The translations under genes were made by a program, and so were the position numbers. The notes below the pieces were generated by a model. That model was not told the origin of the DNA. It did no database searches and saw only the letters and a program-made list of their open reading frames with translations. This document shows positions 1-35,860 of a stretch of 35,860 nucleotides of DNA, piece after piece (position 1 is the first letter of the stretch; each line of letters starts with the position of its first letter). The stretch covers positions 14,860 to 50,719 of the forward strand of contig PMTR01000030.1 of the NCBI GenBank assembly GCA_003167255.1. The letters are read 5' to 3'. This DNA comes from Bryobacterales bacterium. Its GTDB lineage: Bacteria; Acidobacteriota; Terriglobia; Bryobacterales; Bryobacteraceae.

Positions 1-56
1 CTCCGCCACGGGAAGACGCGAATCCGGCCTTCTGCCCACTCCCTCGTTTATTGTTC

Positions 57-98
57 TGTCTTTGCTTTTCTCCGCTCCTCCGCGCCTCCGCGTTGAAT
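57..98. repeat. CTCCGCGCC-rich dispersed motif
   Basis: A pyrimidine-rich stretch carries the words TTCTCCGC, CTCCGCGCCTCCGCG and TTGAA just beyond the 3' end of the terminase-like gene. A similar motif occurs in inverted orientation at about 35455-35487. The pair resembles a dispersed intergenic repeat; no function can be read from it. Confidence 0.4.
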
Positions 99-106
99 CG
101 TCTTCC

Positions 107-814
107 TCACCTGATCCACAAAGGTTCCACCTCGTCGGATATTGCCTCCTCCACCAGCGTTCGGTCGAATACCCCGCTCACCGAATCCTCGAATTCGCAC
201 AGATACTCCTGCTTGAAGCAACGCTCTCCCATCGTCCGCCGTTCCTCCTCCAGAAACTCCCGCGGGATCCTCTCGCATTCCGTCGCCGGCGCCCTCACCC
301 GTTCCCATTCCGGCCCCCCGTGCGCCCACGCTTCGTAGAAGAACCCCCGCTTCCCGTAAGGCGTGCTCATCAGCCACAACGACCCGCCGCTCACCGCCAG
401 CATCGGTCGGATCGCCAGGTACAGTTCGTCGCTCACCCGCGCCGCCTCGTCCACCAGCAGCAGCGATACCGCCGAGAATCCCCGGATCGTCGCCTCGTTC
501 CCCGGCAGTCCCACAATCCGCGCCCGGTTTGGCAGCTCCAGCGACATCTCGTTGTCGCCGTCCCCCTTCGGCCGGATTCTCAGCTTCCGGACGAATCCCG
601 TGGCCTTCCTCAGAAACTCCCCGCTCTGCCGCGCGCTCGGACTCACCACCAGCGTCAGGCTCTCCGGCGTGCTGCACGCCTGGTGGACCGCCATCGCCGC
701 CGTGATCGTCGATTTCCCCCACTGCCTGGTGCAGTTCAGCAACCCCCTCTTACTGGCCGTCCCCAGCACCCGCGCTTGCAAGGCATCCGCCGGGAACTGT
801 AGCTCGTCCCTCAC
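107..814 (-). CDS. Terminase large-subunit-like ATPase (stand-alone)
   Basis: This is a phage-terminase-like ATPase of about 235 aa. A Walker A-like motif (LLNCTRQWGKST, Lys34 from the chosen start) is followed by a Walker B stretch (LLLVDEAA) and the coupling-type segment LMSTPYGKRGFFYEAW. The C-terminus, with KQEYLCEF and FDRTLVEEA, matches the usual end of the ATPase half. No C-terminal nuclease domain follows, so the protein is shorter than a full phage TerL. I chose GTG at 814 because the open frame upstream (to GTG 946) runs through a dispersed hairpin repeat at 835-898. A longer N-terminus containing the translated repeat cannot be excluded. No capsid, portal or tail genes are near, so this is not an intact prophage. 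The gene at 1276 may be a functional companion. The ATPase assignment is fairly sure; the role is unknown. Confidence 0.75.
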   Translation of the reverse strand: MRDELQFPADALQARVLGTASKRGLLNCTRQWGKSTITAAMAVHQACSTPESLTLVVSPSARQSGEFLRKATGFVRKLRIRPKGDGDNEMSLELPNRARIVGLPGNEATIRGFSAVSLLLVDEAARVSDELYLAIRPMLAVSGGSLWLMSTPYGKRGFFYEAWAHGGPEWERVRAPATECERIPREFLEEERRTMGERCFKQEYLCEFEDSVSGVFDRTLVEEAISDEVEPLWIR

Positions 815-834
815 CCATGAAGTCGCATCCCCCC

Positions 835-898
835 GGGACAGACTACTCTGTCCCAAGGCGCAGCTTTTTTTCGCCGCGTGGACAGAGCTGTCTGTCCC
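835..898. repeat. REPIN-like hairpin repeat, copy A
   Basis: A GGGACAGAC...TCTGTCCC palindrome is followed by AAGGCGCAGC and a second, inverted palindrome ending GTCTGTCCC. The same architecture recurs at 22311-22374 and 24446-24513. It overlaps the possible N-terminal extension of the terminase-like gene and would be read in frame as part of that extension. Confidence 0.7.
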
Positions 899-1100
899 AG
901 GTCTTCCCGGCCGCCTGCGTTTCGTATTGTGATCGACATCCCACACTACTCAGTATAAAAGTCCATCGCCAAATTTCGGATCTGTACATCCTAAAATAAG
1001 GCCCCTCCGCCATCTTCCATCCCTCTGATTCCCAAACCCTTGCGAGAAATCTCGGCTCTTCCCGCTTTTCTTGTGAACGCGCCCTCGCCGCAAAACGGGC

Positions 1101-1164
1101 GCTGCAAAACGGGGACTGCTACCAATTCCCGCCTTTGGAATTGGATAGCTGTCCCCGCTTTGCC
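1101..1164. repeat. Long imperfect hairpin in the 950-1275 intergenic region
   Basis: The arm GCAAAACGGGGAC plus an ACCAATTCC block is mirrored by GGAATTGG, AGCTGTCCCC and GCTTTGC, giving a stem of about 25 bp with a few mismatches. It lies between the divergent terminase-like gene and the gene at 1276. The rest of 950-1275 shows nothing recognisable except a TATAAA at about 954-959. It could be a REP-type repeat or a structured 5' element. Confidence 0.55.
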
Positions 1165-1275
1165 CCAGCGAGGAGGTCTCCTTTGCCCGTTCACAACTAT
1201 TTCTTCCAGTAGACTCAATCACTTAGCCTGGTCCGAGCACTTCCCCCTGCTAGCCTGGAGTAGAGGGAGAACTCA

Positions 1276-1833
1276 ATGTCATCGTCACTTAGGCGCATCC
1301 TGGCTTCGCGGGCCAACGGAGCCCGCTCTCTGGGCCCGTCCACGCCGCAAGGGAAGCAGCGCTCTTCCCAAAACGCCGTCCGCCACGGACTGCTCGCCCG
1401 CTGCGTCGTCATGGAAAAGGAATCGCTCGAATCCTTCGAAGCCCTGTTGACCCAACACCTGGACAGCCTCCAGCCCGTCGATGGCGTGGAATTCGGCATG
1501 ATCGAGGAAATGGTTTCCTCTTACTGGCGCATGCGCCGCGCCTGGGCCATCGAAACCCGCATGCTGGAAGACGCAGCCAACTCCCAAGCCGAGTCCGACC
1601 CCGTCGGCTCCATCGCCGCCGCCTTCACCAGCCTCGCCGCCTCACCCGCACTCGCCCTGATGCACCGCTACGAAACCCGCCTTCACCTCGTCTATCAGCG
1701 CTCGCTCCACAACCTGCTGCTCCTCCGCGCCCTCGCTGTACCAAACGAACCTAGTCCCATTTCCGAACACCCAGCCGGCGCCGCCTGTGTGGATTCGCCA
1801 ACCCACCAGCCCACAGCCTTAAGCCAGACATAA
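1276..1833 (+). CDS. Small hypothetical protein with ANGARS/GPST-QGK N-terminus
   Basis: This is a 185-aa soluble protein. Its N-terminus contains SRANGARSLGPSTPQGKQRS and then SSQNAVRHGLLAR, a signature I recognise from many short hypothetical proteins of Acidobacteriota and some other phyla. After that comes a helical stretch with an EMVSSYWRMRRAWAIETRM segment and a basic YETRLHLVYQRSL segment, compatible with nucleic-acid binding. The last 35 residues are low complexity. The ATG at 1276 follows a GAGGGAGAA purine tract at about 1262-1272, which can serve as ribosome-binding site. The gene lies divergent to the terminase-like ATPase. A small/large-terminase-like partnership is attractive but is only inferred. 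The function is unknown. Confidence 0.7.
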   Translation: MSSSLRRILASRANGARSLGPSTPQGKQRSSQNAVRHGLLARCVVMEKESLESFEALLTQHLDSLQPVDGVEFGMIEEMVSSYWRMRRAWAIETRMLEDAANSQAESDPVGSIAAAFTSLAASPALALMHRYETRLHLVYQRSLHNLLLLRALAVPNEPSPISEHPAGAACVDSPTHQPTALSQT

Positions 1834-1873
1834 GACAATGAGATCCAATATCTTAGGAAGAGTTCGTGACCCC

Positions 1874-2036
1874 CGTGGCGCACGCACTCGTGCGTGCCGC
1901 GGCGACACTCGTGTCGACGCCTGGAGTTTCATTTGAGGCTGGTCCATCACCAAACCGTGGAGCGGGCCTCCCGGCCCGCAACGCCGGCTTCCAGCCGGCG
2001 CCGCGGCCACACTTGTGTCGACGCCTGGAGTTACCT
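1874..2036. repeat. Cluster of mini-hairpins and a direct repeat upstream of hrpB
   Basis: Several perfect short palindromes sit in a row: GCACGCAC-TC-GTGCGTGC (1880-1897), CGACAC-TC-GTGTCG (1903-1916), GCGGGCC-TCCC-GGCCCGC (1962-1979) and GCCGGCT-TCC-AGCCGGC (1983-1999). The word GTGTCGACGCCTGGAGTT appears twice (about 1911-1928 and 2015-2032). The GTGGCGCACGCACTC module is shared with 20824-20936. The hrpB frame happens to stay open across the cluster. Confidence 0.7.
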
Positions 2037-2109
2037 CATGTTGGTTGCGGCTCCGTCGCTCTGTGGGTCAGCTCCGGCCCTCCCTCCGCCTCATGCCAAG
2101 ATAAAGACG

Positions 2110-4482
2110 GTGCGCTTGCCCATCGACTCCCTGGTTCCCCAGATCCTCGAGCATTTGCGCACGGCCCACAACCTGGTGCTGGAAGCGCCGCCGGGGGCGG
2201 GGAAGACCACGCGGGTGCCCGCCGCGTTGCTGGGTCTGGACACCCGCGACGTGCTGGTGCTGGAGCCGCGGCGGATTGCGGCGCGCCTCGCTGCACGATT
2301 CGTGGCGAGTGAGCGCGGCGAGCCGGTGGGCGCGACCGTCGGCTACCAGGTGCGCTTCGAAGAGGTGGCCGGACCGGCCACCCGCCTCCGCTTTCTCACC
2401 GAGGGCGTGCTCACCCGGCGGTTGCTTTCCGATCCGCATCTGGAGCGCGTCGGCACCGTGGTGCTGGACGAATTCCATGAACGCCATCTGGAAGGCGACC
2501 TGGCGCTGGCGCTGTTGCGGCGGTTGCAAACGGGGCGGCGGAGAGATCTGCGGCTGGTGGTGATGTCGGCCACGCTCGATACCGGGCCGGTGGCGGAGTA
2601 TCTCGGCGGGGCGCGCGTGATGCGGTCCCAGGGCCGGCAGTATCCGCTCGAAATCGAATACACGCCGCACTCGGCTGCGCCGCTCGAGGAACAGGTGCGG
2701 GCCGCGCTGGAGCGACTGGCTGCGCGCGCGGAGAAGGGCCACGTGCTGGTGTTTCTGCCGGGGGCGGCGGAGATCCGGCGCGCGCAGACGGCTTGCGGGG
2801 CGCTGGCCGCGCGGCACGGCTGGATGCTGGCCCCGCTGCACGGGGATCAATCGGTGGAAGAACAGGACCGCGCGGTGGGGCCATCGGAGCGGCGCAAGAT
2901 CATCCTGTCGACGAACGTGGCGGAAAGCTCCATCACCATTGAAGGCGTGAGCGCGGTGATCGATTGCGGCCTCGCGCGCGTGGCGGGGCACTCGCCGTGG
3001 TCGGGCCTGCCGGTGCTGGAAGTGGCGCGCGTGAGCCAGGCGTCTGCCAACCAGCGGGCCGGACGCGCCGGGCGCACGGGGCCGGGTTGCGCCGTCCGGC
3101 TGTATCCGCTGGAGGATTTTGTGCGGCGGCCGGCGCAGGACGTTCCCGAAGTGATGCGCACAGACCTGGCCCCGGCGGCGCTGCTGCTGGATGCGATGGG
3201 CGGGGGGCCGCTCGAAGCGCTCCGCTGGCTGGACGCTCCCCCGGCGGCGGCGGTGGAGCAGGCGGCCGATCTGTTGCGGCAACTGGGCGCATCGGGCGCG
3301 GTGGCGCGCGAGATGGCGCGGTACCCGGTGCATCCGCGTCTGGCGCGGCTGATTGTGGAGGCGCGCAAACGCGGCGTGGCGGAAGACGGCTGCACGGTGG
3401 CGGCGCTGCTAAGCGCGGGCGAACGGCTGCCGGCGCAAGCGCAGCATCGGACCAGGTCGGACGTGCTGGCGCTGATAGAAGGGCAGTGGGAGCCGCGGAC
3501 CGCGCAGACCGTGCGGCAGGTGCGGCGCATGGTGAATCCACCGCGGCAGAAGGGTCGCGATGAAGACGCGCTGTTGATGGCGGTGCTGGCGGGGTTCCCG
3601 GACCGGGTGGCGCGGCGGCGGCAAGGCGCGGAGCTGCAACTGGCCTCGGGCGGGCCCGCGCAACTGGCTCCCTCCAGCACCGTGACCGGCGAAGAGTTTC
3701 TGGTGGCGGTGGAGGCGGAAGACCGGCGCGATCAGAAGGCGCCGCTGGTGCGGATCGCGAGCTCGATCGAGCCGGGCTGGCTGCTGGACTTGTTTCCCGA
3801 ACGGGTGCGGGAGACCGCGCGGGTGGAGTGGAATCGCGGCGCGGAACGGGTGGAAAGCGTCACCGCGCTGCTGTTCGACCAGATCGCGATCGAAGAGAGC
3901 CGCGGAGCGCCGGATGCGGATGCGGCCGCTGAAATGTTAGCGTCGAAGGCGCTCGAAGCCGGCCTCGCGCGCTTTGCGGACGTGGAGGAGCTGGATGCGT
4001 TCCTGGCCCGCGCGCGATTCGCCGCGCTGCACGGAGGATCTCCCGCGCCGGATGCGGAAGCGGCGCTGCGAAGCTTGGCCAGCGGGTTGAAGAGCTTTGC
4101 GGAGATGGAAGCCGCGGCGCGCGATGGCGGGCTGCTGCGGGTGCTGGAGCGGCAGATGCCGGCGCCGGCGCGGCGGTTGCTGGAGGAGATTGCGCCGGAG
4201 CGGATCGTGCTGCCCCGCGGCCGGGCGGTGAAGGTGCACTATGAACCCGGCCAGCCGCCGTGGATAGCCTCTCGCCTGCAGGATTTTTTCGGCATGCGGG
4301 CGACGCCGTCGGTGGCGCGCGGCGCGGCCCCGGTGGTGGTGCGCCTGCTCGCTCCCAATCGGCGGCCGGTGCAGATGACCAGCGATCTGGCCGGTTTCTG
4401 GGAGCGGCTGTATCCCCAGGTGCGCAGGGAACTGGCACGGCGCTATCCGAAACATGCCTGGCCGGAAGACCCCATGGCTTGA
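2110..4482 (+). CDS. hrpB: ATP-dependent RNA helicase, HrpB type
   Basis: This is a DEAH-like superfamily 2 helicase of about 790 aa, close to the usual HrpB length. Visible motifs in order are Walker A APPGAGKTT (Lys32), the DEFH box in VVLDEFHERHLEGD, SATLD, the motif V region STNVAESSITIEGVSAVIDCGLAR, and QRAGRAGRTGPG (motif VI). A helicase-associated region follows, then the HrpB C-terminal domain with LPRGRAVKVHYEPGQPPW near the end. HrpB proteins are cytoplasmic nucleic-acid helicases whose substrate is poorly defined. I put the start at GTG 2110 because HrpB proteins begin just before the LPIDSLVPQ-like helix. ATG 2038 is the alternative. The frame open from 1894 runs through a hairpin-repeat cluster and its product does not look like protein. 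Confidence 0.9.
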   Translation: MRLPIDSLVPQILEHLRTAHNLVLEAPPGAGKTTRVPAALLGLDTRDVLVLEPRRIAARLAARFVASERGEPVGATVGYQVRFEEVAGPATRLRFLTEGVLTRRLLSDPHLERVGTVVLDEFHERHLEGDLALALLRRLQTGRRRDLRLVVMSATLDTGPVAEYLGGARVMRSQGRQYPLEIEYTPHSAAPLEEQVRAALERLAARAEKGHVLVFLPGAAEIRRAQTACGALAARHGWMLAPLHGDQSVEEQDRAVGPSERRKIILSTNVAESSITIEGVSAVIDCGLARVAGHSPWSGLPVLEVARVSQASANQRAGRAGRTGPGCAVRLYPLEDFVRRPAQDVPEVMRTDLAPAALLLDAMGGGPLEALRWLDAPPAAAVEQAADLLRQLGASGAVAREMARYPVHPRLARLIVEARKRGVAEDGCTVAALLSAGERLPAQAQHRTRSDVLALIEGQWEPRTAQTVRQVRRMVNPPRQKGRDEDALLMAVLAGFPDRVARRRQGAELQLASGGPAQLAPSSTVTGEEFLVAVEAEDRRDQKAPLVRIASSIEPGWLLDLFPERVRETARVEWNRGAERVESVTALLFDQIAIEESRGAPDADAAAEMLASKALEAGLARFADVEELDAFLARARFAALHGGSPAPDAEAALRSLASGLKSFAEMEAAARDGGLLRVLERQMPAPARRLLEEIAPERIVLPRGRAVKVHYEPGQPPWIASRLQDFFGMRATPSVARGAAPVVVRLLAPNRRPVQMTSDLAGFWERLYPQVRRELARRYPKHAWPEDPMA

Positions 4483-4497
4483 TCGCTGTGATGTATA

Positions 4498-4716
4498 GTG
4501 AGTCTTCTTAAGCCTATGGGCCAATCTTGGGGAAGACTACACGCCAGCCGCACGCAACCGCTGGTTCCGCCGGCTGAGGAGGTGCGCCAGCCGGCGCACG
4601 GGGAAATCGCCAGGCTGGCGTACTCCCATTGGGAAGCCCGCGGGCGCCAGGGCGGCGAGGCGTGGGAAGACTGGTTGCGCGCGGAGCGCGAGCTTCGCGA
4701 GAGAGACGGCCGTTAG
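4498..4716 (+). CDS. DUF2934 family protein
   Basis: This is a 72-aa protein. The core EIARLAYSHWEARGRQGG followed by WEDWLRAEREL matches the DUF2934 signature (helix with A-Y-x-x-W-E-x-x-G, then W-x-x-A-E-x-E-L). The family is small, cytosolic and of unknown function, and is common in Acidobacteriota and Proteobacteria. The frame starts at GTG 4498, but ATG 4516 is equally possible. It begins 15 bp after the helicase stop, so the two may be cotranscribed. Its stop overlaps the end of a tiny minus-strand ORF at 4713-4826. Confidence 0.75.
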   Translation: MSLLKPMGQSWGRLHASRTQPLVPPAEEVRQPAHGEIARLAYSHWEARGRQGGEAWEDWLRAERELRERDGR

Positions 4717-4826
4717 AGTTGGCGTGGATGGCGCGCTCGCGCGTGCCGCCGCTTGGCCCAGGCCAGCAGGAAGGACAATGCCAGGAAGAGGGCCAGGGAA
4801 TACATGGTTTGATGCGCAGGAGTCAT
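4713..4826 (-). CDS. Candidate 37-aa single-span membrane protein
   Basis: This is a 37-codon frame starting ATG at 4826. The N-terminus is short and polar, followed by one clear hydrophobic segment (MYSLALFLALSFLLAWA, residues 8-24) and a strongly basic tail (KRRHARARHPRQ). That is the profile of a bitopic micro-protein with a cytoplasmic positive tail. No strong Shine-Dalgarno sequence is visible. It overlaps the DUF2934 gene tail to tail by 4 bp. It somewhat resembles CcmD/CcoQ-like small subunits, but no partner genes are present, so no function is assigned. It could be a chance frame. Confidence 0.35.
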   Translation of the reverse strand: MTPAHQTMYSLALFLALSFLLAWAKRRHARARHPRQL

Positions 4827-4940
4827 GGTGTTTGCCGGGTGGTAAGTCTTATTTGACCGAAAAAGTTAACGATCTTCGAGCCCCCGCGGTACTGGCGTGG
4901 TACCAACGCGCGCGGGGAACCGGCATAAGGGAATGCCCGC

Positions 4941-5090
4941 ATGCTTGAGCGCGCGGCCCTGGGGGACTTTCTGCTGTTTCGCGGATCGCCGGAGCACGTT
5001 GTCGCGGAAGGCCGGTTTGATCGAAACTGGAAGGTGCCGGCGGACGCCGCCGCAAAGATCACGGCCACCGGCACGATTACGATTCACTGA
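4941..5090 (+). CDS. Candidate 49-aa protein directly upstream of the PLP decarboxylase
   Basis: A short ORF starts at ATG 4941, with an AAGGGA Shine-Dalgarno at 4927-4932 and 8-nt spacing. It stops at TGA 5088-5090, one base before the decarboxylase ATG (5092). The product begins MLERAALGDFLLFRGSPEH, continues with RFDRNWKVPADA, and ends ITATGTITIH. Codon use is GC-rich in the third position like its neighbours. Because the decarboxylase lacks an obvious ribosome-binding site of its own, translational coupling to this ORF is plausible. No family is recognised. It may also be the remaining tail of a decayed gene. The 4717-4940 stretch otherwise holds only the minus-strand micro-ORF. Confidence 0.45.
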   Translation: MLERAALGDFLLFRGSPEHVVAEGRFDRNWKVPADAAAKITATGTITIH

Positions 5091-5091
5091 C

Positions 5092-6483
5092 ATGACACCT
5101 GAAGAATTTCGCCATCATGGGCATCTGGCGATCGATTGGATTGCCGAGTTTCTAGAACACGTGGAGCGCTATCCGGTGCTTCCGCCGGTGAAGCCGGGGG
5201 AATTGACGGACGCGCTGCCGCGGCATGGTCCGGAGCGTGGCGAGCCGATGGAGTTGATCGTCGCGGATTTCGAACGGCTGATCGTGCCGGCCTCGACGCA
5301 GTGGAACCATCCGGGCTTCCTGGCGTACTTCGCGAACTCGTCGACGCCGGAAGGGATTCTGGGCGAGTTGTACACGGCGGCGCTCAACGGCAACGGCATG
5401 TTGTGGAAGACGTCGCCGGCGGTGACGGAGCTGGAGCAGGTGACGCTGCGCTGGCTGCGGCAGTGGAGCGGCCTGCCGGAAGACTGGTTCGGGCTGATCT
5501 ACGACACGGCCTCCACTTCCAGCATGCACGCCATCGCGGCGGCGCGGGAAGCGGCCGACCCGGAATCGCGCACCAAGGGAACCGCGCGAGGACTCGCGGT
5601 GTACACATCGGAGCAATCGCACTCTTCGATTGAGAAGGGCGCGATCGCGGTGGGGATCGGACAGGACAATGTGCGGAAGGTGCCGGTGGACGCGGAGTTC
5701 CGCATGCGGCCGGAGGCGCTCGAGGAAATGATCGAGCGGGACCTGGCGGCGGGGCTGCGGCCGTGCTGCGTGACGGCGACCGTGGGGACCACCTCGACCA
5801 CCAGCGTTGACCCTGTGCCCGCCATCGCGGAGATCTGCCGGCGGCACAAGCTCTGGCTGCACGTGGATGCGGCCTACGCCGGCTCGGCCGCGCTGCTGCC
5901 GGAGTTCCGCTGGGCATTCGAAGGCTGCGACCAGGCCGATTCGTTCGTCACCAATCCGCACAAGTGGCTGCTGGTGCCGATGGATTGCAGCATTTTTTAC
6001 ACACGGCGGCCGGAGGTGCTGAGGCGGGCGTTTTCGCTGATCCCGGAGTATCTGGTGACCCAGGCCGACCCGCGCGCGGTCAACCTGATGGATTACGGCG
6101 TGCCGTTGGGGCGGCGGTTCCGCGCGCTGAAGCTGTGGTTCGTGTTGCGGTCGTACGGCCGCGAGGGATTGGCGGCCGCCCTGCGGGAACATGTGCGCTT
6201 GGCGCAGTGGTTCGCGGGCGAAGTGGAAGCCGACACCCGTTTCGAACTGGCCGCGCCGGCGCGGTTTTCCGTCGTGAACTTCCGGTACAAGGGGAGCGAC
6301 GAAGACAACCGGCGGATTCTGGACGAAGTGAATGCCGCGGGCGACGTCTTTCTCTCAAGCACCGTGCTAAGCGGGAAATACACCATGCATCTGGCCGTAG
6401 GGAACCAATTCACCGGCGAGCGCCACGTGCGGCGGGCGCTCGATCTGTTGCGGGGCGCGGCGCCCGCTGGCGTTTCGGTGTAG
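5092..6483 (+). CDS. Group II PLP-dependent amino-acid decarboxylase (aromatic-L-amino-acid decarboxylase type)
   Basis: This protein of about 463 aa belongs to the pyridoxal-dependent decarboxylase family (DDC/tyrosine-tryptophan decarboxylase group). The N-terminus MTPEEFRHHGHLAIDWIAEF is the typical beginning of the family, which fixes the start at ATG 5092. The cofactor site is NPHKWLLVPMDCS with Schiff-base Lys291. HVDAAYAGSA supplies the Asp that pairs with the PLP ring nitrogen, and SEQSHSSIEKGA carries the ring-stacking His. The enzyme would remove CO2 from an aromatic or related L-amino acid to give an amine in the cytosol; exact substrate cannot be read from sequence. It follows the 49-aa ORF by one base. 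Confidence 0.88.
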   Translation: MTPEEFRHHGHLAIDWIAEFLEHVERYPVLPPVKPGELTDALPRHGPERGEPMELIVADFERLIVPASTQWNHPGFLAYFANSSTPEGILGELYTAALNGNGMLWKTSPAVTELEQVTLRWLRQWSGLPEDWFGLIYDTASTSSMHAIAAAREAADPESRTKGTARGLAVYTSEQSHSSIEKGAIAVGIGQDNVRKVPVDAEFRMRPEALEEMIERDLAAGLRPCCVTATVGTTSTTSVDPVPAIAEICRRHKLWLHVDAAYAGSAALLPEFRWAFEGCDQADSFVTNPHKWLLVPMDCSIFYTRRPEVLRRAFSLIPEYLVTQADPRAVNLMDYGVPLGRRFRALKLWFVLRSYGREGLAAALREHVRLAQWFAGEVEADTRFELAAPARFSVVNFRYKGSDEDNRRILDEVNAAGDVFLSSTVLSGKYTMHLAVGNQFTGERHVRRALDLLRGAAPAGVSV

Positions 6484-6535
6484 CTCAAATGCTCACTGAA
6501 TCTGTTGAGTGGTAGTGTGGCACCAGGAAGCTTAC

Positions 6536-8227
6536 ATGCCATCCAAGAAGGCGAAGAAACGGCCTATCGAGGCCGCGGCGGAGCGTCCGGAGGCCTCTGC
6601 CGCCGCTGCTCCGGCCTTGCGAAGCTGGCTGGAGCGCCATTCCCTGGCCGTTGCCTTGGCCCTGATTCTGATCGCAACCTTGCGCATCGTCTCCACCTAC
6701 ACCGTCTTTAACCACACCTCCGATGAACCGAACCACATCGCTTGCGGCATGGAGTGGCTGGACAAGGGAACCTATACCTACGAAACCCAGCATCCGCCCC
6801 TGGCGCGCATCGCGGCAGCCCTCGGTCCGTTCCTATTGGGCATCCGTTCGCAGGGCCCGGTGGCGCCGGACACCACTTCCGTACCCAAAGAAGGCATCGC
6901 CATCCTCTACAGCGGCCACCACTACGACCTGACTTTAGCTCTGGCTCGTGCCGGCATTCTTCCCTTCTTCTGGATCGCCTGCCTGGTGGTTTACTGGTGG
7001 GGGCGCTGGTACTTCGACGGAAGTGTCGCCGTGGCCGCTGTGTTTCTGTTCAGTTTCCTGCCGGTAACGCTGGCCCACGGCGGTCTCGCCACCACCGACA
7101 TGGCCCTCACCGCCTTCACCGGCGCCGCCTTCCTCTCAGCCATTGTCTGGCTGGAACAGCCAAGCGTCCGCAATTCCGCGATTTTTGGGGGTTGCACAGC
7201 GCTGGCGGTCCTGTCCAAATTGTCGGCGCCGGTTTTCCTGGCCGCCGCGTTTCTGCTGGCGTTCCTCTGGCATGCCTGGGCCGTCCGCCCGCAGCCGGTC
7301 CTGTCAGCGTCCACCGCCCGGCGCCTGATGAAGCCGCTCGCCATCGTGATCGGCGTAGCATTGCTGGTGATCTGGGCGGGATACCGTTTCTCGGTGGGCA
7401 AGGTGGGGGGAATTCCGCTGCCGGCGCCGCAGTTGTTCACCGGTTGGCAGGCCGTGATGCGCCACAACCAGCAGGGCCACCCCAACTACCTGTTTGGCGA
7501 GTTCCGCGTGCACGGATTCTGGGATTATTACCTGGTAGTGTTGGCCGTGAAGACGCAGTTGGCGTTCTTGCTGCTGGCGGGAGCCGGCGTGTGGACCCTG
7601 CTGCGCCGGCCGAACCCTTACCGTCTGGCCTGGCTGCCGTTGATTTTCTCGCTCGCCATACTGGTGGTGGCCATGTGCAGCAACATCAACATCGGCGCGC
7701 GCCACATCTTGCCCATTTACATCGGACTCTCGCTCGCAGCCGCCGCCGGCGTGGCGCGCTTGTGGGAACTCCGCGCTGGACGAAAGTGGCTCGTGGGCAT
7801 CTTAGGCGCCCTGCTCTTCTGGGACGCGGGCGCTTCCCTGATGAGCCATCCCGACTACCTCGCCTACTTCAACGAGCTCGCCGGCAGCCAGCCCGAAAAC
7901 ATTCTCGTGGATTCCAACCTCGACTGGGGCCAGGACTTGAAACGCCTGGGCGAGCGCCTCCGCCAGGCCGGCGCCCGCGAGGTGCACTTCAACCAGTTTT
8001 GGATCGCGGACCTGGAGAAGGAACATGGCTTCCCGCCGGTCCGGGAGATGGACTTTTCGCAGCCGTCTCCCGGCTGGAACGCCGTGGGGCTCACGTACTG
8101 GAGAATCGTGCGGCTGCAATTGCACCAGATGTACCCGCGGGCGCAGTTTTGGCCCGATCGGATTCCGCCCACCGAACGCGTCGGGAAGTCGATTTTGCTT
8201 TGGTATTTCCCCTACCCGGGCGAGTGA
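6536..8227 (+). CDS. GT39-like membrane glycosyltransferase
   Basis: This is a polytopic membrane protein of about 563 aa with a basic cytosolic N-terminus (MPSKKAKKRP) and roughly ten hydrophobic spans. The first periplasmic loop carries SDEPNHIACG and THPPL-like TQHPPLARI, the acidic and HPP motifs of the GT-C fold PMT/ArnT (GT39/GT83) group. A soluble C-terminal part has ILVDSNLDWGQDLKRL, common in acidobacterial phospholipid-carrier-dependent glycosyltransferases. It probably transfers a sugar from a polyprenyl-phosphate donor on the periplasmic face; acceptor unknown. ATG 6536 is preferred because AGGAAG lies just upstream (6524-6529). Confidence 0.8.
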   Translation: MPSKKAKKRPIEAAAERPEASAAAAPALRSWLERHSLAVALALILIATLRIVSTYTVFNHTSDEPNHIACGMEWLDKGTYTYETQHPPLARIAAALGPFLLGIRSQGPVAPDTTSVPKEGIAILYSGHHYDLTLALARAGILPFFWIACLVVYWWGRWYFDGSVAVAAVFLFSFLPVTLAHGGLATTDMALTAFTGAAFLSAIVWLEQPSVRNSAIFGGCTALAVLSKLSAPVFLAAAFLLAFLWHAWAVRPQPVLSASTARRLMKPLAIVIGVALLVIWAGYRFSVGKVGGIPLPAPQLFTGWQAVMRHNQQGHPNYLFGEFRVHGFWDYYLVVLAVKTQLAFLLLAGAGVWTLLRRPNPYRLAWLPLIFSLAILVVAMCSNINIGARHILPIYIGLSLAAAAGVARLWELRAGRKWLVGILGALLFWDAGASLMSHPDYLAYFNELAGSQPENILVDSNLDWGQDLKRLGERLRQAGAREVHFNQFWIADLEKEHGFPPVREMDFSQPSPGWNAVGLTYWRIVRLQLHQMYPRAQFWPDRIPPTERVGKSILLWYFPYPGE

Positions 8228-8299
8228 CGCCCGCAACGTCGATTGCGATATTGCCGGAGCCAGGCACCTCGAGATCAAGGAACCGGGCGGAACAGTTAC

Positions 8300-8305
8300 T
8301 ATAAA
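8300..8305 (+). promoter_or_regulatory. Candidate -10 box 6 nt before the hydrolase start
   Basis: TATAAA is followed by AGCATC and then the ATG at 8312. If it acts as a sigma-70 -10 box, the transcript would start at or next to the A of the start codon, giving a leaderless mRNA. No clear -35 is seen. Confidence 0.35.
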
Positions 8306-8311
8306 AGCATC

Positions 8312-9586
8312 ATGTTCTCACGCGTACTGTGCTTCCTTTCGGCCGGCGTGCTGATGGCGCAGGTGGCGCCCACGGATGCCGGCGGTATCGCACGGGCGGC
8401 CCTGGACCGGCTGCTGGCGCAGAAGTATTCGGAATTGCCGGCCATGCTGGCGCCACAAGCCAAGGCGGCGTACTCCGAGGCGGCCCTGGCCAAGATGGGC
8501 GCCGAGATTCAGTCGTGGGGCGCCGTGCAGGATGTCGGCTTGCCAAGCGTGCGCAAGATAGGGACGGCCAGCATTGTCGCGTTCCAGGTGAAGTTCGCGA
8601 CGCAGACCATCACTTTCCAGTTCTCGGTGACCGAAGAGGGCGCAGTGGCGGTGATGCTGCATTCACCGGCCGCGACACCTTGGCAGCATCCGCCCTATAG
8701 TAAACCGGACTCCTTTAAAGAACGCGAAGTGACGGTGGGCGAAGGGCAATGGAAACTACCGGGCACGCTGACGGTGCCGGTGGGACAAGGACCGTTTCCG
8801 GGCCTCGTGCTGGTGCACGATTCCGGGCCGGGCGATCGGGACGAATCCATGGGCGCGGTGAAAGTCTTCCGCGATCTGGCGGAAGGGCTGGCGTCGCGCG
8901 GCGTGGTGGTGCTGCGGTATGAGAAGCGGACGCGGCAGTATCCGCAGGCGACGCAGACGAAGGATTACACCGTGGAGAAAGAAACCTTGGAAGATGCCGG
9001 GCTGGCGCTGGCGCTGGTGCGCGCGCAGCCGGAAGTGAAAGCGGGCCGCGTCTTCCTGTTGGGTTATGGGCTGGGCGGGTACGTGGCGCCGCGCATCGCG
9101 GAAGCCGACGGCAAGCTGGCGGGAGTGGTGATTGTGAACGCCAACGCGCGCCCGTTGGAAGACGTAACGCTCGACGAGGCGAAGTTCCGGAAAGTGACTG
9201 GAGCGCAAATGCAGACGCTCATCGAGCAGGCCGCCAAGATCAAGAAGCTGTCGCAGGGGGATGAAGACACGGTGCCGCTGATGGGCATGTCGGGTCCGTA
9301 CCTGCTCGATCTGCAAGGCTATAGCCCGGCCGGTCTGGCCAAGCTGCTGGGCGTTCCGCTGCTGATCCTGCAGGGCGAGCGGGATTACCTGCTGAGCACG
9401 AAAGATTTCGACGTCTGGAAGAGCGGCCTGGCGGGGCAGAAGAATGCCACGCTGAAGAGCTATCCGGCATTCGATCGCGTGCTGGTGGCGGGGCAGGGCC
9501 CCAGCACCGAAGCCGACCAACGCAAGCCCGGACAACACGTGGCGCAGGACGTGATCGACGACGTGGCCAAGTGGGTGAACCAGTAG
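8312..9586 (+). CDS. Secreted DUF3887 plus alpha/beta-hydrolase-fold protein, catalytic residues replaced
   Basis: This protein of about 424 aa has a signal peptide (MFSRVLCFLSAGVLMAQ). An N-terminal DUF3887-like domain (about residues 20-125) is followed by an alpha/beta hydrolase domain with GLVLVHDSGPGDRDESMG and VVVLRYEKRTRQYP. Family members have a nucleophile elbow of GHSLGG type. Here the elbow reads LLGYGLGGYVAPRI, so the Ser position is Gly253. The Asp is kept (LQGERDYLLS, Asp358). The catalytic His, normally in a YPxLNHLF motif, is replaced in YPAFDRVLV (Arg389). The enzyme is therefore probably inactive as an esterase or peptidase, and may bind a ligand instead. The frame is intact with normal codon use, so it is not an obvious pseudogene. 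ATG 8312 is preferred over 8243 because the signal peptide begins there. Confidence 0.85.
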   Translation: MFSRVLCFLSAGVLMAQVAPTDAGGIARAALDRLLAQKYSELPAMLAPQAKAAYSEAALAKMGAEIQSWGAVQDVGLPSVRKIGTASIVAFQVKFATQTITFQFSVTEEGAVAVMLHSPAATPWQHPPYSKPDSFKEREVTVGEGQWKLPGTLTVPVGQGPFPGLVLVHDSGPGDRDESMGAVKVFRDLAEGLASRGVVVLRYEKRTRQYPQATQTKDYTVEKETLEDAGLALALVRAQPEVKAGRVFLLGYGLGGYVAPRIAEADGKLAGVVIVNANARPLEDVTLDEAKFRKVTGAQMQTLIEQAAKIKKLSQGDEDTVPLMGMSGPYLLDLQGYSPAGLAKLLGVPLLILQGERDYLLSTKDFDVWKSGLAGQKNATLKSYPAFDRVLVAGQGPSTEADQRKPGQHVAQDVIDDVAKWVNQ

Positions 9587-9650
9587 TGGGGCATGCTTTA
9601 GCCTCAACCGTAATTGCAAAATAGGCTGGGCAAGCTAAAGCATGCCCCAC
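9586..9650. terminator. Perfect 17-bp inverted repeat between convergent genes
   Basis: GTGGGGCATGCTTTAGC (9586-9602) is matched perfectly by its reverse complement at 9634-9650 across a 31-nt loop. It fills the gap between the convergent hydrolase and UPF0173 genes, where a bidirectional terminator is expected. There is no T-run, so it may instead be a dispersed repeat of the same mini-hairpin class seen elsewhere. Confidence 0.55.
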
Positions 9651-9652
9651 CG

Positions 9653-10345
9653 CTACCAGTCCACCGTCTTTCCCGGCTCCAGCGCCCACACTTCGGTCGA
9701 AAGATCCTCGACCAGCGCGGCCAACTGCGCCGGTGTGCCGGTGAGCGGCGGAAATGTTCCGAAGTGCATGGGGATGACTTTCGCCGGCCGCAGCAGCTTA
9801 CAGGCCAGGGCGGCTTCGCGCGGGCTCATGGTGTAGAGATCGCCGATGGGCAGAAAGACGAGATCGGGGTGGTAGAGCTGCTCCACCAGGTGCATGTCGG
9901 AGAAGACGTTGGTGTCGCCGGCGAAATATAGCGCGCGGCCGCCCGGGAAGCGCAGCACGTAGCCGGAGGCTTCTCCGCCGTAGATGATTTTGCCATCGTC
10001 CAGGATGCCGCAGCTATGCACGGCCTGGGTCATGGTGATGGAGACGCTGCCGCACACCTGTGATCCGCCTTTGTTCATGGGGCGAGTCTTCTGCACGCCC
10101 TTCGATTCGAGCCAGCAGCAGGTCTCATAGATGGCGACCACCTCGGGTGAGAAGCGCGCGGCCAGCGGCGGAGTGTCGTGGATGTGGTCGAAGTGGCCGT
10201 GCGTGATGCAGATGGTGTCGACGCGCGTGATTTGGTGGTGTTTGGGGTAGGAAGGGTTTCCCTCGATCCAGGGGTCCATGAGGATGACTTGGCCCGAGGG
10301 GAGTTCGAATTGGAATGAGCCGTGTCCAAGCCAGGTGATTCGCAT
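9653..10345 (-). CDS. UPF0173-type metallo-beta-lactamase-fold hydrolase
   Basis: This is a 230-aa cytosolic protein of the metallo-beta-lactamase superfamily. MRITWLGHGSFQFE at the N-terminus and ITHGHFDHIHD (the HxHxDH metal motif) define it. Further metal ligands are supplied by the FAGDTNVF segment and by a late PMHFGTFPPLTG segment, as in UPF0173 (YtkL-like) proteins. It should bind two metal ions, and the substrate of the family is not established. Length is normal. The gene is convergent with the hydrolase-fold gene at 8312, with a perfect inverted repeat between them. Confidence 0.88.
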   Translation of the reverse strand: MRITWLGHGSFQFELPSGQVILMDPWIEGNPSYPKHHQITRVDTICITHGHFDHIHDTPPLAARFSPEVVAIYETCCWLESKGVQKTRPMNKGGSQVCGSVSITMTQAVHSCGILDDGKIIYGGEASGYVLRFPGGRALYFAGDTNVFSDMHLVEQLYHPDLVFLPIGDLYTMSPREAALACKLLRPAKVIPMHFGTFPPLTGTPAQLAALVEDLSTEVWALEPGKTVDW

Positions 10346-10403
10346 AATCTCACTCGGAGTCTACCGCCGCCGCGGCAGGGTCGGCAAGCCGGTATGCGGG
10401 CAA

Positions 10404-10432
10404 GACACCGGCGGCAACACCGCCGGCGCTAC
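10404..10432. repeat. CCGGCGG-loop-CCGCCGG mini-hairpin
   Basis: The stem CCGGCGG/CCGCCGG (10408-10414 and 10420-10426) is followed by CGCTACC. The same layout with compensating stem changes occurs at 11303-11330 and 14139-14166. It lies between the UPF0173 gene and the end of the gene at 10455-11123. Confidence 0.55.
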
Positions 10433-10454
10433 CATTGGTCTTCAGGTATCGCGC

Positions 10455-11123
10455 CTATTGGTCCTTCACTTCGAGCGTCAGTTTCTTCTGCGCCTTGTGA
10501 CCGAACGCGCCGGTCACCGTCAGAGTGTAGGTGGTCGTCTTGTCTGGCGCCACGAAAAACTGGCCGAACGGAGCCGAATCCTCAATGGGCGAAAAGACCG
10601 GCGGATCGATGCTCACGTTTTTCCCATTTTGGAATGCAAACGCCAGCGTGTATATGTGGCGGCCCTTTTCCACGATGTGCCTGTTGATGCCGAATGAGGT
10701 GATGCGGGGCAGGGAATCGGGGTCGGCTTGTACCCGGATAGTGAAGGAGGCGGAAACAGTCTTCCCACTGTTGCCTTCTGCGGTCAGGACGTAGGTGGTG
10801 TCGCGTTTGGGCGCAGCCTCCACACAGCGGTTAAAAGAGACGTAGGCGCCGCCCTGGATCGGCGGATCGATGGTCACCGACCTGGCATTCACAACCCCGT
10901 AACAAATCACCGTGCTCTTGCCCTCGTAGAGCACGCCGTCACGAGCGTAAAACTGGAGGATCTTGAGGCCGGTGCCGCCATAAGCGGCGTCGGACGGCGC
11001 GGGCTGTGCCGAAAACCGTTTCTGCGCGCTGTGCCGCGCGAGGAAAACGTAAAGCAGATAGGCCCCGGCGATGACGGCCGCCACTCGCAAAGGGATTTCG
11101 GCATGGCGCAACACCTTCAGCAT
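10455..11123 (-). CDS. Membrane-anchored protein with two Ig-like repeats
   Basis: This is a 222-aa protein with one N-terminal membrane anchor (about residues 10-30, LRVAAVIAGAYLLYVFLA). The remainder lies outside the membrane and is built from two tandem beta-rich repeats. Each contains a SVTIDPP or NVSIDPP motif followed by a TTYVLTAEG or TTYTLTVTG strand and a closing FTIRV or LTLEV strand (about residues 60-135 and 142-220). This is the pattern of bacterial Ig-like/PKD-like modules used in extracytoplasmic proteins. No enzymatic motif is visible and the binding partner is unknown. The gene stands alone, upstream of the UPF0173 gene on the same strand with a hairpin repeat between them. 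Confidence 0.7.
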   Translation of the reverse strand: MLKVLRHAEIPLRVAAVIAGAYLLYVFLARHSAQKRFSAQPAPSDAAYGGTGLKILQFYARDGVLYEGKSTVICYGVVNARSVTIDPPIQGGAYVSFNRCVEAAPKRDTTYVLTAEGNSGKTVSASFTIRVQADPDSLPRITSFGINRHIVEKGRHIYTLAFAFQNGKNVSIDPPVFSPIEDSAPFGQFFVAPDKTTTYTLTVTGAFGHKAQKKLTLEVKDQ

Positions 11124-11374
11124 AACCGGTAGCCTTACGCGCCCAGGATAGCATCCCGCTGTTAGCTAAGGGCATCTTGTGAGGTCGGTTTTGCGATGTT
11201 ACTTTTTGGTTAAAGTTCCTTTCTACTAAACGTTAGGGTCCGCTGAAGGCGACATCGGCGGACCCTCCCTAAAATCTGCCTGGGCTACGCACTTTACAGC
11301 GGGCCGGCGACAAGATCGCCGGCGCTACCGGCTGCCCACTTTACAGCGTTGGGCTTTTCCCATACTCTCGAAAG
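11124..11374. repeat. Intergenic region with GGCGA/TCGCC hairpin and short direct repeats
   Basis: No gene is seen here. The word CACTTTACAGCG occurs twice (about 11290-11301 and 11337-11348), bracketing the hairpin GCCGGCGA-CAAGA-TCGCCGGC (11303-11323). The region separates two divergently transcribed genes and must hold their promoters, but no convincing -35/-10 pair stood out. Confidence 0.45.
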
Positions 11375-12562
11375 GTGTCGTCATCCGCTACAGCCATCCG
11401 TGAACGTTTCCGCAGCCGCCGCATCTCCCGGTTCGGCGAATCGGTCATCCGTGAAATGACGCGCCTGGCCATGCGCCAGGGCGCCACCAACCTCGCGCAG
11501 GGCTTTCCCGATTTCCCCGCGCCCGCCGCGCTCAAGCAGGCCGCCACCCAGGCCATCGCCGACGACATCAACCAGTACGCCATCACCTGGGGCGCCAAAC
11601 CGTTCCGCGATGCCATCGCCGCCAAATACCGCCGCACCTACGCCATGGAGTTCGATCCCGAACGCGAGATCACCGTCTGCTGTGGCGCTACCGAAGGCAT
11701 GATTGCCTCACTCATGGCCGTGCTCGATCCCGGCGATGAAGTCGTGCTTTTCGAGCCCTTCTATGAGAACTACGGGCCCGATACGCAACTCTGCGGCGCC
11801 GAGCCGCGCTACGTCCGTCTGCGCGAGCCGGATTGGAGCTTCGATCCCGACGATCTGCGCCGCGCCTTCACCCCGCGGACCAAGGCGATTGTGCTGAACT
11901 CGCCCAACAATCCCACCGGCAAGGTCTTCACGCGCGCCGAACTCGAATCCATCGCGGCGCTGTGCCACGAATTCGATGCTCTGGCCATCACCGACGAGAT
12001 CTACGAGCACATCCTCTACGACGGCGCCGTCCACATTCCCATCGCCTCGCTCGACGGCATGCGGGAACGCTCCATCCTGGTCAACAGCATGAGCAAGACC
12101 TATTCGGTAACCGGTTGGCGCGTGGGCTGGGTGCTTGCTCCGCCGGACCTCACCGATTCCATTCGCAAGGTTCATGATTTCCTCACGGTGGGCGCCGCCG
12201 CGCCGTTGCAGCAGGCGGGCGCCGTGGCCTTAAGCCTGGATGACGGATACTATCAGGCCCTGTCCGCCGAATATGCGCGCCGCCGCGACCACCTGCTCAC
12301 CACCCTGGAATCGGCCGGCTTCCACTGCTTCCGGCCCGCCGGCGCCTACTACGTCATGACCGATATCTCGGCTTTCGGAGCCGCCGGCGACTTGGCCTTC
12401 GTTCGTCACCTGATTGACAACATCGGCGTGGCTGCCGTTCCCGGATCGAGCTTTTACGCACAGCCCGGCGGTGGAAGCCGACAGGTCCGCTTCTGTTTTT
12501 GCAAAAAATATGAGACTCTGGAGTTAGCCCGGCACCAATTAGCGAAGCTCCAAAACGTGTAG
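11375..12562 (+). CDS. Class I/II PLP-dependent aminotransferase
   Basis: This 395-aa fold-type I aminotransferase resembles the aspartate/methionine/kynurenine-glutamine transaminase group. Motifs are NLAQGFPDFPAP near the N-terminus, LNSPNNPTGKVF, ITDEIYEHILYDG, and the PLP lysine in NSMSKTYSVTGWRVGW. The C-terminal VRFCFCKKYETLELA includes the carboxylate-binding Arg. It would catalyse amino transfer between an amino acid and a 2-oxo acid in the cytosol; the exact substrate is not evident. The start is a GTG at 11375. The gene begins a plus-strand series with the 126-aa unknown gene (29-bp gap) and mqnC (47-bp gap), which may be one transcript. Confidence 0.87.
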   Translation: MSSSATAIRERFRSRRISRFGESVIREMTRLAMRQGATNLAQGFPDFPAPAALKQAATQAIADDINQYAITWGAKPFRDAIAAKYRRTYAMEFDPEREITVCCGATEGMIASLMAVLDPGDEVVLFEPFYENYGPDTQLCGAEPRYVRLREPDWSFDPDDLRRAFTPRTKAIVLNSPNNPTGKVFTRAELESIAALCHEFDALAITDEIYEHILYDGAVHIPIASLDGMRERSILVNSMSKTYSVTGWRVGWVLAPPDLTDSIRKVHDFLTVGAAAPLQQAGAVALSLDDGYYQALSAEYARRRDHLLTTLESAGFHCFRPAGAYYVMTDISAFGAAGDLAFVRHLIDNIGVAAVPGSSFYAQPGGGSRQVRFCFCKKYETLELARHQLAKLQNV

Positions 12563-12591
12563 CCGGAACTTCAGCCGGGAGGAAGACTAAT

Positions 12592-12972
12592 ATGCTTCCA
12601 CAATTCTTACTGCAGGAGACCACGATCCGGACGGCCGGGGCGTCGTCTGACATCGATCTTGGCGAGCAACTGGGCGGAACGCTGCTTCTGACCCTCGGCA
12701 TCACGCGGATCATCGAACAGGAAAGCCTCGACGTCTCCATCTGGGGTTCCCCCGATGGAACGGAGTGGGGCGCCAAGCCGCTGGTTTCGTTTCCCCAAAA
12801 ATTCTATTGCGGTACCTACCAGATCGTGCTCGATCTCGGCGATCGTCCCACCGTGCGATTCCTGCGCGCCAAATGGCAGGTCAACCGCTGGGGCAAGGGT
12901 GAACCGAAGCCTTTGTTTACCCTGTATCTGGTGGCCGAAGCCCACAAGCGCGAGATGGCCCTTCAGGCCTGA
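12592..12972 (+). CDS. Conserved-looking hypothetical protein upstream of mqnC
   Basis: This 126-aa soluble protein has no signal peptide. It is beta-rich, with FLLQETTIRTAG, LDVSIWGSPDGTEWG, YQIVLDLGDRPTVRFLRAKW and ending PLFTLYLVAEAHKREM. A good Shine-Dalgarno (GGGAGGAAG, about 12578-12586) precedes ATG 12592. The alternation of strands and lack of charged catalytic clusters suggests a small beta-sandwich or binding fold; I do not recognise a family. Its position between an aminotransferase and a menaquinone gene, all on one strand with short gaps, suggests cotranscription. That does not prove a role in menaquinone synthesis. Confidence 0.75.
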   Translation: MLPQFLLQETTIRTAGASSDIDLGEQLGGTLLLTLGITRIIEQESLDVSIWGSPDGTEWGAKPLVSFPQKFYCGTYQIVLDLGDRPTVRFLRAKWQVNRWGKGEPKPLFTLYLVAEAHKREMALQA

Positions 12973-13019
12973 AGCTGAGCGGCATCTGTTATCTTTGAAT
13001 TAGCCCGCTGGGTAACCGT

Positions 13020-14051
13020 ATGATCACTCGCCAGGAAGCGCTCGACTTGTTTGGTTCCGACGACCTGATCGGCATTGGCATGGAGGCCGATTCGATCCGC
13101 CATAAGTGGCACCCCGAGAACGTCGTCTCCTACATCATCGATCGCAATATCAACTACACCAACTTCTGCACCGAGTACTGCAGCTTCTGCGCCTTCTACC
13201 GGCCCATGGGCCATGCCGAAGGGTACCTGCTGCCGAAGGAAGTCATCTATGAAAAAATTCAGGAGACCCTCGACCTGGGCGGCACCGGCGTCCTAATGCA
13301 GGGCGGCCTTCACCCCGATCTTAAAATCGAGTGGTACGAAGATCTCTTTCGCGGCATCAAGCAGCGCTTCCGCATTCACCTGCACTGCCTGTCCGCTCCG
13401 GAAGTTACCAAGATCGCCGATGTCAGCGGCCTGAGTCTTCGCGACACCATCCAGCGCCTCATGGATTCCGGCCTCGATTCCATCCCCGGCGGCGGCGCCG
13501 AAATCCTCGATGACGCCGTGCGCCATCGCATCAGCCGCCTTAAGTGCAACACCCAGGATTGGGTGGACGTGCATCGCACCGCGCATCAGCTCGGCATGCG
13601 CACCACCGCCACCATGATGTTCGGCTGCGGCGAAACCATCGAGCAGCGCATGAACCACCTGGAGCTGGTCCGCAACCTGCAGCAAGAGACCGGCGGTTTC
13701 ACGGCCTTCATCCCCTGGACCTTCCAGCGCGAGAACACTTCGCTCGGCCACTTCGTCAAGGAAGAAGCCACCGCCGTGGAGTACCTGCAAACCCTGGCGA
13801 TTTCCCGCATCTATCTCGACAATTTCGAAAACGTGCAATCCTCCTGGGTAACGCAGGGCTTGAAGACATGCCAGTTGGGCCTGCGCTTCGGCGGCAACGA
13901 CGTAGGCAGCATCATGATCGAAGAAAACGTAGTCTCCGCCGCCGGCGCGCACCATCGTGCCAGCGAAGAAGAGCTGCGCCGCATCATCCGCGATGCCGGC
14001 TTCGTGCCCAAGCAGCGCGACACTTTGTATCGCACCTACTTCCTGAATTAA
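13020..14051 (+). CDS. mqnC: Cyclic dehypoxanthinyl futalosine synthase, radical SAM
   Basis: This 343-aa radical SAM enzyme has the Fe4S4 motif CTEYCSFC (Cys50, Cys54, Cys57). MqnC-type signatures follow: GVLMQGGLHPDLKIEWYE, DSIPGGGAEIL, FGCGETIEQRMNHL, QLGLRFGGNDVGSIMIEENVVS, and a terminal RDAGFVPKQRDTLYRTY. MqnC cyclises dehypoxanthine futalosine in the futalosine pathway to menaquinone. The segment RRIIRDAGFVPKQRDTLY favours MqnC over the related MqnE. The other mqn genes are not in the window. Start ATG 13020. Confidence 0.92.
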   Translation: MITRQEALDLFGSDDLIGIGMEADSIRHKWHPENVVSYIIDRNINYTNFCTEYCSFCAFYRPMGHAEGYLLPKEVIYEKIQETLDLGGTGVLMQGGLHPDLKIEWYEDLFRGIKQRFRIHLHCLSAPEVTKIADVSGLSLRDTIQRLMDSGLDSIPGGGAEILDDAVRHRISRLKCNTQDWVDVHRTAHQLGMRTTATMMFGCGETIEQRMNHLELVRNLQQETGGFTAFIPWTFQRENTSLGHFVKEEATAVEYLQTLAISRIYLDNFENVQSSWVTQGLKTCQLGLRFGGNDVGSIMIEENVVSAAGAHHRASEEELRRIIRDAGFVPKQRDTLYRTYFLN

Positions 14052-14069
14052 GTGCAGTGAATTTGATTT

Positions 14070-14164
14070 GTAGCGCTGGCGGTCTCTGCCGCCGGTTCTT
14101 TGCTCGAATAGTGTCGACGGTCAAGCGCTAACCAGACACCGGCGGCAAAGACCGCCGGCGCTAC
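14070..14164. terminator. 26-nt inverted repeat after mqnC
   Basis: The arm at 14070-14095 (starting GTAGCGCTGGCGGTCT) pairs with 14139-14164 with about two mismatches. Each arm is itself a GGCGGT...GCCGCC hairpin. It sits between the convergent mqnC and GT39 genes and could terminate both. It is also a tandem of the GCCGGCGCTACC repeat type found at 10404 and 11303. Confidence 0.55.
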
Positions 14165-14191
14165 CAGGCTTTCTCTCGCTACGCACGCCCC

Positions 14192-15838
14192 CTAGTTTCC
14201 ATCCACCCGCCTCGCGATCACCAAATCCGGCGCTTTGCCGAAGTCTTCCCCTTGCGCCATCGGGTCTGGATTATTCCCCCACATCACGTCGGGAGCTTTC
14301 AATCCTACAGGCACCCAGTGATATCGGGCTGCTTCGCGCAGAAAAACCGGCCAGTGCACGAAGCCGACCGACTTCCTTAGCACCAGGAATCGCGGCGCCG
14401 TCTTGGCGTCGTCTTCCACCCGGAAGGCCGCAATGCCTCCGCGAATGGGATTTGGCAGATAAAACATTAGGGGCGCGTCTTCATAGTTGATCAGAATCTC
14501 GTCCGACGGCGCGGCGTTCCGATGGAGCCACTCGATCACCAGACGGTTGGGGTCCGGACGGTGGCCGAATACCTCCGCGCCCAGCACCGAGAGTTCGGAT
14601 CGCCACCAGGGATTCCCGCTGTACCAATCCGGTGACGGCACAGCGGCGTGCAGCGGGAGGCTCATCCAAGGCGTGAGCACCAGTACCGCTGCTCCCAGCC
14701 AGGCGATGGCGACACGCGATCCGGCTGCCCTGGCGAGCAGCCACGCGGCCACCAGCGCGGCGGCGGGCGCGGCAATGATCACATACCGCAGGAAGGCCGC
14801 CGGAGCCACGCTAGGCACCCATACCAGGAGCGCGAGCGAAATGCCGATCGCCACCGCCACGAGTCGCCGCTCGAGTGACGGCAGGCGTTTCCAACGCCAG
14901 GCGAGCAGTCCGAGCGCCGCCAGCACCACCACGGCGGGCGCCACGTACTCATTCATGTTGAAGAGAATGTCCGCCGCGCGGTCCGTCCAGGACCCTTCCT
15001 GAACGGCGCGCCGGTTCCATAACTCGTAATACCAGGCGAAGGGCGCGATGGCCGCGGACAGCGCCACGCCCACCAGCGCGGTTCGCCGCCAGCGGCGCGG
15101 TGCGGCCAGGAACGCATCCAGGAACAGGACCGCCAAGACCGGCCACACCGTACCGTAATCCACCTGGAACCAGCACCAGGCAGTGGCCGCGAAGGCGATG
15201 GCGCCGCCGGGCGCGCCCGATTGCCAGCGCGCGTAGGCCATCAGTGCCAGTACCAGAAAAAGACTGGAAATCGGATAATACCGGGCCTGGCGCGCGTGCA
15301 GGATCCAGTAAGCGTTGGTGACCAGGAGCAGGGCCGCGAGAGTAGCCATCAGGAGGCTGTCGAAACGCTGGCGCACGAAGCGGAACAACAGCAGCACGGC
15401 CGCGAAGCCGGTCAGTGTAAAGGGGAGCCGCGCGCCCAGCGTAGTGTGACCCAGCAGCTTCAGGCCGATTGCGGCCACCACGAACTGTCCCCAAGGCTGC
15501 CACTTCCAGGCGAAGTCCGGCTTGAAGTCGCCGCGGTGCGCGTGGTAATCCACGGCCGCTTGCGGCGCGGTGGTGCGCTCATCGATAGTCTGTTCATCTT
15601 CCCCCGCAAAGGTGTCAGTGGTGAGAAGGTTGACTCCGTCGTACGCCAGAGGCCGGCCGAACTGGAGCATCCGTGTGGCAAGCACCGCCATGATGGCTTC
15701 ATCCTGCCAGAGATATTTATCCGTAAGCCCCCAGAACAGCAGCAGCGCGGCCAGGCCGGCGATAATCGCCGGCGTCACGCTTTCCCATCGGTTGCGGGCG
15801 GCAGGTGGCGGCACGATGCAGGTTTCCACGTGGAGCAT
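14192..15838 (-). CDS. GT39-like membrane glycosyltransferase
   Basis: This is a polytopic protein of about 548 aa. After a short N-terminus (MLHVETCIVPPPAARNRW) comes the first span and the GT-C acidic motif WQDEAIMAVLATRML. A long periplasmic loop follows with WKWQPWGQFVVAAIG and ARLPFTLTGFAAVLLLF, then about ten spans and a soluble C-terminal third with WLHRNAAPSDEILINYED. This matches PMT/GT39-type transferases that use lipid-linked sugars. The start is taken at ATG 15838, where the family-like sequence begins; the frame extends to 15859. It is divergent from the 798-aa membrane protein at 15930. Confidence 0.8.
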   Translation of the reverse strand: MLHVETCIVPPPAARNRWESVTPAIIAGLAALLLFWGLTDKYLWQDEAIMAVLATRMLQFGRPLAYDGVNLLTTDTFAGEDEQTIDERTTAPQAAVDYHAHRGDFKPDFAWKWQPWGQFVVAAIGLKLLGHTTLGARLPFTLTGFAAVLLLFRFVRQRFDSLLMATLAALLLVTNAYWILHARQARYYPISSLFLVLALMAYARWQSGAPGGAIAFAATAWCWFQVDYGTVWPVLAVLFLDAFLAAPRRWRRTALVGVALSAAIAPFAWYYELWNRRAVQEGSWTDRAADILFNMNEYVAPAVVVLAALGLLAWRWKRLPSLERRLVAVAIGISLALLVWVPSVAPAAFLRYVIIAAPAAALVAAWLLARAAGSRVAIAWLGAAVLVLTPWMSLPLHAAVPSPDWYSGNPWWRSELSVLGAEVFGHRPDPNRLVIEWLHRNAAPSDEILINYEDAPLMFYLPNPIRGGIAAFRVEDDAKTAPRFLVLRKSVGFVHWPVFLREAARYHWVPVGLKAPDVMWGNNPDPMAQGEDFGKAPDLVIARRVDGN

Positions 15839-15886
15839 ACCACACCGCCTGGCCCGCATCGGAACGGCCCGCGGCTATCGCCCTGT

Positions 15887-15892
15887 TATAAT
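15887..15892 (+). promoter_or_regulatory. Candidate -10 box for the 798-aa membrane protein gene
   Basis: A consensus TATAAT lies 37 bp upstream of ATG 15930. No clear -35 was found. The region between the divergent genes at 15838 and 15930 is only about 90 bp, so it should hold both promoters. Confidence 0.4.
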
Positions 15893-15929
15893 CGACCAAC
15901 GGTAACGGAGAAATCAACCGATACGAACC

Positions 15930-18326
15930 ATGGTAGATCGAGTCATCGGGCGGCGCGAGTTCTACCTCACCAGCGCGTTGGTCCTTCTGTTGCTGCTGAT
16001 CTTCTACGTTCTTCCTCCACCGCCGCGCCTCGACTTGAGCGAGGGCTCGCTCGATCAATCCTGGGAGACCACGTTGGTGGAACAGTTCCTGCGCCACGCG
16101 CAGTGCGGCACCGATCTGGTTTTCACCTACGGCCCCTGGGGCTTTCTGGCTGAACCCCGCGGCAATCCCGCCATCTACCCGTGGCTGCTGTTCGGCCGGC
16201 TGGTACTGGCGCTCGGCGTGAGTTTCGGCGCGGCCTTCCTGTCCCTGCTCCGCATCCGCCGCCGCTCCTGGCGCTGCGTCTGGCTGCTCTGGTTTTTGGC
16301 ACTGGCCACTCCTTGGATCGTGGCGCCTTTCCTGCTCTACGCGGTCGTGTTCGAAACCGCCGGGTTGACAGACGAAAGCGTCTGTCCCACTTTGATTCGC
16401 AACGGCGTGCGTTCTTGTGGGGCAGGCGCTTTCGCCTGCCAACTCCCACGCCTTCTGAGCCTCGCGATGCTCGTCCCCGCCTGCGCCCTGGGCGCGCATG
16501 TCAAGCTGGTGGCGCTGCCGCTGGTGGCGGCGCTCGGGCTCGTGATCCTTCTCGATGAGGTTGTGCTCGCGCGCCGCGTTCCGTACATTTCAGCCGGCCT
16601 GGCCGCCTGTTATGCGGCATTCTATTTCGCCGCCGGGCAGCACGCCGCTTCCTTCCTGCCGTATCTGCGGGGCGCCTTCGCCACCATGTCCGGGTACAGC
16701 GACGGAATGGCGTTCTATGGTCCCAACCTTGAGGCGATTGCCGGAGCGCTGTTCTGCCTGATTGTGCCGCTGATTTACACAGTCGCCATTCGCGGCCGCC
16801 GCGGCTGGATCGCGCTGGCGGGCGCAGCCTGGGTTGCGGCTTATTTCTTCATGGCTTTCAAGCAGGCATTCGTCCGGCAGGATGGCGGCCACCTCTGGGC
16901 GGGCATCCTGATGTTCGCGGTCCCCGCATCGCTGATACTAATCCTCTTCGCGGGACACTTCTGGTTCCGCCTGCTGGTGCCCCTGGCAGCCGCCGCCACC
17001 GTGTCCTTCGCCTGGAGTACGGTGCCCGCCGGTGATCTCCATCATTACCTCGCGTCGAGAACGAGCGCCATCCGGCAGTTTCCACGCGCCTTCCAGTCGA
17101 GCGCCAGCCTCCAGCGCGACTGGCGCGATTCGCTCGCCGGCTGGCGCGAGATCTACCCCATCGCTCCGCTCACCGGTTCCGCGGACATCCTGCCGACTGA
17201 CATCCTCACGCTCCTGGCGAATTCCGCCGACTACCGGCCGCGGCCCGTCATTCAAAGCTATGCCGCCGTCAACGAATATCTGGCGCGGCTGAATGCCAAT
17301 TTCCTGGCCGGCCCCCAAGCGCCCGACTTCGTGCTGCTGAACGCCGGGTCCATAGACGGCCGCTATCCCAGCACGGACGATAATCTGGCGTGGCTGGAAC
17401 TGCTGGGCCGCTACCAGCCGGCCGCTTTCTCGGGCGATTATCTGGCTCTCCGCAAAGCGCCCGAGCCGGCGCCGGTCGAAAGCGCGAAAATCCTGGAGCG
17501 CACGGTCACCTGGGATCAGGAAGTCGAACTCGGTTCGCCATCCGCCGGCCCCGTGTGGGCGGAGATCGATCTCCCGGTTCAGCCGCTCGGCCGTCTGATC
17601 GACCTTCTCTTCCGGCCGCCCGAAGTCGATCTCAGCGTGAAGGCGGGGAGCGCCTGGAACACCTATCAGCTTCTCACTCCCATGGCGCGCTCCGGCTTCC
17701 TGCTCTCGCCGGTCGTCGAAGGTCCCGCCGCTTTCGCGCTGCTCTATCGCGGGGATCAAAGCCATCCGCTGGCGCCCGATGTCTCGCGCATTGCCGTCCG
17801 CACCGGTTCCCTCGGCAAGCGGTTTTATCGCCCGCAAATCGCGGTCCGCTTATACCGCCTTTCGATTCCGCCGCGTCCCATGCCAGAGATGCTCGAAGAC
17901 GACAAACTGCGCCTCGCCGAGAGCATGTACTCGCCCGCAGCCGCGCCGCTCTGGGAGGAACGGCCGGACTGGAATGTCGCGTCTGGCAATCTGCGCCTCC
18001 AGGCCAACGCCCCTGCGGCCGGGAGACTTCCCTATGATGGCGCCGCGGCGTCTCTCGATGTCGCTTTCGGTCTCGCAAACCAATGCGACGATCAGGATTC
18101 CCCGTACTCCCGCGTGGAATTCCGCGTGAGCTACCGCTCGAGCGCCGGCTCCATCGACCGCATGTTGCTCCGCCGCACTCTGGAGGCGCGCGGCCCGCAG
18201 GACGTTACCGCGGCCGAAGTCCTGCCGCTTCCCAAAGGGAAGCCGGGAAGCCTGCAGTTCTCGACCACGCCGCTCGAAGGGGGCTGCCGTCTGGGAGCCT
18301 ACTGGTCTCGCGTGAAGCTGCGGTGA
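15930..18326 (+). CDS. Large polytopic membrane protein, GT-C-like, unknown function
   Basis: This is a 798-aa protein. The first half (about residues 10-385) has ten or so hydrophobic spans. An extracytoplasmic motif TDLVFTYGPWGFLAEP follows the first span; the TYGP-GFL form is familiar from uncharacterised GT-C-like membrane proteins. The second half is soluble, with DFVLLNAGSIDGRYPSTDD and a beta-rich C-terminus. Residues about 146-172 are encoded by two hairpin repeats (16367-16440), so this stretch is likely a repeat insertion that stayed in frame. The gene is flanked by two GT39-like genes, suggesting a role in glycan or lipid-sugar export or transfer. Its 3' end overlaps the opposite GT39 gene by 122 bp. 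Start ATG 15930. Confidence 0.75.
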   Translation: MVDRVIGRREFYLTSALVLLLLLIFYVLPPPPRLDLSEGSLDQSWETTLVEQFLRHAQCGTDLVFTYGPWGFLAEPRGNPAIYPWLLFGRLVLALGVSFGAAFLSLLRIRRRSWRCVWLLWFLALATPWIVAPFLLYAVVFETAGLTDESVCPTLIRNGVRSCGAGAFACQLPRLLSLAMLVPACALGAHVKLVALPLVAALGLVILLDEVVLARRVPYISAGLAACYAAFYFAAGQHAASFLPYLRGAFATMSGYSDGMAFYGPNLEAIAGALFCLIVPLIYTVAIRGRRGWIALAGAAWVAAYFFMAFKQAFVRQDGGHLWAGILMFAVPASLILILFAGHFWFRLLVPLAAAATVSFAWSTVPAGDLHHYLASRTSAIRQFPRAFQSSASLQRDWRDSLAGWREIYPIAPLTGSADILPTDILTLLANSADYRPRPVIQSYAAVNEYLARLNANFLAGPQAPDFVLLNAGSIDGRYPSTDDNLAWLELLGRYQPAAFSGDYLALRKAPEPAPVESAKILERTVTWDQEVELGSPSAGPVWAEIDLPVQPLGRLIDLLFRPPEVDLSVKAGSAWNTYQLLTPMARSGFLLSPVVEGPAAFALLYRGDQSHPLAPDVSRIAVRTGSLGKRFYRPQIAVRLYRLSIPPRPMPEMLEDDKLRLAESMYSPAAAPLWEERPDWNVASGNLRLQANAPAAGRLPYDGAAASLDVAFGLANQCDDQDSPYSRVEFRVSYRSSAGSIDRMLLRRTLEARGPQDVTAAEVLPLPKGKPGSLQFSTTPLEGGCRLGAYWSRVKLR
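16367..16440. repeat. Two hairpin repeats inside a coding sequence
   Basis: GACAGACG-AAAG-CGTCTGTC (16367-16386) and GGCAGGCG-CTTT-CGCCTGCC (16421-16440) are perfect 8-bp stems with 4-nt loops. The surrounding words GTCTGTCCCAC and TGTGGGGCAGGC match the intergenic hairpin repeats elsewhere in the window. The host frame remains open through both. Confidence 0.75.
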
Positions 18327-19863
18327 CTCGCTCGCTGCGCCGGTACACCGCCAGGTAGTACGAAGACTGCGGCTGATAAGCTTCCGCCGCGGCCGCCCAG
18401 CGGTACTCCGTGCGCTTCTCGGAAATAATGTCGGCGATCCCGACCAACTGGTAGTGCTGCGCCCCGTACGCGTACCACCAGTCGAAAATCCGCGTCGGCG
18501 ATTGCTCGTCCTGCAGCCACGACGCGTTGCCGGAAACCTGCACCACGTACTCGGGCGCGGCCGCCTCCACTTCTCCGATCATCTCGTTTTGCATTGTCAG
18601 CGCGTAGGGCTGCGCTTCCATCAGTCCGTACATGTAAATGTAGGACGTCGCCGAATGGCGATGCGCGTAAAAGTAGATCTCCGGCTCCGACCCCAACACC
18701 GCGATCCGCGCATCTTTCTCCGAGTGTGCCCGGATGTAATCGGCCACCTGTACGGCTTCCGGAAACGGATTGCGCCCGTAGAGTTCGCGGCATGCCTCCA
18801 GCGGGCTGAGGCGGAACAGAAACTCGCGCTGCAAGCCCATCGACAATACCAGCGCCGCGCCGAACACCCAGTACATCGCGCGGTAACGCACCGCCGCCCC
18901 CGCCAGCAGCGCCACCGCCGGCAGCAGCAACACGAAGTAATGTTCGCGGAAAAACAGGCCCGGACAGACCGCCAAGAATGAGAAGAGCAGAAACGCCGTC
19001 GCGAGGGCCGCGGCGCCCCGGCTTTCCCGCTTCCGCCAGACCAGCACCAACCCCGCCGCTGCCAAAAGCCACAGCGGAGCATTCTGTTTCAGGATGGGTG
19101 AAAAGTTCTCCGTGAAAGCCGAAATGCCATCGGCGAGAGAGCTCTCGGCAGCGTATTGGCGGGCATAGATGAAGGTCCAGAACCAGAACTTCGGGAAGAC
19201 CCCCGCCCGCCAAAGCAGCAGGCAGGTTACCGCGAATGGCGCAGCCGCTCCTCCCAGGAATGCTCCCAGTTTCAGAACCAGGCCGCGGCCTTCGCGCCAA
19301 CACCGGGCCGCCACATACAGTGCGCCGAAAACTCCGAACAAGACGCCCTGCTGCTTCATCACAAAGGCCAGCCCGAACAGCAGGCCGCTCCACCACAGCG
19401 TCGCCGGCCGCCACGAGCCGGCCGGACGCGCCAGCAGCAACGCGCCCGCGAGCGCCGGAAGGACCACGAAGTGTGTCGCGTGCGCTTCCGTGCCCAGCAC
19501 CCCGGAGCCGATCGAGAGCAGTGCATAGGCGGCGCACGCTGCCAGAGCGCAAGCCGTTCCGAAAAGCCGCTTGCCCAGCCGATAGACCAGCAGGATGGCC
19601 GCGCAGTTCACCAGCAGCAATCCCCAATGAATCCCCGCGATGCTTTGTCCGAAGGCCGCCATCAGCACGGCATACGCCGCATACGTTCCCGGCAGCTTCA
19701 TGTTGCAGGCCAGTTGGTAGGGTGGAATGCCTTGGAGCATCAACTGTCCGGCGTACGCGTATTCGCCTTCGTCGCGCTCGAGCGGCATGTCCAGCAGGCG
19801 CCAGCGGAGCAGGCCGGCCCCCAGCATCACCAGCAGCACCACCACCCAGGGCTTCAGCTTCAT
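18205..19863 (-). CDS. GT39-like membrane glycosyltransferase
   Basis: This is a polytopic protein of about 552 aa that starts MKLKPWVVVLLVMLGAGLL. The GT-C motif is DMPLERDEGEYAYAGQLML, with an NMKLPGTYAAYAVLMAAFG segment in the second loop. About ten spans follow, then a soluble C-terminal domain with LGSEPEIYFYAHRHSATSY. It probably uses a polyprenyl-linked sugar donor at the outer face of the inner membrane. The natural-looking end is around SSYYLAVYRRSERV (near 18320), but the next in-frame stop is at 18205. The last 40 or so residues are therefore antisense to the neighbouring gene. Start ATG 19863 is chosen over 19881 because the typical signal-anchor begins there. Confidence 0.8.
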   Translation of the reverse strand: MKLKPWVVVLLVMLGAGLLRWRLLDMPLERDEGEYAYAGQLMLQGIPPYQLACNMKLPGTYAAYAVLMAAFGQSIAGIHWGLLLVNCAAILLVYRLGKRLFGTACALAACAAYALLSIGSGVLGTEAHATHFVVLPALAGALLLARPAGSWRPATLWWSGLLFGLAFVMKQQGVLFGVFGALYVAARCWREGRGLVLKLGAFLGGAAAPFAVTCLLLWRAGVFPKFWFWTFIYARQYAAESSLADGISAFTENFSPILKQNAPLWLLAAAGLVLVWRKRESRGAAALATAFLLFSFLAVCPGLFFREHYFVLLLPAVALLAGAAVRYRAMYWVFGAALVLSMGLQREFLFRLSPLEACRELYGRNPFPEAVQVADYIRAHSEKDARIAVLGSEPEIYFYAHRHSATSYIYMYGLMEAQPYALTMQNEMIGEVEAAAPEYVVQVSGNASWLQDEQSPTRIFDWWYAYGAQHYQLVGIADIISEKRTEYRWAAAAEAYQPQSSYYLAVYRRSERVTAASRETSRLPDGSPLRAAWSRTAGFPASLWEAAGLRPR

Positions 19864-19881
19864 GGCTATCTCGCCGGGCAT

Positions 19882-19917
19882 GCAGGATGATATCCTGCGC
19901 GCCGGTTGGCAACCGGC
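19882..19917. repeat. Double mini-hairpin
   Basis: GCAGGAT-GAT-ATCCTGC (19882-19898) is followed by GCCGGTT-GGC-AACCGGC (19901-19917). The second is the same module as 1983-1999 with compensating stem changes. It lies immediately upstream of the GT39 gene start at 19863. Confidence 0.6.
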
Positions 19918-19997
19918 GCCGGGTCCAGCGCAGTCTCAACCGTCGACGGGTCGATCTTCCGATCCATATCAACCGATTCTAGCGCGGGATGGACGGC

Positions 19998-20372
19998 CTA
20001 GAAAAAGGCCAGTTCCTTCATCGGGTAGTGCTTCCGGTTTCGCGTCCAAAGCGTGGCGCTGTTCAGTACGCTGCCAGCGGCAATCAAGGCATCGCCGAGT
20101 TCAACTGCGTGGCTTTTTCTGAAGCGCCTGAGGTAATCGCCTGCTTGGCGGCCTGTTTCCGCGTCGATCGGAACGCATGTCAGAGTACGGAACAGGTTCT
20201 TGAGGGCGTCCTGTTCGGCCGGGCGCGCCCCTGCCCAAAGCTCGGCGGCGCTGACCGGAGAATACAAGATGGCAACGTCGGAGCGGCTCAACTCGGTCCA
20301 TCGGGAGACGAGATCCGTGTCCCTCCCGCGAGACACCTCAATGAGGATATCGGAATCGATCAGCACACTCAT
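19998..20372 (-). CDS. vapC: PIN-domain ribonuclease toxin, VapC type
   Basis: This is a 124-aa PIN-domain protein. Acidic residues expected for Mg2+-dependent RNase activity are visible: LIDSDILIEV (Asp near residue 6), SAAELWAGAR (Glu), VELGDALIAAG (Asp near 93) and the late TRNRKHYP segment. VapC toxins cleave tRNA or rRNA in the cytosol when freed from antitoxin. The ATG at 20372 overlaps the antitoxin stop by 4 bp (ATGA), the usual arrangement of a coupled operon. Length and motifs look intact. Confidence 0.9.
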   Translation of the reverse strand: MSVLIDSDILIEVSRGRDTDLVSRWTELSRSDVAILYSPVSAAELWAGARPAEQDALKNLFRTLTCVPIDAETGRQAGDYLRRFRKSHAVELGDALIAAGSVLNSATLWTRNRKHYPMKELAFF

Positions 20373-20626
20373 TTTGCGGTAAGCCTGTCGAGGCGGTCAC
20401 CGCGCCGGAGCCTGCGCACCATCTCCACGGCATCCGGCGTTTCCGAAGCCTGTTTGCGAATTCCGACGAACGCTTGCATGGCTTTCATGCGCTGGCCGTG
20501 CTTCCCGAGGTAGCGTTCACGGACGGCCTCACGAACCAAATGGGAGACAGTCGTCTGTTGGCTCCGCGCACGCGCGTGGAGCGTGCCCCAGAGTTCCTCG
20601 TCGAGGTAAAGCTGTGTCCGTCTCAT
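20369..20626 (-). CDS. vapB: Ribbon-helix-helix antitoxin, VapB/CopG type
   Basis: This antitoxin of about 85 aa has an N-terminal ribbon-helix-helix domain (MRRTQLYLDEELWGTLHARA, then TTVSHLVREAVRERYLG). A C-terminal toxin-binding tail follows (AVEMVRRLRRGDRLDRL). It should bind DNA as a dimer, neutralise VapC and repress its own operon. ATG 20626 is chosen because the RHH strand starts there and a perfect palindrome with a TATAAT lies directly upstream. The frame upstream to 20680 runs through this promoter. Confidence 0.88.
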   Translation of the reverse strand: MRRTQLYLDEELWGTLHARARSQQTTVSHLVREAVRERYLGKHGQRMKAMQAFVGIRKQASETPDAVEMVRRLRRGDRLDRLTAK

Positions 20627-20643
20627 GATGTATATTATACATC
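20627..20643 (-). promoter_or_regulatory. VapBC operator palindrome overlapping the -10 box
   Basis: A perfect 17-bp palindrome, read on the minus strand as GATGTATAATATACATC, ends directly at the vapB ATG. It contains TATAAT 7 nt before the start codon. RHH antitoxins bind such palindromes, so this is very likely the autoregulatory operator. The distance implies a nearly leaderless transcript. Confidence 0.7.
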
Positions 20644-20710
20644 GCCGGTTAAGGGGACAGGCGCATTTTCCAGCTTTCACTCGTCGGTGAGCCTGTGAAA
20701 AAGCATATTC

Positions 20711-20786
20711 AGCCGCCGATGAACGCAGATCAACACGGATAAGCTGTTTGTCTTCAATCTGCGTTCATCTGCGTTCATCGGCGGCT
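20711..20786. repeat. 20-bp perfect inverted repeat (AGCCGCCGATGAACGCAGAT type)
   Basis: AGCCGCCGATGAACGCAGAT (20711-20730) is mirrored perfectly at 20767-20786. A second, degenerate copy with GCCGCCGATGGACGCGGATT and GATCGGCGGCT lies at about 20979-21034. The region 20681-21115 contains no convincing gene, only these repeats and the one at 20824-20936. Confidence 0.65.
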
Positions 20787-20823
20787 AAGGCACTACGCAA
20801 AAATAACTTCGCAGTCTGCTGCC

Positions 20824-20936
20824 GTGGCGCACGCACTCCTACGTGCCGCGTCGAGTCTCACTCGACGCCTCCGCGCCCTGGAGCAGCGGGCGTCGGCAAA
20901 AGTGCCGACGCGGCACGCAAGAGTGCGTGCGCCACG
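20824..20936. repeat. GTGGCGCACGCACTC-type inverted repeat
   Basis: The left end GTGGCGCACGCACTC (from about 20824) pairs with GAGTGCGTGCGCCAC ending at about 20936. Inside are smaller hairpins such as GTCGGCA-AAAG-TGCCGAC and GCACGCA-AGAG-TGCGTGC. The left module is the same as the repeat at 1875-1900 upstream of hrpB. Confidence 0.65.
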
Positions 20937-21115
20937 TCCGCCAGGCGTCCAATGTGAAGTTACTCTTGCGTCGGCCCTTAGCCGCCGATGGACGCGGATT
21001 GAAAAGAATTGGTTATCGGCGTTGATCGGCGGCTCAATATGCTTTTTTCTGACCCTGCCTCACCCCCCTTCGATTCGGACCTGCAAGTCTGATACTCTGT
21101 CTACCGGAGATCCAA

Positions 21116-21478
21116 ATGGAGCCCTTCCGTCTTCACGTGTTTGTCTGCGACCAGAAGAAGTCCCAGGACGCACCGTGCTGCTCCTGTCATGGCTCGGCTC
21201 AGGTCATCGACGCGTTGCGCCGCGAAATCGCCACTCATGCTCTCGAAGATGAAGTCCAGATCACGGTTTGCGGTTCGCTCGGCCTGTGCGCCCACGGACC
21301 CAACATGATCGTCTACCCGGAAGGCATCTGGTATTCCGGCGTGAAACCATCCGACGTGCCCGAAATTGTGCAATCGCACTTCCAGCACGACATCCCGGTC
21401 GAGCGTCTGATCTTGACCGACCAGGCCGCCCTCCGCGCCGAAATCCTGACCCATCGCCTCGCAGCCGCGCCCGCCTAA
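21116..21478 (+). CDS. Thioredoxin-like [2Fe-2S] ferredoxin
   Basis: This 120-aa protein is of the thioredoxin-fold 2Fe-2S ferredoxin type. HVFVCDQKKS opens the fold and a Cys cluster follows (APCCSCHGS). VCGSLGLCAHGPNMIVYPEGIWY supplies the second Cys pair, with the conserved GP-VYPEG-WY ending. Such proteins carry a 2Fe-2S cluster and transfer electrons in the cytosol; partners are unknown. GGAG (about 21107-21110) precedes the ATG at good spacing. The gene stands alone between repeat-rich spacers. Confidence 0.85.
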   Translation: MEPFRLHVFVCDQKKSQDAPCCSCHGSAQVIDALRREIATHALEDEVQITVCGSLGLCAHGPNMIVYPEGIWYSGVKPSDVPEIVQSHFQHDIPVERLILTDQAALRAEILTHRLAAAPA

Positions 21479-21659
21479 CCCGGAGTCCCTTCATTCGGAG
21501 ACCAGCGCGATTCGCTCTTAGAAGCCGCACGAGAGGCCATCTCACGAGTACTGGTACTGTTTTGGGGCTAGCGGTGCTAAATCAGTCCCAGGGGTAACAG
21601 TCGCTCAATAGTACTACTGATCGCAAAGATCCAGTACTGAACCTGCCCAAAAAAAACAC

Positions 21660-21688
21660 TTGCTGCAACTTACCACATGATATATACT
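21660..21688 (+). promoter_or_regulatory. Candidate sigma-70 promoter of PEP-CTERM gene 1
   Basis: TTGCTG (21660-21665), a 17-bp spacer and TATACT (21683-21688) lie about 60 bp upstream of ATG 21750. The GGAG in ACACAGGAGTACTC supplies the ribosome-binding site. The spacer 21479-21659 holds no gene but has several GTACT words. Confidence 0.45.
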
Positions 21689-21749
21689 CGCTCGGTGGCG
21701 AACTGGCAAAACCTGGTGTTGGGATGACAACAAGTACACAGGAGTACTC

Positions 21750-22289
21750 ATGAAGAGCATCGCGGAGGGATTCATCCGGAATGGCATCCGGGCGCTGGCA
21801 TTCGTTTCGATTCTCGCTGTTTCAGCCGGATGCGCGTCGGCGGACACCTTTTGGACTCTCGTTAACGTCAACTTCGACGACGGTGCTTCGGCGACTGGTT
21901 ACTTTACTGTTGACCCCACCTTTAGCTTCCTGACGGATTGGGACATTAAATTGTCGGGAACCAGTTTCACCGTCGCTTATCCATCCTTCGAATTCACTCC
22001 AATCGACAGCCATTATTTTAGTATCAGCCCGACGGACGTAACTGTCGGCGACTTCAGCGTTTCCCAGGACTTTCTGACTTTGATCCCTTCCGTGGCCATG
22101 ACAAGCGCGGGCGGAACGATCACTCTGGCCACCGGCTCCCTGGATTGTTACGGCTCACCGTGTGGCAACCTTGTCACCGGCCAGATCACCGACCCACCAC
22201 CAGTGCCGGAGCCCGGGACGTTGAGCCTGATGGGCGCCGCTCTGGCCGGAATTGGTCTTCTGTCGCGCAAACGGGCAGCCAGGCCCTGA
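21750..22289 (+). CDS. PEP-CTERM sorted exported protein 1
   Basis: This 179-aa protein has an N-terminal signal peptide (hydrophobic AFVSILAVSAGCASA, cleavage near residue 32). The mature part is beta-rich with no catalytic motif. It ends with a PEP-CTERM signal: VPEPGTLSLMGAAL, a hydrophobic span, and the basic tail LSRKRAARP. Such proteins are processed by exosortase, often alongside exopolysaccharide production. No exosortase gene is in this window. A REPIN-like repeat lies just after the stop. The function of the mature domain is unknown. Confidence 0.85.
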   Translation: MKSIAEGFIRNGIRALAFVSILAVSAGCASADTFWTLVNVNFDDGASATGYFTVDPTFSFLTDWDIKLSGTSFTVAYPSFEFTPIDSHYFSISPTDVTVGDFSVSQDFLTLIPSVAMTSAGGTITLATGSLDCYGSPCGNLVTGQITDPPPVPEPGTLSLMGAALAGIGLLSRKRAARP

Positions 22290-22310
22290 CAAGGTTTGAA
22301 AGGTGCATGA

Positions 22311-22374
22311 GGGGACAGACCAGTCTGTCCCAAGGCGCAGCCTTTGTGCCGCGCGGACAGATCTGTCTGTCCCC
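22311..22374. repeat. REPIN-like hairpin repeat, copy B
   Basis: This is the clearest copy of the family: GGGACAGACC...GTCTGTCCC, then AAGGCGCAGCC, then an inverted palindrome ending CTGTCTGTCCCC. It sits 21 bp after the PEP-CTERM 1 stop and may act as its terminator. The 22375-22522 spacer holds no recognised gene. Confidence 0.7.
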
Positions 22375-22522
22375 GGGCTATCTACGATGAACAGGCTCCT
22401 CCTTCAGCCTGAAAGCCAGAACCCACAAGATTAACCCCGCGCCGTCTGAAATGGTAGCGTCCGGCCCCTGCCGGCCGAGCCAGCAGGAAGAGTACTACAA
22501 CCCAATGGCGTATGATGACGAA

Positions 22523-23191
22523 ATGAGAGCTCCTTTTACGGCTGTGCTGGCCGGCGCTTTGAGCCTGTCGGCCGCCGATAGTGAAGTCTGGCGCTTCGAC
22601 CGGATCGATCAGATCGGCGGGCATCCTGCCACGGTCCTCGGCCATCCGCGCGTGATTGATACGCCGGCGGGGAAGGCGGTCGAGTTCAACGGCGTTGACG
22701 ATGCCATTTACGTCAACGTGCATCCGCTCGCCGGAGCGGAGACCTGGACCTGGGAAGTGATTTTCCGTCCCGACCCCGGCGGAGCTGCCGAGCAACGCTT
22801 CTTCCATCTACAGGAAGTCGATCCGGCCACCGGCCAGGACGCCGACACGCGCATGCTGCAGGAAATCCGCGTGGATGGCGACCGCTGGTGCCTGGACAGC
22901 TTCGCCATTTCGGGGACCGAATCGCGCACGCTGCTCGATCGCACGAAGCTGCATCCGCTGGGCGGCTGGCACCACATCGCCTCGGTTTATGATGGGCGCG
23001 AGTTTCGCAACTACGTCGATGGCGTGCTGCAGGGCGCGGGCGAACTGCACGTGAAGCCGCAGGGCGCGGGCCGCAGTTCCATCGGCACGCGCATCAACCG
23101 GCGTGATTATTTTAAAGGCGCCGTCTTCCTGGCGCGCATGACGCGCCGCGCGCTCTCGCCGGAAGAGTTTCTTCCCTCGCCCGTCAAGTGA
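22523..23191 (+). CDS. Secreted LamG/concanavalin-A-like domain protein
   Basis: This protein of about 222 aa has a short signal peptide (MRAPFTAVLAGALSLSAAD). The rest is one jelly-roll domain of the LamG/Laminin_G_3 type. Typical pieces are AVEFNGVDDAIYV, WTWEVIFRPDPGG, GGWHHIASVYDGREFRNYVDG and IGTRINRRDYFKGAVFLARM, the last being the FKG-xI-x-xVRIY-like closing strand. Such domains bind glycans or proteins outside the cell. ATG 22523 is preferred to the frame start 22451 because the signal peptide begins there. Its neighbours PEP-CTERM 1 and asnA do not suggest a shared pathway. Confidence 0.8.
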   Translation: MRAPFTAVLAGALSLSAADSEVWRFDRIDQIGGHPATVLGHPRVIDTPAGKAVEFNGVDDAIYVNVHPLAGAETWTWEVIFRPDPGGAAEQRFFHLQEVDPATGQDADTRMLQEIRVDGDRWCLDSFAISGTESRTLLDRTKLHPLGGWHHIASVYDGREFRNYVDGVLQGAGELHVKPQGAGRSSIGTRINRRDYFKGAVFLARMTRRALSPEEFLPSPVK

Positions 23192-23262
23192 TCGGCGCGG
23201 TTCGTCGTGATCCACTGCCGCCCAAGCCATAGCCCGCGCATCCAGCCCCCAATGCCATCGGC

Positions 23263-23280
23263 TATAGTATATCCGGAGGT
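23263..23280 (+). promoter_or_regulatory. -10 box and strong ribosome-binding site of asnA
   Basis: TATAGT (23263-23268) is followed by GGAGGT (23275-23280), 6 nt before ATG 23287. This is the best Shine-Dalgarno in the window. A -35 is not clear. Confidence 0.5.
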
Positions 23281-23286
23281 CTTTAT

Positions 23287-24426
23287 ATGAATCCCCTGGC
23301 CGACAAAAAGGCGGACCTGGCCGGACCCGGCATTGGCGATTACGCCGAACTCGACAAAATCCTTCCCCGGGATTATTCGTCCTTGCTGAACCCCAAGGAC
23401 ACCCAGAAGGCTATCTTCGCCGCCAAGAATTACATCGAGGAACACCTCTGCAAAGAGCTCAACCTCATGATGGTCACCGTCCCGTTGATCGTCGATGTCG
23501 ATAGCGGTGTGAACGATTATCTCGACCGCGATGGCTCCCGCACTCCCATCCAGTTCCACATTTCGAACGACCGCGACGTGCACCCCCTCGACGCCCAGGT
23601 GGTTCAGGCCGCCACCAAGTGGAAACGCGTCGCCCTCCAACGTTTCGGCATGCAGCAGGGCGAAGGCCTCTGCACCGATATGCGGGCCGTCCGCAAGGAC
23701 TATTTCCTCGACCACGACCACAGCGCCTACGTCGATCAGTGGGATTGGGAGCGAGCCATCACTCCCGACCAGCGCAACCTCGACTTCCTCAAGCTGATCG
23801 TCAATGGTATCTGGAAGGTTCTCGCCGGCGCCGAAAAGCACGTCCAGGAATTGTTCCCCCAACTCAAGGACCCGCGCTATCCCAACCTACCCGGGCAACT
23901 CACTTTCCTGCACGCCGAAGAGATCCTCGACCTCTATCCCGATCTTCCCCGCAAACAGCGCGAAACCGCCATCCTGCAAAAGTATCCCGCGGTCTTTATT
24001 ATCGGTATCGGATGGACTCTCGCCGATGGCTATCCCCACGAAATGCGCGCCGCCGATTACGACGATTGGGTCACCGAAACCCACTCGCCCGAAGGCCGCG
24101 CCATGCATGGACTCAACGGCGACATCCTGGTCTGGAACCCCGTCACCAGGCGCCGCCATGAGCTGTCATCCATGGGCATCCGCGTCAACGCCGAAACGCT
24201 CCGCCAGCAGCTCACTCTCACCAATCAGCTCGATTTTCTGAAGTACCCCTATCACCAGGCCATCGTCAACCACCAGATCCCCCTCAGCATTGGTGGCGGC
24301 ATCGGCCAGTCGCGAACCCTCATGATGCTCCTTCGCAAAGCGCATTTGGGTGAGGTCAGCGCCACGGTGTGGCCCAAAGTCCTCAAGGAAATGTGCTTGA
24401 AGAAGAACATCCACGTGATCGAGTAA
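23287..24426 (+). CDS. asnA: Aspartate--ammonia ligase (AsnA)
   Basis: This 379-aa enzyme belongs to the ammonia-dependent asparagine synthetase family. Diagnostic stretches match the well-known AsnA: YVDQWDWERAI, ADYDDW, GLNGDILVWNPV, HELSSMGIRVNAETLRQQL, and LSIGGGIGQSR near the end. It makes asparagine from aspartate, ammonia and ATP in the cytosol and is related to class II aminoacyl-tRNA synthetases. It is about 50 aa longer than the E. coli enzyme, mostly at the N-terminus. The strong ribosome-binding site supports ATG 23287. Confidence 0.93.
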   Translation: MNPLADKKADLAGPGIGDYAELDKILPRDYSSLLNPKDTQKAIFAAKNYIEEHLCKELNLMMVTVPLIVDVDSGVNDYLDRDGSRTPIQFHISNDRDVHPLDAQVVQAATKWKRVALQRFGMQQGEGLCTDMRAVRKDYFLDHDHSAYVDQWDWERAITPDQRNLDFLKLIVNGIWKVLAGAEKHVQELFPQLKDPRYPNLPGQLTFLHAEEILDLYPDLPRKQRETAILQKYPAVFIIGIGWTLADGYPHEMRAADYDDWVTETHSPEGRAMHGLNGDILVWNPVTRRRHELSSMGIRVNAETLRQQLTLTNQLDFLKYPYHQAIVNHQIPLSIGGGIGQSRTLMMLLRKAHLGEVSATVWPKVLKEMCLKKNIHVIE

Positions 24427-24445
24427 GCATCAGGCGGGTTCCCGA

Positions 24446-24513
24446 GGGGACTGACCAATCTGTCCCAAGGCGCCGCCTTTGCGCCGCCGTGGACAGATCC
24501 TGTCTGTCCACGG
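24446..24513. repeat. REPIN-like hairpin repeat, copy C
   Basis: GGGGACTGACCAATCTGTCCC is followed by AAGGCGCCGCC and an inverted arm ending TGTCTGTCCAC. It has diverged from copy B at several positions but keeps the layout. It fills the space between the convergent asnA and PEP-CTERM 2 genes and may terminate both. Confidence 0.65.
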
Positions 24514-24526
24514 TTCCCTGGTCCCG

Positions 24527-25354
24527 CTAGACCGCCTGGGACTTGCGCGTCGTCCGCCGGCGCCACGCGCCCACGCCGATCAGCATTCCCAGTCCGCCCG
24601 CGATCAGTGCCAGCGACTCCGGCTCCGGAACTGTTACCGTGCCCTGGATCACGTCGTTGGCGCAATCCGCCGACGAAAACAAGATCCCTATCTGGTCAGT
24701 CGAGTTCTCCACAGCCGTGAGGAAAGCCGACGTCGTCTGGAACGACACCGTCACCACGTACGCCGCGCTCGTTGTGCCGTTGCCAAAGTTGGCCACCGTC
24801 ACTCCGGTGCCGTTGCTTACTTTCGTCCCGCCGGTCATCAGCACAGTCTCATCCTGGCGGTAATACGCGCCACTTGTTTCGGGGACGCCCGGACCCACCG
24901 CCGAGTCAGCCTCTTCCGACGAGCTCACGCTGTACAGGGCTCCGGCGGTCAGCGTACTACGGCCCGTCGTGTCCAGCGGAACTGCATACTTCAGGTCGGC
25001 CGCCGTGGACCCCGCCAAGGCCGGGGTCGACGGGTCGTACGGCGTGTTCGGGTTATAGAAAAACAGGTCCCCCACAATCAGTGTGTCTCCAGCATCCGTA
25101 AACGAGCCGAGCGGCTGGCCGGCGGTCGCCGCACCTGAATTGAAGTATAACTGTACCGTCGCGGTGGTTCCCGTGATAGTCAAGCTTACCTTCTGGATGT
25201 CGTAGTTGGCTTCGTTCCCGATCACATCGCAGCCGCCGTCATAGGGAGAGGTGTAGCTGTAGGTGCAGCCCTGAGCTTGATGGAACGGATCCGTAAGAGT
25301 AGTCGCCGGGCACATCACAGCGGAGAGAAAAACGAGCAATATGGTGTTTCGCAT
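24527..25354 (-). CDS. PEP-CTERM sorted exported protein 2
   Basis: This 275-aa protein has a signal peptide (MRNTILLVFLSAVMCPATT). The mature part is beta-rich and Thr/Ser-rich (QKVSLTITGTTATVQLYF, GRSTLTAGALYSVSSSEE, VTVANFGNGTTSAAY), resembling an exported structural or binding domain. It ends with the sorting signal VPEPESLALIAGGLGML, a hydrophobic span and RRRTTRKSQAV. Exosortase-dependent processing is expected. A TATAAC lies 8 nt upstream of the start (25363-25368, minus strand), so the transcript may have almost no leader. Confidence 0.85.
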   Translation of the reverse strand: MRNTILLVFLSAVMCPATTLTDPFHQAQGCTYSYTSPYDGGCDVIGNEANYDIQKVSLTITGTTATVQLYFNSGAATAGQPLGSFTDAGDTLIVGDLFFYNPNTPYDPSTPALAGSTAADLKYAVPLDTTGRSTLTAGALYSVSSSEEADSAVGPGVPETSGAYYRQDETVLMTGGTKVSNGTGVTVANFGNGTTSAAYVVTVSFQTTSAFLTAVENSTDQIGILFSSADCANDVIQGTVTVPEPESLALIAGGLGMLIGVGAWRRRTTRKSQAV

Positions 25355-25388
25355 GTCTCTATGTTATAGCGACTGTCTACTTTAGTTC

Positions 25389-25600
25389 ATAGATAAACGT
25401 ACCGATTATGTTCTAGTACGAGTTAGCTTTAGAGTATTAAGAAAGCCTAGGACATTCCTGAGGGAACATGCGGCCCCGTTGTCACCATCTAATAGACAAA
25501 CGTAACCGATTCAGTTCTAGTACGAGCTAAAGTTAGGTTTAGAGTAACCAAGAACGCCTCGGATATTCCTGAGAGCTACTGCGGCTCCGCGGTCACTACC
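25389..25600. repeat. Imperfect tandem duplication of about 105 bp
   Basis: Copy 1 (about 25389-25490) and copy 2 (about 25492-25600) share GTTCTAGTACGAG (25410-25422 and 25514-25526), TTTAGAGTA, ATTCCTGAG and a TGCGGC-CCG-GTCAC end, in the same order. The end of copy 2 is the last codons of the OsmC gene; copy 1 carries a degenerate version without the stop. The duplicated block forms the upstream region of PEP-CTERM gene 2. Confidence 0.7.
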
Positions 25601-26076
25601 GGCTCGTGCACCACCGCAAAATTCATGGATCGCGCCAACGCGCACAATTCGTGAGCCCGATCATGCACCGCAATCGCATCGCCGATTCGGCTCGCATCGC
25701 CAATCTTCATGCGAGGCTGGAGAACCACCCGCCTGAATTCGCCCGATCCGTCCGCGTGCTCCACCATCTCGCCCCAGGCTTCGTCGACGTATTCCGTCAC
25801 CACCACGCCCGCGTCCGCGCACAGGTGCAACACCCACAGCATGTGGCAAGCGGACACCGCGCCCACCAGCAATTCTTCGGGGTTGTAGCGCGCCCGGTCA
25901 CCTCGAAACATCGCGTCCGACGAGCCCGCGATTGCCGCCGTCTTTCCCGCGCCGCTCAACTCGTGGTCGCGGCTGTAGGCGCGGTAACCCGACGTTCCCT
26001 CGCCTCGATTGCCCGTCCAGCGGTTCGTCACGCGGTATTCGTGGATGCGCTCGGCCGCCATCGGTTCTCTTTTCAC
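25576..26076 (-). CDS. OsmC family protein
   Basis: This 166-aa protein belongs to the OsmC/Ohr superfamily of cytosolic thiol peroxidases. Motifs include GEGTSGYRAYSRDHEL at the start of the fold, NPEELLVGAVSACHMLWVLHL with the first active Cys, and a second Cys in AHELCALARSMNFAV. The two Cys would reduce organic hydroperoxides. Either the ATG at 26076 or the one at 26061 (MAAERIHEYRV) can be the start. The last codons lie in copy 2 of the tandem duplication. Confidence 0.85.
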   Translation of the reverse strand: MKREPMAAERIHEYRVTNRWTGNRGEGTSGYRAYSRDHELSGAGKTAAIAGSSDAMFRGDRARYNPEELLVGAVSACHMLWVLHLCADAGVVVTEYVDEAWGEMVEHADGSGEFRRVVLQPRMKIGDASRIGDAIAVHDRAHELCALARSMNFAVVHEPVVTAEPQ

Positions 26077-26469
26077 TATACGAAGAAGACGGGGCCCATG
26101 CCATTCTCGCGATGGCTCAGGCCCCCCAGCGGGTTTGTCTGCGCGGGCCGGTGGCGGGCAGAGGATGCTTGTGGCCCGTTTCCATCCTCCGTTATGCAGG
26201 CTCTACGAGGCGTGCTTCATGAATGGGCAGAATTGGATGAGGACTGGACGAGTGTTCCTCCGATCGCTCGCCCGGTCCCCACCCGTTGGGCTACCCAACG
26301 TTATCCCTTATGGCACCCGCCATGCCAAACCAAAATGAATAACAAGTTGTTTGTTTTCAATAAATCAACTACCTTGTAGCTGTCCACTTTCTTGGCAACC
26401 CGTAAACTCTCTAGTCATCCTGTCAACTTAGTAGACACCGGCATCCCGATGGCGTAGACTGGAATCGCC
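26077..26469. promoter_or_regulatory. Intergenic region with hairpin and promoter-like sites
   Basis: No gene is convincing in this 393-bp divergent spacer. It holds a perfect hairpin CGTTGGG-CTA-CCCAACG (26284-26300). A sigma-54-like site follows (TGGCAC at 26311-26316, with GG-N10-GC spacing to TGC at 26323-26325). A sigma-70-like pair TAGACA-N17-TAGACT (26432-26437 and 26455-26460) ends 9 nt before the regulator's ATG. The stretch around 26336-26380 is AT-rich. Confidence 0.4.
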
Positions 26470-28005
26470 ATGGGGCCAATGCAGCCGGAATTGCATGAGA
26501 AGCTCGCGGCCCTGCTCGCCATCTGCCAGAAGATGAACTCCGAGCGGGACCTCGGCGCTCTTCTTGACCTCATGGTCCGCGAAGCCACCCACCTGCTCGA
26601 TTGCGATCGCGCCAGCATCTTCCTGCTCGACCGCGAACACAACCAGCTCTGGTCCAAGGTCGCCCTCGGCTCCGATGAGATCCTGCGCTTCGACGCCCGC
26701 ATGGGAATTGCCGGCAAGGCCGTTCAAACCGGCGAGGTCGTCAACGTCAGAGACGCCTACAGCCATCCCGAGTTCTATAACGCCATCGACGGCGAAACCG
26801 GCTACCGTACCCGCAACGTGCTGGCGGTGGCCGTCCGCAACCAGCGCGGCGAAGTCGTCGGCGCTTTCGAAGCCCTCAACAAACACACCGGCGCGTTCGG
26901 AGCGCGCGATGAGGCGGCCCTGGATGCCTTGGCTTCCCACGCCGCCATCGCCATTGAGAACGCCCAGTTGATCGGCGAGTTGCGCCGCAGCCAGGACCAG
27001 TTGGCCGAGCACAATGCCCATCTGATGCGCGAGGTCGTCGGCAAGTTCTCGGTCCACGGCATAATCGGCGCCGGCGTCAGGATTCAGCAGGTGGTTCGCC
27101 TCATCGAACGCATTCGCGACAGCCTGGTGAATGTTCTCGTCACCGGCGAAAGCGGCACGGGCAAGGAACTGGTCGCCAAAGCCATTCACTATTCCAGTTC
27201 GCGCGCGCGGCGGCCCTTCGTCGCTCTGAACTGCGCGGCGCTGCCGGAAACATTGATCGAAAGCGAGCTGTTCGGCATCGAAAAAGGCGTCGCCACCGGC
27301 GTCGAATCGCGCGCCGGCCTATTCCAGAAAGCCGATAGCGGAACCCTGTTTCTCGATGAGATCGGCGACCTCAGCCCGGCCGCTCAAGCCAAGATTCTGC
27401 GCGTGCTCCAGGAGCGCGTGCTCGAACGCGTCGGCGGCCGCGCCCCCATTCCCGTGGACGTGCGCCTGCTGGCCGCCACCAACAAGGACCTGGAAACCGA
27501 AATCGCCCGCGGCGGCTTCCGCGAAGACCTCTACTATCGCATCAAGGTGATCCATATCCACATGCCTCCGCTGCGCGAGATTCGCGAGGAGATTCCGCTC
27601 TTAGCAAATCGTTTTTTGGAAGAGTATTGCCGCGAAACCAATCGCGGCGCGATGGAATTCTCGCCCGGCGTTCTGCGCCGCCTGTTGACGGCTCCCTGGC
27701 CGGGCAATGTGCGCCAGTTGCGTAATGAGGTCATGCGCCTCGCCGCCATCACCCACCAGAACGTCATTCCGGAAGACGATCTGTGGGAGGACTTACCGCC
27801 CGCGGCGCTGCCCCCTCAGCCGGTGTCACCGTCCGCTCCGCGCAAAGAAGTCTCACTCAAAAACGCCGTGGCCGATCTGGAAAAGCATATGATCGCCGGC
27901 GCGCTCGAAAGCACGCGCAACAATCAGCAGCAGGCCGCGCGCCTCCTGGGCCTGAGCCGCCAGGGACTGATCAATAAGATGAAGCGGTATTCGATCGCGG
28001 GTTAA
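26470..28005 (+). CDS. GAF/AAA+/Fis sigma-54-type transcriptional regulator with atypical GAFTGA loop
   Basis: This is a 511-aa bacterial enhancer-binding protein. The N-terminal GAF domain (about residues 20-170) has DRASIFLLDREHNQLWSKVA and FDARMGIAGKAVQTG. The AAA+ domain (about 190-430) has Walker A TGESGTGKELVAKAIH, Walker B TLFLDEIGDL, and the sensor stretch RLLAATNKDLE. A C-terminal Fis-type helix-turn-helix follows (NNQQQAARLLGLSRQGLINKMKRY). The loop that normally reads GAFTGA reads GVATGV (residues 273-278), so the Phe that contacts sigma-54 is missing. I have seen similar loops in other GAF-type activators, so it may be a subfamily feature. No receiver domain is present, so input is probably a small ligand sensed by GAF. 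Confidence 0.88.
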   Translation: MGPMQPELHEKLAALLAICQKMNSERDLGALLDLMVREATHLLDCDRASIFLLDREHNQLWSKVALGSDEILRFDARMGIAGKAVQTGEVVNVRDAYSHPEFYNAIDGETGYRTRNVLAVAVRNQRGEVVGAFEALNKHTGAFGARDEAALDALASHAAIAIENAQLIGELRRSQDQLAEHNAHLMREVVGKFSVHGIIGAGVRIQQVVRLIERIRDSLVNVLVTGESGTGKELVAKAIHYSSSRARRPFVALNCAALPETLIESELFGIEKGVATGVESRAGLFQKADSGTLFLDEIGDLSPAAQAKILRVLQERVLERVGGRAPIPVDVRLLAATNKDLETEIARGGFREDLYYRIKVIHIHMPPLREIREEIPLLANRFLEEYCRETNRGAMEFSPGVLRRLLTAPWPGNVRQLRNEVMRLAAITHQNVIPEDDLWEDLPPAALPPQPVSPSAPRKEVSLKNAVADLEKHMIAGALESTRNNQQQAARLLGLSRQGLINKMKRYSIAG

Positions 28006-28007
28006 GC

Positions 28008-28240
28008 CAGAGCCAGTGGGACAGACGATCGGTTTTCGTCGTCTGTCGCAGTGGGCCTTCGGCCCGCGAGATTTCATGAAAAAGTGGGGGAGATGGATGT
28101 CGCCGGGCGGGCTGGGCAGCACGGGAAGCCGGCTGCGGCCAGGATTGGCCGCCCCACTCGGCCGGTGCTTTTCGGCCCTGTCGGGCCTGGAGCAAAGCAC
28201 GGCAGCCGACAGACGACAAAAACCGATCGTCCGTCCCACT
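28008..28240. mobile_element. 233-bp inverted-repeat element with 13-bp flanking duplication
   Basis: The left arm (28015-28048, starting AGTGGGACAGACGATC) and right arm (28207-28240) are reverse complements over 34 nt with about 2 mismatches. Each arm folds on itself (CAGACGA...TCGTCTG). The interior is rich in small hairpins such as GTGCTTT...AAAGCAC. The word TCGCGGGTTAAGC directly abuts both sides (27995-28007 and 28241-28253), like a target-site duplication. No ORF is inside, so it would move by a protein supplied in trans. The arms resemble the REPIN-like repeats elsewhere. Confidence 0.75.
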
Positions 28241-28247
28241 TCGCGGG

Positions 28248-28439
28248 TTAAGCGACCTTCTGGACTTTATTGGAGCGGATGCACGACGTGCACACGCGCA
28301 TGCGGCGCCCGGCGCCGTTCACCAGCGCGCGAACCGACTGCAAGTTCAGGTTCCAGCGCCGCTTGGTGACGTTGTGGGCGTGACTGATGCGGTTGCCGAA
28401 TTTGGGCCCCCGGCCGCATACATCGCAAATTTGTGCCAT
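28248..28439 (-). CDS. rpmB: 50S ribosomal protein bL28
   Basis: This 63-aa ribosomal protein begins MAQICDVCGRGPKFGNRISH. It keeps two Cys pairs (CDVC near the start and CTSC near the end), so it is the zinc-binding form of bL28. SHAHNVTKRRWNLNLQ and VRALVNG are typical. ATG 28439 is fixed by homology and by AGGAG upstream on the minus strand. The stop codon lies inside the 13-bp duplication that borders the mobile-looking element. Confidence 0.95.
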   Translation of the reverse strand: MAQICDVCGRGPKFGNRISHAHNVTKRRWNLNLQSVRALVNGAGRRMRVCTSCIRSNKVQKVA

Positions 28440-28472
28440 AAGACAGAAATCTCCTGCGAGGATCGAAGACTG

Positions 28473-28502
28473 ATTATAGCAGAAGCCGCGCGGAGGCGGC
28501 AA
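28473..28502 (-). promoter_or_regulatory. Candidate rpmB promoter
   Basis: On the minus strand, TTGCCG (28497-28502), an 18-bp spacer and a consensus TATAAT (28473-28478) lie upstream of rpmB, giving a leader of about 30 nt that includes the AGGAG ribosome-binding site. Confidence 0.55.
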
Positions 28503-28521
28503 TTGCACGCGCCTGCTTCAC

Positions 28522-28974
28522 CTACTTCATCTTCTCGATCTTCTTGCGGATCTCCGCGGCGTCCTTGGCGTCGGGAGCTGCCGCCAGGTATTTCGTATAG
28601 GCTGCCTTGGCGGCGGCTGGGTCCTTCAGTTTCTCATCCGCCTTCGCCAGTTTCAGCCAGGCCTCGGCGTTGCCGTCGTTGAACTTGGTGGCGTCTGCGT
28701 ACCGGTTGGCGGCGGCCGTATACTTGCCCTTCTTCCAGTATTGGTCTCCGACATCCACCCATTTCTGCGATTGCAGCGGATTGAAGCTGAAGTTCTCATT
28801 CGACAGCGACTTGTCTTCCTCCGGCGGCACCATCTGCTTGCCGGAAGTCTTCGGCTTGGGACGGTCCTTCAGTTCTCCCTGTTTGTCCGGCGGCGCTGTC
28901 GGGGGATTGGTCTGGTCCTGTGCCCCGAGCGGCGCCAGGCCGGCCAGCAGCAGTATCGGAATCCAGCGTGACAT
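28522..28974 (-). CDS. Secreted TPR-repeat protein
   Basis: This 150-aa exported protein has a signal peptide MSRWIPILLLAGLAPLGAQ with likely cleavage after the AQ pair. A proline- and lysine-rich linker follows (about residues 20-65). Then come TPR-like helices with WVDVGDQYWKKGKYTAAANRY, AEAWLKLAKADEKLKD and AAKAAYTKYLAAAPD. It is probably a periplasmic scaffold; partners are unknown. On the minus strand TATACT lies 6 nt before the ATG, so the mRNA may be leaderless. It is divergent from uvrC with only 23 bp between start codons. Confidence 0.8.
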   Translation of the reverse strand: MSRWIPILLLAGLAPLGAQDQTNPPTAPPDKQGELKDRPKPKTSGKQMVPPEEDKSLSNENFSFNPLQSQKWVDVGDQYWKKGKYTAAANRYADATKFNDGNAEAWLKLAKADEKLKDPAAAKAAYTKYLAAAPDAKDAAEIRKKIEKMK

Positions 28975-28997
28975 AATTAAAGTATAGCTTCCCCTCG

Positions 28998-30794
28998 ATG
29001 GAACTCCGCGACAAGGTATCCCAGCTTCCTTTCTCGCCCGGAGTGTATCTATATAAGGACGGCGCCGGCCGCGTCATCTACGTGGGCAAGGCTAAGATCC
29101 TGCGCAACCGCGTCCGCAGCTACTTCTCGGAAGACAAACTGGCCGACATCAAGACCGGCACGCTCATTTCCGAAGCGCGCGACATCGATTACATCGAGGT
29201 CGATAACGAAAAGGAAGCGCTGGCGCTCGAAAACAACCTCATCAAGCAGTACAAGCCGCGCTTCAACATCCTGCTGCGCGACGACAAGACGTATCCCTAC
29301 ATCAAGCTGACGGCCGAAAAATATCCGCGGGTCTACGTCACGCGCCGTTTGCGCAAAGACGGCGCCACCTATTTCGGCCCCTATTTTCCCGCCAACCTGG
29401 CCCACCGCCTGGTGCATTTCATTCACCGCCATTTCAAAGTGCCGTCCTGCAAGGTGGACCTGACGCGCTTCCATCCCAAGCCGTGCCTGCAATATCACAT
29501 CCACCGCTGCCTGGGCCCGTGCGTGGAAGGCTTGACCACCGAGGCGGCATACGCCGGTGCGGCGCGCGACGTGAAACTGTTCCTGGAAGGCCGCCACTCG
29601 GACCTGGCCCGCGAGCTCCGCGCGCGCATCGAAGAGGCCTCCCAGGCGACGCGCTATGAAGAGGCCGCCGCGCTGCGCGACCTGCTCACCACCGTCGAAG
29701 AGATTGAGGAGCGGCAGAAAATGTCGGCCGCCAAGGGCGACGATATCGACATCCTGGCCTGCTACGCCGAGCCGCCGCTGGTGGCGCTCAACGTCTTCCA
29801 CCTGCGCCATGGGCAAATCGTCGACCGGCGCGAGCTCTTTTGGGAAGACCAGACCGAATTCGACGAGCCGCAGTTCTTCTCTTCCTTGCTGAAGCAGCTC
29901 TACCTCGACCAGCAGTACATCCCCGCGGCCATCCATGTGCCAGTGGACTTCGAAGACCGCGAGGCGCTCGAAGAACTGCTTTCCGAAAAACGGGCGCGCC
30001 GCGTGGAGATCCACACTCCGCAGCGCGGGCAGAAGAAAGCCATGCTCGACCTGGTGGATACCAACGCCAAACACAGCTTCGAGGCGCGGTTCCGCGTGCT
30101 GAAGCCCTCGTCGAAGGCCATCCAGCAGGCGCTCGAAGAGGCGCTGAACCTGCCGGCGCCGCCGGCGCGCATCGAGTGCTTCGACATCTCCCACATCCAG
30201 GGAACCGACAAGGTGGCCAGCATGGTGGTGTGGGAAGAGGGCCGCATGAAGAAGGCCGACTACCGCAAGTTCATCATTCGGACGGTGGAAGGCAACGACG
30301 ATTTCGCCAGCATGCGCGAAGTGGTCGGGCGGCGCTACGCGCGGCTCCAGGAAGAGAAGCGGCCCATGCCTGGCCTCGTGCTGATCGATGGCGGCATCGG
30401 ACAGTTGCACGCCGCCGCGCAATCGCTCGAAGCCCTCGGCATCAGCGACCAGCCGCTGGCCTCCATCGCCAAGCGCGAGGAAATCATCTACGTCTACGGG
30501 CAGGAAGACGAGCCTATCGTGCTCGACCGCTTCTCGCCCATCCTGCACCTGGTGCAGACTATCCGCGACGAAGCCCACCGCTTTGCGGTCACCTTCCACC
30601 GCTCGCGCCGCAACGCCCGCCAGCTCACCTCGGAGCTCGACTCGATTCCGGGGGTGGGTGCAAGAACCGTGCAGAAACTGTTGAAGCAATTCGGCAGCTC
30701 CGAGATGGTGCGGGCAGCCACCGAAGAACAGTTAGCCGTGGTGGCGGGACGCGCCGCCGCCCGCCGCGTGCGCGCGCATTACGGCGGGGCGTGA
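28998..30794 (+). CDS. uvrC: UvrABC excinuclease subunit C
   Basis: This 598-aa nucleotide-excision-repair endonuclease makes the two incisions around a DNA lesion with UvrA and UvrB. The GIY-YIG domain is at the N-terminus ([20 protein letters not shown], then RNRVRSYF). The UVR motif region ARYEE-like [13 protein letters not shown] follows. The C-terminal endonuclease domain has [20 protein letters not shown] and [15 protein letters not shown]. Helix-hairpin-helix motifs close the protein ([21 protein letters not shown]). It is complete and of usual length. The start is 23 bp from the divergent TPR gene, and the end overlaps the convergent kinase gene by 16 bp. Confidence 0.95.
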
Positions 30795-32758
30795 GCGGCC
30801 GCTGAAATCTTTTCCAGCGCGTCCGTCAGCTCTTTCAGAAGGATCGGCTTGGAGACGTACCCGTCCATGCCGCCGGCCAGAAACCGCTCCCGGTCGCCCT
30901 TCATGGCGTGAGCGGTCATGGCGATGATGGGGATATGGCGGCCGGTACCGCGCTCCGCCTCGCGGATGGCTGCGGTGGCTTCGATTCCCGTCATTTCCGG
31001 CATTTGGACATCCATCAGGATTACGTCGTAGCTTTGCCGGTGGAAGGCTTCGCAGGCTTCGCGGCCATTCGTCGCGGTGTCTACGCGGTGGCCCCGCTTT
31101 TCGAGCAACCGCACCACCAGTTGCCGGTTCACCAGGTTGTCTTCCGCCAACAGCACCCGTAGCGCGCCGCCGGAACAAGGCGCGGGGGCCACTTCCGGCG
31201 GCGGCGCGGCCTGGGCGGGCGCGGCCGGCGCGGGTTTTGACACCGGCAGGGGAACGGAGAACCGGAAACAACTGCCTTCGCCGGGCCGGCTTTGCACCCG
31301 GATGCCGCCGCCCATCAGCTTCACCAGCCGCGAACAGATGGTCAGCCCCAGACCCGTTCCGCCAAAGCGCCGGCTCATGGAACCGTCGGCTTGGGAGAAA
31401 GGCTCAAAGACGGTCTGCAGCTTGCCGGCGGCAATCCCTATGCCGGTGTCCCGCACCGCGAATTCCAGCACAACGCCAGCCTCCCCGGCGGACGCCACCG
31501 AAACCTCCACCGCCACCAGGCCCTTTTCGGTGAACTTGATGGCGTTGCCGATCAGGTTGAGCAGAACCTGTCCCAGCCGCAGCGGATCGCCCACCACGGA
31601 GGGAGGCACTTCGGGCCGCACCTCGCACCGCAGTTCGAGCCCCTTCTGCAACGCCCGTACCCCGAGCAGCGCCCGCACCTTCTCCACGCATTCGATCGGG
31701 TCAAAGGGGATTGAGTCCAGGTCCAGTTTGCCGGCTTCGATCTTGGAGAAGTCCAGAATGTCGTTGATGATGGTCAGCAGCGATTCGGCGGAGCTTTGCA
31801 CGGTGCGCAGATAGACCTGTTGCTCGGGGTTGGTGGCGCCGTCCAGGGCCAGTTCCGTCATGCCGATGATGCCGTTCATGGGGGTGCGGATTTCGTGGCT
31901 CATGTTGGCCAGGAACTCGCTCTTGGCGCGGTTGCCTTCCTCGGCTTTCTCTTTGGCTTCGGTCAGTTGCCCATTCACGCGGCGCAGTTCCGCGGTGCGC
32001 TCGGAGACATCGTCCTCCAGTTTTTCGCGATGGCGTTGCAGTTCGCTTTCGCGACGTTGAATCTCCGCCAACATCTCGTTGAAGCCGTCCACCAGCATTC
32101 CCAGTTCGTCCTGGGTGGTTTTGGGAGCGCGGATTCCGTAGTTCTTGTACCGAGTAACGGCGCGGGCCGTCTGCGCCAGGTGGATCACCGGTTCGGAGAT
32201 GAACTTCTGCAGCCAGGAGGCCAGCAGAAGGGCGAAGAAACCGGAGACCGCCAGGATCACGAGCATGGCGCCGGCGGCGCTGGTCTCCTGTTCGCGGACC
32301 TCCCGCAGGTCCGACTCCAGGTAGAGCGTTCCCAGCGCCTGGTGGTTGAAGGTTACGGTATGAAACACCCGCAGGCGGCCGGAGGAAAAGGAGCTTTCAT
32401 CGCGGCGCGGCTGGGGGGGAGTAAACGCTCCCTTCATGTCCGGGCGCACATAGGTGGCGAAGGCCCTGCCATCGGCCGAATACAGACAGGCGGCCACGAT
32501 GGCAGGCTGGGCCTGCAGCCCCTGCAACAGTTCGCGGAGCGATGTCGCGTCGTCAAAACTGAGGGCGGCGGTGCTGTTGATCCCGATGCCCTGCGCCAGC
32601 AGCTCCATGTGGCGTTTGATGGAGGCGCGGGTTCGAGCCACTTCTTCGCTGAGTAGCGCGCCACAGGCCAGCAGCAGCGCAGCCGCCACGGTGAGCATGA
32701 TGATGGCCCGCAGCTTTTGCTTGACCGAAACCTTGCGCCAGAGGAGGGGTGGGGTCAT
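30779..32758 (-). CDS. Hybrid sensor histidine kinase, CHASE8-like/HAMP/HisKA/HATPase/REC
   Basis: This is a 659-aa membrane kinase. One span near residues 15-35 and another near 155-175 enclose a periplasmic sensor domain of CHASE8-like type ([18 protein letters not shown], then [17 protein letters not shown]). HAMP and a coiled coil follow ([22 protein letters not shown]). Next are HisKA with [12 protein letters not shown] (His288), and HATPase_c with [20 protein letters not shown] and [11 protein letters not shown] receiver domain ends the protein with [13 protein letters not shown], phospho-acceptor Asp583 (VILMDVQMP) and the late Lys in YVSKPI. The ATG at 32758 overlaps the YfiR stop (ATGA), which sets the start. 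It ends with a 16-bp overlap with uvrC. Confidence 0.9.
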
Positions 32759-33318
32759 TGCGTTCCGCCATGCACGATGCTGGCCAGGCTCAACAGTTGG
32801 GAACTCACCACCAGGCGCGCCAGTTCGGCGGCCTCGGGGTTGATTTGAAAATGGACGCGGTTGTCCGCCAGTTCCAGATTGATGATGCCGCCGTCTTCGC
32901 AAAAGCGGGGCGTGTCTCCCACGGTCAAGACGGGTTCGCGGCGGAGCCGGTCGAGGATTCCGCGCAACATTTTCTTTTCCGAGGAACTGACAAAAACAAT
33001 CTGACAGTTTCCGGTTCCCTGACCGGTCTTGAACCGCCGGACGACGAAGAGCCTCCCGTTGATGGATTTGCCCTGGATGGCCTGATCGAGCGCCGGCCCG
33101 AAGGGGTCATGCCCAAGCACGCCGATGCAAAGCGGCGCACCGGCGGGCAAAGCGGGCCACTCGACGAAGCCGGCAAACTTGTAAAGCATGGCGGCCTTGA
33201 CTTCGTATTCCTTGAAGGCCTGGGCGGTCACGGGGCCGCGGGCTGCCAGCAATAGGGCCACCGGCAGGACGAGTGCCCGCCCCGCTCGACCGCGGACACG
33301 GTGGATCAGAAATGCCAC
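32755..33318 (-). CDS. YfiR-like periplasmic protein (DUF4154)
   Basis: This 187-aa exported protein has a signal peptide ([20 protein letters not shown], residues 15-34). [19 protein letters not shown] and [16 protein letters not shown] identify the YfiR/DUF4154 family. [30 protein letters not shown] and [10 protein letters not shown] follow as in family members. In Pseudomonas, YfiR is the periplasmic inhibitor of the CHASE8-type diguanylate cyclase YfiN. Two Cys (in GNCQIVF and PRFCEDGG) could form a disulphide. It overlaps the TonB receptor gene by 13 bp upstream and the kinase gene by 4 bp downstream. Confidence 0.9.
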
Positions 33319-35294
33319 GTGACCTTTCCGAAGATACTCCGCTCGAGCGCGGTGCCGACGATTTGATAAGCGTTGGCGCCGAATTCGAGGAACCGGGGCC
33401 CCACCAGGTTTTGGCCCACCAGGCTGATTTCGGTGTGCTCGCCGGTCCGCCAGCCGAGTCGCATGTCCAAGCGTGCGTGGTGCGGAACCGCGCCACTATC
33501 GACCTTTGTATTCCAGTAGAAGGTCTGGTCCCACTCGACGCGGCGGGTCAGGTTCAGGAAGGATCGAAGCTGAAAGCCGGATTCCGGCACGGTGGGGACG
33601 AGCGGTGTGATGCTTGTGTCTCCCGAATCGCTATCCAGCCGGAAGTTCGTGTCCACGAACGCGTAGGACGGGCTGATGCGCCACCAGGCGGCGGCGTTCC
33701 AGTTCACCGCCAGTTCCCCGCCATAGCTGAAGGCGTGGGCACGGTTGTAGTACATGAAGGGAAGGATCATCTGGACCTGGGAAGGAGTCTGAATGAACAA
33801 CGCAGGCAGCGGTTCCCCGGTGGCCAGGTGATGATAGAAGCTGGCGAACGCGGCCCCATCCAAGGAGAGGGTGTTGGTCCATTGGAGGCGGTACCCCGCT
33901 TCGTAGTCGCGCAGTTGCTCGGGGAAGAGGTGCGGATTGCCCTCGATCCAGGTGTTCACGACGACGCCGGGTGAAGCCGGCGAAGAAGAGGTCTGCGCGT
34001 CGATGCTGGTTTCCGCGCGAGTGGGCTGACGAATGGCTTGGGATGCCGCGGCCCACAACGTCTGGCGCGGGGTGGGCGTCCAGGCCAGGCGAAGGCTCGG
34101 CTCCAGTCCGGGATCGGCATGCGACTGGTGTTCGATCTTGGCTCCGATGGTCAACCAGAGGTTGTTGGCGAGGTGGATTTCATCCTGAAAACAGGCGCTG
34201 AAGAGCCGGTCGGTCTGGACGGGCGGATGAATCGCAATCTGGTATCCCGCGGGAACGGCCGACTGGAACGCGCGGAAACCCAGGCCCCACACAATGTCGT
34301 GGCGGTTCCCGGCCCGCAAGTGATGTTGAAAGTCCAGGTCGAAGGTCCGGAGTGACTCGGGCTGGCCCATTTCGGTGCGGCGGTAGGTGTCGTAGTAAGC
34401 CTGAAAAGTGGTGTCCGATCCGCCGTCAAAAGTGTGGTTCCAGCGCGAGAGCAGGCTGCCCCCGGCCGCGTCGAACCGCTGCGCGAACGGAACATCGGTG
34501 GGAGACGGCGTAAAGAACTGGTATCGGGTTTCGCTTTCGCGGTTGGAAAACAGGTCGCCTTCGGTCATCAGGGTATCGGCGGGGGAGAAATTCCAGTCCC
34601 ATCGGAAGCCGCCGTGCATCCGCCACCAGCCATCGTCCCCGCTCAAGCCGTTGGCCTGAACGGAATCGCCGGTCCGGGAATACTCGGCATAAGCGCGGTA
34701 CGTGCCGGCGCCCGGGATGGCGCCGCCGGACTGCAAGCCGGCTCCGCCGCCGCGGTCCCCGCCGCGGGCGACTCCCAGCCCGCCCTGGGTTGCCTGGGAG
34801 GATTTGGTAATGATGTCGATCACGCCGTTGACGGCGTTGGCGCCCCACACCGACGCCCCCGGACCCCGGATCACCTCAATGCGGTCAATGTCGTCCAGCG
34901 GCATTTCCAACTGATCCCAATAAGGACCGCCCCAGTCGGGCGTGTATACCGAGCGGCCATCCACCAGCACCAGCACCTTGTTGGGATAGCGCGAGTTGAA
35001 TCCTCGAATGGAGACCGCCCAGGTGTTGGCATCGATCTGTGCGACATTGACACCCGGCGCCATGCGCAGAACGTCCGGCAGCGTGGATGCGCCGGAGCGC
35101 CGGATATCTTCCTGGCCGATGACGAAAACGGCGGCCGCGGTGCGGGCCAGTTTCTGTTCTTTCTTGGAGACGGAGGTGACTTGCACCTGGAGGAGCTGTT
35201 CCAGGCTGGCATCGGAAAGGCCGGTCTGGCTCCAGGCGGAAGCCGCCGCCGCTACCAGCAGCAGGGATCGAAACGAGGCGCGGGCGGGAAGCAT
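33306..35294 (-). CDS. TonB-dependent outer-membrane receptor
   Basis: This is a 662-aa outer-membrane protein. A signal peptide (MLPARASFRSLLLVAAAASAWSQ) is followed by the SLEQLLQVQVTSVSKKEQKL segment, typical of the receptor type found next to YfiR-like genes. The plug domain follows (FVIGQEDIRRSGASTLPDVL, then VSIRGFN, VLVDGRSVYTP and IEVIRGPGASVWGANAVNGVI). The remaining 500 residues form a beta-barrel ending in VTWHF with the terminal Phe needed for outer-membrane insertion. The ligand is unknown; there is no adjacent transporter or siderophore gene. It is the first gene of the operon. Confidence 0.92.
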   Translation of the reverse strand: MLPARASFRSLLLVAAAASAWSQTGLSDASLEQLLQVQVTSVSKKEQKLARTAAAVFVIGQEDIRRSGASTLPDVLRMAPGVNVAQIDANTWAVSIRGFNSRYPNKVLVLVDGRSVYTPDWGGPYWDQLEMPLDDIDRIEVIRGPGASVWGANAVNGVIDIITKSSQATQGGLGVARGGDRGGGAGLQSGGAIPGAGTYRAYAEYSRTGDSVQANGLSGDDGWWRMHGGFRWDWNFSPADTLMTEGDLFSNRESETRYQFFTPSPTDVPFAQRFDAAGGSLLSRWNHTFDGGSDTTFQAYYDTYRRTEMGQPESLRTFDLDFQHHLRAGNRHDIVWGLGFRAFQSAVPAGYQIAIHPPVQTDRLFSACFQDEIHLANNLWLTIGAKIEHQSHADPGLEPSLRLAWTPTPRQTLWAAASQAIRQPTRAETSIDAQTSSSPASPGVVVNTWIEGNPHLFPEQLRDYEAGYRLQWTNTLSLDGAAFASFYHHLATGEPLPALFIQTPSQVQMILPFMYYNRAHAFSYGGELAVNWNAAAWWRISPSYAFVDTNFRLDSDSGDTSITPLVPTVPESGFQLRSFLNLTRRVEWDQTFYWNTKVDSGAVPHHARLDMRLGWRTGEHTEISLVGQNLVGPRFLEFGANAYQIVGTALERSIFGKVTWHF

Positions 35295-35860
35295 GAGACT
35301 CTACTCAAAGTCCCAATCGGCAGAAACGGTTGAAAGTTTAGGGGGGCGCCTGCGGCGCCAACATCGACAAAAGGCTATCGATGCTGGGAAGTTAGGAGTT
35401 AGAAGTTGAGGAAGTCAGAAGGCATGCAGTAGACAGAAGTCAGGAATTAGGAATTCACCGCAGAGATGCGGAGGCGCGGAGAAAGGACACTTGTGGCGTG
35501 AGATCGATGGGAAATACAAAAGGCGTTGCGGCGGCCGGGGCTCTCGGACTTTTCGCCGGGCGTGTCTCCGGATTCTCTCGGACCCTATTACGGGGCGGCC
35601 GCCAATGATTTGAACCGCATCTTCAGGGTTGACGACGCTGGATGGCGCCACGCTCCCCAATTCGATGATTGATTCTCTGAAAACCGTACTCCACGCGGGC
35701 ACGAATGCCGATATGTTTCGGGATTGTGAAATCGACGTCACGATTCTTCCGTCGGCACCCATCGGTTAACAGCCCCGAAAGTTGCCGCAAGGATTCAAGG
35801 ACTCCGGAAGTATCAGTACCACCTGAAAAGCAACACTTGCTGGCCACCAAGTTCGGATTC
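35295..35860. other. Terminal 566 bp without a convincing gene
   Basis: From 35388 to 35453 there is an irregular purine-rich run of GAAGTTAGGAGTTAGAAGTT-like words. After it comes a motif CACCGCAGAGATGCGGAGGCG (35456-35476) that resembles the repeat at 57-98. Minus-strand frames at 35415-35762 and 35623-35850 show no family likeness or ribosome-binding site. The TonB receptor promoter should lie just upstream of 35294, but no good -35/-10 pair was found. Confidence 0.4.

What the first reader, a model, noticed from the sequence alone, without database searches (positions are those of the whole stretch)
8312..9586. Secreted hydrolase-fold protein with both the nucleophile Ser and the catalytic His replaced
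The elbow reads GYGLGG instead of GHSLGG (Gly253), and the expected His of YP-x-x-NH is Arg389, while the Asp (358) and overall fold signatures remain. Losing two of three catalytic residues while keeping a clean frame suggests a repurposed binding or sensing protein.
Basis: partly seen in the sequence, partly recalled or inferred. Interest (0 to 1): 0.6.

Follow-up and report, generated by a model that had tools for sequence, protein, structure and literature searches.

The report
Dead-active-site EstD-like secreted esterase relative
A soil bacterium carries a probably exported relative of a known esterase that has lost the chemistry for cutting esters, yet it and its relatives are kept intact by selection, so it has probably been turned to a non-cutting job such as binding a molecule.

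Summary
The 424-residue ORF at 8312-9586 has Gly at the nucleophile position (253), Arg at the catalytic His position (389) and keeps Asp358. It matches the EstD esterase model over nearly its full length, below the equivalog cut-off. A third change was missed: the oxyanion-loop Gly170, present in all 73 Ser-bearing homologues with a letter there, is Asp. The same-genus orthologue (90% identical) shares all three. In the 14-row tree subclade holding the window protein, 13 rows lack Ser (9 Gly, 4 Asp). Ser-less pairs are under purifying selection within the range of Ser-bearing pairs (window pair dN/dS 0.16). Their departures from conserved positions concentrate in the catalytic loops; five Ser-bearing groups show no such concentration. 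Decay is therefore unlikely. Best reading: an exported pseudo-esterase that binds without cutting; ligand and partner unknown. Non-catalytic alpha/beta-hydrolases are known in animals (neuroligins, NDRG3), so this is a new variant of a known kind. The Gly170Asp / Ser253Asp alternation is the oddest feature. No usable structure model could be made.

The parts
8312..9586 (+). CDS of EstD-like protein without catalytic Ser and His, 424 aa
   Evidence: NCBIfam NF041096 esterase EstD, 294.6 bits (cut-off 600), residues 20-424
8312..8359 (+). probable signal peptide, residues about 1-16
   Evidence: hydrophobic N-terminus (Kyte-Doolittle mean of 12 residues up to 2.45); read by eye, no predictor available
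8402..8650 (+). DUF3887 (NTF2-like) domain, residues 31-113
   Evidence: Pfam PF13026, 30.6 bits, just under gathering score 31.8
8672..9583 (+). alpha/beta-hydrolase domain, residues about 121-424 (limits set by eye)
   Evidence: Pfam DLH PF01738 residues 153-275, 28.4 bits (cut-off 21)
8819..8821 (+). Asp170 in place of the oxyanion-loop Gly
   Evidence: Gly in 73 of 73 Ser-bearing homologues with a letter there; the role as oxyanion loop is recalled from the fold
9065..9070 (+). Tyr252-Gly253 in place of His-Ser of the nucleophile elbow
   Evidence: His252 in 74 of 74 Ser-bearing rows (Ser253 defines the rows)
9383..9385 (+). Asp358, triad acid retained
   Evidence: Asp in 88 of 89 EstD-like rows, the other a gap
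9476..9478 (+). Arg389 in place of the catalytic His
   Evidence: His in 82 of 89 EstD-like rows
8297..8303 (+). -10-like box TACTATA, 8 nt before the start codon
   Evidence: box TAnnAT(A/G) within 25 nt of the start in 19 of 23 clade rows
9653..10345 (-). convergent neighbour, metal-dependent hydrolase (MBL fold), synteny marker
   Evidence: NF001911, 246.6 bits, over cut-off 144; also downstream in L003, L004, L005, L006, L011, L014

Best explanation
An exported pseudo-esterase. It descends from EstD-type serine carboxylesterases (DUF3887 plus alpha/beta-hydrolase). Shown by sequence: nucleophile Ser is Gly, base His is Arg, oxyanion-loop Gly is Asp, the acid Asp and the scaffold remain, and the gene is under purifying selection. 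Inferred: it cannot form or resolve an acyl-enzyme, so it does not work as a serine hydrolase. The Asp170-Arg389-Asp358 set probably forms a charge network where the triad stood. The kept body of the domain, with residues invariant or nearly so in the family (Arg202, Tyr203, Arg206, Glu224, Asp228), binds a small ligand or a protein partner without turnover, perhaps together with the NTF2-like N-terminal domain.
For: Same three changes in the same-genus orthologue. 13 of 14 rows of its tree subclade lack Ser. dN/dS in four Ser-less pairs 0.157, 0.163, 0.182, 0.202 against 0.11-0.33 in 13 Ser-bearing pairs. Positions conserved at 95% or more in Ser-bearing rows: Ser-less rows depart at 7 of 15 in the catalytic loops and 4 of 32 elsewhere (Fisher p 0.023); five Ser-bearing groups depart at 0-1 of 15-16 in the loops. 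R202, Y203, R206, E224, D228, Y330, W369 unchanged in 13 of 13 Ser-less rows. Own promoter-like box kept. NTF2-like domains of the DUF3887 kind were proposed to have a non-catalytic ligand-binding role (PMC3924330, passages).
Against: No activity, binding or expression data. No usable model (mean pLDDT 37), so the pocket and the salt bridge are not seen. Some alpha/beta-hydrolases run other chemistry without Ser (recalled). The loop enrichment counts position 253 itself, by which the rows were chosen (without it 6 of 14), and rows are related, so the p value is only indicative. By cells the Ser-less rows also depart more outside the loops (40 of 416, 9.6%) than the Ser-bearing groups do (2.3-7.3%), so the rest of the protein is somewhat freer too. 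Only one pair of genomes carries the exact GYGLGG/Arg/Asp170 set.
Confidence: 0.72

Rival explanations
1. Still an enzyme, with a carboxylate as nucleophile or base: Asp170 (or Asp253 in sister lineages) replaces Ser, as Asp does in haloalkane dehalogenases and epoxide hydrolases (recalled).
For: Asp170 in 7 of 13 Ser-less rows of the subclade, all with Gly253; Asp253 in 4 of 13, all with Gly170; Asp170 in none of 73 Ser-bearing rows with a letter there. Asp253 rows keep His389 and Asp358, formally an Asp-His-Asp triad. The own-genome DLH-family protein L114 has Glu right after the same beta3 VH.
Against: In the window pair the base His is Arg, so no general base for the second step. The alternation rests on few events: I count about 9 lineages on the tree, and the fewest changes are 4 for Asp170, 3 for Asp253 and 3 for either. 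The DLH mapping is uncertain: MAFFT opens a gap there and HMMER aligns another DLH one residue off.
Confidence: 0.13
2. Decaying copy: relaxed selection after loss of need, on the way to a pseudogene.
For: Ser-less states are scattered over related lineages, and positional orthologues L006 and L014 keep Ser and His.
Against: Full-length open frames and dN/dS 0.16-0.20 in four Ser-less pairs; departures are concentrated in the catalytic loops.
Confidence: 0.05
3. Non-catalytic partner, inhibitor or chaperone of a Ser-bearing EstD paralogue in the same cell.
For: 6 of 13 genomes with a Ser-less copy of this subclade also hold a Ser-bearing EstD-like copy (G020, G030, G036, G067, G094, G101).
Against: The window genome (98.85% complete) has no such second copy, only a distant GHSEGG homologue; none was seen in the other 6 genomes (G001, G045, G049, G053, G065, G077; G049 has a short piece matching residues 366-422 only; some of these genomes are incomplete).
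Confidence: 0.1

Closest known systems
Esterase EstD (Thermotoga maritima; NCBIfam NF041096)
   Same: Alignable over residues 20-424 of the window protein; the Thermotoga maritima control genome is among the 4 of 14 that ring in the family search.
   Different: 294.6 bits against a cut-off of 600; no Ser nucleophile, no His, Asp in the oxyanion loop. That EstD itself has a Ser-Asp-His triad is recalled; a search for its locus name found no paper.
NDRG family and neuroligins (non-catalytic alpha/beta-hydrolase folds)
   Same: Alpha/beta-hydrolase-type proteins with the triad substituted: NDRG3 is called non-enzymatic, neuroligins devoid of a functional triad (PMC7022630, PMC5943944, passages).
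   Different: Animal proteins of other hydrolase families; in NDRG3 the whole triad is replaced and helices block the substrate path (passages). The bacterial protein has a DUF3887-like domain and keeps Asp358. No kinship closer than the fold is claimed.
Dienelactone hydrolase (DLH)
   Same: Pfam DLH match over cut-off; an acidic residue, Glu36, is named as important for catalysis in DLH (PMC4108320, passages); its place after beta3 is recalled.
   Different: DLH has a Cys-His-Asp triad; the window protein has Gly, Arg, Asp. Equivalence of Asp170 and Glu36 is not settled.

Membership tests
EstD-type esterase (NF041096) | full-length homology | tested here: met
   294.6 bits, profile 18-419 of 421
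EstD-type esterase (NF041096) | score above the equivalog cut-off | tested here: not met
   294.6 against 600; the four relatives scored (L003, L006, L008, L016), one of them Ser-bearing, also lie under it
EstD-type esterase (NF041096) | Ser-Asp-His triad | tested here: not met
   Gly253, Asp358, Arg389
EstD-type esterase (NF041096) | esterase activity | not testable with these tools
   needs an assay
Non-catalytic alpha/beta-hydrolase (pseudoenzyme) | catalytic residues substituted in a conserved, maintained lineage | tested here: met
Non-catalytic alpha/beta-hydrolase (pseudoenzyme) | fold retained | tested here: inconclusive
   Pfam and EstD profile matches; model of mean pLDDT 37 unusable
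Non-catalytic alpha/beta-hydrolase (pseudoenzyme) | no catalytic activity, another role instead | not testable with these tools
   needs biochemistry
Asp-nucleophile alpha/beta-hydrolases (haloalkane dehalogenase, epoxide hydrolase type) | Asp at the elbow with His and acid | tested here: not met
   window has Gly253 and Arg389; met by residues only in L008, L010, L011, L018 of 89 rows
Dienelactone hydrolase | Cys nucleophile | tested here: not met
   Gly253

The most novel reading that the evidence does not exclude
One bacterial family is rebuilding the serine-esterase centre around a carboxylate, supplied either from the elbow (Asp253) or from the oxyanion loop (Asp170) but in no row both, giving a new catalytic or charged-ligand-binding site rather than mere loss; the window protein is an end state in which Arg389 pairs with that carboxylate.
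Probability: 0.15. Interest if true: 0.7.

Novelty: new variant of a known kind. Interest (0 to 1): 0.45.

Why it matters
The non-catalytic alpha/beta-hydrolases named in the papers seen here are animal proteins. Here a bacterial family offers relatives with Ser, Ala, Asp or Gly at the nucleophile position, and with His kept or replaced, some at the same chromosomal place. That is a natural series in which loss of catalysis and gain of a new role can be tested. It also warns that naming such proteins 'esterase EstD' or 'alpha/beta hydrolase' by similarity alone would be wrong.

Tried and rejected
Structure: AlphaFold2 with the two sequences I took the rule to allow (window protein, L032) gave mean pLDDT 37.2, so no fold search was run on it. 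Viral contigs: no relative. The genome-contig scan gave one locus. Sequence searches of solved structures found only distant alpha/beta-hydrolases, matched over part of the hydrolase domain. Decay was tested by dN/dS and is disfavoured. A single loss confined to the 13 Ser-less rows: holding them as one clade without L007 is rejected (AU p 1e-8; the group was named after the tree was seen, and the close pair L007/L008 is probably what breaks it), so either several losses or a return of Ser in L007. DLH Glu36 as the counterpart of Asp170: a recalled lead, inconclusive. Literature: eight searches ran; two of them found no paper. Of the papers listed I opened six, by passages only; none of those passages reports a Ser-less EstD protein. 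The library lacks most subscription journals, so this is no proof that none is in print. A sigma-70 consensus scan found one site, at 8672-8701, inside the gene, and none at the start codon. A first, looser box pattern near the start codon hit 27 of 86 EstD-like loci; the stricter one was chosen after reading those sequences.

Full report
The object. The ORF 8312-9586 (+) encodes 424 residues with a hydrophobic N-terminus that looks like a signal peptide (by eye; [quoted passage not shown] NCBIfam gives one family at E 0.01, esterase EstD, over residues 20-424 with 294.6 bits, half the equivalog cut-off of 600. The window's genome has 7.35 Mb and is 98.85% complete; two searches found this one EstD-like gene and one distant homologue with an intact GHSEGG elbow. 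The same-genus genome corresponds to a record titled Bryobacterales bacterium isolate palsa_349.

The observation. To see what is normal I searched 150 and then all 237 held genomes of the family, 257 of the order, of which 237 are the family again, and 297 spread over the phylum. In the family, 55 of 237 genomes match at E 1e-60 or better. In the order, 60 of 257 match at 1e-40, all in the same family; only about 20 genomes there lie outside it. In the phylum, 33 of 297 match at 1e-40, 31 of them outside the family, of which I read 24. Aligned were 89 sequences scoring at least 120 bits by tblastn. 20 weaker ones, looked at, were left out: 19 with Ser and His, and one (L054) cut off before the elbow with Gln at the His position. 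Three further matches (G193, G203, G225), seven and many weak family matches were not read. L032 and L087-L089 were dropped as repeats.

States at positions 170, 253, 358, 389 (89 rows): Gly-Ser-Asp-His 70; Asp-Gly-Asp-His 5; Gly-Asp-Asp-His 4; Asp-Gly-Asp-Arg 2 (the window and its same-genus orthologue); Gly-Gly-Asp-Tyr 2; Gly-Ser-Asp-Gly 2; Gly-Ala-Asp-His 1; Gly-Gly-Asp-His 1; and two partial rows with a gap at one of these positions. The 24 phylum sequences read all have Ser and His. So Ser is most likely ancestral, and the window pair has lost Ser, His and the oxyanion-loop Gly.

Phylogeny. In a tree of 67 rows, built without the motif columns and with two partial sequences left out, the window protein lies in a 23-row clade (support 100/99). 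Within it is a 14-row subclade (90/84, not a starred branch) in which 13 lack Ser (Gly 9, Asp 4); only L007 has it. Of the other nine rows of the clade, eight have Ser and L012 has Ala. L050, far off and on the longest end branch, has Gly. The fewest Ser/non-Ser changes are 4. Holding the 13 Ser-less rows as one clade is rejected (AU p 1e-8), so Ser was either lost several times or regained in L007. Codons fit: the eight Ser rows and L007 use AGC, the Gly rows GGC, GGG or GGA, the Asp rows GAC or GAT.

Not decay. Nei-Gojobori dN/dS for four Ser-less pairs is 0.157, 0.163 (window pair, dN 0.054, dS 0.33), 0.182 and 0.202; the mixed pair L007/L008 gives 0.201, and 13 Ser-bearing pairs, some sharing a member, give 0.11 to 0.33. 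In the window pair the DUF3887 part is looser (0.35) than the hydrolase part (0.12). The metal-dependent hydrolase gene downstream, convergent in the window, is also downstream in L003 (about 1 kb away), L004, L005 and L011 (Ser-less) and in L006 and L014 (Ser), 6 loci besides the window's among 89, 85 of which have 700 bases or more downstream. These are probably positional orthologues with different active sites. A -10-like box TAnnAT(A/G) lies within 25 nt of the start codon in 19 of 23 clade rows (8 nt before it in 13, 5 nt in five, 9 nt in one), against 1 of 1130 background windows and 3 of 64 other EstD-like genes. The four misses are L006, L011, L015 and L019; in the last two my start codon is probably wrong. 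The pattern was set after seeing the sequences. The upstream genes differ, so the gene seems to have its own, perhaps leaderless, promoter, kept in Ser-less copies too.

Where the change sits. At positions where Ser-bearing rows are at least 95% uniform, the Ser-less rows depart (20% of rows or more) at 7 of 15 positions in the four catalytic loops, which I set from the fold, and at 4 of 32 elsewhere (Fisher p 0.023; position 253 is included by construction). Five Ser-bearing groups, each tested against the rest, depart at 0/16, 1/16, 0/16, 0/15 and 1/15 in the loops, and at 2/33, 6/32, 2/35, 4/33 and 0/29 elsewhere. The nine-row group of these is not a clade, since it includes L007. By cells the Ser-less rows depart in 24.6% of loop cells and 9.6% of the others; the Ser-bearing groups in 0.7-8.7% and 2.3-7.3%, so the Ser-less rows are somewhat freer outside the loops as well. 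The changed positions outside the loops are 166, 276, 289 and 400; Gln289, in 74 of 74 Ser-bearing rows, is something else in 8 of 13 Ser-less rows. Arg202, Tyr203, Arg206, Glu224, Asp228, Tyr330 and Trp369 are unchanged in all 13. So most of the conserved body of the protein is held while the catalytic centre is free or re-tuned.

A carboxylate that moves. In the 13 Ser-less rows of the subclade, Asp170 occurs in 7, always with Gly253; Asp253 occurs in 4, always with Gly170; the remaining two (L004, L005) have neither, and Tyr for His. The two Ser-less rows outside the subclade, L012 (Ala) and L050 (Gly), have Gly170. Asp170 is absent from all 73 Ser-bearing rows with a letter there. I count about nine lineages; by fewest changes Asp170 needs 4, Asp253 3, and either of them 3, so this is suggestive only. 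Asp253 with His389 and Asp358 is by residues the triad of haloalkane dehalogenases (recalled). In the window pair there is an Arg instead of the His, and I infer a salt-bridge network of Asp170, Arg389 and Asp358. No model could show it.

Function. Best reading: an exported pseudo-esterase that binds without cutting. Literature seen as passages: DUF3887 and two related NTF2-like domains were proposed to have a non-catalytic ligand-binding role, and domains of that set occur N-terminal to alpha/beta-hydrolase domains (PMC3924330). NDRG3 is described as a non-enzymatic alpha/beta-hydrolase fold protein with the triad replaced (PMC7022630), and neuroligins as devoid of a functional triad (PMC5943944). 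That neuroligin's Ser is a Gly is recalled, not read. Ligand and partner stay unknown; 6 of 13 genomes with a Ser-less copy of the subclade also have a Ser-bearing EstD-like copy, the window's genome does not.

Verdict. Observation confirmed; the interpretation of a repurposed protein is supported as to loss of catalysis and maintenance, and untested as to binding or sensing. New variant of a known kind, moderate interest.

Noticed in passing
L008, L010, L011, L018: EstD-like proteins with Asp at the nucleophile position (GHDLGG or GHDFGG) and His and Asp kept: formally an Asp-nucleophile triad inside a serine-esterase family.
   Followed up: partly
window 8297-8303: A -10-like box TACTATA 8 nt before the start codon; a box of this kind near the start in 19 of 23 clade members although the upstream genes differ: looks like a leaderless promoter.
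   Followed up: partly
L029, L078: Two EstD-like proteins of another clade keep Ser but read Gly where the catalytic His should be.
   Followed up: no
L050: A distant EstD-like protein on a long branch with GHGMGA, an apparently separate loss of Ser.
   Followed up: no
window 4897-8227: The pyridoxal-dependent decarboxylase gene upstream in the window recurs upstream of the EstD-like gene in L003 (94% identical) and L018 (73%), with a short piece in L007 (53% over 53 residues); the PMT_2-like glycosyltransferase gene between them in the window matched the flank of no other locus.
   Followed up: partly
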